Source: Bacillota bacterium
GTDB taxonomy: Bacteria; Bacillota; Clostridia; DSM-8532
NCBI GenBank assembly: GCA_022702935.2
Contig: JAKIML020000036.1
Coordinates: 1-58,421 of the forward strand
Reading direction: 5' to 3'
DNA length: 58,421 bases
Part shown: one piece after another, positions 1 through 58,421 of the stretch
Numbering within the stretch: position 1 is the first letter of the stretch
Layout: the number at the start of each line of letters is the position of its first letter
Made by a program: the position numbers and the translations under genes
The notes under the pieces: generated by a model
Database searches by the model: none
The model's input: the letters and a program-made list of their open reading frames with translations, nothing else
What the model was told of the DNA's origin: nothing

Positions 1-147
1 CAGGATTGATGCCAGACAGATAACAATGTCATTCAAATACAGGTGCCCTCCGGGAACCGGTACACCGAAAGAACTGAGTGCAATATTCATTGCCATGAAC
101 ATGGCGGTTACTGTCAGTTGGACAGTAGTGCTGCGGCTTTTGCTCAT
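1..147 (-). CDS. ECF transporter S component, N-terminal part (cut by window edge)
   Basis: The gene runs off the left edge; 49 codons are visible. The start is ATG at 147, preceded on the minus strand by AAAAGGGGG at good spacing. The visible protein begins MSKSRSTTVQLTVTAMFMAM and continues into a hydrophobic stretch with a GVPVPGGHLYLNDIV segment. This is typical of the first membrane helix and loop of small substrate-binding S subunits of energy-coupling-factor vitamin transporters (PF07155/ECF-type families). It is divergent from a MocR regulator, a pairing known for pyridoxine/pyridoxal S components controlled by PdxR-like regulators. The vitamin specificity is therefore an inference from context, not from the protein itself. 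Confidence 0.6.
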   Translation of the reverse strand, partial: MSKSRSTTVQLTVTAMFMAMNIALSSFGVPVPGGHLYLNDIVICLASIL

Positions 148-189
148 GTTTACTTGTCCCCCTTTTCTTTCCATCTTAAGGATGTCTTA

Positions 190-218
190 TTTACAAATTG
201 GTGAAATTAGCTTACAAT
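190..218 (+). promoter_or_regulatory. sigma-A-type promoter of the MocR gene
   Basis: TTTACA (190-195) and TACAAT (213-218) are separated by 17 bases and lie about 50 bases upstream of the MocR start codon. Both boxes differ from consensus by a single base or two. Confidence 0.5.
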
Positions 219-236
219 ACATTTGATATTATAAAA

Positions 237-269
237 ATAACCAGAACGGAAGAATTTTATATAACCAGA
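237..269 (+). promoter_or_regulatory. putative MocR operator: direct repeat
   Basis: ATAACCAGA occurs at 237-245 and again at 261-269, start to start 24 bases apart. It lies between the promoter and the start codon of the MocR gene. MocR/PdxR-type regulators are known to bind direct repeats in the divergent intergenic region next to their own gene, so an autoregulatory operator is plausible. Confidence 0.4.
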
Positions 270-1360
270 TGAATTATCATATCGACACCAGATCATCAAT
301 ACCTGCTTATATGCAGTTGTATAAATTACTCGTACAGGATATTATAGCCGAAGTGTATCCTTATGGGAGCCGTCTTCCATCAAAGCGGACCATTGCAGAG
401 GAGACCGGTGTAAGCGTTGTTACTGTCGAGCACGCTTTTGCCTTGCTGAGTGAAGAGGGGTATATTGAAACCCGCCAACGAAGCGGCTGTTTTGTAATTT
501 ACCATAAATCTGATTTTCATGCTGCTCCGGCATTGCAGAAGGACATGTTACCTGAAATTCGGCCGCAATCCAGCAGTGTGGGCGATTTTCCGTTTTCGGT
601 ATTTGCCAGGACCATGAGAAAGGTGTTGGCGCATTACGGGAACAGGATCTTTATAAAGTCCCCCAATAGCGGGTGCGATGAACTGAGAATGGAAATATGC
701 TCGTATCTGGCAAGAAGCCGAGGGATACATGTAAAGCCGTCACAGATTATTGTGGGGTCCGGTGCGGAATACCTTTATGGCCTGATTGGCCAGCTTTTCA
801 GAAACAGGAATAAATTCGCCCTTGAAAAGCCTTCCTACGACAAGATCAGGAAAGTCTATGAAGCCATGGGCATAGAGTGTGATATGCTTACTCTGACCCA
901 GGACGGCATATCTTCAAAAGAATTGGGGCGGACAGAGGCTACCATATTGCATGTCACTCCGTTCAACAGTTTTCCAAGCGGTGTTACCGCCAGTATATCA
1001 AAGAAGCATGAATACCTTCGCTGGGCCAAGCAAAGAGACGGATTTATTATTGAGGACAATTATGATTCTGAACTGACAGTTTCCAAAAAGCCGGAGGATT
1101 CGCTCTTTTCCATAACGACCGATTCCAATGTGGTTTATGTCAATACGTTTTCAAAAACCATAGCCCCGTCCATGCGTATTGGTTACATGATCCTGCCTGA
1201 AAAGCTGCTGGAAGCTTTTCGTGACCAGCTTGGCTTTTATTCATGCACGGTGCCTGTGTTTGAGCAGCTTGTCATTGCTGAACTGTTGCACAATGGTGAT
1301 TATGAACGGCATATAAACCGGATTCGAAGAAAAAAGCGAAAAGCGGATTTCATGTCATAA
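269..1360 (+). CDS. MocR/GntR-family PLP-dependent regulator, C-terminally shortened
   Basis: The N-terminal part (about residues 1-75) is a GntR winged helix, with SRLPSKRTIAEETGVS as the recognition region. Residues 110-363 follow the fold-type I aminotransferase domain; a NTFSKTIAPSMRIGY stretch (about residue 293) contains the lysine that would carry pyridoxal phosphate. Such regulators are usually about 460-480 residues, but this one stops at 363, just after the helix HINRIRRKKRK. The last roughly 100 residues (small aminotransferase subdomain) are absent, and an acetyltransferase gene starts 15 bases later. The protein may still bind DNA, but folding of the PLP domain is doubtful. A likely role is control of the divergent ECF transporter gene. 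The ribosome binding site is weak. Confidence 0.8.
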   Translation: MNYHIDTRSSIPAYMQLYKLLVQDIIAEVYPYGSRLPSKRTIAEETGVSVVTVEHAFALLSEEGYIETRQRSGCFVIYHKSDFHAAPALQKDMLPEIRPQSSSVGDFPFSVFARTMRKVLAHYGNRIFIKSPNSGCDELRMEICSYLARSRGIHVKPSQIIVGSGAEYLYGLIGQLFRNRNKFALEKPSYDKIRKVYEAMGIECDMLTLTQDGISSKELGRTEATILHVTPFNSFPSGVTASISKKHEYLRWAKQRDGFIIEDNYDSELTVSKKPEDSLFSITTDSNVVYVNTFSKTIAPSMRIGYMILPEKLLEAFRDQLGFYSCTVPVFEQLVIAELLHNGDYERHINRIRRKKRKADFMS

Positions 1361-1375
1361 AAAAGAGGGGTTAAA

Positions 1376-1921
1376 ATGCAAACTATTAACATGGCTCAAC
1401 TCAATAAAACTCAGATAATTCAGGCCGCACAAATATTGACTGACAGTCTTCCTCTTGGTTGGCCCACACTTGATGATGCAATGAATGAAATCAATGAGCT
1501 TCTGGTGCCACAAAACACTTTGCTTGCGGTTGTTGAAAACGATACTGTATTGGGCTGGGGAGGCATACTCTCCAAGTATGATGGCCATGTCTTTGAAATA
1601 CATCCGCTGGCCGTTCGCAGCGACAGGCGAAAGCAAGGCCTTGGTAAAGCAATTGTCGCAGCATTGGAAGATGAAGCAAGAAAACAGGGAGGTTTGACAA
1701 TGCTTGCGTGTGCTGATGATGAAAAAGGTAACGGCGGAACATCTTTCGCAAATGTTGATTTATATGAGGATTTGCCAGAGAAGATTAAGTATTTTTCTCC
1801 CGGTACGCATCAATCCGGTTTTTACCTAAAGTTGGGCTATAAGATTATCGGGGTAATGCCTGATGCCAACGGACCAGGAAAACCGGACATTTATTTAGGC
1901 AAACGATTATGGTTGCGCTAA
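1376..1921 (+). CDS. GNAT acetyltransferase resembling AAC(6')-type aminoglycoside N-acetyltransferases
   Basis: The 181-residue protein has the GNAT core: EIHPLAV strand, then the acetyl-CoA loop RRKQGLGKAIV near residues 84-94. The C-terminal half carries features of the AAC(6')-I group: a DD pair followed by GTS and DLYED, then FYLKLGYKI and a GVMPDANG-GKPDI ending. Aminoglycoside 6'-N-acetylation is therefore a reasonable guess, but many chromosomal relatives have unknown substrates. The start is ATG at 1376 with AGAGGGG upstream. It follows the truncated MocR gene by 15 bases and may be cotranscribed with it. A terminator follows at 1984. Confidence 0.75.
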   Translation: MQTINMAQLNKTQIIQAAQILTDSLPLGWPTLDDAMNEINELLVPQNTLLAVVENDTVLGWGGILSKYDGHVFEIHPLAVRSDRRKQGLGKAIVAALEDEARKQGGLTMLACADDEKGNGGTSFANVDLYEDLPEKIKYFSPGTHQSGFYLKLGYKIIGVMPDANGPGKPDIYLGKRLWLR

Positions 1922-1983
1922 GAGCGTTCATAAGAAAGGCGTATTGGGGCATATGTAGTCAATTAATTTAGTCATAGCAAGGA

Positions 1984-2013
1984 AGCCTGGCATTTCAAAG
2001 TGCCGGGCTTTTC
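1984..2013 (+). terminator. factor-independent terminator
   Basis: AGCCTGGCA (1984-1992) pairs with TGCCGGGCT (2001-2009), one G-U pair, followed by TTTT. It ends the acetyltransferase unit. Confidence 0.75.
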
Positions 2014-2078
2014 TCATGTTCTGGCCATGTTACAGTTCACTTTTTGCCAACGCTTAAATTCAACGGATCGAGCCATCC

Positions 2079-2093
2079 ATACATATAATGTAT
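2079..2093. promoter_or_regulatory. short palindrome overlapping a TATAAT-like box
   Basis: ATACAT, spacer ATA, ATGTAT is a perfect 6-bp inverted repeat about 60 bases before the methyltransferase-glycosyltransferase gene, and it overlaps a TATAAT sequence. The related string CATACATATAATG recurs at about 3913-3925 before the next acetyltransferase gene. It could be a -10 region with or without an operator. Confidence 0.3.
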
Positions 2094-2150
2094 ATAGCTT
2101 ATCCTACAGCGTAAGTATGAGCAAACCATACATAATAAGGAGATATTGTT

Positions 2151-3836
2151 ATGCCGACAAGCTGGTACCAAGCCGTTTCAGTAATCCTTGACAAAGTTAT
2201 AGAAGAAAGACCTGAATCAATTCTTGACATTGGAGTTGGTTTTGGCAAGTATGGCGTAATGCTGAGAGAAGCATTCGACATCCCCTATTACAGATATGCC
2301 AAAGAATCATGGTTCGTCAGGATTGATGGGGTAGAGGCCTTTGAGAGTTACAAAAATCCAATTCACGATTATGTCTACGACAACATATATTATCAACCCA
2401 TTGAAGAATGCATTGATTCGCTGGGGAAATACGATGTCATCCTCATGATAGATATATTGGAGCATTTTGATAAGGAAACGGGAAAAGCACTGCTTCAAAA
2501 GATTGTTTCACACGCCAATAAAGCTGTCATTATATCGACCCCGGTAAAACCTTCCGTACAGGGTGAATACCTGGGCAATATCTTTGAGACCCATAGAAGT
2601 AAGTGGTTCGTTAAAGATTTTCAGCAATTTGATATACATTTTTCATTGCTTGACATATACGACAATCAGGCATTGATTGTAAAGATTTATCCGAATGAGT
2701 TGGTCCCTCAGAAAAACGAAACCTTGTTGTCTTTGGATGGCTATCTCTGTGATAATATTCAGCCCATAGGAAATATTGAACTTAAGGAAAAACTTCATGT
2801 TGCCTATGTCCTGCCTCACAAATACATAACTGGCGGTATGAAAATGCTCCTTGAGCAAATCAAGTGGCTCAGATCCAGAGGCCATATCGTTGTTGCCTAT
2901 TTGAAGGGTTCGGCAGATAACCAGTCTGCCATACCGGATTGGTCGGATGCAAAAGCAGACAAGGATGTCGTCATCCCCTATGAGCACAGCTATAGCCAAT
3001 ATATCAGGGATTATGATGTCATAGTTGCAGGATGGCAAGGGCAGATTCCAGAACTTATGCACTGTAATAGTCCTGTTATGTATTGGGAGCAGGGACATGA
3101 ACCCTTTTTTGGTGATTTCACCAGAGTTTCGACCATGAATCGGAACGCTTCAAAAATGCTATACTCTCTGCCCGTTTACTTTACTGCAGTATCTGACTTT
3201 GTTGCAGATATCCTCTTAAACCGTTACGGAAGAAAAACGGTCGTTATCCCAAATGGCGTCGATACAGATGTCTTCTATCCTGGCAACCATGCTTACAACA
3301 ATACAATTCTTCTGGTGGGAAATCCCACCTATCCATTTAAGAACTTTCGTGCTGCTGTTACAGCATTGAACATACTTTGGAGACGGGGCTGCCGATTTAA
3401 GGTTAACTGGGTATGCCAGCTTGCTCCTTCATTTAGTGGTATTGAATTTCCTTTGAACATTATCCTCAATCCACCTCAGAATAAGATTCCGGAGCATTAC
3501 CGTGACGCAGACATTTTTCTGTTTACATCCATGTATGAAGGCTTTGGCATGCCGCCTCTTGAGGCTATGGCTTCGGGGCTCCCAACCGTGTGTACCGACT
3601 GCGGCGGTGTCAACATGTATATCAGGCCAGGAGAAAACGCTTTATTGGTCGATGGGGGTGATGTGCAGGCCATCGCCAATGCGCTTTCCTTTTTGCTTGA
3701 GAACGAGAATGCCAGAAAGGTATTATCGGAAAATGCGCGCAAAACTGCGTTGGAATTCAGCTTGAATCATTCCTTATCTGCACTTGAGAATGTTTTATAC
3801 CACATAAAAAAAGGCGCAAATAAGGAGCAGGCCTGA
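2151..3836 (+). CDS. fused SAM methyltransferase and family 4 glycosyltransferase
   Basis: Two catalytic domains share one 561-residue chain. Residues 1-190 are a class I methyltransferase: motif I ILDIGVGFGKYG near residue 24 and a YDVILMIDILEHF acidic motif near 95. Residues 218-560 are a GT-B glycosyltransferase of the GT4 type: an N-terminal Rossmann start (HVAYVLPHKYITGG), VIPNGVDTDVF, and the nucleotide-sugar motif EGFGMPPLE with Glu463 and Glu471 in the usual EX7E spacing. There is no signal peptide or membrane helix, so it is probably a cytoplasmic enzyme that transfers a sugar and a methyl group onto a polysaccharide, lipid or glycoprotein acceptor. The start has AAGGAG upstream. It stands alone rather than in a glycan cluster, so the acceptor cannot be predicted. 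Confidence 0.85.
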   Translation: MPTSWYQAVSVILDKVIEERPESILDIGVGFGKYGVMLREAFDIPYYRYAKESWFVRIDGVEAFESYKNPIHDYVYDNIYYQPIEECIDSLGKYDVILMIDILEHFDKETGKALLQKIVSHANKAVIISTPVKPSVQGEYLGNIFETHRSKWFVKDFQQFDIHFSLLDIYDNQALIVKIYPNELVPQKNETLLSLDGYLCDNIQPIGNIELKEKLHVAYVLPHKYITGGMKMLLEQIKWLRSRGHIVVAYLKGSADNQSAIPDWSDAKADKDVVIPYEHSYSQYIRDYDVIVAGWQGQIPELMHCNSPVMYWEQGHEPFFGDFTRVSTMNRNASKMLYSLPVYFTAVSDFVADILLNRYGRKTVVIPNGVDTDVFYPGNHAYNNTILLVGNPTYPFKNFRAAVTALNILWRRGCRFKVNWVCQLAPSFSGIEFPLNIILNPPQNKIPEHYRDADIFLFTSMYEGFGMPPLEAMASGLPTVCTDCGGVNMYIRPGENALLVDGGDVQAIANALSFLLENENARKVLSENARKTALEFSLNHSLSALENVLYHIKKGANKEQA

Positions 3837-3940
3837 ACTTGACCTAAAATACCACGGAAATATATAATTGAGAAAACATAAATTCCTTGCGATTGAAATG
3901 CGAAGTAAGAGGACATACATATAATGGAGGTCAAAGGATT

Positions 3941-4426
3941 GTGAAAAACGGTTTAGCATTCAGATATGCTGAAAGAAAAGATGTTTCTTTAATTCTTTGG
4001 TTCATCAGGGCGTTGGCGGACTATGAAAAAATGCTGGATGAGGTTGTAGCAACAGAGGAACTGTTAGAAGAATGGATTTTTGATAAGCAAAAGGCAGAAG
4101 TGCTCTTTGCTATGGAAGGCGAAAAAGAAGTAGGCTTTGCATTGTTTTTTCATAACTTCTCCACCTTTTTGGGACGCGCGGGCATTTACTTAGAGGATCT
4201 GTTTGTATTACCGGAATACCGGGGCAAGGGTTATGGAAAGGCACTTATCAGGAAGCTCGCCCAAATTGCTGTTGAGCGTGGTTGTGGCAGACTGGAGTGG
4301 TGGTGCCTGGATTGGAATAAGCCCAGTATCAATTTCTATTTGTCGTTGGGTGCTGAGCCTATGAATGACTGGACTGTTTATCGTATTGCAGGCGACACAC
4401 TGAATAAGCTGGCCAACATGGCGTAA
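3941..4426 (+). CDS. GNAT acetyltransferase of the spermidine/diamine type
   Basis: The GTG at 3941 was chosen because GGAGG (3926-3930) lies at proper spacing; an upstream in-frame TTG has no ribosome binding site. The resulting 161 residues match the family length. The N-terminus FRYAERKDVSLILWFIRALADYEK resembles the RPATxxDxxxILxLIxELAxYEK opening of spermidine/spermine and thialysine acetyltransferases. The acetyl-CoA loop is YRGKGYGKALIRKLA, followed by WCLDWNKPSINFYLSLGA, which is characteristic of that subgroup. Likely role: acetylation of a polyamine or small amine. A terminator follows directly. Confidence 0.8.
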   Translation: MKNGLAFRYAERKDVSLILWFIRALADYEKMLDEVVATEELLEEWIFDKQKAEVLFAMEGEKEVGFALFFHNFSTFLGRAGIYLEDLFVLPEYRGKGYGKALIRKLAQIAVERGCGRLEWWCLDWNKPSINFYLSLGAEPMNDWTVYRIAGDTLNKLANMA

Positions 4427-4473
4427 ATCATAAAGTCAAACCCATAAATCATTATGAAGTAATCGTAGAAAAG

Positions 4474-4517
4474 CAGACAGCCATTGGGGTATCACCAAAG
4501 CAAGGCTGTCTGTTTTA
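4474..4517 (+). terminator. factor-independent terminator
   Basis: CAGACAGCC (4474-4482) and GGCTGTCTG (4504-4512) form a perfect 9-bp stem, followed by TTTTATTTT. Confidence 0.8.
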
Positions 4518-4634
4518 TTTTATGGTCTGGGAAATACCATGACCATGTATTTTCAGAATGTGATAACTTAGAGGCCTGAGGCAATTCTTCCGGATATTGA
4601 AATTATCTGTCGATAAGGGTATCATTAAAAAATG

Positions 4635-4658
4635 ATCACTATAAGATTATCACTATAA
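4635..4658 (+). promoter_or_regulatory. direct repeat upstream of the acyl-CoA synthetase gene
   Basis: ATCACTATAA occurs at 4635-4644 and 4649-4658, a 14-base period, ending about 24 bases before the start codon of the AMP-forming ligase. The position suits an operator or part of the promoter. No regulator can be named. Confidence 0.35.
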
Positions 4659-4681
4659 AGATGTAAGGGGTATCCAGAAGC

Positions 4682-6424
4682 ATGAATCATGATGTGAAGT
4701 ATCCATTATATGAGACCACCGTCTTTGAGAATTTTAGGGTGATGGTCGAAAATGTCGCCAGGAAATATCCTGATAGAATCGCCTATTCCTATAAAACGGA
4801 TCCCCATGATACCAAAACTGTTGATGTAACCTTCAAAGAGGTACGGGATTTTGTGCGTAATTTGGGTACGGAACTGATTGCTTTGGGGTGCACCGATAAG
4901 AAGGTGGCCTTAGTCGGCGAATCATCCTATAACTGGATATGCAGCTATTTTACGCTGATAGCCATAGGTGCCGTCGTAGTCCCCATAGACAAGGATATGC
5001 CCCTTGATGAATTAACCGGTATCCTCAATTTTGCTGAGTGTGAATATATCGTCTACAGCACCATTGTTGAAGAAAAGATCCTGCAGATAGGCAGCAGCGC
5101 TCCTGCTTTAAAGACCTATATCTGCATGGGTGAGCCTCAAATGGGCTCGGCCTTAAAGCTCACGGACCTGGCAGAAAAGGGCAGGGAGAGATACGAAAAG
5201 GGCGATAACTCATATTATGACTATGAAATTGATCCCGACAGGCTTGCATCCATTGTTTTCACATCAGGAACAACAGGCAAGGGCAAGGGGGTTATGCTGT
5301 CCCAGAGAAATATTGCTTCTGATATGACACAGGGCATGTATCTCTTTGCGATAACACCCAAGACCATGGCAGTGCTTCCGCCGCATCATACTTATTGTTC
5401 TACAGTGGTTTTTGTAGGACATTTCTCACAAGGCTGCACAACCTTTATCAACAGTGGCCTGAAGTATTTCGTGAACGAAATCAAGGAGCAGCAGCCCAGT
5501 CACCTGGTCCTGGTCCCATTGTTTGTAGAAACCCTGTATAAAAGGATTTGGACCACCGCTGAGAAAAGCGGGAAGGCCGATATGCTGAAGCGCATGATAA
5601 AGGTCAGCAATTTCTTAAGGAAAATAGGCATTGATTTACGCCGTGTTTTCTTTAAGAGCATTCTGGACACCCTGGGCGGCAAGCTGGAGATGATCATTTC
5701 GGGCGGTGCGGCCATAAACCAGGATGTCATTGATATGTTTGAAGCCATTGGCATAACTATCCTTAACGGATATGGCATAACCGAATGTGCCCCCCTGGTT
5801 TCATGCAACAGGAATAAGTATCAGAAAAAGGGCAGTGTAGGTATTCCGATAATAGGGGAGCAGATAAAGATTAAAGATCCTGATGAAAACGGAGAGGGAG
5901 AGATTTGTGTCAAGGGCCCCAATGTTATGCTTGGCTACTATAAGAATCCTGAGGCTACTGCCGCTGCCTTCGATGAAGAGGGCTATTTCATGACAGGGGA
6001 TTATGGAAAGCTGGACGATGAGGGTTGGCTGTATATTACCGGCAGACGAAAGAATATCATTATACTGAGCAACGGTAAGAATGTATATCCTGAGGAGATA
6101 GAACAGGAGGTACAAAGGATTATCGGTGTTTCAGAGGTTGTGGTTTATGCCGGTGAAACAAAGAACCAGAGTAATAAGGAAGTAATTGTCGCCGAGATAT
6201 TCCCGGACTACGAATTGCTTAAACTGAAAGGTATTGAAGGCATGGAGGCCATCCAGGCTTACTTCAATAAGGAGATCAAGAAGGCAAACAGCAGAATGGC
6301 ACCGCATAAGACCATCAGAAAGGTAAAGATCCGCGAGGAAGAATTTGTTAAGAACACTTCAAAGAAGATACTCCGCCATGCCATTGACAAGAGTATCGAC
6401 AATGAGGTTTTATCCGAGAACTGA
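4682..6424 (+). CDS. AMP-forming long-chain acyl-CoA synthetase-like ligase
   Basis: The 580-residue protein carries the signatures of the acyl/aryl-adenylate superfamily: phosphate-binding loop SIVFTSGTTGKGKGVML (about residues 190-206), NGYGITECAPL (about 360), the hinge-region GDYGKLDDEGWLYITGR and the C-terminal TSKKILR, which contains the lysine needed for adenylate formation. It would activate a fatty or other carboxylic acid with ATP and then CoA. The close match of the TSGTTG and GYG(I/M)TE motifs to FadD-like enzymes favours a long-chain fatty acid, but substrate is not proven. AAGGGG precedes the ATG. It is a single-gene unit ended by a bidirectional terminator. Confidence 0.85.
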   Translation: MNHDVKYPLYETTVFENFRVMVENVARKYPDRIAYSYKTDPHDTKTVDVTFKEVRDFVRNLGTELIALGCTDKKVALVGESSYNWICSYFTLIAIGAVVVPIDKDMPLDELTGILNFAECEYIVYSTIVEEKILQIGSSAPALKTYICMGEPQMGSALKLTDLAEKGRERYEKGDNSYYDYEIDPDRLASIVFTSGTTGKGKGVMLSQRNIASDMTQGMYLFAITPKTMAVLPPHHTYCSTVVFVGHFSQGCTTFINSGLKYFVNEIKEQQPSHLVLVPLFVETLYKRIWTTAEKSGKADMLKRMIKVSNFLRKIGIDLRRVFFKSILDTLGGKLEMIISGGAAINQDVIDMFEAIGITILNGYGITECAPLVSCNRNKYQKKGSVGIPIIGEQIKIKDPDENGEGEICVKGPNVMLGYYKNPEATAAAFDEEGYFMTGDYGKLDDEGWLYITGRRKNIIILSNGKNVYPEEIEQEVQRIIGVSEVVVYAGETKNQSNKEVIVAEIFPDYELLKLKGIEGMEAIQAYFNKEIKKANSRMAPHKTIRKVKIREEEFVKNTSKKILRHAIDKSIDNEVLSEN

Positions 6425-6431
6425 TTGCATA

Positions 6432-6458
6432 AAAGGCCGCCCATCTGGGCGGCCTTTA
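6432..6458. terminator. bidirectional terminator between convergent genes
   Basis: AAAGGCCGCCC (6432-6442), loop ATCT, GGGCGGCCTTT (6447-6457): an 11-bp perfect stem with A and T runs on its two sides. It serves the ligase gene and the convergent VOC gene. Confidence 0.85.
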
Positions 6459-6490
6459 TAAAACCCCTGAGTCAGTCTAATCCCCATAAC

Positions 6491-6946
6491 TCATACATCA
6501 AACTCACCATGGTCTGGGGTATAGGCCCCTGTCACCTCAATGACATTGTCATCGGGATCGGTCAGTTGAAAATAGTAGTAAGGTGTGACATTGCAAACAT
6601 ATTTAATATTGGTCAGGGTATCAGAGAGCTTCAATCCTTTTAGCCTTTCATGCTCTTTTCGTAAATCCTCAACCCAGAAGTTCAAAACAAACTTGTGGGT
6701 ATTGGGGGCAAGGGCGATTTTTTGATAATTATCAAAGGGTTCGGTATACTCGCCCCTGTGGACCACCAGGTCAGGGTGGTCGGTGTCAAAATGTCCGTTC
6801 ATTATCGAGATATTATGGCCTTCAAATTCAAATTGGGCAAATCGATTCATATTCTTGCTTGTTACGGGCATTTCAAGCAACTTTTCATAGAAATCAATAG
6901 ACTTGTCAAAATCGTTGACAATCAAATAAATCGAGCCTAAATGCAT
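6491..6946 (-). CDS. VOC-family (glyoxalase/bleomycin-resistance fold) protein
   Basis: The 151-residue protein begins MHLGSIYLIVNDFDKSIDFYEKLL, the canonical first beta-alpha unit of the vicinal-oxygen-chelate fold, and ends with YYFQLTDPDDNVIEVTGAY, the strand that carries the last metal-ligand Glu in active enzymes. His2 and this Glu could be metal ligands, but the other positions are unclear, so substrate and activity cannot be given. GGCGGAGA lies upstream of the ATG at 6946. The gene is monocistronic, convergent with the acyl-CoA synthetase. Confidence 0.75.
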   Translation of the reverse strand: MHLGSIYLIVNDFDKSIDFYEKLLEMPVTSKNMNRFAQFEFEGHNISIMNGHFDTDHPDLVVHRGEYTEPFDNYQKIALAPNTHKFVLNFWVEDLRKEHERLKGLKLSDTLTNIKYVCNVTPYYYFQLTDPDDNVIEVTGAYTPDHGEFDV

Positions 6947-7061
6947 AGCATCTCCGCCTTTTTATATGAAACCTCATAAGTTTTGGTACCATTTAAATGG
7001 ATATCTATTTTATATCATAATGAACATTTATGGTAAACACTAAGACGGAACTCAGTAACCC

Positions 7062-7304
7062 TTAAGAGCCTTTGTTTATTTCATCTTTGTCGAGCTTATA
7101 GCCAAGATGACATGATTGAAATGCTCCCCATACGATATTGCTAAAGCCAACCGTTCCAATGATTCTACTGCTATCCTCCTTCTTAAAAACCCATAACCTG
7201 AATGACCTTCTGTTATAAATATCAGATAGCTCGTTGTCCAGTTGTTCTTCTTGGTATTGCTTTGTATAAAAGGCTTCATCCCTCAGGGGTTCCCACTCTT
7301 CCAA
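7062..7304 (-). pseudogene. GNAT acetyltransferase remnant (RimJ/RimL type)
   Basis: An 80-codon fragment contains the middle of a RimJ-like acetyltransferase: FRLWVFKKEDSSRIIGTVGFSNI followed by CHLGYKLDKDEINKG. Family members have about 70 residues before this region and continue after INKG with the acetyl-CoA loop (typically YMTEAL). Here a stop codon (TAA) comes one residue after INKG, and a TGA lies two codons before the first codon. No ribosome binding site is seen. Both ends are missing, so this is a decayed remnant. Confidence 0.7.
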
Positions 7305-7366
7305 TTTTCAGGTGTCAGCTACTAAGCTTTCTGCACTGTCCTGTGCAAACCTATACCATCATCGGT

Positions 7367-9373
7367 TTATTTACTGACCTTTTCAAACAGGAAGGTCTGG
7401 CTTGCGTCCGATGCCTCTGTCCACAGGATGACGTTGGTGAAATCAGCCATTTTTGCTTCTGAAACGCCAACATAAAGCCCTTTGCTATCCATGATCCGAT
7501 AGGTTCCATTCTCCTGCTTTATAATGGTAAAGGTTATGGCGCTATTGTCGCTTACAGAGCCCGATTGTGTGATCTGCGCTGCTTTCTTTCCGCTGCTTTT
7601 CACCCACTTGCCCGAGTGGACGCTTTGAATCGTATATTGATTGTCCTTTACTCTGGTAATCCTGAATCTCTGGTTATTGCCGCCATTGATTGTATAAATA
7701 ATGAGCTTTGCACCATCTTCCTTGCTTTTGGAGAGAACATCAACGGCAAAGGCCGGATTTTTTGAAGGCTTGATATAATAGATTCCGTCCACCTCCAGTT
7801 CATCGCTTTTAATATCAAAGGCGATTGATTTTGGCGCCTCCGACGCAAAAAATGTGAACTCTGCATTTTTCGGAGCATCCATACTTTTTTGTGCTGACAG
7901 GATGACGGGTGTGCCTTCCTTTATGGTTCCGGAAGCCGTTAGCACCAGTCCCGTATTGGTGGATGGCCGCAGGCTGTATCTGTTGCTGTCAAAAAATCCT
8001 CCGTTGTTTTCATAATAAATATTCCACAGATACGGGCTTTTAACCGCCTTGGCGCGTACTCCACTGGCCGCTGTGCCTTCAATTCCTAAATACCTGCCAT
8101 CGCCCATTCGCAGGGTAATCTGGCTGTTGCCCTTTCTTTCCACATAGAAAGATGTTCCGTTTCTGAGTTCAGCATTTCCCTTGGCATCAATCTCCATGCT
8201 TACAGTGCTGCTGACGTGGTCATGCATAAGCTCGTACCAGCCGTCATGCTTTAATTGCAGCAGACTGGGATCGGGAACGTATGTAAATGGACTGGAACTG
8301 GCACCCGATGGTACATAAAACTCCTTGAGCGTGGTTCTGTCGGGCATCTTGGGGGCAGAACCGCCAATCTTCGCTGCCACATCATTGGGAACCACAAACA
8401 CTCTCAGGATGAAAGCCGCCGCGCCCACATTGCCATATTTCGATGTAATGGACTTATTGCTTGTTCTTGCTTCAAAATTGTATTCATGACCTTTTACCAC
8501 TGTAACCGTGTCACCCTGTGAAATCCGTCCCGTTTCCTGGTCATCGTATTCATCAGCATAGGTTACTGTCGGCCACAGGGCAGCATTCGCAAAATATATA
8601 CTGGAAACAGGCCTGTAGAAGTATTCACTTTTCTGCCAATACTCATCATCAAAGGGTGGTACATACTTTGTGCATTTTATGGTTGCTCCCTCGGGAACGA
8701 TAACGAAGTGAACCGTCGTCGCCCCATCCGGACCGTAGCCAAGAATATGGGCATAAGAGTATGTATTCGAGATTTCAAGGGTAAGCAGATTCTCCATGTT
8801 AATGGTTCTTGTCTTTCCGCCAGTTGGTTTGGGTGTGCCCCCTCCGCTTTGGGGCGGGTTACCGGTGTATGCCACCCCGGGTTCAATGACAGCCTGTCCT
8901 GCCGCGCTGTCCCAGTACACATTGAACTGAGACTTCGTACCGCTGAGCTTTTGTGCAAATTCGCGAAGCTGAATATAGTTGGTGCCACCGTCAATCAGCC
9001 GTGCGTCTGAGAAGGTAAAGATTTCACCGTTCATCTTGAATTTTGTGCCGCTCTTACGGACATCGGTTGTTGTCTGAAGCTTTGTCTCAGTAACTGTGCC
9101 GCTGTAGGGTTTACCTGGCTCAATGACAGCATATTGGCCATCCCAGCTTACATCAAACTGCGCAGAAGTGCCGTTAAGCATAACTGCGATTGCGCGAAGC
9201 TGCAGGTAGTTGGTACCGTTAATGACATAAGCTGCTGTAACCGATACAGACTTGCCGTTAATCACAAATTTGGTGCCACTTGGCGTGGCAGTATCTGCCG
9301 CAAAAACTGCTGTCGGCATCAATGTCAGCATCATGCACAGAACAAGCAGCATGCTCATAAGTCTTTTTTTCAT
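7367..9373 (-). CDS. secreted protein with two copper-amine-oxidase-N domains and ricin-like repeats
   Basis: A clear signal peptide opens the 668-residue protein (MKKRLMSMLLVLCMML then AVFAA). Residues about 30-95 and 105-172 are two copies of the Cu_amine_oxidN1 module, recognisable from INGTNYLQLRAIAVML and GGTNYIQLREFAQKL, a module common on clostridial exported proteins. A Pro/Gly linker (about 173-190) leads to a unique domain (190-350). The C-terminal half has beta-trefoil character: residues about 530-668 show ricin-B features such as YYIKPSKNPAFAVDV and NNQRFRITRVKDNQYTI, and 365-510 looks like another divergent copy. Carbohydrate binding at the cell surface is a fair guess; no catalytic residues are visible. 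AGGAGGG precedes the ATG. Confidence 0.75.
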   Translation of the reverse strand: MKKRLMSMLLVLCMMLTLMPTAVFAADTATPSGTKFVINGKSVSVTAAYVINGTNYLQLRAIAVMLNGTSAQFDVSWDGQYAVIEPGKPYSGTVTETKLQTTTDVRKSGTKFKMNGEIFTFSDARLIDGGTNYIQLREFAQKLSGTKSQFNVYWDSAAGQAVIEPGVAYTGNPPQSGGGTPKPTGGKTRTINMENLLTLEISNTYSYAHILGYGPDGATTVHFVIVPEGATIKCTKYVPPFDDEYWQKSEYFYRPVSSIYFANAALWPTVTYADEYDDQETGRISQGDTVTVVKGHEYNFEARTSNKSITSKYGNVGAAAFILRVFVVPNDVAAKIGGSAPKMPDRTTLKEFYVPSGASSSPFTYVPDPSLLQLKHDGWYELMHDHVSSTVSMEIDAKGNAELRNGTSFYVERKGNSQITLRMGDGRYLGIEGTAASGVRAKAVKSPYLWNIYYENNGGFFDSNRYSLRPSTNTGLVLTASGTIKEGTPVILSAQKSMDAPKNAEFTFFASEAPKSIAFDIKSDELEVDGIYYIKPSKNPAFAVDVLSKSKEDGAKLIIYTINGGNNQRFRITRVKDNQYTIQSVHSGKWVKSSGKKAAQITQSGSVSDNSAITFTIIKQENGTYRIMDSKGLYVGVSEAKMADFTNVILWTEASDASQTFLFEKVSK

Positions 9374-9586
9374 AGAATAACCCTCCTAAACACTCTTGGG
9401 CAGAAAATGCTCTCCCACTTGTGTTTAGTCTATCAGAGTATCCTAAACAAAAACTGAGCCATGCATGAAATACAGTTTTTTCGACATGAAACATGGTTTG
9501 GAAAGATGATTATTCTTGCTTAAATGAAATTTGGCAGCAGACCGGTTGCTCAGAGGTTTAAAGTAAGCCAGGATTGTGTCATGCAC

Positions 9587-9722
9587 CTATTCTTTATATG
9601 CAATTGCATCAATTTGCACATGGAGCCCATCAGGACCGCCAACGTGTGCAAAGTCTGTCTGAGACTGACATGAGTATTCTTGCACAGGGCTCTAAGTCCA
9701 CTTCCGCAAATTTTCTAATCAT
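9587..9722 (-). pseudogene. decayed fragments: acetyltransferase start joined to a RidA-like tail
   Basis: On the minus strand a good ribosome binding site (GGAGG) precedes ATG at 9722. The frame reads MIRKFAEVDLEPCARILMSV, like the beginning of a GNAT protein, and stops at 9630 after 30 codons. In another frame from about 9655 to the stop at 9587 the text reads FAHVGGPDGLHVQIDAIAYKE, resembling the C-terminal strand of RidA/YjgF proteins. The two pieces appear to have been joined by deletion. Both assignments rest on short matches. Confidence 0.45.
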
Positions 9723-9814
9723 TCCTACCTCCACTTTTCTAGGAGAGCAGAATATTTCCTAATCAATTTTAACTCCGAGAAATCGATTTTAAACAATAGG
9801 GGCACACGCGCTTT

Positions 9815-10756
9815 CTATCGCCTATTGTACCTTTGTAGACTCTTTTCTAGTATCTCTATGGCTTTTACTCTCATTTCCTCGGGATGGAGTATCTGACCAT
9901 AGCACAATAAAGCCCGGATTTCATGTTCTGCCGTATCTTTTCGGTGAAAATCAATCATGACGACAATTGAATCCCCGGCTTTTCTTACACCTATGATCTC
10001 ATATTTTTCAAGGATGGCCCCAAACGATTTGTGGGCCATTATCTCAACCGGATAAAATTCCGCTTCATTTTTGCTTTCTTTAAAAGTCTTAATGGAAAGC
10101 GTCCAATAGCTTTTAAGATCAAAGTCGTCCGGGATGGAATAGGATTCCTTGAGCATATTTATATGCTTGATTCTGCTACAGTTAAAAGTTCTTATTTCAT
10201 TTCGAGAATGGCAATAAGCAACCAAGTACCAGGTAGTATACTTGAGTACCAGACCATAGGGTGCGATGACTCTGTCAGAGTTTACGCCGTTACTTTGTAT
10301 GTACTGAATCTTAAGCTTTTGCTGTAAGAATAAAGCTTTGATGACTGGCTGGATGTCAATCTCGGTGGATGAATCATCCCACCAGCTTTTTTGGTCAATG
10401 AGTATTTTTTGATTACGCGCTTCACTTGATTCGTTCATACTCTTAAATTTCAGGTTCATTCCACTTTCAAGCGCATGAATGATCCTTTCCTGCTCGGGCA
10501 AGGTATAGATATGCGTGATTAATGTCTTCAGCATGGTCTCAGGTTGATCCAAATCTAGTCTATAGCCTTCAGTAAACGAAATTCCTCCGTTTTGGCCAGT
10601 GCTTGCAACAATTGGATACCCAGCTTCACATAAAACATCAATATCTCTGTAGATTGTTCTTAAAGAGACTTCAAGTTCTTCAGCCATAGCGTGAGCTTTT
10701 ACTTTCCCGTTTTGAGCCAATGTCATTAATATACGGACCAGACGATGTACTCTCAA
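9815..10756 (-). CDS. DeoR-HTH/WYL-domain transcriptional regulator
   Basis: Residues 1-60 form a winged helix (VHRLVRILMTLAQNG then LEVSLRTIYRDIDVLCEAG), followed by a GG-rich wing and, from about residue 130, a WYL domain with the TTWYLVAYCHSRNEIRTFN segment that names the family. WYL domains bind ligands or nucleotides and control genes nearby. The TTG at 10756 is the preferred start: AAAGGAG lies 9 bases upstream of it but directly abuts the ATG at 10765. The gene is divergent from an oxidoreductase pseudogene, and a perfect palindrome sits 15 bases in front of it, very probably the operator. Confidence 0.85.
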   Translation of the reverse strand: MRVHRLVRILMTLAQNGKVKAHAMAEELEVSLRTIYRDIDVLCEAGYPIVASTGQNGGISFTEGYRLDLDQPETMLKTLITHIYTLPEQERIIHALESGMNLKFKSMNESSEARNQKILIDQKSWWDDSSTEIDIQPVIKALFLQQKLKIQYIQSNGVNSDRVIAPYGLVLKYTTWYLVAYCHSRNEIRTFNCSRIKHINMLKESYSIPDDFDLKSYWTLSIKTFKESKNEAEFYPVEIMAHKSFGAILEKYEIIGVRKAGDSIVVMIDFHRKDTAEHEIRALLCYGQILHPEEMRVKAIEILEKSLQRYNRR

Positions 10757-10770
10757 AATACACATCTCCT

Positions 10771-10794
10771 TTTATGACATAGTGATGTCATAAA
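10771..10794. promoter_or_regulatory. perfect palindrome, putative WYL-regulator operator
   Basis: TTTATGACAT (10771-10780), spacer AGTG, ATGTCATAAA (10785-10794): a perfect 10-bp inverted repeat in the 81-base gap between the divergent WYL regulator and oxidoreductase genes. It has no T-tract, so it is not a terminator. Its place suits an operator controlling both directions. Confidence 0.7.
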
Positions 10795-10837
10795 TGCTTC
10801 TATATAGTGAATATATCAATCCAAAGGAGGCAATACA

Positions 10838-11779
10838 ATGCATATTGGAATATTGGGAACAGGATTCGGCAGATATCATGGAGAACTGTACAAGAAAATT
10901 GCCCCATCCATTCATTTGACATTTTGGGGGCGTAATGCTGAGAAGCTCAAAAATATACAGTCCGAGCTTAACTGTGACTATACAACGGACATTCATGAGT
11001 TTTTAGAGAATAGGACCTTTGATTTTATAGATATTTGCCTGCCTTCACATTTGCACGCGGAATATGCATTCATGGCCTTAAATAGTAACCATTCAGTGTT
11101 TATCGAAACCCCTGCCTTTACCTCACTTGAAGATGGATATGAAGTTATGGCGCTTGCGAGGAGAACCGGAAAGAAAGCTTTAGTGAACATGTTCTTACGA
11201 TATGATCCCTATTACCGCATGATCTATGATTTAAATCAAAGCAAGAAGTATGGCGCTCTTATGCACCTTTCAATCTTTCGAAGAACCCCTCCTGTTTGGG
11301 GAAGACTTGGGACTGATACCATTGCCGTGTCATTAATGATTCATGATCTGGACTATATCACTTGGCTGGGAAAGGATTTTAAGATTTTGTCTTACGATGT
11401 CATATCCAACTCTGATAATTCAGGTGCAATCATAGACTGTCTGTAATCGAATGACGCGCTCAAAGCTCATATTCAGGGGCACTCCATGATGCCCATGGGC
11501 TCTCCCTTCTCGGTAGGATACGAGGCGACTTTTGAACATGCCTATATAAGCTTTTTTGAAAAGTCAACCAGAGATTCTGTTGAAACCGAGTGTTGCGTCT
11601 ATACTCATGATAAAAAGGAGAAAGTCATCTTTGAACCTGAAGAACACTGCAAAGCTTTATTAAAAGCAGTAATAGAGGATTTCAGCAGTGATAAGGACAG
11701 CGGTTTAGGGCTGGAAAGCGCCCTGCCCGGCCTTTCTCTTGCCTTATCCCTGTCCAATCCGTCATCAATCAAGCGCTGA
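10838..11779 (+). pseudogene. Gfo/Idh/MocA-family oxidoreductase interrupted by an in-frame stop
   Basis: AAAGGAGG precedes ATG at 10838. The N-terminal Rossmann fold is clear (MHIGILGTGFGRYHGELY, then DFIDICLPSHLHAEYA and SVFIETPAF). The typical EKP lysine motif reads ETP here, so a usual active-site lysine is also missing. At 11444-11446 a TAA interrupts the frame. The same frame then continues without shift through NDALKAHIQGHSMMPMGSPF to the natural end at 11779. Together this makes 313 codons, the normal family length. A single nonsense change is the simplest explanation. The gene is divergent from the WYL regulator. Confidence 0.75.
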
Positions 11780-12109
11780 TACCAAAAAAAACCGTCCCAT
11801 ATGATCAAGATTGCTTAAAAACTTCAGAGAACCCCTGTCATTTAATAGAGATGGCGGGGGCTTTCATATATCAGATGCAGGTGGGCATTCCACCAAATAT
11901 AAACGAATAACAATTCTATGCTCTTTATATGCTTTCAGGAGTATATAAAGGGCTTTTTATGCGCTTGAGGGTAAATGTATCGGTTCTTTTTGACAGAACC
12001 AGGCAATTCTTATTTGACTATATTGAATATCTTTTAGAGAAAAAATCAAGAAGATGAAAAAACGGTATGCTAGAATACAAGTATCTTAAGATATCAAGGA
12101 GTACTCCGG
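11780..12109 (+). other. intergenic stretch with a terminator
   Basis: No gene is seen in these 330 bases. A weak hairpin (CCCC and GGGG arms around 11832-11860) and the better terminator at 11920-11958 are the only structures. The last 20 bases hold the AAGGAG site of the following AraC-type gene. Confidence 0.5.
11920..11958 (+). terminator. factor-independent terminator
   Basis: GCTCTTTATATGC (11920-11932) pairs with GTATATAAAGGGC (11941-11953), including G-U pairs, and is followed by TTTTTA. Confidence 0.6.
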
Positions 12110-13456
12110 ATGAACTATTACGAACGCATTCAGAAATCCATTGATTACATTGAGAGCAGGCTGAATAGCAGGATTGAAATTGAAAAGGCGGCACAGGAAG
12201 CCTTTATGTCCTGTTCGAGCTTCTATCGTATGTTCTTTGCGCTTACCGGTTATGCAGTCAAGGAATACATCCGTCTTAGAAGAATCAGCAGCGCAGTCAG
12301 GGACATTAAGGAAACCGATGCCAGTATTCTGGACATTGCGCTGAACTACGATTTTGAAAGCAATGAGGCCTTTACAAGAGCTTTCAGGCGGGTCACAGGT
12401 TTTCCTCCCAGTGCGTTCAGAAAAAGCAATCTCAATTATGTTTTTGAAAGGATGAATGTTATGGAGAAGTATTATGCAAACCAAGATCCGGAGCTTCTTG
12501 AGAAGTATCCTGACATTATTGTGCTAAAAGAACTGAAACCATGCAAAGTCGCTTACTATTGCCATTATGGTACAGAGCCTGAAGAAGGCGCATTCTCCGT
12601 AATGCGCGATTGGCTCAAAAGAAGCGGTTTTAACTTTGAAAAGGACAAACTGCGGATATTCGGCTTCAATAATCCCAGTCCTGCAAGTCCTGATCAAAAA
12701 GAGTATGGGTATGAAGTATGGGTTACCATCAATGACGATTTCGTCGTCAATGATGAGCTTGTCAAAACAAAAACCTTCAAGGGCGGACATTATGCTGTGT
12801 GTACAGTCAGAGGCCTGACACCCAGCGGGGATGGCTCAGCCATATTTGACACATGGCAGAGATTCAACAAATGGCTCAGTGAGAGCAAGTACACGGCCGG
12901 AAACCATCAATGGCTTGAAGAGCACCTTAACTTCAATGATGAATTCGAGTACACCGGCGGCATGGATCTTTACATGCCCATTGCTCCCAAGGAAAGCCTC
13001 TCCAGAACCGATAAGGAAATCGTATTTGTTGACCCCATCAAAACCGTATCCATCAGCTTTAACGGGGAAAACGCATATTATGAGGCCCTGGCCTTCATGT
13101 ATGAGCTTGCAGCGAAATTAGGAACCGGCTTCTCCCGGAGATATTTCTGCTATTATGATCAGGACAGAGCCGGCAAAAAGGACTTTTGCTGCAAGGTTCA
13201 TGCAGAGGTTAAAGACGAGCATGAGATTCAGGATGACAGGCTTAAGTATGAGGTTTTCCCGGGTGGTCTATATGCATACGAGGAAGTGGAGTGGAAGAAT
13301 AACGGCAAAAGCTGGTATCAGTTTATCAATTGGGTAAAAATGAACAGCAAGTATGATTTCGACAACAGGCCGTTCATGGAAGAGTTTGTGATTGATTCTC
13401 CGGCCATACAGCCCACAACAAAGGTAAAACACTTTATGCCTGTCAGGAATAAATGA
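12110..13456 (+). CDS. AraC-type regulator with two GyrI-like effector domains
   Basis: The 448-residue protein has its AraC DNA-binding domain at the N-terminus (residues 5-105). The first helix-turn-helix is around AAQEAFMSCSSFYRMFF. The second is around DIALNYDFESNEAFTRAFRR and is followed by TGFPPSAFR. From about 130 to 290 a GyrI-like (SOUL/BmrR-type) small-molecule-binding domain follows, with FKGGHYAVCTVRGL. A second, shorter copy covers about 300-445 (FPGGLYAYEEVEW). This architecture is found in multidrug-responsive activators. AAGGAG lies upstream of the start. The following gene is a frameshifted esterase, so the regulatory target is unclear. Confidence 0.8.
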   Translation: MNYYERIQKSIDYIESRLNSRIEIEKAAQEAFMSCSSFYRMFFALTGYAVKEYIRLRRISSAVRDIKETDASILDIALNYDFESNEAFTRAFRRVTGFPPSAFRKSNLNYVFERMNVMEKYYANQDPELLEKYPDIIVLKELKPCKVAYYCHYGTEPEEGAFSVMRDWLKRSGFNFEKDKLRIFGFNNPSPASPDQKEYGYEVWVTINDDFVVNDELVKTKTFKGGHYAVCTVRGLTPSGDGSAIFDTWQRFNKWLSESKYTAGNHQWLEEHLNFNDEFEYTGGMDLYMPIAPKESLSRTDKEIVFVDPIKTVSISFNGENAYYEALAFMYELAAKLGTGFSRRYFCYYDQDRAGKKDFCCKVHAEVKDEHEIQDDRLKYEVFPGGLYAYEEVEWKNNGKSWYQFINWVKMNSKYDFDNRPFMEEFVIDSPAIQPTTKVKHFMPVRNK

Positions 13457-13486
13457 TATATGATATTGCTGAATAATATCATTACG

Positions 13487-13518
13487 GGTACACGGAGAGT
13501 TTTCTGTGTACCTTTTTT
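13487..13518 (+). terminator. factor-independent terminator
   Basis: GGTACACGGA (13487-13496) pairs with TCTGTGTACC (13503-13512), followed by six T. Confidence 0.8.
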
Positions 13519-13616
13519 GATATTTGGCTGAAATAGTGTATGATGTTTAAGAGGGATGCCTCATTTCAGACGCGAAGCAAAGGAAACCAATGAAAGATTA
13601 CCAGGAGGAGAGTTGA

Positions 13617-14371
13617 ATGAACTTTGTAAACCCACCGGCAGAATCACCCCAATATGTCACCCATAAAACTTTTACAGCCAGGTTTTAAATCACGATGTGG
13701 GTTATAATATCTATCTTCCCCCTGAGTACAATGACAGCCATGAGAAATATCCGGTTGTGTACCATATTCACGGCTGGATGTGCAACGAATCCTCCGATAT
13801 TTGGACAATGGAAAAGGTCTATAAAAACAGGCGGGCCATTACTGTATTCATTAATGCATGTTCGCCTGAGGAGAATTACTTTAATGCCTTATCCCAGATT
13901 GAAGCCATTCTTATCAACGAACTCATTCCCCATATCGAGGGACAGTACAGAGCAGAGACAACCCGTGAGAACAGAATGCTTTCTGGCTTTTCAATGGGCG
14001 GCAATATGGCGTTCTATTTTACGGTTAAGCACTACGGGCTGTTTGGCTCGGTAACCAGTTACGCAGGAACCTTTCACCACCTCTATGACAAAGGATATCG
14101 TACGGTGGGGGTAGAACCCGAAAAAATCACTGAGTTATACGAGGATATGCTGAGAGAAGCGTGGTATCTGGAGGAGAGCAATATTTTATGCCTGGTACGT
14201 CAGCATGCGGATAAAATTCGAGACACACTAAAGATTGATCTCCATATAGGCACGACTGACATATTATTGTGTGATAATGAGATTATGCATCGATATCTGG
14301 ATTCATTAAATATACCCCATGAGTATAGAAAGTTTGAGGGAATGGACCATTGCCTGGATAAAATTCTATAG
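13617..14371 (+). pseudogene. esterase of the feruloyl-esterase/esterase-D type with a frameshift near the start
   Basis: GGAGGAG at the right distance precedes ATG at 13617. That frame encodes MNFVNPPAESPQYVTHKTFTARF and stops at 13688. The second frame picks up from about 13682 with VLNHDVGYNIYLPPEYNDSHE and runs to 14371. Relatives read through this join without a break (THKTF...KVLN..VGYNIYLPP). Loss of one G in AGG-GTT at about 13681 would explain it. The rest shows an alpha/beta hydrolase: YHIHGWM oxyanion region, nucleophile SGFSMGGNM and final GMDHCLDK with the His. A sequencing error could also explain the break. Confidence 0.75.
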
Positions 14372-14529
14372 CACACTCAATGAACAGGGTGCCAAAAAAC
14401 TCCGGTGCTGAGGGCGGAAATTTCGCCGGTATCTGTTCCTTGCTTCTCAATTTGAATCTGTTAAGTTCATAATATCGTTGAATAATCCTAAGAGGAAGAA
14501 GCCCGGTGGGTTGGGTAGTCACTGAGTCA

Positions 14530-14573
14530 GTAAAGCATCAGCGTATGAAATACTCCATACGCTGATGCTTTAC
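14530..14573. terminator. long perfect hairpin between convergent genes
   Basis: Arms 14530-14547 and 14556-14573 are perfectly complementary over 18 bp (GTAAAGCATCAGCGTATG), loop AAATACTC. It lies between the esterase pseudogene and the GH18 gene that end toward each other. A stem with AAAG/CTTT ends fits a bidirectional terminator, although flanking T-runs are short. Confidence 0.6.
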
Positions 14574-14602
14574 ATAAGACCAGCTTGAACTCTCATTACA
14601 AA

Positions 14603-16219
14603 CTATTTTCCTGCCAATACCAGGTCACTGGCGTTCAGATAATCAGCAACCCTGTCCATGAGAACCGCCATCTGCCCTCTGGTGGTGTTTGCTCCGGCAC
14701 CAAAGGTGCCATCGGGATTCCCTGTAAAGATATTGTAGTGGGCCAGCTTTACAATGGCGTTATAGGACCAACTGTTGTTTTCCGGGGTGACGTCACTGAA
14801 AGGGGTTTCCGCAAGATTTACGTCTTCAAGGGACTTGAGGACTCTTTCAAGCATAACGGCCATTTCCTGCCTGGACAGAAGGTTGTCCGGCGAGAATTTA
14901 CCATTACCCGTGCCTTCCACAATGCCATGTTGAGCAGCGAGCTCAATTTCATTCTTTGCCCAATGCTTACTGATGTCACTGAAGCTTGTCCCGACAGCCT
15001 TTGTGTTTTGCAGCCCCATTGCCCTGACAAAAACGACGGCTGCTTCAGCACGGCTCAGGTGCTTATCGGGGGCGAACAACTGTGCTGTAACCCCTGTCAT
15101 CCAATTTCTTTGTGCCATTGAAACAATCGAAGCCAATGCCCAGTGATCCTGTACGTCCTTAAAATAATGTCCGTTGAGCCATAAGCTGTAGTAATTCCAG
15201 GTGTCCTTTGTTTCCTGGCCCAAACTCCAGCTTCCGGTGCCCTTCAGGTCATATTCATTCACAAGATCCAATTTGTATTTAATGGAGGCCTCATTCTCAA
15301 ACCAAATGGTATAGGTGCCGGCTTGAAGCTTTGTTCCTGAAATGGTTGGTTTAACATCACTTTCTTTAATGGTAATGACCGCGTAGGGGGATTTTTTTGT
15401 ATTGTCAAAGTATATGGTACCATGATAATCCTTCACTAACTGGTCAATTACCGTATTGCTTACACCATAACCACCCTGAGCAGCCCCATTCTTCCAGTAT
15501 CTCCCGTAAAATGGTATACCCAGGACGAGTTTCTCCTTTGGGGCTTTCGTCAAGGCCTGTTTGATAGTGTTTTCGACAAAGCTGTAGCTTGCGACAGGCC
15601 CGGCCGGTCCGCCGGTATAGCTTTCGTCGTAGGCCATGATCATCAGATAGTCACTGTATTGGGCAAGTGCTGTATAATCGTAGGAACCCTGCCACCCCTT
15701 GGTTAATCCCCATGGATTTGCGGCCACAGCCACTGCCAGGGTTTTTCCTTTAGGGAGCTTCTCCCTTAAGAGCCTTACAAAGTCAGTATACATGGCTCTT
15801 TCTGCTTCGGTCACGTTCTCAATATCAACATTCACACCATCCAGATTGTAATTCGCTATGGCAGAAACAATTTGATTAGAGAGCTGCTGCCTGTTCTGCA
15901 GAGCCTTAATGCCTGATGCTCTGTCCCAATGATTGCTTAAAAAGGGAACGACCTTGATTCCCTGTCTGTGCATTTCTGCAATAAAGTTTACATCTATAGC
16001 CGCGGACAGATCCAAGCTGCCATCATTCTTAATATTAAAGTAACTGGGGGATATTTCGTCCAATGAGTTCTGAGTATTTGCTACATGCTGATAATATGAA
16101 CCTGTATTTCCGAAATATATGTATGACATATTGAATCTGTTCGCTGCATTTACCTCTGACATCGAGCCTAGTGTCAGTAATACGATGAGTATTGCTGCAA
16201 TTGTCTTTATTTTGTGCAT
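14603..16219 (-). CDS. exported glycosyl hydrolase family 18 protein with three SLH domains
   Basis: The ATG at 16219 is preferred (AGGAGG 11 bases upstream; the ATG at 16228 is too close). A signal peptide (IKTIAAILIVLLTLGS, then NAA) is followed by a GH18 barrel of the spore-cortex/YaaH-YdhD type. The catalytic motif LDGVNVDIE is complete, with Glu134 as the acid. Other barrel strands read YLMIMAYDESY and LVLGIPFYGRYW. From about residue 365 come three S-layer homology domains (FKDVQDHWA, FSDISKHWA, FSDVTPENNSW), which anchor the enzyme to the cell wall. Likely role: cleavage of peptidoglycan or chitin-like glycans at the surface. Single-gene unit. Confidence 0.88.
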   Translation of the reverse strand: MHKIKTIAAILIVLLTLGSMSEVNAANRFNMSYIYFGNTGSYYQHVANTQNSLDEISPSYFNIKNDGSLDLSAAIDVNFIAEMHRQGIKVVPFLSNHWDRASGIKALQNRQQLSNQIVSAIANYNLDGVNVDIENVTEAERAMYTDFVRLLREKLPKGKTLAVAVAANPWGLTKGWQGSYDYTALAQYSDYLMIMAYDESYTGGPAGPVASYSFVENTIKQALTKAPKEKLVLGIPFYGRYWKNGAAQGGYGVSNTVIDQLVKDYHGTIYFDNTKKSPYAVITIKESDVKPTISGTKLQAGTYTIWFENEASIKYKLDLVNEYDLKGTGSWSLGQETKDTWNYYSLWLNGHYFKDVQDHWALASIVSMAQRNWMTGVTAQLFAPDKHLSRAEAAVVFVRAMGLQNTKAVGTSFSDISKHWAKNEIELAAQHGIVEGTGNGKFSPDNLLSRQEMAVMLERVLKSLEDVNLAETPFSDVTPENNSWSYNAIVKLAHYNIFTGNPDGTFGAGANTTRGQMAVLMDRVADYLNASDLVLAGK

Positions 16220-16442
16220 AGTCTTCATTTCCTCCTGATATGCAGTATTCAATACTAAGATCAAACACATACCCTATCATTTCATGACGTGGATAATAAC
16301 TTGATCACTATTACAATAAATGAGAAAAAGACTATACACAAGGAGAAAATTATGTAAACTTACATCTATGGCATAATACGAGTGATTCGGAAGGCTATGC
16401 TATAAAGAAGACAGCATACCCCTTTGGCTGCTGGGGTGGGCC

Positions 16443-16760
16443 TTATTTCTTGGTTTGTGCATCAATCCATGCCAAATAGGCAGCACTTCCTTTTTCCACA
16501 TCCACAAGCAGAATTTCGGGTGTTTCATAGGGATGGATTTCCAGGAGCTTCTTCTCCAGTTCAGGATAGTTCTCCTTTTTGGTTTTGAACAGGACTAAGA
16601 TTTCATTTTCGTGGTATAGCTCGCCCTTCCAGGTATAATGGCTTTTTATGTTAAGCTCCTGAACACACGCGGCCAGTCTGCACTTTAAGATTTCATCTAT
16701 GACAGGCTTTGCCTGGTGCTCATTTTCAAAAGTGGTCAGAACTATTCCATATTCACTCAC
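16443..16760 (-). CDS. cutA: CutA-like divalent-ion tolerance protein
   Basis: At 105 residues the protein has the family length and its trimeric ferredoxin-like fold signature: IVLTTFENEHQAKPV, RLAACVQE, then YTWKGELYHENEILVLFKT and HPYETPEILL. CutA proteins are linked to copper and other divalent-metal tolerance, though the mechanism is not settled. The start is GTG at 16760 with AAGGAGG seven bases before it. It is monocistronic. Confidence 0.9.
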   Translation of the reverse strand: MSEYGIVLTTFENEHQAKPVIDEILKCRLAACVQELNIKSHYTWKGELYHENEILVLFKTKKENYPELEKKLLEIHPYETPEILLVDVEKGSAAYLAWIDAQTKK

Positions 16761-17011
16761 AGTGATACCTCCTTAAGATAAAGAAGTATTGTTTTATATC
16801 ATGTTACAACAAAAGCGGACCATAAAGGAAGTGACGGATTATTACTATTTGCTGTCAGCATTTAGTAAGAAATAGAAAATTTAATACAGATATGTGCGTC
16901 CTTTTTTACGCTGCTATGCGATGGTGTTAACAGAACCGTCTTCTTTGTTCAGTTTTTTGTGAGAAAATCCATTTATAATTTTTAGTCGAAGCAGTATCAT
17001 AGAAGTGTCAC
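16761..17011. other. intergenic region, no gene seen
   Basis: These 250 bases separate divergently transcribed cutA and the ClC antiporter gene. They are AT-rich, and I saw no clear hairpin. No strong ribosome binding site precedes the ClC start. Confidence 0.4.
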
Positions 17012-18595
17012 ATGTCTTGCGTGGAAGTGGAAACGGTGAAAAACAATTATAAGGTACTTACCGATAACTATTCTCAAAATATTGTCATTGTTTTAAAAAG
17101 CTTAATCGTAGGTGTCATTGCGGGAGGCGTGGTCATCCTTTACAGGATAGCCTTGAAACAGGCTGAGCAGTTTGCTTTCAGCATGTACGACTTTTTACGA
17201 GGCAATCTTATATTCCTGCCCGTTGCTGTCATAGCATTATGTCTGGCAGGGTATTTTGCGGGATATCTGGTTTCAAAGAATAAAATGATTTCAGGAAGCG
17301 GTATACCACAGCTTGAGGGAATCATGAAGGGCTACTTCAAAAAAAGAAAGTCATGGTTGCATACCTTGTGCTGTAAGTTTGTGGGAGGTGCCATTTGCAT
17401 CGCAGGAGGCCTTTCCCTGGGGCGGGAGGGACCGTCCATTCAGCTTGGTGCATGTGCTGCTGAGGGATTGGGGAAGAAGCTTGGCAAAGGGCGATTTGAA
17501 CGAAGAATTCTTATGGCCGGCGGAGCAAGCGCCGGGCTTGCCGCGGCCTTTAATGCACCCCTGGCAGGCGTCGTGTTTGCGCTGGAAGAAATCTTTAAGT
17601 ACTTTTCACCGGTCATATTGCTGTCGGTAATGTCTGCGGCGGTGGCGGCCGATATGGTTTCAAAGCAAGTATTCGGCATATCGCCTGTCTTTGATTTCGA
17701 GATAGTGAAGCTGATTCCATTGAACCAATACTGGATGCTCATTATCCTGGGAATTCTGCTGGGAGGATTTGGCGCCCTCTATAATTACATATTGCTTAAG
17801 ACGAAGGGGTTGTATGGTAAGCTTAAGTTCCTTAATGATAAAACGAGAGTGATTATCCCGTTTCTGGCAGCAGGCGTGCTTGGAGTTGTCTTTCCTGTTG
17901 TTTTAGGCGGAGGGCACAGAATCGTCGAAGAACTGACCCTGAAAAACAGCATCCTGTTTTTGGTCGTTGTTTTTATCGTTAAGCTTCTTTTCTCCATGGT
18001 GAGCTTTGGGTCAGGGGCACCGGGGGGCATTTTCTTTCCCTTAATTGTACTGGGTGCAACCCTGGGCGCTGTTTTTGCGGGACTATCAATCAATTATCTG
18101 GGGATTGAACAGGAGCTGTTTAACAATTTTATCATACTTGCCATGGCCGGTTATTTTACAGCCATTGTCAGAGCACCGATAACAGGTATTGCTCTTGTCA
18201 TGGAGATGACGGGCTCATTTACCCATATGCTTCCGTTAACCGTAGTTGCAGTTACGGCCTATGTTGTCGCCGATTTATTAAAAAGCCCGCCTATCTACGA
18301 AGCCCTTTTGGAAGGCTTGCTGGTAAGTGAAAATGAGGAAGAGACCAAAGAGAGCAGCAAAACCATTTTGATTGAGCTTGTGGTGAAGCAAGGGTCTGAA
18401 TTTGCCAACAAACAGGTAAAGAACATCAAATGGCCGGGCAAGTCCCTGCTGGTGGGCGTTAAGCAAGGCGACAGAAGCGTTATTCCCAAAGGCGATACAA
18501 AACTGAAGGAAGGCGATTACCTTTCCATTCTGACGGATGTCAACAGTGAAAGCAGAATCAAAGACTTGCTTGATAAAATGAACGAACCCAGGTAA
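17012..18595 (+). CDS. ClC-family chloride/proton antiporter with C-terminal TrkA-C domain
   Basis: All three ion-path motifs of the family are present: GSGIPQ near residue 95, GREGP with the gating glutamate Glu139, and GSGAPGGIFFP near 335. The inner proton glutamate is also present in ALEEIF (Glu192/193), so a Cl-/H+ exchanger is more likely than a channel. The GREGP and GSGIP forms argue against the fluoride-specific branch. About 10-12 membrane segments are followed from residue 450 by a TrkA-C/RCK-C domain (ELVVKQGSEFANKQV, IPKGDTKLKEGDYLSIL), which probably senses a ligand. The ATG at 17012 has a weak ribosome binding site; GTG at 17036 is an alternative. Confidence 0.88.
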   Translation: MSCVEVETVKNNYKVLTDNYSQNIVIVLKSLIVGVIAGGVVILYRIALKQAEQFAFSMYDFLRGNLIFLPVAVIALCLAGYFAGYLVSKNKMISGSGIPQLEGIMKGYFKKRKSWLHTLCCKFVGGAICIAGGLSLGREGPSIQLGACAAEGLGKKLGKGRFERRILMAGGASAGLAAAFNAPLAGVVFALEEIFKYFSPVILLSVMSAAVAADMVSKQVFGISPVFDFEIVKLIPLNQYWMLIILGILLGGFGALYNYILLKTKGLYGKLKFLNDKTRVIIPFLAAGVLGVVFPVVLGGGHRIVEELTLKNSILFLVVVFIVKLLFSMVSFGSGAPGGIFFPLIVLGATLGAVFAGLSINYLGIEQELFNNFIILAMAGYFTAIVRAPITGIALVMEMTGSFTHMLPLTVVAVTAYVVADLLKSPPIYEALLEGLLVSENEEETKESSKTILIELVVKQGSEFANKQVKNIKWPGKSLLVGVKQGDRSVIPKGDTKLKEGDYLSILTDVNSESRIKDLLDKMNEPR

Positions 18596-18598
18596 CAC

Positions 18599-18633
18599 AG
18601 AAGGCGTTATGCATTTAAAGCATAACGCCTTCT
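18599..18633. terminator. hairpin between convergent genes
   Basis: AGAAGGCGTTATGC (18599-18612) and GCATAACGCCTTCT (18620-18633) form a perfect 14-bp stem with a 7-base loop. It sits between the ClC gene and the convergent small membrane-protein gene. Confidence 0.7.
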
Positions 18634-18693
18634 CGGGTATACCTGTCATAAGATGTAGATTTTGTTGAGATATCTATTCCGACGATTTCCTCA

Positions 18694-18975
18694 TTACCCT
18701 TCAACAAAGCCATCATATGTGCGGGAAGACAGACTCAGATCTGTCATAAAGGGACCCATACTATACTCGCTCGTGTTCTCCCGTTGGCTGGACTCAAGGT
18801 AGTCCATACCCAGGAAACTGTTTGCGTTGATAATTCTGGCTTCATTAAAGGTATCTTCAACGTTTTTCTGATGATTCGTGGAAGATGCTTTACTGCGCAT
18901 TAATACTGTTGTTACCACTAAAACTAAAATGAAAAAAACACCTATCAGATATAAAAGCTTTTTTCTCATTTTCAT
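18694..18975 (-). CDS. small single-pass membrane protein, unknown
   Basis: A 93-residue product starts MKMRKKLLYLIGVFFILVLV, a positively charged N-terminus and one membrane helix. The rest is a polar tail of about 65 residues with no recognised domain. The N-in orientation predicts an extracytoplasmic tail. AAAGGA lies upstream of the ATG at 18975. Convergent with the ClC gene and otherwise isolated. Confidence 0.6.
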   Translation of the reverse strand: MKMRKKLLYLIGVFFILVLVVTTVLMRSKASSTNHQKNVEDTFNEARIINANSFLGMDYLESSQRENTSEYSMGPFMTDLSLSSRTYDGFVEG

Positions 18976-19179
18976 CTACGTCCTTTAACTGCAGTATTTA
19001 TAGTTATAGACGAGTTATCCTTACCAAAGGTTTAATTTTACAGTGAAGAATTTTTAAGTAAGGCCAAGGAAGCCTGGGGGATGGTTCTTGTGGTTGACTT
19101 CTTCTTATTCATTATGCTAGTTTAAAGGTACTGTTCAGAATAACGATATGCAACCGTCCCTATATTTTGAGGAGCATGT

Positions 19180-19878
19180 ATGGCATATAAGATTATTAGT
19201 TTTCCCCTGACCATGTCATTTGGCAATACCGAGAATACAGTTTACCCAACCTTGCTTTGGGATAAACAAAACATCATTTTGGTTGACTGTGGCTTTATTG
19301 GAGCGCTTCCGTACCTTGAAAAGGCGTTGGGGTGTCATGGAGTGTCTGTGGCGCAAATAACCGGCCTTGTACTGACCCACCATGATCATGACCATATGGG
19401 AGCAGCTTCCGCCATAAAAAGGATAAACCCCCATGTAAAAATATACGCGTCTGCAATAGAAGCGCCATATATTTCAGCGCAGGAAAAACCGCTCCGATTA
19501 AGGCAAGCAGAAGAGATTCAACTAACCCTTCCTCCTGAACAGCAGGATTTTGGCAGGGCCTTTTGCCAGATGCTGCGTACCGTGGAGCCGGTTGAAGTAG
19601 ATGTTTTTCTGCATGACGGAGAGCGTATGGATTGGTGCGAAGGATGCAGGATTCTTTGGACCCCCGGTCATACGCCCGGGCATATTTCGCTTCTCTTGGA
19701 GAATGATGCGCTTATCATCACTGGCGATGCGATTGCACTGGAAAACGGTAAGCCTGTTATTGCAAATCCGCAGTATACATTGGATATCGGTCAGGCCCAA
19801 AAATCCATGGAAAAATTGCTGGCAATAAAGGCAAAGGCTTATTATTGCTATCATGGTGGAGTCTTTCCTCAAAAATAA
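19180..19878 (+). CDS. MBL-fold metallo-hydrolase
   Basis: The 232-residue protein has the metal-binding motif THHDHDHMG (near residue 67), TPGHTPGH near 163, the bridging aspartate in ITGDAI and a final His in YCYHGG. These are all the ligands expected for a dinuclear metallo-beta-lactamase-fold hydrolase. The substrate (thioester, glutathione conjugate or other) cannot be told. GAGGAG precedes the ATG at 19180. Confidence 0.85.
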   Translation: MAYKIISFPLTMSFGNTENTVYPTLLWDKQNIILVDCGFIGALPYLEKALGCHGVSVAQITGLVLTHHDHDHMGAASAIKRINPHVKIYASAIEAPYISAQEKPLRLRQAEEIQLTLPPEQQDFGRAFCQMLRTVEPVEVDVFLHDGERMDWCEGCRILWTPGHTPGHISLLLENDALIITGDAIALENGKPVIANPQYTLDIGQAQKSMEKLLAIKAKAYYCYHGGVFPQK

Positions 19879-19926
19879 AGTATCATAGGGACATTTTAGA
19901 TCCTATGACACTTTTACATTCCAGCC
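19879..19926 (+). terminator. factor-independent terminator
   Basis: AGTATCATAGG (19879-19889) pairs with CCTATGACACT (19912-19922) with one mismatch, followed by TTTTA. Confidence 0.6.
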
Positions 19927-20202
19927 GTTTTCAATGTTGAAACACCAGGAGGACAGTTGATTATGCTTGCTTCAGGTTTTCAACCAATCTTGTGGCGATG
20001 TGCATTAATTGCATATTCTCATCAAGTATTAATTTAGCCTGCCATATCTTTAAGATTATTTTAATTTTTTATGTATATAATCTAAATCATTGATGGCAGG
20101 CCCGATGCCTTGCTTCGTTCAGACATCACATCAGGCGCTTTGTCGGGATGACCCGGCGCAGGCGTTGCTGATTCTAACGGTTGACTAAGGAGGTTGATTC
20201 TT
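19927..20202 (+). other. intergenic region, little structure
   Basis: AT-rich at first (a TATATAAT sequence near 20074), then more GC-rich toward the AAGGAGG site at 20187-20193. No gene or clear repeat is visible. Confidence 0.4.
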
Positions 20203-20481
20203 ATGCACATGGGTGGACCAAGAGGACCCGGACATGGGGGTCCAGGACATAGAGGACCAAGGCATAGAGGACCTGGCGGCTTTGGGCATGGACCGGGCTG
20301 GCCTCCACCACCTCCACCACCCCCTCCCAGAAGAAGATGGTTCGGCTTTGGCCCGCCTCCGCCGCCACCGCCGAGACGAGGCTATGGATATCCCAGAGGC
20401 TGTCTTGGCTGCGGTGGATATCTCTTTGCTGTTCTTGCCGCAATTGGCGGAATTATTGCGACCTTGATCATCCTTCTATAA
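20203..20481 (+). CDS. Gly/Pro/His-rich tail-anchored small protein
   Basis: ATG at 20203 lies nine bases after AAGGAGG; an upstream in-frame TTG abuts that site and is unlikely. The 92-residue product has three parts. Residues 1-33 are repeats of GP/GH/RG units (GHGGPGHRGPRHRGPGG). Residues 34-60 contain two polyproline runs (nine and seven Pro) separated by RRRWFGFG. Residues 68-92 contain a CLGC pair and a hydrophobic C-terminal helix (YLFAVLAAIGGIIATLIILL). The architecture predicts a tail-anchored membrane protein with a flexible, metal-binding-capable or protein-interacting cytoplasmic head. Isolated gene with its own terminator. No family recognised. Confidence 0.65.
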   Translation: MHMGGPRGPGHGGPGHRGPRHRGPGGFGHGPGWPPPPPPPPPRRRWFGFGPPPPPPPRRGYGYPRGCLGCGGYLFAVLAAIGGIIATLIILL

Positions 20482-20512
20482 ACTGTTTTACTTAATTAGG
20501 ATATTATTTGCG

Positions 20513-20546
20513 GTGTCATCCGACTTTCGTTGGATGACACATTTAT
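20513..20546 (+). terminator. factor-independent terminator
   Basis: GTGTCATCC (20513-20521) pairs with GGATGACAC (20532-20540), extended by a GA/TT pair; ATTTATTTA follows. Confidence 0.7.
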
Positions 20547-20640
20547 TTATGCTATGATGAAAGTATCACTGAAACCAATGTATCTGGTTTAAGTTGAGCC
20601 TGTCGTTCAGGCCAATAAGAAAAGGGGGATGGTGTTTACC

Positions 20641-21402
20641 ATGGAAAGCAGAATCAAAGTCAAAAAGATGGATGATGGTGTGTGGCTCCTGGATGATAAT
20701 GGAGAATCATCGGGATACCTTGTCTGCGGTGAGAAAAAGGCTGCTGTCATTGATACCATGAACGGTATTGACGATGTTCATGCGGTTGTCAGAGAAATTA
20801 CCGATCTTCCGCTCATGGTCATAAATACACATGGTCATTGCGATCATATTTGCGGCAATATATATTTTGACTGTGATTGCTTTTTGCATCCCGATGATAC
20901 CGAACTTGCCCATGAGCATACCAGCTTCCCGGAGTTTAAAAAGTTCTGCAGTGAAAGGAATCTTAAAATGCCGCCATTTAAGGCTATTCATGACGGCGAT
21001 GTCATCGACCTCGGCGGGCTTACCCTTGAGATTATTTTGCTTCCCGGCCACACTCTCGGTAGTATATGCCTGCTTTTGAAAGAAAAACGCATATTGTTCA
21101 CTGGCGACGGGATTAATCAACATCTTTGGATGCAGCTTGATACAAGCCTCCCGCTTAAAGTATTTCTTAAAAACCTTGACAAGATTTCATGGGTGAAAGA
21201 AAAGGCCGATAAAATTCTTCATGGCCATACAAGGGAGTTTGTGGATATTTCGTTGTTTGATGATTTGCGCTCGGGCATAAAGCAAATCATCGAAACCGGA
21301 GGAAAGGGAAGCACCGAGTACAAATGGTTCGGCGGCATTTCGAAGCAATTCCCCTTTGACAGCAAAGGCAGCGTCATTTGCTTCAGTGAGGATAAGCTTT
21401 AG
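20641..21402 (+). CDS. MBL-fold metallo-hydrolase
   Basis: The 253-residue enzyme shows NTHGHCDHICGN (HXHXDH motif, near residue 64), LPGHTLGSICLL near 135, FTGDGIN and a late LHGHT. It is a full-length dinuclear-metal hydrolase of the glyoxalase-II/beta-lactamase fold. The ATG at 20641 is preferred because the GGGGG ribosome binding site directly abuts the earlier ATG at 20629. Substrate unknown; it is not closely similar to the hydrolase at 19180. Confidence 0.85.
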   Translation: MESRIKVKKMDDGVWLLDDNGESSGYLVCGEKKAAVIDTMNGIDDVHAVVREITDLPLMVINTHGHCDHICGNIYFDCDCFLHPDDTELAHEHTSFPEFKKFCSERNLKMPPFKAIHDGDVIDLGGLTLEIILLPGHTLGSICLLLKEKRILFTGDGINQHLWMQLDTSLPLKVFLKNLDKISWVKEKADKILHGHTREFVDISLFDDLRSGIKQIIETGGKGSTEYKWFGGISKQFPFDSKGSVICFSEDKL

Positions 21403-21508
21403 TAAATGTCCCTGCCGCCGAAAGTAAAACAGCAGAATTAATGTTTAAAAGTGCAAGTCTTTGGATAACTCAATAAGCAGAATAGATTACGAAAGGAATG
21501 TTAGTGTT

Positions 21509-21931
21509 ATGCTATGGAAAGACAATTATGAAATTGGCGTTCCTCAGATTGATGAACAGCATAAGGAGTTATTCCGGCGCGTCGAATCCTTTCTTCAGGT
21601 TTTACGGTCCCAGGTGAGCTGGGAAGAAAAAGTCCAGAAGGTTAATGAAACCCTGGAGTTTATGAAAGGATATGTTGTAGAACATTTCCGTGATGAAGAG
21701 GAATACCAGAAAAGTGTAGGTTATCCCGGATTTGAAGCGCATAAACAGATACATACAGGCATGGTCGATTACGTCCTGGAGTTTTCTAAGCAATACGAGC
21801 AATCCAATCATGATGAGCAGCTCATCCAACAGTTTGGCGGAAAACTGCTGGCATGGCTGATTAACCATGTGGCTGCAGAAGATCAACGCATTGCAAATTA
21901 TGCCCGGAAGAAGGGGGATGAGCTGAAATGA
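21509..21931 (+). CDS. bacteriohemerythrin
   Basis: A four-helix diiron O2-binding protein of 140 residues. The chosen start (ATG 21509, AAAGGA upstream) gives MLWKDNYEIGV, the usual family opening. Ligands are all visible: His in DEQHKELF, His and Glu in EHFRDEEEY, His-X3-His in HKQIH, and His/Asp in NHVAAED. Role: O2 binding, sensing or scavenging in an anaerobe. Its last four bases overlap the start of cheX, so the two are translationally coupled, linking it to motility. Confidence 0.92.
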   Translation: MLWKDNYEIGVPQIDEQHKELFRRVESFLQVLRSQVSWEEKVQKVNETLEFMKGYVVEHFRDEEEYQKSVGYPGFEAHKQIHTGMVDYVLEFSKQYEQSNHDEQLIQQFGGKLLAWLINHVAAEDQRIANYARKKGDELK

Positions 21932-22377
21932 AGGACCAGATTTTTAAAGCCTATTTCGATGCGACACAGAAGGTGTTTAATTTGATGCTGAATATTTCAG
22001 AGATTTCTGCTCATCCGTCTGAGGATTTTAAGTGCGATGACGAGGTTGATATCGCTATTGGGATTACCGGCGATCTTCAGGGAAAGGTCATCTACCGATT
22101 CCCCGTCGCCACATCCCTTAACATTGTCAATACCATGAGCGGAATGCAGTTTGATGCCGTGGATGCTTTCGTGACCTCTGCCGTATCTGAGATAGCCAAT
22201 ATCATAAGCGGAAATGTGCTCTCGGCGCTTTCAGAAAATAATATGGACTGTGATATCCTTCCTCCTGTCCAATGCAGCCTTGACGATGATAAGGAATATG
22301 GCATAAACACAAGCTGCCGCATTGATACGGCCATCGGTGAGGTATGTCTGGAAATCCGATTGAATCGGGCTGCTTAA
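21928..22377 (+). CDS. cheX: CheX-type chemotaxis phosphatase
   Basis: The 149-residue protein has the CheC/CheX/FliY fold. Its single signature helix SAVSEIANIISGN (near residue 84) carries the Glu-X2-Asn pair that dephosphorylates CheY-P. One such helix per chain marks CheX, which works as a dimer. ATG overlaps the hemerythrin stop (ATGA). The pairing suggests that oxygen binding by the hemerythrin and CheY signalling are used together in aerotaxis. Confidence 0.85.
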   Translation: MKDQIFKAYFDATQKVFNLMLNISEISAHPSEDFKCDDEVDIAIGITGDLQGKVIYRFPVATSLNIVNTMSGMQFDAVDAFVTSAVSEIANIISGNVLSALSENNMDCDILPPVQCSLDDDKEYGINTSCRIDTAIGEVCLEIRLNRAA

Positions 22378-22401
22378 CCTTTAAATCAAGCTATCGATCA
22401 C

Positions 22402-22431
22402 AGAGTCTTCATAGACGAAGGCTCTTTTTTT
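22402..22431 (+). terminator. factor-independent terminator
   Basis: AGAGTCTTC (22402-22410) and GAAGGCTCT (22417-22425) pair, followed by seven T. Confidence 0.85.
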
Positions 22432-22482
22432 CTAATCTTGAACAATGGGTAAACACATTATCATCCATATCGGGAGGGGAAA

Positions 22483-23295
22483 ATGGTAGAAAAAAGGTTC
22501 AACACCCCAAAGGGAGTGCTTCACTATTGGACCAGCACCATATCAGATGATAAAACATGGCTTGTCTTTCTTCCGGGGCTGACAGCCGATCATCGGCTGT
22601 TTGAGAAACAGATATCAGAATTCGAAGCTGACTACAATCTGCTTGTCTGGGATGGGCCGGGCCATGGTTCATCAAGACCCTTTGAACTAAGCTTCTCTCT
22701 TGCAGAGAAAGCCGAATGGCTTTATCAAATTATGATTCTTGAAGGAGTAAATAAGCCGGTCATCATTGGCCAGTCCATGGGCGGTTATGTTGCCCAAGCG
22801 CTTATGGAGAGATATCCCCATTGTCTTGCGGGCTTTGTCTCCATCGATTCTGCACCGCTTCAAAAGAAATACATGAAGCCATGGGAGATATACGCACTTA
22901 AGCACACCAAATTCATGTACAGTATCTATCCCTGGTTCCTTTTAAAGAAGTACACTGTACAGGGGTGCGCAGAGACCGCATATGGATGCCAGCTCATGAA
23001 TGACATGATAACGGTTTATACAAAAAAGGAGTATTGTGCTTTGGCGTCCCATGGGTTCAAGATTCTGGCGGAGGCCGTTGAGCTGGACCTGCCCTATGAG
23101 ATTTCCTGCCCGGCTTTGCTGATATGCGGCGAGAAAGATAGAGCCGGATATACAAAACGCTACAACAGGGTGTGGGCGAATCAAGCCGGATTACCCATCC
23201 AATGGATTCCTGACGCAGGACACAATTCCAATACCGACAGGCCTGAACTGGTCAACCACGCCATCCGCGCGTTTCTTAAGAGCAATGGCCTGTGA
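22483..23295 (+). CDS. alpha/beta-fold hydrolase
   Basis: GGGAGGGG precedes the ATG. The 270-residue protein has the whole catalytic machinery: oxyanion-turn FLPGLTADHR, DGPGHGSS, nucleophile elbow GQSMGGYVAQ (Ser near 103), acid in ICGEKDRAG and His in DAGHNSN. It is cytoplasmic, with no signal peptide. Substrate cannot be inferred. Confidence 0.85.
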   Translation: MVEKRFNTPKGVLHYWTSTISDDKTWLVFLPGLTADHRLFEKQISEFEADYNLLVWDGPGHGSSRPFELSFSLAEKAEWLYQIMILEGVNKPVIIGQSMGGYVAQALMERYPHCLAGFVSIDSAPLQKKYMKPWEIYALKHTKFMYSIYPWFLLKKYTVQGCAETAYGCQLMNDMITVYTKKEYCALASHGFKILAEAVELDLPYEISCPALLICGEKDRAGYTKRYNRVWANQAGLPIQWIPDAGHNSNTDRPELVNHAIRAFLKSNGL

Positions 23296-23426
23296 GGAAC
23301 TACAATCATCGGCATTGGGTAATTCCTTTGCAAATGGATGTAAAATACCTGCATGGTCAGTATTTGGAAACCATGATATGATGGTATTGATTTTTGTTTC
23401 GTTCCCATGGTTTGAGGAGGGAAAGA

Positions 23427-24347
23427 ATGAGGGAAGGTCTGCTTAAAGAAATCGCGGCACATGGTGACAGGGGTGCAATAGTGCCTGTTTCACGATTCGA
23501 GGAATTGAGGTGTGAAATAGAAGCCTTACGGTCGGATAAGCATCATATGTTCATTAATTGGATGGCAGGTTTTATGGCCATCCCGGATGATTTAGGGTTC
23601 CAGCCGCGTTCTTTGATTTCGGTGATTGTACCCAGCCCCAAATACATGTTTGGGTTCACCTATGGCGGAGACATCCACCACTATATTGTACCGCCCCAGT
23701 ATTTGGATGAGGTCTATAAAGATGATGAAGTGCTGCAATACATAAGTGCTTACCTAGAGCCTCTGGGGTACAGGGCGGTGCTTTTTGACAGGCTTCCGCA
23801 AAAGCTGATGGCTGTTCATAGCGGGCTTGGCTTCTACGGCCGGAACAATCTATGCTTCCATGAGGAATTTGGAAGCTACATCCGATTAATTACACTGATA
23901 TCGGATCTTCCTTGTGATGAAGCGGACTGGTATCCGGCCCGGCGAATGGAGACCTGTGATAAGTGCCGTGCCTGTGTCAATGTTTGTCCCACAAAGGCCA
24001 TTGAATCCGATCATCGTATCATAAACACAACCATATGCCTGACCACCATGAATGAGGTTCCCGGGGACTTTCCCCAATGGGTTGACCAGAATGCGCATAA
24101 CGCGCTCATCGGATGCATCAGGTGCCAGGATTGCTGCCCGGCCAATGCCCATAATAAGAACAAAATCGTTAAGGGAGTTACTTTCACAGAGGAAGAGACC
24201 CAGGAATTGCTGACCCATAAGGAAGATGAGCCTTTTTCCGACTCACTTGCAGCAAAGATTAAGGCGGCGGGCATCTATGGAGCCTTTCTCAAAGTACTGC
24301 CTCGAAACCTGGCAGTTTTGCTGCATCAAGGGACATTGAGTACATAA
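23427..24347 (+). CDS. QueG-like double [4Fe-4S] protein
   Basis: The ATG at 23427 follows GAGGAGG; an in-frame start at 23394 lacks one. In the 306-residue protein, residues about 170-250 carry two ferredoxin-type clusters: CDKCRACVNVCPTKAI and GCIRCQDCCPANAHN. The upstream part resembles the cobalamin-binding domain of epoxyqueuosine reductases (LGFYGRNNLCFHEEFGSYIRL near 135). It may therefore be an epoxyqueuosine reductase or one of its functionally unknown relatives. No other queuosine gene is nearby. Confidence 0.7.
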   Translation: MREGLLKEIAAHGDRGAIVPVSRFEELRCEIEALRSDKHHMFINWMAGFMAIPDDLGFQPRSLISVIVPSPKYMFGFTYGGDIHHYIVPPQYLDEVYKDDEVLQYISAYLEPLGYRAVLFDRLPQKLMAVHSGLGFYGRNNLCFHEEFGSYIRLITLISDLPCDEADWYPARRMETCDKCRACVNVCPTKAIESDHRIINTTICLTTMNEVPGDFPQWVDQNAHNALIGCIRCQDCCPANAHNKNKIVKGVTFTEEETQELLTHKEDEPFSDSLAAKIKAAGIYGAFLKVLPRNLAVLLHQGTLST

Positions 24348-24432
24348 CGAATACTCCATCCCCGTAAGCCGCAGGGTATGAGCAGTAGTTGCGGCCTAAA
24401 GGGTGGACATTTTTCGGAGAATAAACTATAGA

Positions 24433-24493
24433 GGGTTTTCAGACATGAATTTTTCTCGGCTGTCAAGCTTGGGGGGATAATGTCTGGAGACCC
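24433..24493 (+). terminator. imperfect long hairpin, likely terminator
   Basis: GGGT plus CAGACAT (24433-24446, with mismatches) pair with ATGTCTG and ACCC (24480-24493); TTATTTTATT follows. The large loop is unlike a simple terminator and could also be an RNA element. Confidence 0.4.
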
Positions 24494-24588
24494 TTATTTT
24501 ATTGCCTTTCAGGGTATTTTATATTAACACTAAGAGGCAAGGTCGGAATTAATCCAATAAAACAAATATGAATAGTATAAATTAATGA

Positions 24589-24617
24589 TTGACTACTGGA
24601 CTTAATGTATATATAAT
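24589..24617 (+). promoter_or_regulatory. sigma-A promoter of the cooS-ABC unit
   Basis: TTGACT (24589-24594), 17 bases, TATAAT (24612-24617), about 52 bases before the cooS start. This is close to consensus. Confidence 0.75.
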
Positions 24618-24668
24618 TTAATACAATAAATCATATATGAAAACTAATATTTGAATGCGAGGGGGCAT

Positions 24669-26672
24669 ATGTTTTATTTCAGGAGTTTAATGTATCATCA
24701 CAGACACTTAGACACCATAGGCAGTGACCATCGAATAAGCACTTCAAATGATTATAACGAAGCCGTCAATGAGTACAAGAAAAGCTTTCCTTCCAAAGCC
24801 GATGTTATGAAAAATACGCCTGATCCTGCGGTGCGTGAAATGCTCGGACATATGGAGAAACTGGGCTGCGAAACCTGCTTCGACAGGTTTGACAGCCAAA
24901 AGCCCCACTGTAACTTTGGAATGGCGGGCGTCTGCTGCAGAAATTGTAATATTGGCCCATGCAGAATTACCAAAAAAAGTCCCCGGGGAGTTTGCGGCGC
25001 AGATGCGGATCTGATTGTTGCACGGAATCTTTTAAGATGGGTGGCAGCAGGTGTGGCAGCCCATGGCGCAAGGGGCAGAGAAATCATGCTGGCCCTTAAG
25101 AAGGCTGGGGAAGGCGTTCTGGATATGCCCATCTCAGGCGCCGGAAAGCTCAAGAAAGCGGCCATTCAGCTCGGGGTCTCCACAAGAGGAAAGTCAGTTG
25201 AAAAATTAGCAGCAAAGGTTGCGGATATTCTCCTTGAGGACCTGGCAAGAACTGTTCCGGATAAGCATAAAACCCTGAGCGCTTTTGCCACCGGGGAAAG
25301 GATTCAAAAGTGGAAGGAACTGGATATCCTTCCCATTAGCGCCTACCATGAAGTGTTTGAGGCCCTGCACCGGACAACGACGGGCACCGACGGAGACTGG
25401 AAAAACATTATGAAGCAGTTCCTGCGGTGCGGCCTGGCCTTTGCCTGGAGCAGTGTTCTGGGGTCTTCTATCGCCATGGACAGCCTTTTTGGATTGCCGG
25501 TAAGAAGTACGGTCAAGGCAAACCTGGGCGCGCTTAAAGAGGGGTATGTCAACATCGCCGTCCATGGGCACTCTCCCTTATTAGTCAGTGAAATTGTAAA
25601 GCAGGGAAGACGCGAAAAGTACATACAGCTTGCCAGAGAAAAAGGCGCTCTTGGCATACAATTCTACGGAATATGCTGTTCGGGGCTTTCGGCCATGTAC
25701 AGGTATGGCGGGGTTATTCCGCTGTCCAATGCAATCGGTGCAGAGCTTGTATTAGGAACGGGTGCCCTCGATTTGTGGGTGGCAGATGTTCAGGATGTAT
25801 TCCCCTCCATAATGGATGTTGCCAAATGCTTTAAGACAACCGTTGTAACCACCAGCGATTCAGGAAGGCTCCCGGGGGCCGAGCACTATGGTTACGACCA
25901 TCACCACGCCAACCTGAACGAGACGGTAAAATTGGCTCAAACCATTATTGAAAGGGCTATTGAAAGTTTTGCAGAGAGAAGAGATGTTCCGGTTTTTATT
26001 CCACAGTATGAAGTGGATGCAGAGATAGGATTCTCTGTGGAATACGCAGTAAGCCGCTTTGGAAGCATTGCTGTGATAGCGGATGCGCTGAAAAGCGGGA
26101 AGATTCGGGGAGTGGTCAATCTGGTGGGGTGCAATAACCCACGGGTGATGTATGAAAAGGCCATAGCAGATGTTACCCAAAAACTGATTGAGAACAATAT
26201 CCTGGTTCTGACCAATGGCTGCGCTTCATTCCCGCTGTTGAAGCTGGGATACTGCAATACCCAGGCCCTTGAAAAAACCGGCGATGCATTAAGAGAGTTT
26301 TTGGCACCCGATTTACCGCCCGTATGGCATATGGGAGAATGTCTTGATAATGCAAGAGCCTCGGCATTCTTCAGAGCTCTGGCCGATGCCCTGGGACAGG
26401 ATATCAAGGATCTGCCCTTTGCCTTTGCCAGCCCCGAATGGTCCAACGAAAAAGGCGTTGCGGCAGCGCTAGGCTTCAGACTTCTGGGAATTAACTCCTA
26501 TCATTCAGTCTATCCGCCAGTGCAGGGCTCAGAAAATGTGATGAAGTATCTCTTTGAGGATACCAAAGAAACCCTGGGCTCAGTCATGGTGGTTGAGGTG
26601 GACCCGGCAAAGCTTGCAGACCGAATCATTTCAGACATTAATCAAAAAAGAAACGCCCTTTCATGGAATTGA
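24669..26672 (+). CDS. CooS-type carbon monoxide dehydrogenase homologue with altered C-cluster
   Basis: The chosen start (ATG 24669, GAGGGGG close upstream) gives 667 residues, normal for the Ni-Fe CODH catalytic subunit. The N-terminal D- and B-cluster cysteines are all present (HCNFGMAGVCCRNCNIGPCR, later GVCGAD). Of the C-cluster ligands, His299 or His301 (VHGHSP), Cys336/337 (GICCSG), Cys488 (GCNNP), Cys518 (NGCAS) and Cys558 (MGECLDN) are visible, and Lys595 in NEKG matches the catalytic lysine. The cysteine expected in the VDVQC(I/V)FPS motif is Asp376 (ADVQDVFPS). The proton-relay histidine series AAHxxHxxH is reduced to AAHGARGRE. It may therefore not be a normal CO oxidiser. It heads an operon with an ABC transporter, not with acetyl-CoA synthase or hydrogenase genes. 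Confidence 0.88.
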   Translation: MFYFRSLMYHHRHLDTIGSDHRISTSNDYNEAVNEYKKSFPSKADVMKNTPDPAVREMLGHMEKLGCETCFDRFDSQKPHCNFGMAGVCCRNCNIGPCRITKKSPRGVCGADADLIVARNLLRWVAAGVAAHGARGREIMLALKKAGEGVLDMPISGAGKLKKAAIQLGVSTRGKSVEKLAAKVADILLEDLARTVPDKHKTLSAFATGERIQKWKELDILPISAYHEVFEALHRTTTGTDGDWKNIMKQFLRCGLAFAWSSVLGSSIAMDSLFGLPVRSTVKANLGALKEGYVNIAVHGHSPLLVSEIVKQGRREKYIQLAREKGALGIQFYGICCSGLSAMYRYGGVIPLSNAIGAELVLGTGALDLWVADVQDVFPSIMDVAKCFKTTVVTTSDSGRLPGAEHYGYDHHHANLNETVKLAQTIIERAIESFAERRDVPVFIPQYEVDAEIGFSVEYAVSRFGSIAVIADALKSGKIRGVVNLVGCNNPRVMYEKAIADVTQKLIENNILVLTNGCASFPLLKLGYCNTQALEKTGDALREFLAPDLPPVWHMGECLDNARASAFFRALADALGQDIKDLPFAFASPEWSNEKGVAAALGFRLLGINSYHSVYPPVQGSENVMKYLFEDTKETLGSVMVVEVDPAKLADRIISDINQKRNALSWN

Positions 26673-26704
26673 CAGAAATGCGCAAAGCAGTAGGAGGATT
26701 TGAG

Positions 26705-27673
26705 ATGTATAAAAAAGTATTGATTTTGGTGGTCATTATCGTGATGGTTTTCTCCGGATGCAGCAACAGCGCCAAAACTTCAGGGGATGCATCCAATCAA
26801 CAGTCCGAGGTTAAAACCATAAAGATTGCTTATCTGCCTATTACCCATGCACTTCCCCTGTATATTGAGAATGAACTGGCCAATATTGATTCGAAGAATT
26901 TTAAGCTTGAGCTTGTTAAATTCGGTTCATGGCCTGAACTGGCAGAGGCCCTTAATGCGGGCAAGGTTGATGGTGCGTCCATGCTCATTGAACTTGCCGT
27001 AAAAGCCAAGGAAAAGGGGATTGACTTAAAAGCAGTGGCCCTGGGACACAGAGACGGCAATGTGGTTGTAGTGTCGGAGGATATAAACAGTGCTGCAGAC
27101 TTGAAAGGAAAGAGCTTTGCTATTCCCAGCAAGCTTTCCACCCATAATCTCCTTTTACATATCATGCTGAAGAACAGCGGCCTTTCATACAGTGATGTGA
27201 ACATTGTTGAACTGCCGCCGCCGGAAATGCCTGCAGCCCTTTCCGAAGGCAGAATTTCCGGGTATTGTGTTGCCGAGCCCTTTGGCGCCCAGTCCGTGGC
27301 CGCCGGGAAGGGAAAGACCTTGTTTGAGTCCCATGAGCTTTGGGAGGGCTCCCTTTGCTGCGGACTTGTGCTGAGAAACGACTTTATACAGAATAATCAG
27401 GCCGTTGCGGAAGCGTTTATCAAGGAATATGTCAATGCCGGGCTTAAGGCCGAGCAAAAGGACGAGGAAGTCAAAAGCATCACCTCAAAATACCTGAAGG
27501 CGGAGTCCAAGGTTCTTGATTTATCCCTCCAATGGATTTCCTATGAGAATCTCCGGTTGGAAGAAGAGGAATACAATGCGCTTGCTAAGTACATGGTGGA
27601 AGCCGAGCTTTCTGAAAATCCGCCAAAGTACAGCGACTTTGTGGATAATTCATTAATAGATAGGGTGAAGTAA
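26705..27673 (+). CDS. NMT1/SsuA-family ABC transporter substrate-binding lipoprotein
   Basis: TAGGAGG precedes ATG at 26705, 32 bases after the cooS stop. Signal peptide plus lipobox (VMVFSGCSN, lipidated Cys near residue 20) predict a lipoprotein. The mature domain begins KIAYLPITHALPLYIENE and has the ADLKGKSFAIPSKLSTHN and CVAEPFGAQS segments of the sulfonate/nitrate/thiamine-precursor type binding proteins. The ligand is not predictable. Being directly behind the CooS homologue suggests its cargo, or a product, is related to that enzyme. Confidence 0.88.
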   Translation: MYKKVLILVVIIVMVFSGCSNSAKTSGDASNQQSEVKTIKIAYLPITHALPLYIENELANIDSKNFKLELVKFGSWPELAEALNAGKVDGASMLIELAVKAKEKGIDLKAVALGHRDGNVVVVSEDINSAADLKGKSFAIPSKLSTHNLLLHIMLKNSGLSYSDVNIVELPPPEMPAALSEGRISGYCVAEPFGAQSVAAGKGKTLFESHELWEGSLCCGLVLRNDFIQNNQAVAEAFIKEYVNAGLKAEQKDEEVKSITSKYLKAESKVLDLSLQWISYENLRLEEEEYNALAKYMVEAELSENPPKYSDFVDNSLIDRVK

Positions 27674-27678
27674 TCAGC

Positions 27679-28452
27679 ATGAACACACTCAAAAAGTCAA
27701 TAAAAGCTGTTGTCAGCATATTTGCACTTATTGTTATCTGGCAGTTGGTGGTTCTTACAGGAAGGTTTGAGGAATCCCTTCTTCCTTCACCGGCGGTGGT
27801 TTTCACCGGAATATGGGACATTGTTAAGGATGGAACGCTGCTCAATCATTACAGGGTCAGTTTTGCCCGTTTCCTTACCGGGTATGTTCTGGCGGCCCTG
27901 ACCGGAGTGATTTTAGGGCTTCTGCTGGGCTGGAATAAAAGCGTATGGTCCTTTATTGATCCCGTCATTCAGATATTAAGACCGGTCTCGCCCATTGCCT
28001 GGTTCCCCTTTATCGTGCTGTGGTTTGGAATAGGGGATGCCCCGGCAGTGGTCATCATCTTCATCGCGGCCTTTTTCCCCATCCTTCTTTCCACGGTTTC
28101 GGGGGTGGGCAATGTGGATGCTATCTATATGAAGGTGGCCGATAATTTTGGATTAAAGCAGCCTGCCCTGCTCTTTAAGATTATACTTCCGGCTGCGTTT
28201 CCGCTGATTGCAAACGGTCTCCATCTGGCCCTCGGAACAGCCTGGGTGTTTCTGGTGGCCGGTGAAATGGTGGGAGCCCAATCCGGTCTGGGCTTTATGA
28301 TAATTGACGCGAGAAACTCCTTAAGGTCGGATTTGGTTCTGGCCGGGATCATTATTATTGGTGTTTTAGGGCTCATCCTGGACCGCCTGGTAAGACTTCT
28401 TGAAAACAGAATAAAAAGACAATGGGGAGTATCTCTGGAGGAGAGGAACTGA
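27679..28452 (+). CDS. ABC transporter permease (SsuC/TauC type)
   Basis: Starts five bases after the binding-protein stop. The 257-residue protein has about six membrane helices and the inner-membrane transport signature around DNFGLKQPALLFKIILPAAFPLIANGL (the EAA loop). The family handles nitrate, sulfonate, taurine and related small anions and also thiamine precursors. It overlaps no gene; the ATPase follows after two bases. Confidence 0.9.
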   Translation: MNTLKKSIKAVVSIFALIVIWQLVVLTGRFEESLLPSPAVVFTGIWDIVKDGTLLNHYRVSFARFLTGYVLAALTGVILGLLLGWNKSVWSFIDPVIQILRPVSPIAWFPFIVLWFGIGDAPAVVIIFIAAFFPILLSTVSGVGNVDAIYMKVADNFGLKQPALLFKIILPAAFPLIANGLHLALGTAWVFLVAGEMVGAQSGLGFMIIDARNSLRSDLVLAGIIIIGVLGLILDRLVRLLENRIKRQWGVSLEERN

Positions 28453-28454
28453 GT

Positions 28455-29228
28455 ATGTATATTACGATAAGTGATGCATCCCGGGAGTATTATCTGAAGG
28501 ATAAAGGGAAGATGACGGCCTTGCATAAGGTCAATCTGGAAATAGAAGAAGGAGAGTTTATCTGCCTTCTGGGACCGAGCGGGTGCGGAAAATCAACCTT
28601 GCTGAATATGATTGCCGGCTTTGACAGGCCCACCTCGGGTTCTGTGAAGATTCATGGCGAGGTTGTCACAAAACCGTCCGAAAACAGAATCACCATATTC
28701 CAGAATTATGGGCTGCTTCCCTGGAGGAATGTCTTAAGAAATGTGGAGTTAGGGCTTGAGGCCAAGAATATTTCCAAGAAGGAAAGAAGACAAATCGCAG
28801 AGGAGTATATTGAACTGGTGGGTCTTTCGGCATATAAGCATCATCACCCTGCACAGCTTTCAGGGGGAATGCAGCAGAGAGTAGCTCTGGCAAGGGCCCT
28901 GGCTGTGGACCCGGAGATACTGCTGATGGATGAGCCCTTCGGCGCCCTTGATGCCATGACCCGCATGAGTATGCAGGATGAAATTGAAAGGCTGTGGCAG
29001 GAAAAGAAGAAGACCATCATCTTTGTCACCCATGATATCGAAGAAGCCGTCTTTCTTGCTGACAGGATTGTGATTATGACCCCGTCCCCGGGCCGAATAA
29101 AGAGCATCATCAAGGTGCCCCTAGCCAGGAAGAGGGACAGAACCGGCAATGATTTTATAAAAATTAGGGACAGGGTGTTTGAGGAATTTGGCTTTAAGGA
29201 TACGGCCGAAGTGGATTTCTTTATATAA
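28455..29228 (+). CDS. ABC transporter ATPase (SsuB/TauB type)
   Basis: GGAGGAGAGG lies before ATG at 28455. All nucleotide-binding motifs are present: Walker A GPSGCGKST, signature LSGGMQQR, Walker B ILLMDEPFGALD and H-loop VTHDIEEA. At 257 residues it is normal for the family. With the two preceding genes it completes a typical three-part importer, in one operon with the CooS homologue, ended by a terminator at 29254. Confidence 0.92.
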   Translation: MYITISDASREYYLKDKGKMTALHKVNLEIEEGEFICLLGPSGCGKSTLLNMIAGFDRPTSGSVKIHGEVVTKPSENRITIFQNYGLLPWRNVLRNVELGLEAKNISKKERRQIAEEYIELVGLSAYKHHHPAQLSGGMQQRVALARALAVDPEILLMDEPFGALDAMTRMSMQDEIERLWQEKKKTIIFVTHDIEEAVFLADRIVIMTPSPGRIKSIIKVPLARKRDRTGNDFIKIRDRVFEEFGFKDTAEVDFFI

Positions 29229-29253
29229 GTAATGCGCAAATCTCAATGATAAG

Positions 29254-29288
29254 CCCCCTTGCTGGATTACCGGCAAAGGGGGTTTTTG
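29254..29288 (+). terminator. factor-independent terminator
   Basis: CCCCCTTGC (29254-29262) pairs with GCAAAGGGGG (29273-29282), one base bulged, then TTTTTG. It closes the cooS-ABC operon. Confidence 0.8.
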
Positions 29289-29489
29289 ATAAAAATATGC
29301 ATAGCTTATTCGAGTTTAAGCGGGAATTCCGTACTTAAATGATTTACAGTGACGACGAAATAGTTATCACTTATGGTGGAAAGGTCAATGCCTTTAAACC
29401 AGATTTTTTGCGGCCCTTCTTCATAAAATCTCCACAAAAATGTGCTAGATTCATGGATAGAGAATGGGTATCAGGAGGACAAACTGGAT

Positions 29490-31316
29490 ATGGAGCAGCG
29501 AACAATACGGATAACGCTTAAACTAGATGGCATGACCTGCGCAAGTTGTGAAACGCGCATTGAAAATGCGCTCAAAAAGCTCAGCGGCGTGAAGGAGGTC
29601 AAAGCGACTTTTGGCAGATCCAACGTCAATGTGACCTATGATGCCAATGCTATAGCGTTGGAGCAAATTATTGCCACGGTCGAAAAACTGGGCTATGATG
29701 TCAGGAATAAGCCGGGGAATGAAGCTGCGCCGCAGTCAGATTCCAATCAAACATCGGATAAAAAGATGTCCACGACTCAGATATTAGGCATAGGGTTCAT
29801 CTTAATTGCCCTTTACATGCTCATTAAAAACACCGTGGGGTTTAACTTCATTCCTGACATTAACCCATCCATGGGATATGGAATTCTGTTTCTTGTCGGA
29901 TTGCTGACTTCCCTGCATTGTGTGGCCATGTGCGGAGGTATAAATCTCTCTCAGTGTGTTTCATATAGGGTCGATAATGAGAACCACAGCAAGTTTTCCA
30001 AGTTCAGACCAAGCCTGCTCTATAACGGCGGCAGGGTGATCTCCTATACCATCATTGGAGGTTTGGTGGGCGCTTTGGGCTCGGTGATAAGCTTTTCAGG
30101 CGCCGCCAAAGGCATTGTGGCCATTCTGTCCGGCATCTTCATGGTGATAATGGGCCTCAACATGCTCAATCTGTTTCCATGGCTCAGAAAACTTAATCCC
30201 AGAATGCCCAGGATATTTGCTAACAAAGCTCGTCAAAGCAGGGGAAACTATGGACCTTTTGTTGTAGGGCTGCTTAATGGCCTGATGCCTTGCGGACCGC
30301 TTCAGGCCATGCAGCTTTACGCCTTGGGCACGGGAAGCTTCGTTTCCGGTGCGCTTTCCATGTTTATGTTCAGTATTGGAACCGTGCCGTTGATGTTTGG
30401 ACTTGGAGCATTAAGCTCATTTTTAAGCGGAAAATTCACGAATAAGATGATGAAAGTCAGTGCTGCATTGGTCATCGTACTGGGTGTCGTGATGGCAAAC
30501 AGGGGGCTGGCATTATCCGGCGTTTCCTTTCCCTCTTTGCAATCTGGTACAGAGGGGGCGCAGACCAGCGGCACCGCCACAATTCAGAACGGTGTTCAAA
30601 TCGTAACCACGGAGCTGTCCTCAGGCCGGTATGAACCCATTACCGTTCAGAAGGGTGTGCCCGTCAAATGGACCATTAAGGCAAAGAAGGGTGAAATCAA
30701 CGGCTGCAATAATCAAATCATCATCCCAAAGTTCAGTATCAGCAAAAAGCTTGGCGTGGGAGATAATATTATCGAGTTTACTCCGACAGAGACCGGCACA
30801 TTTGCCTATAGCTGCTGGATGGGCATGATCAGAAGCAGGATCACTGTGGTTGAGGATATTAATCGTATTGATGCATCGGGTTCAAATGTGGATGGCAATA
30901 AGTCGGGTTATAAAATACCAACCGACAAGGTTGCCATTGCCCAAATCAAGGATGGCACTCAGTATGTTGAAATCAGCATGGAGGGCAGCAGGTTTTCACC
31001 TGCGGTGGTGGTCATGCAAAAAGGGCTGGAAACCCTATGGAATATCAAGGGAGTACAACTCAATGACAGTAACCGCATACTCTTATTCCCGAAATACAAC
31101 GCCCAGATCAGTATGCAGATAGGTGCCAATGAACTGGCACTGATCCCCGATGAGGACTTTGATTTTTCCGCCTCTGACAGTACCTTTTACGGCTATGTGA
31201 AGGTTGTTGACGATATAAGCAGAGTCAATATCGAAGAAATTAAGAAAGAGGTAGAGCAGTACATTCCGACAGTATATGAGTTTATTGATTACGGCGGACT
31301 TCCCTCATGTCATTAA
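29490..31316 (+). CDS. HMA-SafE/DsbD-type membrane protein with two cupredoxin-like C-terminal domains
   Basis: ATG at 29490 follows AGGAGG (11 bases). The 608-residue chain has four parts. An HMA copper-binding domain (residues 3-70) carries DGMTCASC. A membrane part of about six helices (110-340) contains LHCVAMCGGI and LMPCGPLQAMQLYALGTGS, characteristic of the sulfite exporter TauE/SafE/DsbD-like family. Two cupredoxin-like domains follow (about 370-455 and 485-590). The first has a NGCNN...YSCWMGM site, a plausible Cu ligand set with Cys and Met; the second lacks such residues. Likely role: moving or delivering copper or electrons across the membrane. A two-component system follows 100 bases later. 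Confidence 0.8.
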   Translation: MEQRTIRITLKLDGMTCASCETRIENALKKLSGVKEVKATFGRSNVNVTYDANAIALEQIIATVEKLGYDVRNKPGNEAAPQSDSNQTSDKKMSTTQILGIGFILIALYMLIKNTVGFNFIPDINPSMGYGILFLVGLLTSLHCVAMCGGINLSQCVSYRVDNENHSKFSKFRPSLLYNGGRVISYTIIGGLVGALGSVISFSGAAKGIVAILSGIFMVIMGLNMLNLFPWLRKLNPRMPRIFANKARQSRGNYGPFVVGLLNGLMPCGPLQAMQLYALGTGSFVSGALSMFMFSIGTVPLMFGLGALSSFLSGKFTNKMMKVSAALVIVLGVVMANRGLALSGVSFPSLQSGTEGAQTSGTATIQNGVQIVTTELSSGRYEPITVQKGVPVKWTIKAKKGEINGCNNQIIIPKFSISKKLGVGDNIIEFTPTETGTFAYSCWMGMIRSRITVVEDINRIDASGSNVDGNKSGYKIPTDKVAIAQIKDGTQYVEISMEGSRFSPAVVVMQKGLETLWNIKGVQLNDSNRILLFPKYNAQISMQIGANELALIPDEDFDFSASDSTFYGYVKVVDDISRVNIEEIKKEVEQYIPTVYEFIDYGGLPSCH

Positions 31317-31416
31317 GCGCGTAAGCATAAGCCCTATAATACGGTGGTATCATTTAATCAACAACGCATCGTAAGCTTAACCAGATTGACGTTATCTTTA
31401 TAGCCGGAGGTTTACC

Positions 31417-32118
31417 ATGAGCCATGGCCCCCAAAAGATACTGATAGTGGATGACGAAATCAAAATCGTAGAGGTTGTAAAATCCTATCTTAAGAATAGT
31501 GGTTTTTCGGTCTGTGAGGCTTATAGCGGCATAGAAGCTCTGGAGAAATTTGATAAGGAGAATCCGGTTCTCATTATTCTGGACTTAATGCTTCCCGATA
31601 TTTCGGGTGAGGAGATATGCCAGTCCATCAGAAAGAAATCCAGAGTGCCCATCATCATGCTGACAGCCAAGGTTGGAGAAGAGGACATTTTAAAGGGTCT
31701 TCACATCGGAGCTGATGACTATATTACAAAGCCCTTCAGTCCAAGGCAGCTTGTGGCAAGGGTGGAGGCCGTACTGAGAAGGGCAAGTGATGCTATGGTG
31801 CCACTGTCAGGTTATATCTCCTTCAACAATGATGAGCTCATTATCGACAGTTTGAAACGTGAGGTCAGGAGGCAGGATGAGGTCATCAATTTAACACCCA
31901 ATGAATACAAGCTCCTTTTAACCATGGTGAAGTATCCTGATAAAACCTTTACCCGAGAAGAATTGATCTGCCTGGCGTTTGGAGAGGATTTCGAAGGGTA
32001 TAACAGGACCATTGATACACATATCAAGAACATCAGACAAAAAATCGAGACCGATCCCAAAAACCCCAGATACATTTTGACCGTGCACGGTGTAGGATAC
32101 CGGTTTGGCGGCGAGTAA
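31417..32118 (+). CDS. OmpR/PhoB-type response regulator
   Basis: GGAGG precedes the ATG. The receiver domain (residues 5-118) has DDE near the N-terminus, the phosphorylated Asp in LIILDLMLPD and a Lys in ITKPFSP. The C-terminal winged helix (135-230) has LTPNEYKLLL and VHGVGYRF. The kinase gene follows after 22 bases. Given the copper-type protein upstream, metal or envelope sensing is a guess. Confidence 0.92.
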   Translation: MSHGPQKILIVDDEIKIVEVVKSYLKNSGFSVCEAYSGIEALEKFDKENPVLIILDLMLPDISGEEICQSIRKKSRVPIIMLTAKVGEEDILKGLHIGADDYITKPFSPRQLVARVEAVLRRASDAMVPLSGYISFNNDELIIDSLKREVRRQDEVINLTPNEYKLLLTMVKYPDKTFTREELICLAFGEDFEGYNRTIDTHIKNIRQKIETDPKNPRYILTVHGVGYRFGGE

Positions 32119-32140
32119 GGGTGTATGGAAAGGTGTTTGC

Positions 32141-33538
32141 ATGAAGAAATATAGCTTAAGAACAAAGCTGTCGCTGTCCTATATTTTCATAGTTATCCTT
32201 TCCGTGCTTCTGATTAGTGTCATCACAAACCTATTGCTGGATAAGCATTTTAAGGATTATATCCGGGAAAACCAGGAGCGCAAAAACCGGGAAATCGCAT
32301 TCCAGGTCAGCCAGCAATATAGAGCCGGTGAAGCATGGGATACGGCGGCCATTGAGAATATTTGCATCAATGCATTGAGGCAGGGCATGATTATCAAGGT
32401 CGTGAATCCCTCGGGGGAAATCATATGGGATGCACGAACCCATGATAATGCGCTCTGCGAGCAGATACTGGAGCATATGGCGAGGAATATGAGCAGCCGG
32501 TATCCCAATTGGGAGGGACAATATGTCGAAAGCACCTATCCTGTCACCCATATGCTCAATGAGGTGGGAAAAGTTGTAATCGGCTATTATGGTCCGTTTT
32601 ACTATAGTGATAGTGATCTGGCGTTTATCAACACCATCAACAAGCTGCTTATTGGCGTAGGCATATTTTCACTTATTTTATCCCTGCTCTTGGGCTCGGT
32701 TATGGCAAAACGACTGAGCATGCCCATCTCCCGCGTAATTAATACAGCTCAGACCATTTCAAGAGGATATTTTGACGACAGAATAACCGAGCCCTCCAGC
32801 ACCAAGGAAATCGCCCAGCTTACTGAAACCATAAACAATCTTGCCCAAACCTTGGAAACTCAAGAGGTCTTGAGAAAAAGGCTTACCGCCGATGTGGCCC
32901 ATGAGTTAAGAACGCCCCTGGCCACACTGCAAAGCCATATGGAAGCTATGATTGACGGCATTTGGGAACCGAATGCCGACAGGCTTAAAAGCTGTCACGA
33001 AGAAATTATGAGAATCAGCAGGCTGGTGGGAGATCTTGAAAAACTGGCGAGATATGAAAGCGAAAACCTGATTCTGACTAAAACAAGCTTTGACATTTCG
33101 GAGCTTGTCAGTAATATTATCAAGAACTTTGAGAGTGACTTTGTACAGAAAAATATCGACATTAGGTTTACGGGAGTAAAGGAGATCATCACTGCCGATA
33201 AGGATAAAATAAGCCAGGTCATTATTAATCTGCTGTCAAATGCGCTTAAATACACGCAGCAGGGAGGTGTGGTGCAGGTCACGGTTAAGGGAGGCCATAA
33301 TGCTGCAGAAATAAGGGTTAAGGATAACGGGACAGGAATTTCACAGGAGGATCTGCCCCATATTTTTGAACGCTTTTATCGTGCAGACAAATCAAGGAAC
33401 AGACTGACTGGAGGTGCCGGAATTGGCCTTACCATCACCAGGGCCATTGTTGCAGCCCACAAGGGGAGTATACAGGTCAATAGCAAGGTTGATGAAGGCA
33501 CAGAATTTATTATTACTCTACCCAAAATGGCTGATTAG
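32141..33538 (+). CDS. sensor histidine kinase
   Basis: The 465-residue protein has two membrane helices (about 11-32 and 165-187) around an extracytoplasmic sensor of about 130 residues. A HAMP linker (AKRLSMPISRVINTA), phosphoacceptor DVAHELRTPLA (His near residue 264) and ATPase domain with NLLSNALKYT, DNGTGI and GGAGIGLTI follow. It is the partner of the response regulator upstream. The ATG at 32141 (AAAGG upstream) is preferred over an in-frame upstream start that overlaps the regulator gene. Confidence 0.9.
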   Translation: MKKYSLRTKLSLSYIFIVILSVLLISVITNLLLDKHFKDYIRENQERKNREIAFQVSQQYRAGEAWDTAAIENICINALRQGMIIKVVNPSGEIIWDARTHDNALCEQILEHMARNMSSRYPNWEGQYVESTYPVTHMLNEVGKVVIGYYGPFYYSDSDLAFINTINKLLIGVGIFSLILSLLLGSVMAKRLSMPISRVINTAQTISRGYFDDRITEPSSTKEIAQLTETINNLAQTLETQEVLRKRLTADVAHELRTPLATLQSHMEAMIDGIWEPNADRLKSCHEEIMRISRLVGDLEKLARYESENLILTKTSFDISELVSNIIKNFESDFVQKNIDIRFTGVKEIITADKDKISQVIINLLSNALKYTQQGGVVQVTVKGGHNAAEIRVKDNGTGISQEDLPHIFERFYRADKSRNRLTGGAGIGLTITRAIVAAHKGSIQVNSKVDEGTEFIITLPKMAD

Positions 33539-33602
33539 AGAACCTCGGAAGAAGCTCTGTTCCAATGGCAAATTGGTTCCTTCTGTTATACTGAAGCAAA
33601 AG

Positions 33603-33630
33603 TGGCCGTCCCGCAGGACGGCCATTCTTG
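33603..33630. terminator. bidirectional terminator
   Basis: TGGCCGTCC (33603-33611), loop CGCA, GGACGGCCA (33616-33624) then TTCTT. It lies between the kinase gene and the convergent hemerythrin gene. Confidence 0.75.
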
Positions 33631-33643
33631 ATGAAAGGATGTA

Positions 33644-34045
33644 CTAAAGATTCTTTGCAAATTCGCCGATTTTTTTGTCCATGTTGAGAATATGGTTGGT
33701 CAGCCATTTCAAAACCATATTATTGGCATTAATGATAACCAGCACGTTGCCATTATTCTGGTTATAATCGCTCTTAAGCTTTGCCAGGTCATTGATAAAG
33801 CTTTCATGGGCCTTCTTTTGCGCCTCAAGCTCAGGATAGTTGATTTTAGCCATATAGGCTTCTTCATCTCTGAAATGCATTTTTGTATATTCGTCCAGGA
33901 AATCGAGCATCTGATTGATGTATTCCTTTGCTCTGCGTTCCTTTCCGGCTTCGAACAGCTCATTGGCTTTCTTAAACCATGTCTTGTGCTGCTCATCAAT
34001 ATGTTCAACACCGACTGTCAAATTAGGAGTCCATTCAACTGGCAT
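33644..34045 (-). CDS. bacteriohemerythrin
   Basis: A 133-residue diiron four-helix protein. Ligands: His in DEQHKTWF, His and Glu in MHFRDEEAY, the His of KKAHESF with a spaced upstream position, and NHILNMD for the last His and Asp. AAGGGGG lies upstream of the ATG. It is the second hemerythrin of the window, not part of a chemotaxis pair. It may buffer or sense O2 next to the Fe-S-rich operon that starts in the other direction. Confidence 0.88.
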   Translation of the reverse strand: MPVEWTPNLTVGVEHIDEQHKTWFKKANELFEAGKERRAKEYINQMLDFLDEYTKMHFRDEEAYMAKINYPELEAQKKAHESFINDLAKLKSDYNQNNGNVLVIINANNMVLKWLTNHILNMDKKIGEFAKNL

Positions 34046-34182
34046 AATAATCCCCCTTACATATATATCTGATAATTAAATTCTACAGTTTTTTTCAAGA
34101 TAAATCCAATAAAATTTGAAGAAAGGTGTAATATTTTGTTCAGCGCCATTTGAATTACTGACTTATATACTATTTGCGCATA

Positions 34183-34211
34183 TTGACATTTGTGTGCGAT
34201 GCATATAATAT
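34183..34211 (+). promoter_or_regulatory. promoter of the NapH-flavodoxin-PadR operon
   Basis: TTGACA at 34183-34188 is followed by TATAAT at 34204-34209 (15-base spacer) or TAATAT at 34206-34211 (17-base spacer). Confidence 0.55.
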
Positions 34212-34217
34212 ATAATC

Positions 34218-34239
34218 ATGATATATCATTATGATATAT
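34218..34239. promoter_or_regulatory. putative PadR operator
   Basis: ATATATCAT (34221-34229), T, ATGATATAT (34231-34239) is a perfect inverted repeat, overlapping a second palindrome ATGATATATCAT (34218-34229). It lies just after the promoter. PadR-type regulators commonly bind AT-rich palindromes of this kind, and the operon encodes one as its last gene. Confidence 0.65.
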
Positions 34240-34260
34240 GAAACTCAAAGGAGCAGAACC

Positions 34261-35001
34261 ATGAAACGTCAGCAGATCAGAAAACTCATCCTATTGGTTT
34301 CTTTGCTGTTGTTGCCCATAACCATGTGGTACTTTTCCCCGGCAATCATCATCATGGGACTGGTGCAACATGTTTTAACAGGCAGCTTTTTTGTGTTCCT
34401 GTCCATGCTGGTTATCTCAATGTTCATGGGAAGAAGCTTCTGCGGCTTTCTTTGCCCTGCGGGAGCATTGCAGGAATGCGCAATGAGTATCAATGTCAGA
34501 CCTGCAAAACAAGGCAGAAGAAGAGCCATAAAGTTTGTCATCTGGACCGTTTGGCTGGCCATACTCGTATTTGCATTTGCTGGTGGACAAGGGGATGTCC
34601 GTGCTGACTTCCTCTTTATGACTGACCATGGCATATCCATATCCAAGCCTGTAAACTATATCATCTATTATACAGTGATACTCCTGGTGCTTCTGCCTTC
34701 TCTGATTTGTGGCAGACGTGCGGCGTGCCATTATATATGCTGGATGGCGCCATTCCTGATCCTTGGAGAAAAAATCGGAAAGCTGTTACATATTCCACAG
34801 CTCCATATAAAGGCTGACAAGAATAAATGCATTTCCTGCAACAAGTGTGAGTCGGTCTGCCCCATGGGGCTTAAGGTGGAGCGGATGGCAAAAGCGAATA
34901 CTTTTTATAAGTGTTCCGATTGCATCCAATGTGGAGCGTGTGTTGACAAGTGCTCCAGGAAGGTGCTGTCATATTCATGGAAAGCAGAAAAAGGGAGGTA
35001 G
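34261..35001 (+). CDS. NapH/YccM-like polyferredoxin membrane protein
   Basis: AAGGAG precedes ATG at 34261. The 246-residue protein has about four membrane helices. It has two membrane-edge cysteine motifs (FCGFLCPAGALQEC near 60 and CHYICWMAP near 158) typical of the NapH/CcoG/YccM family. The C-terminal part carries two 4Fe-4S motifs (CISCNKCESVCP and CSDCIQCGACVDKCSRK). It passes electrons across or along the membrane. The next gene is a flavodoxin, a natural electron carrier for it. Confidence 0.85.
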   Translation: MKRQQIRKLILLVSLLLLPITMWYFSPAIIIMGLVQHVLTGSFFVFLSMLVISMFMGRSFCGFLCPAGALQECAMSINVRPAKQGRRRAIKFVIWTVWLAILVFAFAGGQGDVRADFLFMTDHGISISKPVNYIIYYTVILLVLLPSLICGRRAACHYICWMAPFLILGEKIGKLLHIPQLHIKADKNKCISCNKCESVCPMGLKVERMAKANTFYKCSDCIQCGACVDKCSRKVLSYSWKAEKGR

Positions 35002-35006
35002 TCGAT

Positions 35007-35486
35007 ATGAAGAATCTTGTGGTTTATTATTCAATGGAAGGAAATACGAAGCAGGCTGCGGACCAAATAGCCCATAGGCTTAATGCCGACATACTGGAAC
35101 TTAAAACGGTTAAAAAAATGCCAAAAAGCAATATAAAAATCTTTTTTGGCGGTATGCTGTCAGTATTAGGTGTATGCCCCAAGCTTGAACCCATTGCAAT
35201 AAATCCTGAACAGTATGACAGGATCATTCTTGGAACCCCTGTATGGGCCGGCAAACCAGCCCCGGCCATCAGAACCTTTTTAAAGCAGTACAATGTGGAG
35301 AAGAAAATTACTGCACTTTTCACCTTCAGCGGCGGGGGCGATAATGAAGGCTGTGTACAATACCTGAAGGAGAAGCTTCCTAATCTTAAATCCACCATAG
35401 CGCTCGCCGATAGAAGGCGACCTATGGCATCAATGAATGATAAAAAACTTGAAGGCTTCATGGAGGAGCTTATCAATGGCCAATGA
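35007..35486 (+). CDS. flavodoxin-like protein
   Basis: Starts five bases after the polyferredoxin gene with GGGAGG upstream. The 159-residue protein has the FMN phosphate loop YSMEGNTKQAA near the N-terminus and the isoalloxazine loop LGTPVWAGKPAPAIRTFL at about 72. It belongs with the flavodoxin-like family common in Clostridia. Likely a low-potential electron carrier for, or from, the membrane protein upstream. Confidence 0.85.
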   Translation: MKNLVVYYSMEGNTKQAADQIAHRLNADILELKTVKKMPKSNIKIFFGGMLSVLGVCPKLEPIAINPEQYDRIILGTPVWAGKPAPAIRTFLKQYNVEKKITALFTFSGGGDNEGCVQYLKEKLPNLKSTIALADRRRPMASMNDKKLEGFMEELINGQ

Positions 35487-36006
35487 AAAGAAGATAAATT
35501 ATGTCATACTCGGCCTTCTTAGCCACGAACCGCTTACAGGCTATGAGATCAAAAAGAAGATTGATCAATCACTGAGATTCTTCTGGAGTGGAAGCTATGG
35601 GAGTATCTATCCTACCCTGGATACCTTGGAAAAGGACGGCTGTGTAGAGAAAAAGGAAGAATCTTCAGGAAGAGGCAAAATCATTTATTCCATTACCGAG
35701 AGAGGACGAATGCTTCTTAAGGAATGGCTCATGAAGCCTGTTGAAAAAGATGAGTTAAGGTATGAAACCTTGCTCAAGCTCTTTTTCGGCGGTGAGCTTG
35801 GCAAAGAGGGCGTGTTGACGCATATTCAGAGATTTGAAGAAAAGATAAAGCAAGAGCTCTTGCTTTTTGAAATGTACGCCGCCAATCTGGAAAAGGTTCT
35901 GGATGAAGAGGAGCATAAATACTATTTGCTGACGGTTAAGTTCGGTATTGAGTCATATCGGGCCTTTCTCAATTGGTGCGAGCAGGCGAAGACGCTGCTG
36001 TCATAG
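35476..36006 (+). CDS. PadR-family transcriptional regulator
   Basis: ATG at 35476 overlaps the flavodoxin stop by 11 bases; GGAGGAG (35462-35468) lies within that gene. The 176-residue protein has the winged helix opening INYVILGLLSHEPLTGYEIKKKI and a YPTLDTLEKDGCVEKK wing, followed by the alpha-helical dimerisation domain. A long C-terminal domain of this kind is found in Vir-type PadR proteins. It very likely controls its own operon through the palindrome at 34218. Effector unknown. Confidence 0.88.
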   Translation: MANEKKINYVILGLLSHEPLTGYEIKKKIDQSLRFFWSGSYGSIYPTLDTLEKDGCVEKKEESSGRGKIIYSITERGRMLLKEWLMKPVEKDELRYETLLKLFFGGELGKEGVLTHIQRFEEKIKQELLLFEMYAANLEKVLDEEEHKYYLLTVKFGIESYRAFLNWCEQAKTLLS

Positions 36007-36107
36007 AATAAGCCAGATTCCAGCATACTGCCGCTCTTTATCCTCCCCGCACACAGGTGTATAATGGAATCAATTGCACACCATAACTGTTGTGAGGAGG
36101 GAGCGCT

Positions 36108-36944
36108 TTGAGAATTGGTGGAGGCATTGAAAGACCCTATAGCAATCCTGATGAGTGGTATCAGTTAGTCAGAGAATTGGGGTACCGGGCTGTTTTGGCA
36201 CCCGTTGATTACCGGGCAAGCAAGGAAGAGAAGCAGGCTTATTTGCAGTGCGCCAGGGAACATGATCTGGTCATTGGAGAAGTTGGTGTATGGAAGAATG
36301 CTATCGCCATAGATGATCAAGAAAGAAAAGCGGCCATGGCGTACTGTATCAATCAGTTGGCGCTGGCTGAGGAGCTGGGGGCAAACTGCTGCGTAAACGT
36401 AGCAGGAAGCAGGGGCGCGGCCTGGGACGGCTTTTACAGAGAGAATTACGCCGAGGATACCTATGCGTTAATTGTAGATTCGGTCCGGGAGATTATTGAT
36501 GCCGTTAAGCCAAAGCGAACCTTCTACACCATTGAGCCCATGCCCTGGATGATACCGGACTCGCCGGATGATTACCTTCAGCTCATCCGTGATGTGGACA
36601 GGAAGGCCTTTGGCGTGCATTTGGATTTTGTGAATATGATTAATTGCCCCAGAAGATATCTCTTCTGTGATGAGTTTATTGAGGAATGCTTTACCAAGCT
36701 TGGCCCGTATATCAAGAGCATTCATGGCAAGGATGTTATTATGGAGAATGCCTTCACAACCCTTATCCATGAAACCATGCCGGGCAAAGGTATCGTGAAT
36801 TATCAGAAGGTGGCCAGACTCTGTGAGGCGCTGGGGCCCGACATGCCTTTATTTGTGGAGCATCTGCCTGATTTCGAAAGCTATAGGCAGGCTGCGGCTT
36901 ATGTAAGAGAACAGGCGGCCCTGGCTGGTGTGAGGACAGAATAA
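36108..36944 (+). CDS. sugar phosphate isomerase/epimerase-like TIM-barrel protein
   Basis: TTG start at 36108 with GGAGGG upstream. The 278-residue protein is of the xylose-isomerase-like AP-endonuclease-2 superfamily: barrel strands with metal-binding residues appear at FYTIEPMPW (Glu), GVHLDFVNM (His and Asp), SIHGKDV (His) and FVEHL (Glu). These fit a divalent-metal sugar or inositol-derivative isomerase. The gene lies 18 bases before an ArsC-like gene and shares its operon. Confidence 0.8.
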   Translation: MRIGGGIERPYSNPDEWYQLVRELGYRAVLAPVDYRASKEEKQAYLQCAREHDLVIGEVGVWKNAIAIDDQERKAAMAYCINQLALAEELGANCCVNVAGSRGAAWDGFYRENYAEDTYALIVDSVREIIDAVKPKRTFYTIEPMPWMIPDSPDDYLQLIRDVDRKAFGVHLDFVNMINCPRRYLFCDEFIEECFTKLGPYIKSIHGKDVIMENAFTTLIHETMPGKGIVNYQKVARLCEALGPDMPLFVEHLPDFESYRQAAAYVREQAALAGVRTE

Positions 36945-36962
36945 CGACCGACGGAGGACTTT

Positions 36963-37319
36963 ATGATATTCCTGTGTTACCCGAAATGCACGACCTGTCA
37001 AAAAGCAATGAAATGGCTGGAGGCCAAGGGTATAGCCTTTGATGAAAGACATATCAAAGACAGCAATCCTACTCTGGAGGAATTAAGGGCATGGCATAAA
37101 AAGAGCGGCCTGCCCCTTAAAAAGTTCTTTAATACCAGCGGACTCATGTATAAGGAGCTGAATTTAAAGGACAAACTTCCCACCATGAGCGAGGAGGAAC
37201 AGTATAATCTCCTGGCATCGGACGGCATGCTTGTAAAGCGTCCCATGCTCATCAGCGATGACTTTGTTCTGGTGGGCTTTCATGAGGATGAGTGGAAGGC
37301 AGTACTTAAAATTAAGTGA
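36963..37319 (+). CDS. ArsC/Spx-family thioredoxin-fold protein
   Basis: GGAGG precedes the ATG. The 118-residue protein opens CYPKCTTCQKA with a CXXC redox pair (Cys9, Cys12) and ends with KRPMLISDDFVLVGF, the C-terminal signature of the arsenate-reductase-like family. The CTTC pair and length favour the Spx/MgsR/YffB type over plain arsenate reductase, but the Arg of Spx RNA-polymerase contact is not certain. Redox enzyme or stress regulator. Confidence 0.78.
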   Translation: MIFLCYPKCTTCQKAMKWLEAKGIAFDERHIKDSNPTLEELRAWHKKSGLPLKKFFNTSGLMYKELNLKDKLPTMSEEEQYNLLASDGMLVKRPMLISDDFVLVGFHEDEWKAVLKIK

Positions 37320-37324
37320 GACGG

Positions 37325-38164
37325 CTAGATAGAGTCAATCCACTCGCACATATCGGCATGCTCCGCCATGCCCTTCCAGAACAGCTTGGCCAGGTTTGAA
37401 TGCAAGCCGCCTTTTATGATGATGAGCTTGCCTAATCCCGGGCTGATTTCGTTGATTTTACTCACAAAGGATATGGAATTGGCCGGCTCCACCACTGAGT
37501 CGCAATCGCCATGAATGCACAGGATGGGGATGTTGACGTCAGCATTCAGCCATTGGTATGGATCGGCCTTTTCCTTATGACCTTCTTTTCCTATGAAGTC
37601 GTTGATAGCTCTTGTCAGATAACCATTCCTGCATTCTTTAAAATTGATGGGACCACTGATGCTCATTACGCCTTTAATGGCTTTTTTGTCAAAACCAATC
37701 TTCGGCAAGACATCGCTGTAGGCAAGATAGGTAACGATATGGGCGCCTGCGGATTGTCCCATAAGAACCACTTTGTCCTGATACAGACCTTGCTCTTTCA
37801 GCTTATCGACACCGAATTTCAAGGCGTTTGCAACATCATCAGTCTGTGCAGGGAAAACATGCTTGGGCGCCTTGCGATATCCCGCCAAAATGGTGGTATA
37901 TCCAAGGCTGGCAAAAAAGTAGGCCACGAATCTGAAGGTCTGTGGTGTGCCCTGCCGCCACCCGCCTCCGTGGCAGAAGAACAGGGTGGTGCTCTTTCGT
38001 TGCCCTTCTTCAGGATGGATAATGAGCACATCCTGCTGCTTGTCAGGACCATAATGATAGGCTTCCTTGACAAATCTGGCGCTGCCGCTTTTATTCTGTA
38101 CGAAAACCTTCATCAGCAAAGGGGAAACGGTCATATATTCTCTGAATAGTCCTTTAATACTCAT
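37325..38164 (-). CDS. alpha/beta hydrolase (acetyl esterase type)
   Basis: AAGGAG lies ten bases upstream of ATG 38164. The 279-residue protein has the HGGGW oxyanion motif of the hormone-sensitive-lipase-like esterases, nucleophile GQSAGAHIV (Ser near 148), acid in HGDCDSVV and His in GGLHSN. It ends five bases from the ArsC-like stop on the other strand. Substrate unknown, probably a short acyl ester. Confidence 0.82.
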   Translation of the reverse strand: MSIKGLFREYMTVSPLLMKVFVQNKSGSARFVKEAYHYGPDKQQDVLIIHPEEGQRKSTTLFFCHGGGWRQGTPQTFRFVAYFFASLGYTTILAGYRKAPKHVFPAQTDDVANALKFGVDKLKEQGLYQDKVVLMGQSAGAHIVTYLAYSDVLPKIGFDKKAIKGVMSISGPINFKECRNGYLTRAINDFIGKEGHKEKADPYQWLNADVNIPILCIHGDCDSVVEPANSISFVSKINEISPGLGKLIIIKGGLHSNLAKLFWKGMAEHADMCEWIDSI

Positions 38165-38485
38165 ATTCCTATGCTCCTTACAGCCAGACCCACAAAGCGC
38201 TTTCAGCAATGCAGTTGTGCTCTGTTTATTGGCACTATACTTATATTATAGCAAATATTTCTGGTTATCACTTTCTTTTCTCCGGTTCTTCACTGGACTT
38301 TTTCATGAGATAAAGATATTATTCAAATATAGGCCATCATGAATGCATAGGCTATAATGCAAATATGGCTCAATGTTCAAACCTTCAGAGTGCGGTCGGT
38401 ACCGCGCTCAAATCAAGGGAGGGGTATAAAATCATACGTTTTGGCAGCTTCACATCCTGTAAACTACCATGAAAGGGGTGAGCTT
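38165..38485. other. intergenic region with a strong hairpin
   Basis: Between the hydrolase and the next clear gene lie over 500 bases with no large gene. TATAAT occurs at 38353-38358. GAGTGCGGT (38388-38396), loop CGGT, ACCGCGCTC (38401-38409) is a strong 9-bp hairpin without T-run, possibly part of a structured RNA. No known RNA family recognised. Confidence 0.4.
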
Positions 38486-38542
38486 ATGCTTGGATTAAGG
38501 GCCTTCGTAAACAAAATGCTCCATGCAAAGTCTGCAAAATAA
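38486..38542 (+). CDS. possible 18-residue peptide
   Basis: AAAGGGGTG precedes ATG 38486 at normal spacing; the frame reads MLGLRAFVNKMLHAKSAK then stop. It is a basic amphipathic peptide with no known family. It overlaps the left arm of an inverted repeat (38518-38566), so it might instead belong to a structured RNA or leader. Confidence 0.3.
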   Translation: MLGLRAFVNKMLHAKSAK

Positions 38543-38566
38543 ACGTGGCGATGGATTGCATGGAGC
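38518..38566. repeat. inverted repeat
   Basis: GCTCCATGCAA (38518-38528) and TTGCATGGAGC (38556-38566) are perfectly complementary over 11 bp, separated by 27 bases. The 3' side is followed by A-rich, not T-rich, sequence, so it is not a plus-strand terminator. Confidence 0.6.
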
Positions 38567-38669
38567 CTAATAAAAAAATCGCCAGCGTTCATTCTGACTT
38601 CAAAATGAGCAGTTTATAATGCAGGCTTTGCTTCCTTAAAACGAGTATATTTTAAGGAGCGGAGTTAGA

Positions 38670-38933
38670 ATGAAGTATAAAAAAGCTGATGAGATTTTAC
38701 CTGAAAGATTGCTGAAGGAATTACAGGCCTATGTAAGCGGTGAACTGATATATATCCCCAGCCTGGAAGGGAAACGCAGGGGATGGGGTGAGCGAACGGG
38801 TTCAAAGGAATACTTGCGAAGAAGAAACATGGAAATTCGCTCAAGGTTCCGTCAAGGGTCAACCATTGATCAGCTTACAGAAGCATTCTGTCTTTCCTAT
38901 GACAGCATAAAGAAAATTGTATATTCCAAATAG
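38670..38933 (+). CDS. CD3324-family (Mor-like HTH) protein
   Basis: AAGGAG precedes the ATG. The 87-residue protein begins MKYKKADEILPERLLKELQ, has YIPSLEGKRRGWGERTGSKEYLRRRN, and ends in a helix-turn-helix (TIDQLTEAFCLSYDSIKKIV). This is the small HTH family named after a Clostridioides difficile protein and related to the Mor transcription activator domain. Probably a DNA-binding protein; target unknown. Monocistronic with its own terminator. Confidence 0.75.
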   Translation: MKYKKADEILPERLLKELQAYVSGELIYIPSLEGKRRGWGERTGSKEYLRRRNMEIRSRFRQGSTIDQLTEAFCLSYDSIKKIVYSK

Positions 38934-38942
38934 TCGTAAATT

Positions 38943-38973
38943 CAAACCCGATGGTTTAACGCCATCGGGTTTG
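38943..38973 (+). terminator. factor-independent terminator
   Basis: CAAACCCGATGG (38943-38954) and CCATCGGGTTTG (38962-38973) form a perfect 12-bp stem. Confidence 0.7.
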
Positions 38974-39067
38974 TGCAATGAATGGGTTAAAATGTTTTTT
39001 GCCTATCTTCTGCTGGCCGCTTCCCTTATGATAGGGGCAGACAGAGTCTTAACCATGAAATGCGGGC

Positions 39068-39937
39068 ATGATGGCAATGGAAAACATTTTGATATACAGG
39101 ATTCTTGAAAGATATAAAAGGAAGCTAAAATATATAGGGCAGCAGCATGAGGTCGTTCATTTGATTAAAAGCATACAGAACAATACATACCATGATGTTG
39201 AAAGGCTTTGTGTCGCAGACGGACTATGGGCGCATCAAAAGCTTGCCAGTTCGGATTTGCGTATATTAAGCTTTATTATCTGCCCTGAACGCATCTACAG
39301 CAATGAGGCGCTGGAACTGGTGGAAGGCTTCATGAATAAAGCCCAGAATGTCTATGTTGTATCAGAAAGGCTTTTAAGCAAAATCAGTGAAAGAGACGGG
39401 CCCGACGGGCTTGTTTCCATCGTACAGCTCCCATGTTATGAAATTGACTGTCTCAGGCTCAGAAAGAATGCTTTTATCATGGTGCTGGATGGTTTAGAAA
39501 ACCCGGGAAACATAGGAACTATTCTTCGAACCTGTGATGGCGCTGCGGTAGATGCTGTGTTTGTTTGCAACAGGAGAGCGCGAATCACCAGCTCCAAGCT
39601 CATCAAAGCGAGTATGGGCGCCGCTTTTACAATTCCCATCATTGAATTTGAAGACATGGATGAATGCATTGATTGGCTTTTGGCCCATGGCTTTAATGTT
39701 TATCTTGCAGATACCCGGGCTGACAAAACCTATAAGGAGTTCGGCTATGAAGGCCATACCGCGTTGGTTATGGGGAGTGAACGGTATGGCATATCGGAGA
39801 AATGGTATTTATTAAATCCGCAGCGATTAGCCATTCCTATGCTGGGAATATGCGATTCCTTAAATGTGGGCGTGGCGGCTTCAGTGATTGCTTATGAAAT
39901 AAGCATGCAAAGACTTAAGAGAGAACGTGGATGTTGA
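39068..39937 (+). CDS. SPOUT-class (TrmH/SpoU) RNA 2'-O-methyltransferase
   Basis: The C-terminal part has the trefoil-knot motifs in order: NPGNIGTILRT (motif 1, near residue 147), VMGSERYGIS (motif 2, near 234) and IPMLGICDSLNVGVAASV (motif 3, near 257). The N-terminal 120 residues resemble the substrate-binding domain of rRNA/tRNA methyltransferases. ATG at 39068 has a weak ribosome binding site; ATG at 39077 is an alternative. The substrate is ribosomal or transfer RNA by family. Confidence 0.85.
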   Translation: MMAMENILIYRILERYKRKLKYIGQQHEVVHLIKSIQNNTYHDVERLCVADGLWAHQKLASSDLRILSFIICPERIYSNEALELVEGFMNKAQNVYVVSERLLSKISERDGPDGLVSIVQLPCYEIDCLRLRKNAFIMVLDGLENPGNIGTILRTCDGAAVDAVFVCNRRARITSSKLIKASMGAAFTIPIIEFEDMDECIDWLLAHGFNVYLADTRADKTYKEFGYEGHTALVMGSERYGISEKWYLLNPQRLAIPMLGICDSLNVGVAASVIAYEISMQRLKRERGC

Positions 39938-39939
39938 TG

Positions 39940-40003
39940 GACTTCCAGGCATAAAAACGGACTTCGGTTTCGCAATCAGGTCCTATGCCGGGAAGTCTTT
40001 TTG
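39940..40003 (+). terminator. long terminator hairpin
   Basis: GACTTCCAGGCAT (39940-39952) pairs with ATGCCGGGAAGTC (39985-39997), one G-U or mismatch pair, then TTTTTG. The 32-base loop is long. Confidence 0.6.
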
Positions 40004-40122
40004 TATTTGTAGAACCAGGTCTTGTATTATATAATAGCTATCATCATATGAACCCCTTATTAGTGAGCTGTAGTCATTAAGGGGCGTATAAAAAGAACAT
40101 CCGCTGGATGGGAAGGCTGGTT

Positions 40123-40689
40123 ATGATGAACACGAGAGAATTTCTTGAGATATTGCATATGGCCGAGCGCCTAAAGGATACTACCCGGCATTGTACAACC
40201 TCCAAGGGAAGAACTGAGAGTGTTGCGGAGCATTGCTGGCGAACGGCGTTGATGGCGTTCCTGTTAAAGAGTGAATTTCCTGACTGTGACATGGACAGGG
40301 TGGTCGGCATGTGCCTGATTCACGATTTGGGGGAGTGCTTTACAGGGGATATCCCCACATTCTTAAAAACCGAGAAGGATCGTCAGGAGGAAGAGCACCA
40401 ACTCGAACAGTGGATGAAGTCGCTTCCCGCAGATATATCAGCAAGGCTGACAGAGCTCTTTCATGAGATGAACGCTCAGCAGACAAAGGAGGCGAAGCTG
40501 TACAAGGCCCTTGATAAGCTGGAGGCGCTGATTCAGCATAATGAAGCTCCAATCAGCACCTGGGCTGAAAATGAGTATGCGTTGAATAAAACCTATGCCT
40601 TTGACAGTGTTGACTTCTCCGACTGGATGATGGCGCTTAGAAAAGAAATCCTGGATGACACCCTGCGGAAAATTGAGTTGGAATCATAA
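40123..40689 (+). CDS. HD-domain phosphohydrolase (YfbR-like)
   Basis: GGAAGG lies six bases before ATG 40123. The 188-residue protein has the HD-superfamily metal residues: H in TRHCTT, EHCWRTALMAFLL, then LIHDLGE with the HD pair, and a later DKLEAL. The length and motifs fit YfbR-like 5'-nucleotidases or related HD hydrolases. A stem of CCCCTTA/TAAGGGG (40053-40084) lies in its leader. Confidence 0.8.
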   Translation: MMNTREFLEILHMAERLKDTTRHCTTSKGRTESVAEHCWRTALMAFLLKSEFPDCDMDRVVGMCLIHDLGECFTGDIPTFLKTEKDRQEEEHQLEQWMKSLPADISARLTELFHEMNAQQTKEAKLYKALDKLEALIQHNEAPISTWAENEYALNKTYAFDSVDFSDWMMALRKEILDDTLRKIELES

Positions 40690-40829
40690 AGCGCTCGAGG
40701 CGTACAGAGCACCTATGGTGAATCTGCTCTTGGCTTATCCCAAGCCTAAACGTTATAATATTCAGGATGGTGCTACCAATATCATCCAATTAACAGAGGA
40801 AATACATTGTGCCAAAGGAGGAAGGCATT

Positions 40830-41222
40830 ATGCGCTACACCATTCAAACCACAAAAGCCCAGCAGTTTATCAATATTACCCATACTGTTGCTGAAGCGGT
40901 AAGAAACAGTAATGTACAGGATGGCATTGCCGTTGTCTACGTACCTCATACAACGGCCGGTGTTACTATAAACGAAAATGCTGACCCTGATGTGGTACGG
41001 GATATGATTTCGGCCATGGACAAAACCTATCCCGTGCATGGCGATTACCGTCATTTTGAGGGCAACTCCCATGCGCATATCAAGGCTTCTCTCATGGGCT
41101 CATCCTGTACCGCCATCATCTCCAACGGAAAGCTTATGCTTGGTACGTGGCAGAGTATCTATTTTTGTGAATTTGACGGCCCCAGAAACAGGGAGTATTA
41201 TGTAAAGATTCTGAAGGGCTGA
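40830..41222 (+). CDS. YjbQ/UPF0047-family protein
   Basis: AAAGGAGGAAGG precedes ATG at 40830. The 130-residue protein has the hallmark motifs: HTTAGVTINENADPDV, HGDYRHFEGNSHAHIK and LGTWQSIYFCEFDGPR. The family has weak thiamine-phosphate synthase activity, but its real role is not settled. The next gene is an EamA-type transporter 43 bases downstream. Confidence 0.88.
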   Translation: MRYTIQTTKAQQFINITHTVAEAVRNSNVQDGIAVVYVPHTTAGVTINENADPDVVRDMISAMDKTYPVHGDYRHFEGNSHAHIKASLMGSSCTAIISNGKLMLGTWQSIYFCEFDGPRNREYYVKILKG

Positions 41223-41265
41223 TGGGAGTACTATAAGCAGACAAAGTCTAAAGGAGAAATAACGA

Positions 41266-41694
41266 ATGCTTAATTATGTGTGGCCGCTTGCCTTGGTGGT
41301 CCTGTCCAATGTTTTTTATCAGATCTGTGCAAAAACGGTTCCGGGGGGAATGAACCCTCTTGCCTCCCTGACCATCACCTATATAGTTGGTGCTGTAATT
41401 TCTCTAGTTCTTTACTATATGCTGAATCCGGGTGCCAACATCGTTCGGGAATACAGCAAGCTCAACTGGGCGCCATTTGTATTGGGGCTGGTTATTGTGG
41501 GCCTGGAGGTGGGTTATATCTATGCCTATAAGGCGGGATGGAGTGTAAGCACGGCCCAGATTGTGCAGGCGACAGTGGTGGCGGTAATCCTGATTTTTGT
41601 AGGCTATCTCATTTACCATGAGGCGTTAACCTGGAACAAGATAGCCGGAATTGCAGTCTGCCTGGCCGGGCTGGTTCTTATTAATATTAAATAA
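41266..41694 (+). CDS. four-helix EamA/SMR-like transporter
   Basis: AAAGGAG lies before the ATG. The 142-residue protein has four membrane helices (WPLALVVLSNVFYQI, LASLTITYIVGAVISLVLYY, APFVLGLVIVGLEVGYIYAY, IAGIAVCLAGLVLI). One half-size unit of the drug/metabolite transporter superfamily dimerises. The substrate is not evident. Confidence 0.75.
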   Translation: MLNYVWPLALVVLSNVFYQICAKTVPGGMNPLASLTITYIVGAVISLVLYYMLNPGANIVREYSKLNWAPFVLGLVIVGLEVGYIYAYKAGWSVSTAQIVQATVVAVILIFVGYLIYHEALTWNKIAGIAVCLAGLVLINIK

Positions 41695-41716
41695 TTGGTA
41701 TGAATGGCTCCATTAA

Positions 41717-41785
41717 TGGTATCTGGCCCTTGATGCGGAGGATGAAATCATTGGCGGTTGTGGGCTCATACAGAATCATGCATAA
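41717..41785 (+). pseudogene. GNAT acetyltransferase remnant
   Basis: The plus-strand frame reads WYLALDAEDEIIGGCGLIQNHA then stop, matching the second beta-strand region of a GNAT enzyme (typically WYLALDEEGRIIGGCGLITNDF). No start or remainder is present. It overlaps the 3' end of the convergent AraC gene. Confidence 0.5.
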
Positions 41786-42669
41786 AACTGCTTCCGGTAT
41801 TCCAGCGGTGTGAGGCCGGTGTACTTTTTAAAGTTCCTGATAAAATTGTTGGGGTTATCATAGCCCACAAGCCTTCCGATCTCAACCACCTTCTTGTCGG
41901 TATTGAGCAGCGCTTCTTTAGCTGCTTCAATCTTTCTGTAGTTCAAATATTTGATAGGGGGCATATGGAATCGCTTGATAAACTCCCTGCAAATATGGTA
42001 TTTGCTGATGTGATATTTCTGTTCCAGAAACTCCAGCGTGATGTTGTCGGTATACTTGCAGTCAAATTCATGCTTTATCTTATAGATGCAGTTGCATGTG
42101 ACGGGATTGCTCTTTTGAAGCTTGCTCCTTTCTATGAGCAGCTCAAAGAGGATGTCGCATATATATTTTGAATGAATCAGCAATAGGTTATCGGGTGAAT
42201 TGGACAAGAATTCAAAGAGCAAATTAAGCTTATCGGGAATGGATGAGTCGGGCATAAAGCTATGCACGTTATCGCCTTCTTCGACAAAGCTGTCATAGAA
42301 ATGCCCAACAAGGGCCCCGGAGATAAAGAGCACCTTATAAGTCCAGGGGCTTTTTTTTATCTCCACACCATGCTGTTGACTGCAGTCTATGAAGGCAAGG
42401 GTTCCCGGCTTTAAATTAAGGCATTGATTGTTGAAGGAGAGGATGCCCTCGCCTTCCTGTGTGTAAAACATGCAAAATGAATCCAGCGTAGAAAGCTCAT
42501 AATGATACGGACGATTTACGCAGATACTGCCATAGGCGTTGATGTGAACAAGGCCCTCGGCGTGTGACACCGGGAGCGGCAGTATATTAAGCGCTTTTTG
42601 ATTATAAATCACATCTCTTAATGAATCGTGAGTAACCAGCGCTTTTGCTAAGGATTTTTGAAAGCTCAT
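41776..42669 (-). CDS. AraC-family regulator with cupin-like sensor domain
   Basis: GAGGTG lies five bases before ATG 42669; an in-frame start at 42693 has none. The 297-residue protein has an N-terminal sugar-sensing cupin (GILSFNNQCLNLKPGTLAFIDCSQQH) and a C-terminal AraC domain. The two HTH units (EFLEQKYHISKYHICREFIKRF and IGRLVGYDNPNNFIRNFKKY) precede TGLTPLEYR. It is divergent from a carbohydrate ABC importer and almost certainly regulates it. Confidence 0.88.
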   Translation of the reverse strand: MSFQKSLAKALVTHDSLRDVIYNQKALNILPLPVSHAEGLVHINAYGSICVNRPYHYELSTLDSFCMFYTQEGEGILSFNNQCLNLKPGTLAFIDCSQQHGVEIKKSPWTYKVLFISGALVGHFYDSFVEEGDNVHSFMPDSSIPDKLNLLFEFLSNSPDNLLLIHSKYICDILFELLIERSKLQKSNPVTCNCIYKIKHEFDCKYTDNITLEFLEQKYHISKYHICREFIKRFHMPPIKYLNYRKIEAAKEALLNTDKKVVEIGRLVGYDNPNNFIRNFKKYTGLTPLEYRKQFYA

Positions 42670-43002
42670 CCTCGCACCTCGCCCAATAGCCAATTAATCA
42701 GTAATCATCATCCGAGCAGACCGTGATTGTGTTCATAAAAGATATCATTTAATTAAATGTTAATATAAAAATGAAGTAAAAACAAGTTAAATATTTGTTT
42801 TGAATTAATGGATGTGGCAGGGTATGTGATGAATATGCACAGATTTTGTAGGGCTATGTTTATTATTGTAATGTATATTATACAAAGCAATCAATATTTT
42901 CATATAAAACGCAAGGAATAGTGATGATTTATTTAACTTATTGTATATAATTAAATTAAGCTAAATTTAACTAATTTAACACATGTACTAGGAGGGATAA
43001 TA
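42670..43002. promoter_or_regulatory. divergent regulatory region for AraC gene and sugar ABC operon
   Basis: This AT-rich 333-base region holds TATAAT at 42946-42951 (for the ABC operon), an inverted repeat TTAAATTA/TAATTTAA (42951-42958 and 42972-42979) just after it, and TTGTA...TACAA near 42865. AGGAGG precedes the binding-protein start. The repeats suit AraC-type or catabolite control sites. No protein-coding gene seen. Confidence 0.45.
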
Positions 43003-44382
43003 ATGAAAATCAAACGGCTATTAGCACTCTTACTGGCACTCATCATGGTTGTTTCAATGGCAGGCTGCGGAGACGCACAATCAAATCAGACAAATAAGGA
43101 TTTGAAAGGAACCACCATTAAGGTATACACCCATATGGGTCAAAGAGTGCTTGGCGAAGAGAAGAAGGATGAACAGGGCAATACATATCGTGACGCAAAT
43201 ACAGCTATTCTGAAGCATTTGGCAGAGAGATTCACAAAGGAAACCGGAATTAATGTTGAACTCATTGTAGTAACCAATGAAGAGGAATTAAGGCCCTTGT
43301 TCCAGGTAAAGGACGACAGCGTGGACGTGTTTACCTGTCCAAACTGGAGTCTTGAAGAATGGAAGGCCTACGCAGAGCCCTATTGCACCGTTGAGGAAGG
43401 TATTGCCCAATACGGTGAATATGCCAAGGCCATGCCCACCGTGGATAATCAGATCTACTGCATCATGCCCGGCAGAGCCTACAATCAGGCTGTGGTATAC
43501 AATGAAGAGGTCATTAAGGCAGCAGGCTATGATGAAATCCCTGCTACATTGGATGAATTCAACAAGATGTGCGAGAAGATTAAAGCCCTTGGCATTACAC
43601 CCATTTCTCTGCACAGAGTTGAAAACTGGCCCTTGGCAACCGTACAGGACTTTGCCATTTATGTTTCGGGCAACCCCAATGTGTTTGCAGAATGCTTGAA
43701 GACCGAGAATCCGTTCTCTGAAACCTCTCCCTTTGGCAAGACCATTAAGATTTATACCGAATGGAAGGCCAAGGGCTTCTTTGAGCCTGAAGTTTACACC
43801 GATTTTGGTGTTGCCATGGACAGCGTGGCTTACGGCAAAGCCGCAATGATGCTGTTTGGCTCATGGGTAGTACCCCAGATCCAGGGCCGTGTTCCCCAGG
43901 GTAAGGATCCTTCCATCATAAAGTTTGCTCCCGCCCCTGATTTTGGTGCCGGAAGATATGTATTGGCAGCGCCTGCTGATAACTGGGCAATCAGCAAGTT
44001 TTCAAAGAATAAGGAAGCCGCAAGAAAGTTTATTGAGTATATTGCCAATGACGCACAATTCATTGCCGACAGCGGCTTCATTGCCAACAAGAAGGGTGTG
44101 GAACCCAAGGTGCCCGAGCTCTATGCCATTATAGACAAAATGGTGGCATCCGGCGATTGCAAGGTTGTATTACAGCCCGCCAATGACGAGAATGCGCTCA
44201 ATAACCAGAAGGTCCTGGAAGAAGCCGGTTTGTATGCAGATTACAAATATGTGGGATTGCTCTTTGATGCCCTTGACATTACAAGACCCGATGACTGGTC
44301 CGCATATAACAAGCAGGTGGAAACTCAGAATCAGCTCTATGCTAAATATAAACAGGAGCTTGGCGTTTCGTGGAAGGACTAA
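43003..44382 (+). CDS. ABC transporter sugar-binding lipoprotein (family 1)
   Basis: Signal peptide and lipobox (MVVSMAGCGDA, Cys near 23) predict a lipoprotein. The 459-residue protein fits family 1 solute-binding proteins: LKHLAERFTKETGINVELI and MMLFGSWVVPQIQ, KEAARKFIEYIAND near the end. AGGAGG upstream. It leads a sugar-type importer with two permeases of MalF/MalG type. No ATPase gene is in the operon, so a shared MsmX-like ATPase encoded elsewhere probably energises it. Confidence 0.88.
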   Translation: MKIKRLLALLLALIMVVSMAGCGDAQSNQTNKDLKGTTIKVYTHMGQRVLGEEKKDEQGNTYRDANTAILKHLAERFTKETGINVELIVVTNEEELRPLFQVKDDSVDVFTCPNWSLEEWKAYAEPYCTVEEGIAQYGEYAKAMPTVDNQIYCIMPGRAYNQAVVYNEEVIKAAGYDEIPATLDEFNKMCEKIKALGITPISLHRVENWPLATVQDFAIYVSGNPNVFAECLKTENPFSETSPFGKTIKIYTEWKAKGFFEPEVYTDFGVAMDSVAYGKAAMMLFGSWVVPQIQGRVPQGKDPSIIKFAPAPDFGAGRYVLAAPADNWAISKFSKNKEAARKFIEYIANDAQFIADSGFIANKKGVEPKVPELYAIIDKMVASGDCKVVLQPANDENALNNQKVLEEAGLYADYKYVGLLFDALDITRPDDWSAYNKQVETQNQLYAKYKQELGVSWKD

Positions 44383-44395
44383 AGAATATGTGGAT

Positions 44396-44423
44396 AATGC
44401 CTCTTCGACTGTGAAGAGGCATT
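44396..44423 (+). terminator. intercistronic hairpin after the binding-protein gene
   Basis: AATGCCTCTTC (44396-44406), loop GACTGT, GAAGAGGCATT (44413-44423): a perfect 11-bp stem between binding protein and first permease. Such hairpins give more binding-protein than permease mRNA. Confidence 0.75.
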
Positions 44424-44484
44424 TCCTTCTGAAAGGAAGAGCAAACTCGTTATTCCGGTTGTGACGATTTAGGAGAGGAAAGAG

Positions 44485-45357
44485 ATGATTCATACAAAGG
44501 GTACTAAACTGTTAATTGTTTCGTTTTTGGTAATTCCGGTCCTGCATTTGCTGGTATTCTCATACATCCCGATTATCAGCAATATTGCCCTAAGCTTTAC
44601 CAATTATAACGGGGTGAACCCACCCCAATGGGTTGGATTAAAAAACTATCAGAGACTTTTCACCGATCCCCAATATCTTCAGTTGTTTAAGAATTGCTTA
44701 TGGTACATGGTGGTGGCCATACCGCAATTAATCTTTGCCTTTATCCTTGCCGTATTTGTCAACGGCAAGTTCAGGGGCATAAACTTTTTCAAGGGCGTCT
44801 TGATTGTTCCCTATCTATTAAACGGCGTCATCATATCCACCATCTTTATTATCTTCTTCAATAATTCAGGAACATTGAACTCTATATTGAAAGCCCTCGG
44901 GCTCGGGAGTCTTGCCCAGCAGTGGCTCCATAATCTGCGCCTGGTTAATCCGGCTATAGCCTCCATCAGTATTTGGAGATACTATGGCCTAAACTTTCTC
45001 ATGTTTTTTGGCGGACTGCAGGCAATATCCTCCGAACTGTATGAAGCAGCCGCCATTGATGGTTGTACCAAATGGCAGGAGATACGGTACATATCAATCC
45101 CATCCATCCTGAATATCCTTTTCATTAATGTGCTCTTAAGCATATCGGGCTCTATTCAGGTGTTTGAAATTCCCTACATCATGCTGAACGGTGCAAATGG
45201 GACGGCTACACCGGTCATTCAGATACAGCAGAGCGCCTTTGCTGAAAACAGGGTTGGTTTTGCATCTGCCCTCTCCATTGTAGTATTCATCATCGTGGTT
45301 CTGGCTGTCGGTTTGCAGAGACTATTGGACAAAAAGGAGAGTATCATCGATGGTTAA
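44485..45357 (+). CDS. ABC sugar permease (MalF/UgpA type)
   Basis: GGAGAGG precedes the ATG. The 290-residue protein has six membrane helices and the EAA loop YEAAAIDGCTKWQEIRYISIPSI. The last bases overlap the next permease by eight. Partner of the binding protein upstream. Confidence 0.9.
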   Translation: MIHTKGTKLLIVSFLVIPVLHLLVFSYIPIISNIALSFTNYNGVNPPQWVGLKNYQRLFTDPQYLQLFKNCLWYMVVAIPQLIFAFILAVFVNGKFRGINFFKGVLIVPYLLNGVIISTIFIIFFNNSGTLNSILKALGLGSLAQQWLHNLRLVNPAIASISIWRYYGLNFLMFFGGLQAISSELYEAAAIDGCTKWQEIRYISIPSILNILFINVLLSISGSIQVFEIPYIMLNGANGTATPVIQIQQSAFAENRVGFASALSIVVFIIVVLAVGLQRLLDKKESIIDG

Positions 45358-46177
45358 TGAAAGTAGGTCTTACAAGGTATTGCGTTATGTTTTTCTGATA
45401 GGCGCGGTTATCTTTGTCATAGTGCCCATACTCCCGCTCATATTTATGGCCTTTAAAACCGGTTCTGAATATTCGTCCACCAGTGTTTTGGTTCCGCCCC
45501 AGAACTGGTTTAATTTCTATAACTTTAAATATGCCATCAGAGTGGGGAACCTGGGAAAAGCATTGATTAATACCGGCATTATTCTTGCTGTTTCCCTTTC
45601 TGTTCAGCTTTTGTTTACAACCATGGTTTCCTATGTATTGCATAGATTCGAGTTTACAGGAAAAAGGGTTGTGTTTACCCTGTTCCTGTTAACCATGTTC
45701 ATCCCTGTTGTAACAACGCAGACCATTGTCTTTCAGATCATCTATAAGCTGGGGCTTGTGAACAAAATGCTCAGTGTAATCCTTCTTTATTCCGGCGTCA
45801 ATATCGTGGGGATATTCATCATGCTTAACCAGCTCAATGCCATACCCAAGGAGCTGGATGAGTCAGCCCTTATTGATGGGGCCAGCTATTTCAGGATTTA
45901 TGCCAGCATCATACTGCCCAATATGAAGCCTGCGTGTATAACCCTGCTCATCATTAACGGCATTGGATACTATAATGATTTCTATATTCCAAACCTGTAC
46001 TTAAGAAAGGAAGTTCAAACCTTTACTGTAGCGCTGCATAAATTTTTCGGCAATACAGCCACACCCTTTGAAATTGTGGCGGCCGCCATCCTTTTGGGTA
46101 TAGTACCCATTATGATTGTTTTCATCTTCCTGCAGAAGCATATCTTCTACGGACTGGCCGGTGCTGTGAAGTCTTAA
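45350..46177 (+). CDS. ABC sugar permease (MalG/UgpE type)
   Basis: The 275-residue second permease has six helices and the EAA loop DESALIDGASYFRIYASIILPNMKP. It overlaps the first permease by eight bases, so the two are coupled. The operon ends at 46204. Confidence 0.9.
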   Translation: MVNESRSYKVLRYVFLIGAVIFVIVPILPLIFMAFKTGSEYSSTSVLVPPQNWFNFYNFKYAIRVGNLGKALINTGIILAVSLSVQLLFTTMVSYVLHRFEFTGKRVVFTLFLLTMFIPVVTTQTIVFQIIYKLGLVNKMLSVILLYSGVNIVGIFIMLNQLNAIPKELDESALIDGASYFRIYASIILPNMKPACITLLIINGIGYYNDFYIPNLYLRKEVQTFTVALHKFFGNTATPFEIVAAAILLGIVPIMIVFIFLQKHIFYGLAGAVKS

Positions 46178-46204
46178 GGGTATTCCTGTCAGGAATGCCC
46201 TTTT
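46176..46204 (+). terminator. factor-independent terminator
   Basis: GGGTATTCCTG (46178-46188) pairs with CAGGAATGCCC (46190-46200), then TTTTA. It overlaps the permease stop. Confidence 0.75.
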
Positions 46205-46351
46205 ATGCTATATATACAGATTCGATTTATGTTACCATAGATATGTAATCAAAGACACCACATTTATCAAAAAGCCTGTTGGCGGGGCATGCGTGTCACC
46301 GGATACGCGTAGAAGGACGGGATGGGATTGATATGAGAAGGAATGGTACAC

Positions 46352-47299
46352 ATGAGGACATGGGCTATGGATGTGTTTGACGTTGTCAATCGAATTTTGG
46401 AGCTGTCGCCCTGTGCAGCCGTCAGGTACAGGATTAAAAGAATGCTCAAACAGGACGTTGAACCGGAACTGTTTGAGGAATTCTATAACAGCAGATGGGT
46501 TGAGCTTTTGAAGGCAAACCAGCACGAGGATGGCGGGTTTGGCAGGTTCCATTCCCGGGACTCAAAGCTGAAACAGACCTTTCCGACCACAGAGCTGGCC
46601 GTGGATTCAATAAGAATGCTGGATATCCCGCGCGGAAATCCTTTGGTGGATAAGCTCTGTGACTATATGGAAAAACTTTTGGCGGGTGAAGCGGTGTGGC
46701 CGGATGGTTTTGAAAAAAACAGATGGTACAGGCCTGCTCAACCGGTCTTTGTGGCTTCTAAGCTATCGGCGTTTGGTTCAAGTTCCAAAGCATACATGAG
46801 TGTATTCAATACCTGGCATACCATTTTGAAGGAAGCCTTTAGGGATGGGGACTATAACAAAGACAGCGCCAACAGAACAGCCAAGGAACTCATAGGCTGC
46901 GATATTGACGGAAGTTATATAGACCTTCATTCAATTTATCTCATCGAGCTTTTTGGAAACATGCAGGCTGAGCTTGATACTGAACTTAAGCAAAACTACC
47001 TTAAATGGCTGCATCATAACGGCAAGCCCGTACATTATACAAGTGTTATACTTAATCAGGGTTTAGACAACAGCATGTCTGAACTGTATAGGGTGTACCT
47101 TCCCCTTTCGCAATTCTCAAATTTTAGAACAGAATTTGAGAATGAGTTGCATCATTTGCTTGCCATAAGGAATCATGAGGGCTTCTGGAATTTTGGAAAA
47201 GCCTTTAAATGTCAGAGGTTGTCGGAGGACTGGAGAAATCCCGCAAGAATGAGTATGGATCATACGGTCATGATACTGGCTTTGTTTGCTGATCGGTAG
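46352..47299 (+). CDS. alpha/alpha-toroid protein, prenyltransferase-like repeat, unknown function
   Basis: The ATG at 46352 fits AGAAGGA better than that at 46343. The 315-residue protein is helical. QHEDGGFGRFHSRDS and TTELAVDSIRMLDI resemble the QW-type repeats of terpenoid cyclase/prenyltransferase (alpha/alpha) barrels. A later WNFGKAFKCQRL and MDHTVMILALF look like further copies. No catalytic Asp-rich site is visible. It has no signal peptide. It follows the sugar ABC operon but after a terminator. Confidence 0.5.
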   Translation: MRTWAMDVFDVVNRILELSPCAAVRYRIKRMLKQDVEPELFEEFYNSRWVELLKANQHEDGGFGRFHSRDSKLKQTFPTTELAVDSIRMLDIPRGNPLVDKLCDYMEKLLAGEAVWPDGFEKNRWYRPAQPVFVASKLSAFGSSSKAYMSVFNTWHTILKEAFRDGDYNKDSANRTAKELIGCDIDGSYIDLHSIYLIELFGNMQAELDTELKQNYLKWLHHNGKPVHYTSVILNQGLDNSMSELYRVYLPLSQFSNFRTEFENELHHLLAIRNHEGFWNFGKAFKCQRLSEDWRNPARMSMDHTVMILALFADR

Positions 47300-47412
47300 G
47301 CTGTAAGGGTGGGCATGACCCCATATTCGCCAGGATTTGCTATAATAGATCAATAAGCCTGTGTGAACAGGCAGACTGTAGATCATCAATGAAAAGTAAG
47401 GAAGGATTGCTC

Positions 47413-48006
47413 ATGAAACACATAACAAGAGATGAAGCGCTTGAATTACTCAAAAAGTACAACAAGGATGCGTTCCATATCCAGCATGCGCTGACTGTTG
47501 AGGCTGTAATGCGGTGGTTTGCTCAGCAATTGGGATATGGCGATGATGCCGAGTATTGGGGAATTGTCGGACTATTGCATGATATCGACTTTGAACTCTA
47601 TCCGGAGGAGCACTGCCTGAAGGCCCCCGAGCTGCTGCGAGAGGCCGGTGTAAGCGAGGATATTATCCATAGCGTGGTTTCACATGGATACGGGATTACT
47701 GTGGGCTGTGGCGCAACAATTGATGTTGCCCCCGAGCATGAGATGGAAAAGGTGCTCTTTGCAGCCGATGAATTGACCGGGCTTATCTGGGCGGCGGCTC
47801 TGATGCGTCCCTCCAAAAGCACCAGGGACATGGAACTCAAATCCCTTAAGAAGAAATACAAGAGTAAGGGCTTTGCCGCCGGGTGCTCAAGGGAAGTCAT
47901 TGAGCGCGGGGCAGAGCAGCTTGGATGGGAGCTTGACAAGCTTCTTGATATGACGCTTCAGGCCATGGCTGCCACCGAGGATATTGTTAAGCAGCAGATG
48001 GAATAA
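47413..48006 (+). CDS. HD-superfamily hydrolase
   Basis: AAGGAAGGA precedes ATG 47413. The 197-residue protein has the conserved metal residues H in HIQHALTVEAVM, the LLHDIDFE pair, H in SHGYGI and D in ADELTGL. The later R/K-rich helix LKSLKKKYKSKGF is common in this uncharacterised HDIG group (an AMP/dNMP-type hydrolase is possible). Single-gene unit. Confidence 0.82.
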   Translation: MKHITRDEALELLKKYNKDAFHIQHALTVEAVMRWFAQQLGYGDDAEYWGIVGLLHDIDFELYPEEHCLKAPELLREAGVSEDIIHSVVSHGYGITVGCGATIDVAPEHEMEKVLFAADELTGLIWAAALMRPSKSTRDMELKSLKKKYKSKGFAAGCSREVIERGAEQLGWELDKLLDMTLQAMAATEDIVKQQME

Positions 48007-48115
48007 CGAGGTTACCTTTACTGAAATGGCATCATCCATGACCCCATGATCGGTACGGTAAGCACTTCTCAATGACAGCATTAAGGACGGACTGATTCAA
48101 CAAAAGCAAGAGATG

Positions 48116-48149
48116 AACCCGGTGGAAAAACTCCATCGGGTTTGCTTTT
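48116..48149 (+). terminator. factor-independent terminator
   Basis: AACCCGGTGGA (48116-48126) pairs with TCCATCGGGTT (48132-48142), then GCTTTTTA. Its right arm shares CCATCGGGTTTG with the terminator at 38943. Confidence 0.75.
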
Positions 48150-48350
48150 TATGGATTAAATTCTTACTATTTATCTTATGATAAGGTAGGAAACAAAAGA
48201 ATAGAATGATGTGACAGGCGTATAGAAAAATGTGTTGTGACAGATTTGACGAAGCGGACGGGTCAGATCTGGTGATGCGTATATCTGTTGTGTATAATGT
48301 TTTTTGAGCCGCCATGAATGATTGGTGTTAAGAGACAGGAGGTAAGTGAT

Positions 48351-48872
48351 ATGCTTTATGACTTATTGAAAGTGAGAAGAAGCATAAGAAAGTTTCAGGA
48401 CAAAGAAGTAGAGAAGGAAAAAATAGATATTATCGTCAAAAGTGCGTTATTATCGCCTTCCTCCAGGTCAAGAAGACCCTGGGAGTTTATTGTGGTAACA
48501 GACAAGAAAATACTCCAGAAGCTTTCCCTGTGCAGGGAGCACAGCTCGTCATTTCTGGCCGATGCGCCCTTAGGGATAGTCATTGCCGCCGATCCGAATG
48601 CCTGTGATGTTTGGATAGAGGATTGCTCCATTGCATCAATTATCATTCAGCTCACGGCTCAATCATTAGGCCTTGGCTCATGCTGGATCCAGGTGAGAGA
48701 AAGAAATAGCGCCGATAATGTAAGCGCAGGAGATTATATCAAATCTGTCCTGGGAATACCCGCACATTTCGTGGTAGAGTCCATGGTGGCCATCGGGTAT
48801 CCGGGGGAGGTGAAGCGGGCCTACAGCGACAACGAGCTTCTGTATGGAAAGGTTCATTATAACAGGTTTTGA
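48351..48872 (+). CDS. nitroreductase-family FMN oxidoreductase
   Basis: CAGGAGG precedes ATG 48351. The 173-residue protein has RRSIRKFQDKEV (FMN phosphate contacts, near residue 8), LLSPSSRSRRPWEF, and a late GYPGE that closes the FMN site. It belongs to the nitroreductase family; substrates could be quinones, flavins or nitro compounds. Confidence 0.85.
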   Translation: MLYDLLKVRRSIRKFQDKEVEKEKIDIIVKSALLSPSSRSRRPWEFIVVTDKKILQKLSLCREHSSSFLADAPLGIVIAADPNACDVWIEDCSIASIIIQLTAQSLGLGSCWIQVRERNSADNVSAGDYIKSVLGIPAHFVVESMVAIGYPGEVKRAYSDNELLYGKVHYNRF

Positions 48873-48898
48873 ATGAAATGGAATCTTCTCATTTTCGG

Positions 48899-48927
48899 TT
48901 GACAAAAGAGATTTTATGATGTAATTT
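48899..48927 (+). promoter_or_regulatory. promoter of the amino-acid ABC operon
   Basis: TTGACA (48899-48904), 17 bases, TAATTT (48922-48927), about 60 bases before the binding-protein start. Confidence 0.6.
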
Positions 48928-48988
48928 ATTTTTATACATTTTACTGCATAAGTATACATCACGTATGCAGCTTAAGGAGAGACCGATT

Positions 48989-49834
48989 ATGAAGAAGATC
49001 ATTTCTTTATTTACTGCCATTCTCATGCTTACTCTCGTATTAGCAGGCTGTGGCACTAAGAGCACGGGTGTTAAGGTGATTGATATCCCCTTGACGCAGG
49101 AGGAATATGCTTTTGGTGTGGATAAGAACCAGCCCGAGCTATTGGAAGAGGTCAACCAATTCATTGCTCAGATTAAATCAGACGGTACTTTCGACAAGAT
49201 TCTTGACCGTTATTTTGGTGAAGGAGAGCCTCAACCAGTGAAATCCGCCGAGTTGGATACGAGTAAGGACCAGCTTGTGGTTGCTACAAATGCAGGTTTT
49301 GAGCCCTTTGAGTATACCAAGGGTGGTGACACCTACTACGGTATTGACATGGAGATTGCCGCCCTTCTTGCTGAGCACCTTGGCAAAGAGCTTGTCATCA
49401 GCAATATGGATTTTGATGCCGTATGCCTTTCTGTAGGTCAAGGTAAGGCCGATATTGCCATGGCAGGTCTCACTATCAAGGAAGACCGAAAAGAGTATGT
49501 TTCATTCTCAGATCCCTATTACAATGCTGCCCAGAAAATCATCGTCAAGGAATCTGATAAAACCTTTGACAACTGCAAGACAGCTGCCGATGTGGAAGCC
49601 ATTCTTTCCGGATTGGGCAAAGATAAGAAGATTGGTGTTCAAACGGGTACAACGGCCCAGTTCTATGTTGAAGGTGATGAAGACTGGGGCTTCAGCGGCT
49701 TTAATGTCACATGCGTTGGCTATAAATCCGGGTCCCTGGGTGTTCAAGATATGATGAACAAAAATATCGACTATGTCATCATTGATGAAGCGCCTGCCAA
49801 GTTTATCGCCGATGCCATCAATGCGCTCAACTAA
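48989..49834 (+). CDS. amino-acid ABC binding lipoprotein, apparently circularly permuted
   Basis: AAGGAG before ATG 48989. Signal peptide and lipobox (LTLVLAGCGT, Cys near 21). The mature protein starts with KVIDIPLTQEEYAFGVDKNQPELL and KSDGTFDKILDRYFGEG, which in ordinary family 3 binding proteins are the last roughly 50 residues. The usual N-terminal start, QLVVATNAGFEPFEY, occurs only after a linker near residue 92. The chain then runs through GYKSGSLGVQDMMNKNIDYVIIDEAPAKF and stops at AINALN, exactly where the tail would follow. The likely ligand is a polar amino acid. Permease and ATPase follow. Confidence 0.88.
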   Translation: MKKIISLFTAILMLTLVLAGCGTKSTGVKVIDIPLTQEEYAFGVDKNQPELLEEVNQFIAQIKSDGTFDKILDRYFGEGEPQPVKSAELDTSKDQLVVATNAGFEPFEYTKGGDTYYGIDMEIAALLAEHLGKELVISNMDFDAVCLSVGQGKADIAMAGLTIKEDRKEYVSFSDPYYNAAQKIIVKESDKTFDNCKTAADVEAILSGLGKDKKIGVQTGTTAQFYVEGDEDWGFSGFNVTCVGYKSGSLGVQDMMNKNIDYVIIDEAPAKFIADAINALN

Positions 49835-49918
49835 ATAACTCGGCGCTCTATTTCCCTAAGTGTGCGGTGCCGGAAAGTCTAGCATTCAAGGATCGAATCA
49901 TTTAGAGATTATTTGGAT

Positions 49919-49955
49919 AAGATTCCTTAAAAGTCCTTAAGGAATCTTATTCTAT
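49919..49955 (+). terminator. intercistronic hairpin after the binding-protein gene
   Basis: AAGATTCCTTAA (49919-49930), loop AAGTCC, TTAAGGAATCTT (49937-49948): a perfect 12-bp stem, then ATTCTATT. Probably attenuates the downstream permease genes. Confidence 0.75.
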
Positions 49956-50011
49956 TCTGTGCAAATTTCATCAAAGAGTTTTATCTGATTAAAGGATTAA
50001 AGGGATTTGAG

Positions 50012-50722
50012 ATGGGTAGTTTTGAAAAGAAATTAGCAAAGTTTTGGGAAATATTTTACGAGAATGAAGGCTACACCAAGGTCGTTACAGGCCTTAAAAA
50101 CACATTAACCATTGCCGTTGTGGGTCTGGCCATTGGCATCATCATAGGCACATTGATAGCCATTGTGGAGGTATTCCCGAAATACAAAAGGCTTCCGCGC
50201 ATTTTAAATGGCTTTTGCAGGTTTTATGTGGCGTTGTTCCGTGGATCGCCCATTGTTGTGCAGCTTTTGGTTGCCTATTATGTGGTTCTGCCCCTGTTAG
50301 GCATCAATATTCCGGCCCTTAACGTTTGTGTGCTGGTCTTTGGCCTTAACAGCGGAGCCTATGTCTCAGAAATTATGCGGGGAGGAATCCTCTCAGTGGA
50401 CACCGGCCAAATGGAGGCCGGACGTGCTCTCGGCCTTAGCTACGGAGTAACCATGTTGAAAATCGTGGTCCCCCAGGCCGTAAAGAACATCCTTCCCACC
50501 CTGGGCAATGAATTCATCTCCCTCATCAAGGAAACATCGGTTGTCAGCTTTGTGGGGGCGGCAGACCTTTATGTGGCCTTCAGCTATATTGGTACCAACA
50601 GCTATGAGTTTATGGTGCCCTACCTTGTTATGGCGCTGATTTACATTGTCCTGGTTATGATCATTGCCTCGCTTGTTAAACTGATGGAAAGGAGCCTGAG
50701 AAGAAGTGATAGACGTAATTAA
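50012..50722 (+). CDS. amino-acid ABC permease (HisM/GlnP type)
   Basis: AAAGGG precedes the ATG. The 236-residue protein has five to six membrane helices and the EAA loop [30 protein letters not shown]. The RGSPIVVQL segment is typical of polar-amino-acid permeases. The ATPase gene overlaps its end by 17 bases. Confidence 0.9.
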
Positions 50723-51530
50723 TTTAAAGAAGAGCTACAATGGCCTGGAAGTGCTTAAAGGCATCAGTGTGTCCATCAAGGAAGGCGAAAAGGTAGCTAT
50801 CATAGGCCCTTCCGGAAGCGGGAAAAGCACATTCCTGCGCTGTCTCAACTGTCTGGAGGATCCCACCAGCGGCTCCATCATTTTTGACGATGTTGACATC
50901 GCAGATATGAAGGTGGATATCAATATTCACCGGCGGCATATGGGCATGGTCTTCCAGCAGTTTAACCTGTTCAACAACAAAACAGTGCTTCAAAATATTA
51001 TGCTTGCGCCTGTGCAGATTGAATCCCACGACCTTAGGATGAAGAAGCTTAAGAACTTCTTTATACGAATCAGGAATATCTTTCCCGGAAACAAAAAGGC
51101 GTTATATGAAATTGACACGACTTATGATGAGATAAAGCTCAGGGCCAGGGAAAATGCCCTTCGCCTACTCAAGCGCATAGGCCTTGAGGATAAGGCCAAT
51201 GTCTTTCCTTCAACCCTTTCGGGTGGGCAGAAGCAGAGAATCGCCATTGTTCGCGCTCTTGCCATGAACCCGAAGGTCATGCTGTTTGATGAGCCTACCT
51301 CAGCCCTTGACCCGGAAATGGTGGGAGAGGTTCTTGAGCTTATCAAGCAGGTAGCCGATGAGGGCATGACCATGGTCATTGTCACCCATGAGATGGGGTT
51401 TGCCAGGGAAGTGGCCACCAGGGTCTTGTTCATGGATGAGGGCCGAATTCTTGAGGATGAACCGCCTGAGATATTATTTACAAACCCTAAGCATCCAAGA
51501 ACCAAGGAGTTCCTGTCAAAGGTTCTGTGA
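50706..51530 (+). CDS. amino-acid ABC ATPase (GlnQ type) with an insertion
   Basis: The start GTG at 50706 overlaps the permease; AAAGGAG lies before it. The 274-residue protein has Walker [10 protein letters not shown], signature LSGGQKQR, Walker [13 protein letters not shown] and H-loop VTHEMGFA. An extra stretch of about 35 residues ([18 protein letters not shown] and following) sits between the Q-loop and the signature. Relatives are about 240 residues, so this insertion is what makes it longer. Confidence 0.9.
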
Positions 51531-51598
51531 TAGGACCAGACAGATAAGGAGGCGCAGGAAGGCAAATAAGGCTGTCTTATTAACCGTCAGTCAAAGAA

Positions 51599-51656
51599 AG
51601 ACCATGGCCTTCTCATCTGTCCGGAAGATGAGAACACCATGGTCTATTTGTTGTTT
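51599..51656. terminator. bidirectional terminator
   Basis: AGACCATGG (51599-51607) and TTCTCATCT (51610-51618) pair with AGATGAGAA (51626-51634) and CCATGGTCT (51637-51645); T-rich sequence follows. It serves the ABC operon and the convergent anti-sigma gene. Confidence 0.75.
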
Positions 51657-51710
51657 TTTAGACATCCTCTTTTTCGGGCCTGTCTTCGGCTTTGCATCCT
51701 TTTCCTTGCC

Positions 51711-52925
51711 TTATTTCATATTGCTCTTTATCAGGGCGGCGAAGTCGGAGGATACCTCAAATCGGGAGATGAAGCCGATATGCCTGTAGTAGATGGAATC
51801 GAAGTATACGCCTTTTTTATTGTAAATCCTGATGGTTACCGGGTCGGCCAGGGCATTGCCTATAGCGCCCTGTGAAGGTGCCACTGATACTGCGCCTGTT
51901 CCGCCTATGTCGGTCATACCCTGTGTCGTCCCGTTGGTGCTGTTCCCATGGCTTGGCTCAACAACAACCGATACGGGGGTGTCATCTCCGGTCAGCGGCG
52001 CATCTACTGGCTGGTCCGCCGGCGCTGAAGGATCGCTGAAGAACACAGCTTCATTGCCTTCTGGACCTATTTTCAGCGGCATATCCTGGGCATTGCCACT
52101 GAAATCAGGGGGAGCAGTCCTGTCAATCTCAATGCCGCTTGAACTGCCCGAGCCTGTAAAGCCGAACAGCTTTTCAAAATACCTGTCGCTGGAGTTCTTC
52201 AGCACCGAGTAGAAGCCGTAAAATCTGGCGATTTCATTGCTGTCAGTAATTTCGCCTCGTATATCCTCAATACCTTTTTCCTTGCTGGACTCGGTATGGA
52301 CGATGAACTGGATTTTGGCAATATCCTCGGGTCCATGAATGCCGAAAAGCTTTAGATACTCAATGGCATCCTCATCCTGATTGTTGTTATAGCTCTCAAA
52401 GGTAAAGAACCTGAACAATTCATACCCTGTACCTCTTTTAACTGCGACCACCGCTTCGGCACCTGCCGGAATATATTCGTAGATCTCGCATCCAATGAGG
52501 CTTTTGTCGGGGCTCTTCTCAATAGTGGCTATTTTTCGACCGAGGTCCCCAATACTGATTTCACCCGTAAAACCGAAGGCCGCTGCATAATCGGACATGG
52601 CGATATAGTGCCGGTTACCAAGCTGGAACTGGTTGATAAGCGGAGCCGCCATGTCCTCCGCAACCATATCCCGTGCTTGTTCTGAGCTGTTGCTGCCCGG
52701 AAATCCGGGGCTGAATAATCTGTCCTTAAGGCCGTATGTCATAAGCCCCCCTGCCAGCACAATAGCTAATGCCAGAGCGGGGATGGCCTTTCTGAAATTA
52801 AAGGATACTGTGTTCTTTACTCTGCTGTGGTCGGAGTGATTTAATACATTCTCAAACATTCTCTCCTTTGCCGCCAGATCGGGCGCGATGGGATCGAATA
52901 TATTCTTAATATCTTCACGCTTCAT
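51711..52925 (-). CDS. probable anti-sigma factor with one membrane helix
   Basis: The ATG at 52925 follows GGAAGG and overlaps the sigma stop by 11 bases. The 404-residue protein has a cytoplasmic N-terminus of about 45 residues, one membrane helix (AIPALALAIVLAGGLM) and a large extracytoplasmic region. The first half of that region (about 85-260) is structured and unrecognised. A Pro/Ser/Gly-rich stretch (about 270-365) leads to a C-terminal strand-rich end. The coupling to a sigma gene and the membrane topology support an anti-sigma role that senses an envelope signal. Confidence 0.7.
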   Translation of the reverse strand: MKREDIKNIFDPIAPDLAAKERMFENVLNHSDHSRVKNTVSFNFRKAIPALALAIVLAGGLMTYGLKDRLFSPGFPGSNSSEQARDMVAEDMAAPLINQFQLGNRHYIAMSDYAAAFGFTGEISIGDLGRKIATIEKSPDKSLIGCEIYEYIPAGAEAVVAVKRGTGYELFRFFTFESYNNNQDEDAIEYLKLFGIHGPEDIAKIQFIVHTESSKEKGIEDIRGEITDSNEIARFYGFYSVLKNSSDRYFEKLFGFTGSGSSSGIEIDRTAPPDFSGNAQDMPLKIGPEGNEAVFFSDPSAPADQPVDAPLTGDDTPVSVVVEPSHGNSTNGTTQGMTDIGGTGAVSVAPSQGAIGNALADPVTIRIYNKKGVYFDSIYYRHIGFISRFEVSSDFAALIKSNMK

Positions 52926-53409
52926 TTTGTTCACCTTCCATTTCCATTTTCAAAAGCTTTCGGGCCTTATGAAGATGACTTCTGACGGTGGATTCCTTCT
53001 TGCCCAGCATTCTAGCGATTTCTACCGTCGAATAACCTTCATAGTAGTACAGGTATAAGGCTGTTTTATACTTGGGGGGGAGGGCCATAATCATTTGAAA
53101 ATTGCCATCGGTATTAAAGGGCTGCTCAACCGCCTTATTCACAGCCATATCCATACCCACGGTTTGGGACCACCAATGCCTGAAATGATCCTTGCACAGG
53201 TTTGTCGCCGTCCTGATAAGCCACGCCTTCTCATGCTCATGGCTTAAAAAGACGGTTCCGTCCTTCATCAGCCGGATAAAAGTATTCTGAACCATGTCCT
53301 CAGTATCATGACGATTCTTCATATACATGAAGCAGACGCGGTAGACCGTATTCACATGGCGGTTATAGATTTGTGACATTTCTTCCTTGGTACGAAACTT
53401 AGCGCTCAT
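52915..53409 (-). CDS. ECF-type RNA polymerase sigma factor
   Basis: AAAGGGGGAG precedes ATG 53409. The 164-residue protein has region 2 (YNRHVNTVYRVCFMYMKNRHDTEDMVQNTFIRLM) and region 4 (LPPKYKTALYLYYYEGYSTVEIARMLGKKESTVRSHLHKARKLL). There is no region 1.1 or 3, so it is an ECF group sigma factor. It is coupled to the probable anti-sigma gene downstream. Confidence 0.92.
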   Translation of the reverse strand: MSAKFRTKEEMSQIYNRHVNTVYRVCFMYMKNRHDTEDMVQNTFIRLMKDGTVFLSHEHEKAWLIRTATNLCKDHFRHWWSQTVGMDMAVNKAVEQPFNTDGNFQMIMALPPKYKTALYLYYYEGYSTVEIARMLGKKESTVRSHLHKARKLLKMEMEGEQNEA

Positions 53410-53601
53410 GAGCTTGCTCCCCCTTTCACTAAGAATACGATCAAAGCGGACGAAACGTTGAGCGTAAATTAAATTTTTCTGTTTGATGTTTGATCGGTAT
53501 TATTCCCACCTTATTTCATGGACTGTTTGCTGATTATTAAGCTTAAAAGTATTATAATATGACTAATACAAAAAGATGGAAACTGAAAGGACGACGATTC
53601 A

Positions 53602-54084
53602 ATGGCTTTTGAAAAAGTGAAGGAGTACTTTGAGATAAAAGGCTTGGGAGAACGGGTGACGGAGTGGGAAGAAACCGCCGCCACTGTAGAGCAGGCCGCA
53701 GAGATCATTGGCTGCGAGCCAGCCCATATTGCAAAAACCATGGCCTTTTTAGTCAATAATGAACCCATTTTAATCGTTGCGGCGGGTGATACCAAAATCG
53801 ACAATGGAAAATATAAATTACAGTTTGGTCAGAAGGCAGTTATGATATCTGCCCATCAGGTGGAAGAGCTTGTGGGCCATGTCCCCGGCGGGGTATGCCC
53901 CTTTGCTGTTCGTGAAAGGGTTAGCGTCTATCTGGATGTATCCCTGAAACGCTTTGATATCGTCCATACGGCAGGCGGTAGCGTAAACAGCACCATAAAA
54001 CTGTCAGTACCGGAGCTTGAAGCTCTGTCCAATCCCTTGGGTTGGGTGGATGTGTGCAAGGGCTGGATAACTCATGAGGCTTAA
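53602..54084 (+). CDS. YbaK/EbsC-type prolyl-tRNA editing protein
   Basis: The 160-residue protein has the YbaK-fold signatures AHIAKTMAFLVN (catalytic lysine), VAAGDTKIDNGKYKLQF and GHVPGGVCPFA. Such proteins hydrolyse Cys-tRNA(Pro) or related mischarged tRNAs. AAAGGA upstream. First of three closely spaced genes on the plus strand. Confidence 0.85.
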   Translation: MAFEKVKEYFEIKGLGERVTEWEETAATVEQAAEIIGCEPAHIAKTMAFLVNNEPILIVAAGDTKIDNGKYKLQFGQKAVMISAHQVEELVGHVPGGVCPFAVRERVSVYLDVSLKRFDIVHTAGGSVNSTIKLSVPELEALSNPLGWVDVCKGWITHEA

Positions 54085-54129
54085 GTACAATAATAGGGAG
54101 ATGAAACTGAAATCTAAGGATGTGTTTGT

Positions 54130-54558
54130 ATGGCAGAGCTTAAGACAAAGCAGCACGACGGGGATGTTTTCGAATTCATCAATACCTATGCGGATACCGA
54201 GCAAAAACGCAAGGATAGCTATGCACTTGTTGAGCTGATGCAAAGGGTTTCAGGATATCCTCCAAAGATGTGGGGGCCCTCCATGATCGGGTTCGGAAGC
54301 TATCATTATAAATCCGAGCGCAGCAGGCAGGAAGGTGACTGGCCATTGGTGGCCTTTTCACCGCGCAAAACCGCCATCTCGCTTTATGTTTATACAGGGG
54401 ACCCGGAGCATGAGTATCTGCTCAAGGACCTGGGCCGGTTCACCATGGGGAAGGCCTGCATCTATATTAAGAAGCTGTCGGACATAAACCTGGAAGCCTT
54501 GGAACGGCTCATGCGCACAACGATAGAATATTTAAATATTAAGTATTCTAAAACCTGA
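54130..54558 (+). CDS. DUF1801 protein
   Basis: The 142-residue protein fits DUF1801 (YdhG-like): PPKMWGPSMIGFGSYHYKSERSRQEGDWPLVAFSPRKTAISLYV and GKACIYIKKLSDINLE. Its function is not known. AAGGA precedes the ATG. It starts 45 bases after the YbaK gene. Confidence 0.85.
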   Translation: MAELKTKQHDGDVFEFINTYADTEQKRKDSYALVELMQRVSGYPPKMWGPSMIGFGSYHYKSERSRQEGDWPLVAFSPRKTAISLYVYTGDPEHEYLLKDLGRFTMGKACIYIKKLSDINLEALERLMRTTIEYLNIKYSKT

Positions 54559-54629
54559 TCTCAATGAAAGCACTATCATAATGAAAAGAATAGACCTGAG
54601 GTGCAGTATGTTTGCAAGGGGATGTCAAG

Positions 54630-55283
54630 ATGATGGAGATTAAGACATTTAAAGGTTTTGAGGAAATCTATCCTGAAAGATTCGATGAAACAGATTCCTG
54701 GTATTATGGGCACTGGTCACCCTGTGCTGAGGCCTATGAGGTTCCGGCCTATAACAACCAGTATCCCGGAACGAGACTATACTTCTTTGAATATCCGTCA
54801 GGCAGAGTTTTTGAACCTCTGAAGCAACAGCCAAATGTGTTTTTATCAAGACCGGTTTATGAGCAAAAAGACAATTCTTTTGGCATCCTTCGCTATGATT
54901 TTAACAAGGAAATCATTCAGGTTATTGTCTTTAAACCGGAGAGCTTTGGTTTGGAGATTGTTTTTGAAATACCTTTTTCAAAGGTTGGCGATGTAAATAA
55001 TATACGGCTGATGACTTCCCCATGGACATTGATGAAGTATGACATAAACCATGACACTGTGAGATTTCTATGGCCCAGGGAAGCAGTCTATCATCTGGAA
55101 CCCCATGAAACTATGTACTTTCAGGCTGCGGGGAAGCTCTATCTCTCCAATTGGATGGAGGACCCGGATTATCGGGAGGAGATCATCGTACGGGATGCCC
55201 AATCAGGTCAGATTCTTGAGCGCTGCCCGGGGTATATGCGTAGGATGCCCGATGGCTCAGTATGGATGATGACTTCCGAATAA
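54630..55283 (+). CDS. unrecognised soluble protein
   Basis: AAGGGGA before ATG 54630. The 217-residue protein has no signal or membrane segment, many aromatic residues (WYYGHWSPC, RLYFFEYPSGRVFEP) and alternating strand-like blocks, so it is probably beta-rich. I recognise no family. It follows DUF1801 by 71 bases and precedes the GH127 gene. Confidence 0.6.
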   Translation: MMEIKTFKGFEEIYPERFDETDSWYYGHWSPCAEAYEVPAYNNQYPGTRLYFFEYPSGRVFEPLKQQPNVFLSRPVYEQKDNSFGILRYDFNKEIIQVIVFKPESFGLEIVFEIPFSKVGDVNNIRLMTSPWTLMKYDINHDTVRFLWPREAVYHLEPHETMYFQAAGKLYLSNWMEDPDYREEIIVRDAQSGQILERCPGYMRRMPDGSVWMMTSE

Positions 55284-55414
55284 GAAATCAAGACCTGCAT
55301 ATCTAGAATTTCATCTTCAAAGAATATCTAATTTGTCATCTATGAGGCCCCATCTCTATGGATTATAATTAAGGCAAAAATATCACGAATATTAAAAAGC
55401 GGGGATGGTTGCGT

Positions 55415-57211
55415 ATGAGGCTTAAAAATGTTTCCAGGGTTAATCTGCTCCCAGGGTTGTTTAAGGAACGCCAGACCGTGAACAGAAATTATCTGATGAG
55501 CTTGTCAAGTCAAGCGCTGCTTCAGAACTTTTACCTTGAAGCCGGCATCATTATGCCCGGAATGCAGGTGGTGGAAAATCCTTCAGAGAGCGGGCTGCAT
55601 TGGGGCTGGGAATCGCCGACCTGCCAGCTTCGGGGCCATTTTCTTGGGCATTGGATGTCAGCGGCATCCATGCTGATTGAAACCGAGCATGATTTGGAGC
55701 TTGAGGGAAGACTAAGGCACATCGTATCGGAGCTGGCCCGGTGCCAGGAACGCAACGGCAATGGCTGGGTTGGCTCTATTCCCGAGAAGTATTTTGATAT
55801 TCTTGAAACGGGGGTCTATATCTGGTCACCCCAGTATACCATTCATAAAACCCTCATGGGACTGTTGGATGCCTATAAGCATGCGGGTATTGAACAGGCT
55901 TTGGAGATTTTGAAAAAAGCCTCGGAATGGCATGTCCAATGGATCACCCGTATTCCTGAGGACAAGGCCTGGGTTATCTATGAGGGAGAAGCGGGCGGAA
56001 TGCTTGAAATCTGGGCTTCCCTCTATGAAATAACCAGGGAAGAAAAGCATATGCGCTTATGTAAGGCCTATAGCGGCTATCCCATGTTCGAAAAGCTCTT
56101 GAAGGGTGAGGATGCCCTTACCGATAATCATACCAATGCCAGTATCCCCCAGGCCCATGGCGCTGCCAAAATGTATGAGATAACCGGGGATGATACCTGG
56201 CTTTCCATAGCAGAGCTATTCTGGAAATGTGCAGTCGCTGATCGGCCCATGTATGCCACAGGCTCAGCCAATGCCGGTGAATTCTACATCGCTCCGGGAA
56301 GGCTGTATGAAGCTCTTGGGGACAGGAATCAGGAATTCTGCACCATGTACAATACGGTGAGGCTGGCTGATTACCTTTATGGCTTTACCGGGAAGGCCGA
56401 GTACCTGGACTACATCGAGCGGGCTTTGTATAATGGCTTTCTGGCGCAGCAAAATAAGGCAACCGGAATGCCCACCTACTTTCTGCCCATGCGACCCGGG
56501 TCCAAAAAGAAGTGGGGGACATTGCGCAATGATTTCTGGTGCTGCCATGGAACCATGGTTCAGGCTCAGGCCTATTACCCCTATCTCTGCTATTATGCAG
56601 AAGACAACACACTGACTGTTGCGCAGTATATCCCAAGCCAGGCCTCCCTGGAGCTCAACGGCCATCCTGTAAAGATAACGCAAAGTATTAATATGCCCTA
56701 CGGCGGCGGATTGTTGTTCGGAGCAGGGAATGAGGGGGGCAAGAATCGCTGGCAGCTTGAATTCCGCATTGAAAGCGATGAAGTATTTACCTTAAAACTC
56801 CGGGTGCCTGTATGGAATCAGGGGCGGGTATATCTGGCCCTTGATGGTCAGGAGCTCCCTGCAGAAATAAAGGATGGATTTATTGCTATTACTCGAAAAT
56901 GGAATTCCGAATGTCTGACACTTAAGTTTAACGCCGCCTTGTCCCTGGACAGACTGCCCGACAGACCCGATAAGGGCGCCCTTATGGAGGGGCCCATCGT
57001 CCTTGCCGGGGTGGGAGAGATCAGTGAAGCTTTACAGCTTAAAGATGACAAACTTATGGAAAATTTCACTCCGTTTGTTGAGCATACCTATGATGCCTTC
57101 CCCTGGCAGCAGTCCACCTATCGCACCCTGGGCCAGAACAGGGAGATTACCTTTAAGCCCATTTATGAGATTATTGATGAGCCTTATACCATTTATTTCA
57201 CTATTAAATAA
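55415..57211 (+). CDS. GH127-type glycoside hydrolase (DUF1680, beta-L-arabinofuranosidase-like)
   Basis: The 598-residue protein has the (alpha/alpha)6 barrel and C-terminal beta-domains of the family. Catalytic-site motifs are conserved: Glu307-X-Cys309 in EFCTMYN and the Cys376-Cys377 pair in FWCCHGT. In the founding enzyme HypBA1 the equivalent residues (Glu338, Cys340, Cys417, Cys418) bind zinc, and the first Cys of the CC pair is the nucleophile. No signal peptide is seen, so the enzyme acts on imported oligosaccharides. The ATG at 55415 has GGGG upstream. Its substrate may be an arabinofuranoside or a related furanoside. Confidence 0.85.
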   Translation: MRLKNVSRVNLLPGLFKERQTVNRNYLMSLSSQALLQNFYLEAGIIMPGMQVVENPSESGLHWGWESPTCQLRGHFLGHWMSAASMLIETEHDLELEGRLRHIVSELARCQERNGNGWVGSIPEKYFDILETGVYIWSPQYTIHKTLMGLLDAYKHAGIEQALEILKKASEWHVQWITRIPEDKAWVIYEGEAGGMLEIWASLYEITREEKHMRLCKAYSGYPMFEKLLKGEDALTDNHTNASIPQAHGAAKMYEITGDDTWLSIAELFWKCAVADRPMYATGSANAGEFYIAPGRLYEALGDRNQEFCTMYNTVRLADYLYGFTGKAEYLDYIERALYNGFLAQQNKATGMPTYFLPMRPGSKKKWGTLRNDFWCCHGTMVQAQAYYPYLCYYAEDNTLTVAQYIPSQASLELNGHPVKITQSINMPYGGGLLFGAGNEGGKNRWQLEFRIESDEVFTLKLRVPVWNQGRVYLALDGQELPAEIKDGFIAITRKWNSECLTLKFNAALSLDRLPDRPDKGALMEGPIVLAGVGEISEALQLKDDKLMENFTPFVEHTYDAFPWQQSTYRTLGQNREITFKPIYEIIDEPYTIYFTIK

Positions 57212-57232
57212 GGATGAATAATTCTGGAGCCA

Positions 57233-57261
57233 TTGAGTTAATTTGGATTTCCGAATATAAT
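57233..57261 (+). promoter_or_regulatory. promoter before the PAS-SLH remnant
   Basis: TTGAGT (57233-57238), 17 bases, TATAAT (57256-57261). Confidence 0.6.
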
Positions 57262-57335
57262 CTATTTGAGGAGAAGTATGGGAACGGGGGAAAGTTTAGA
57301 GGGTGGCAGTTAAGTAGGAATATTGGGGGGATCCT

Positions 57336-57729
57336 ATGAACGAGACACAGAACGCTATTCTAGAGTCGTTTCAGATGCTTGCAGCCAATAAAGCGCTGTT
57401 GGCAAGGGTCATTGACTGCTTCCCCTATCCCATACAAATCTATGCACCCGATGGAACCTCGGTCCTGGTCAACCGCGCTGGCGGAGTACCATGTGACTGA
57501 TCCCAACATGGTTAGGCAAACCCTGGCAGACTTCTCCGATGCAGGAGTGATTGCCGTTTGGGCAAAAGAGGCCATGGCCTATCTGGTGGAAGCGGGCATC
57601 ATCAGCGTCAGTAACGGCAAGCTCATGCCCAACAACACCACCACCCGGGCCGAAATGGCACAGGTGCTGCACAATCTCTTGTCAAAAAAACCGTATACCA
57701 GTACCTTTCATAAAGTCCGCATTCCCTGA
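57336..57729 (+). pseudogene. chimeric remnant: PAS-domain start, frameshift, SLH-domain end
   Basis: GGGGGG lies five bases before ATG 57336. The frame reads MNETQNAILESFQMLAANKA and CFPYPIQIYAPDGTSVLVN, a PAS-domain opening found in clostridial sensor proteins, and ends in TGA at 57498. One frame over the same PAS text continues (ALAEYHVTDPNMV). It then changes into an SLH domain (LADFSDAGVIAVWAKEAMAYLVEAG and TTRAEMAQVLHNLL). The frames are shifted near 57475. The piece thus combines the start of a cytoplasmic regulator with the tail of a surface protein. Confidence 0.6.
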
Positions 57730-57755
57730 TACAACAAGGGATGCGGACTTTTATA
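57712..57755 (+). terminator. factor-independent terminator
   Basis: AAAGTCCGCATTCCCT (57712-57727) pairs with AGGGATGCGGACTTT (57737-57751), one bulge, then TTATA. Overlaps the end of the SLH remnant. Confidence 0.8.
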
Positions 57756-58127
57756 TACCCTTAAGGATAGCCTAAATCCATCTATTGACATTTTTCGCAA
57801 GTTTTCCGATAAATATTAGAGAAAATGCTAAAGAGAATTGAATTTATACAGTTCCTCCCCCGTACTTAAGAGCAACTTAACCTTGATGACAGCTTTGGTT
57901 CATTTTATACTTTGATTGATAATTAAAATAACCGCTGGTTGGGAAGGAAGGTCTTCTTAAATTAGCGGCATTTTTATATTTAAATACTGTTTTTGCGTAA
58001 CCTTCAATGACAGGTAACAACCTGCAGTATTCCCAGGTTTATGGGGGGAGGAGAATACAAGCCTGGGAGAGGGAACGCTTGGAACACAGCCTTATTGTAC
58101 AATACGTATGACGGAGGGGGGAACCCT
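57756..58127 (+). other. long leader region before the last gene
   Basis: Without a gene. TTGACA at 57785-57790 with GATAAA at 57808-57813 (17-base spacer) is a possible promoter. TCCCAGGTTT/AAGCCTGGGA arms (about 58033-58071) enclose a G-rich loop with GGAGGAG. A CCGCT/AGCGG pair lies around 57933-57969. The leader could be regulated or hold a structured RNA. Confidence 0.4.
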
Positions 58128-58421
58128 ATGCTCTTGATTTACCTGGCCATGCTTGATGGCGAAGAAGATAAGAGTAAATTTGAATCACTTTACCTTACAT
58201 ACAGAAAGCTTATGTTTCATGTGGCCAACAGTATTCTGAACGATGAGAGCCTTGCGGAAGACGCTGTGCATCACGCTTTTGTAAAAATCATTGAAAATTT
58301 CCACAAGGTGGGAGAAATTTCCTGTCACAAAACTAAAAGCTACGTTGTTATTATTGTCAGGAATGCAGCCATTAACTTGTATAATTCAAGAAAAAGACAA
58401 GCAGCTCTTTTTCTTGAAGAT
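58128..58421 (+). CDS. sigma-70 family RNA polymerase sigma factor (cut by window edge)
   Basis: GGAGGGGGG precedes ATG at 58128. The 98 visible codons read MLLIYLAMLDGEEDKSKFES, then YLTYRKLMFHVANSILNDESLAEDAVHHAFVKII, a sigma region 2, and end within FLED as region 2 to 4 linker begins. It belongs to the clostridial group of ECF sigma factors with the MLLIYLAMLD start. The remainder, including region 4 and any anti-sigma gene, is outside. Confidence 0.85.
   Translation, partial: MLLIYLAMLDGEEDKSKFESLYLTYRKLMFHVANSILNDESLAEDAVHHAFVKIIENFHKVGEISCHKTKSYVVIIVRNAAINLYNSRKRQAALFLED

Follow-up and report, generated by a model that had tools for sequence, protein, structure and literature searches.

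Within a stretch of 58,421 nucleotides, hereafter the window, we identified a gene whose product is a circular permutant of a kind that originated repeatedly in Clostridia, with duplication followed by loss as the likeliest route; it very probably functions as the binding lipoprotein in an ABC importer for amino acids. The open reading frame (ORF) occupies 48989-49834 on the + strand and encodes 281 residues. Its likeliest start is the ATG at 48989, downstream of an AAGGAG motif (Table 1); an alternative in-frame ATG at 48965 would give a 289-residue form. The protein begins with a signal peptide that includes a lipobox cysteine, the LAGC lipobox being residues 18-21. Pfam family PF00497 (family 3) matches the protein at 117.4 bits against a curated cut-off of 26.4. 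Kinship with MglB-type sugar-binding proteins was not found, as Pfam at an E value of 0.001 returned PF00497 and PF10613 only. The window's own genome holds one such gene, and three other matches there are far weaker.

To describe the order of parts, we divided family-3 proteins into three segments: N1, from the start of lobe 1 to hinge strand 1; D2, which is lobe 2; and T, which comprises hinge strand 2 and the tail. We take these lobe and hinge assignments to follow the structures of GlnBP and HisJ. All three cyclic orders of the segments occur in Clostridia: N1-D2-T (conventional), T-N1-D2 (type A, the order of the window protein), and D2-T-N1 (type B). The ligand-site residues of the family are Arg167 in lobe 1 and Asp266 in lobe 2 of the window protein, which presumably play the roles of their counterparts in the HisJ and GlnBP structures. 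Both are invariant across 185 aligned rows (109/109 type A, 36/36 type B, and 40/40 conventional). As read from its sequence, the ORF is a family-3 amino-acid binding lipoprotein with its C-terminal tail first; it is presumably lipidated and presumably binds an amino acid.

Table 1. Features of the binding-protein gene and its operon, in window coordinates
Feature	Coordinates	Strand	Basis
Likely ribosome-binding site AAGGAG	48974..48979	+	Read directly from the sequence
Lipoprotein signal peptide, residues 1-20, predicted cleavage before Cys21	48989..49048	+	LAGC lipobox in translation; Cys invariant in alignments A1 and A2
Putatively lipid-anchored Cys and short linker, residues 21-26	49049..49066	+	Sequence; lipidation inferred
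T segment (hinge strand 2 and conventional C-terminal tail, here first), residues 27-78	49067..49222	+	phmmer matches to tails of 4zv1, 5t0w, 5tuj, and 6svf; conventional-only profile, 54.2 bits; E-E-E-H-H in the model
Linker, old C-terminus to old N-terminus, residues 79-93	49223..49267	+	Lies between profile matches; the median length over type A rows is 16 residues
N1 segment (start of conventional proteins, lobe 1, to hinge strand 1; Arg167), residues 94-188	49268..49552	+	Pfam PF00497; phmmer; Arg invariant
Stretch linking the N1 and D2 profile matches, residues 189-211	49553..49621	+	Segment profiles
D2 segment (lobe 2, Asp266; chain end), residues 212-281	49622..49831	+	Segment profile; Asp invariant
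Permease, polar amino acid type, ordinary	50012..50722	+	PF00528, 80.2 bits; TIGR01726 above cut-off
ABC ATPase, GlnQ/TcyN-like, 274 aa	50706..51530	+	PF00005, 127.4 bits; GlnQ and TcyN lead the NCBIfam models, each under its cut-off

We compared the window protein with chains in the PDB by using phmmer. Residues 95-270 matched residues 11-171 of AncQR (4zv1) at 78.1 bits, and residues 25-78 matched residues 180-233 of the same chain at 34.3 bits (i-E 1.5e-7), so the order of the two matches is swapped. The same swapped pattern was obtained against 5t0w, 5tuj, and 6svf. Our segment profiles were refined on the rows that they classify; a tail profile built from conventional relatives only (40 rows, some of them repeat fetches of one gene) provided an independent control for the tail. 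This profile matched residues 28-76 at 54.2 bits, and the best of 1000 shuffled mature proteins reached 6.3 bits; therefore, the match is real and not due to chance. According to the segment profiles, N1, D2, and T are each present once, the order is T-N1-D2 rather than the canonical N1-D2-T, and no tail was found at the C-terminus, where the chain stops within a few residues of the end of lobe 2.

An earlier note on this DNA had claimed that the mature protein starts with the tail, that the normal start follows, that the chain stops at the junction before the tail, and that the two pieces are swapped with all parts present once. Each of these claims is borne out, by the swapped phmmer matches and the conventional-only profile, by the position of N1 at residues 94-188 (with the phmmer match beginning at 95), by the chain end just past lobe 2, and by the single match of each segment profile, respectively. 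The opposite reading, in which the N-terminal segment is an unrelated domain that resembles a tail by chance and the C-terminal lobe is complete without it, is rejected and deserves practically no credence, because the conventional-only profile already refutes it (54.2 bits versus at most 6.3 in 1000 shuffles), the segment separately matches several solved tails, and no tail is present at the C-terminus. Judged by profile, the circular permutation of the window protein is real.

The AlphaFold2 model of the mature window protein, computed with 45 relatives, has high confidence along almost all of the chain (pLDDT 95.6, pTM 0.88), and its tail segment consists of three strands and two helices. 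Among the matches listed, VIA-align superposed model residues ~67-261 (counted from Cys21) on conventional structures with Z values of 14.9-16.9, rmsd values of 1.8-3.2, and 167-186 residues aligned, and the structure match extends over both lobes of the type II two-lobed fold. As expected for a permutant, the sequential matches listed mostly stop before the tails of their targets. The rank-1 Foldseek match of the model has an rmsd of 6.5 and TM scores of 0.59/0.68. Both Foldseek and VIA-align compare chains sequentially, and we infer the placement of the tail in space, which would be its conventional place in lobe 1. A type B model based on eight sequences is only fair (pLDDT 81.2, pTM 0.74). 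Its Foldseek matches, which include 6h30 and different folds, among them LysR domains and HisG, have query-normalised TM scores of 0.30-0.48, and the pseudo-symmetry of the two lobes may be the cause of this pattern.

We then counted the three orders. By profile, 187 rows were classified as 109 T-N1-D2, 40 N1-D2-T, 34 D2-T-N1, one double D2-T-N1, and three partial, with repeats of one gene included; the distinct ORFs that do not run off the end of their locus number 96 for type A, 31 for type B, and 35 for the conventional order. Near full-length, collinear, stop-free matches to the window protein were present in at least 36 of 391 Clostridia genomes, and such matches to the type B protein L024 in at least 23, including one at 34% identity that was checked (G377). 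The two lists of genomes share no member. Both counts are lower bounds, since at most six candidates were scored per genome with a cut at E 1e-34, and the 391 genomes include many from the window's own genus and family. A phylum-wide search at E 1e-34 found matches in 3 of 398 genomes, all in the window's class; other phyla were sampled only through the best 80 rows of a wider contig scan. The earlier note had considered permuted binding proteins rare, which these genome counts contradict, and the same arrangement, which it had proposed to look for in relatives, is kept in many of them. The note did not mention the second permutation (type B) or the repeated origin.

Among the matches listed, type A carriers include Acetivibrio mesophilus, Faecalicatena contorta, and Mordavella massiliensis; one further carrier, L128, is labelled as an Acholeplasmatales metagenome bin. 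We considered whether stops within matches (TAA, TAG) represent recoding or split genes and rejected this, as the alignment overruns the type B stop in the cases examined (L024 and L025). The break point is not identical in all type B proteins: L135, L152, and L153, which lie near the window clade in the tree, have their break ~20-25 residues beyond that of the remaining type B rows in alignment A3, seen there as an extra C-terminal stretch. Two unfused type B proteins (L151:3198-4001 and L146:3102-3983) have an AxA-like signal end, with no lipobox found. Two more distant T-N1-D2 proteins (L205:1034-1978 and L206:857-1678, the latter with a very weak D2 match) are perhaps further independent permutants. 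The type A gene at L131:3447-3911 is 69% identical to that of the window over residues 17-134 and stops early in a long contig; it is probably a broken gene.

Both type A and conventional genes are found in one genus, g59. Each of the eight g59 genomes that we compared first has one close copy, in type A order in three (G088, G224, and G329) and in conventional order in five (G114, G162, G184, G281, and G312). By BLAST, three upstream genes and the permease and ATPase, in the same order, are common to two type A genomes (G088 and G224) and two conventional ones (G114 and G162); thus, in these four genomes the two orders share one syntenic locus. The third type A genome, G329, has only the downstream genes of the locus in common. 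When re-ordered, the G088 (type A) and G114 (conventional) proteins are 87% identical (170/195 positions). Alignment of G114 with G088 at the DNA level gave 70.6% identity over 497 bases for the 5' flank and signal, 83.1% over 531 for N1-D2, and 83.1% over 65 for the 3' flank, and the tail (149 bases at 81.2%), at the 3' end in G114, follows the signal in G088. In the full g59 sample, 79 of 85 genomes have a match. Of these matches, 22 cover the full length in type A order, which profiles confirmed for every one, and 57 lack the leading tail, the 12 that were checked being conventional. In a DNA tree of 37 g59 rows, eight conventional genes nest within type A, which would imply a reversal, but the data do not reject one clade for type A (p 0.352). 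A permease tree of 13 rows disagrees with the DNA tree and places G114 inside the type A species (support 94/87), so events in g59 may have run in more than one order.

Most circular permutations are inferred from comparisons of distantly related proteins. In g59, orthologs within one genus differ by permutation, so the route, the cost, and any benefit of the change become directly testable.

In Clostridia, the T-N1-D2 order evolved from conventional genes on more than one occasion, most likely through partial tandem duplication and subsequent loss of the redundant ends, and other lineages produced the other lobe-boundary permutant, D2-T-N1. Support for duplication comes from fused (D2-T-N1)x2 and x3 proteins that carry a permease, and from a junction-spanning match to GlnPQ (6h30). 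Type B domains are fused to a permease singly in L054, L055, L056, and L149, as two domains in L145 and L204, and as three in L203, where a 1005-aa ORF (L203:1250-4264, from G022, in the window's own family) has three D2-T-N1 binding domains followed by the permease. The tandem SBD1-SBD2 structure of GlnPQ is the strongest PDB match of the window protein, which is collinear with it across the domain junction (residues 40-228 to 187-359), as is the type A profile (profile positions 44-272 to 187-396). By the 6h30 match pattern and the published descriptions, the domains of GlnPQ itself are conventional and fused to the permease, whereas the fused forms of Clostridia repeat as D2-T-N1. Except across this tandem junction, no PDB chain of the family was collinear in permuted order with profiles A2 and A3 among the best 60 of 85 and the best 60 of 97 matches, respectively.

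The order could also have arisen by movement of the tail only, through cut and paste or template switching, with no tandem duplication. The comparison of G114 with G088 is consistent with such a move, since only the tail shifts while both flanks and the signal peptide keep their positions, and no significant remnant was seen. We nevertheless regard a moved tail as rather unlikely, given that tandem arrays with a permease exist in the family and that an in-frame landing of ~150 bases at the equivalent boundary several times would be less likely than a truncated duplicate. Duplication and loss are not proven over a moved tail, because no T-N1-D2-T intermediate was present among the rows classified (the 187-row set and the g59 rows) and no significant tail match followed the stop in the three g59 type A genes examined. 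We put forward only tentatively, as a possibility that we doubt, that the chain start of family-3 proteins is labile in Clostridia, with the three orders at the lobe boundaries interconverting repeatedly via intermediates that are tandem or fused to a permease, and with a permuted gene having returned to the conventional order at its original locus in at least one genus (g59). If true, this would be a natural system with ongoing, reversible circular permutation.

We propose that, in the window protein, the break lies just before hinge strand 2 and a linker of ~15 residues connects the original termini. The lipid anchor would enter at the hinge rather than at lobe 1's edge, and each lobe would be built almost wholly from one stretch of chain. 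The Venus flytrap would still work, with lobe 1 (Arg167) and lobe 2 (Asp266) closing on an amino acid and the closed protein handing it to the permease and ATPase. The permutation would leave the pocket and the partners as they were and change where the lipid anchor joins. A fold that tolerates a break at either lobe boundary would make permutants that arise by duplication and loss nearly neutral, to be fixed now and then.

Alternatively, the permutation may be adaptive, if a lipid anchor at the hinge and no longer on lobe 1, or lobes that are each one continuous stretch, aid the opening and closing or the docking of a tethered binding protein in Gram-positive cells. The permutation recurs, with breaks at or near lobe boundaries in both types, and a simple pattern detects a lipobox before the first segment in 93/96 type A and 28/31 type B ORFs, although it misses some plain cases, such as L104 and L027. 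The authors of the study of the permuted protein Tp0684 proposed anchoring as a possible reason for its permutation (PMC4990184). However, conventional ORFs carry a lipobox as often (33/35), 57 of the 79 matching g59 genomes lack the leading tail, and the seven type B ORFs fused to a permease would need no lipid anchor. We consider an adaptive origin unlikely, and a functional advantage of the permutation is unproven.

To estimate how often the order changed, we built a tree from 105 rows and 204 columns with the segments in canonical order. From a set of 185 rows, the short row L186 and rows at least 80% identical to a kept row were dropped, which left 97, and eight were restored; the trees omit the partial rows L003, L121, and L131, and two long rows formed the outgroup of the large tree. 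This tree implies at least 12 order changes, and its well-supported branches force at least five changes for type A and at least three for type B. Comparison with the best constrained trees rejected a single clade for type A (p 1.3e-34) and for type B (p 0.0013). The window clade, with 28 rows and support of 100/95, spans several families, and the best conventional relative of the window protein is 51% identical to it; this clade looks like an old permutant. Other permutations are young: the type A protein L068, which lies far from the window clade, is 89% identical when re-ordered (174/195 positions) to the conventional protein L166 of its own genus. The conventional row L027 falls inside a type A clade (support 84/45), and where conventional rows sit inside type A clades, as L027 and the eight g59 rows do, gain, reversal, and recombination are not separated.

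A patchy distribution could in principle follow from a single origin of type A and later horizontal transfer, and the spread of the window clade over several families would fit this. Such a history is very improbable, because L068 is so close to a conventional protein of its own genus, both orders share flanking genes in g59, and one clade for all type A rows is rejected.

In comparison with known family-3 proteins (GlnH, ArtJ, HisJ, Thermotoga maritima ArgBP, and AncQR), the window protein has homology over all three segments, retains both ligand residues (Arg and Asp), and is encoded with a permease and an ATPase of the same family. It differs in its order, in its anchor, which would sit at the hinge, and in a sequential structure match that, for most of the matches listed, covers only model residues ~67-261. 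Among the papers listed from the open-licence literature, we found none on a permuted family-3 protein, which is not proof of absence in print, and the terms ABC transporter, periplasmic, and solute are absent from the text of the CIRPIN preprint (PMC12667903). Natural permutation is known for a sugar-binding protein, and family-3 permutants are apparently new to the open-licence literature. The known case, Tp0684 (MglB-2) of Treponema, is described as a naturally permuted glucose-binding protein of "Cluster Bc" (PMC4990184). Like the window protein, it is a tethered binding protein that was permuted in nature, and Gram-positive bacteria have homologs of it; unlike the window protein, Tp0684 has the type I sugar-binding fold of another family, and its permutation adds a fourth lobe cross-over (PMC4990184). 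The permutation of the window protein would instead open one of the cross-overs. General models of circular permutation are set out in PMC3320104, which also names the DNA methyltransferases as a family in which intermediates of permutation by duplication are documented. The methyltransferases likewise include natural permutants, but they are enzymes, whereas g59 has two orders at one syntenic locus. For annotation, sequential tools may take permuted proteins for truncated ones; for biosensor design, natural permutants indicate at which points the flytrap can tolerate a break.

The binding-protein gene is the first of an otherwise ordinary permease and ATPase operon (48989-51530). Among the best 80 matches listed, loci with at least 2.5 kb of room have a permease and an ATPase downstream in 53/54 type A, 8/8 type B, and 5/5 conventional cases. 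On the basis of the conserved Arg and Asp and the neighbouring genes, an amino-acid importer is by far the most likely role for the operon. In a scan for a regulatory RNA that would name the ligand, no RNA family scored at its gathering threshold within the window; 18 loci scanned in addition gave one T-box, at L143:7042-7279, ~3 kb past the binding-protein gene. The ATPase of the window is ~30 residues longer than the 245-248 aa seen in 7/9 type B loci, and ATPase ORFs of 268-280 aa occur in 30/62 cases in type A loci; judged by eye, the extra stretch in the window comprises about 34 residues. Elsewhere in the window, at 43003-46177, an extracellular binding lipoprotein and two permease-like ORFs appear by sight to form a separate, sugar-type ABC system.
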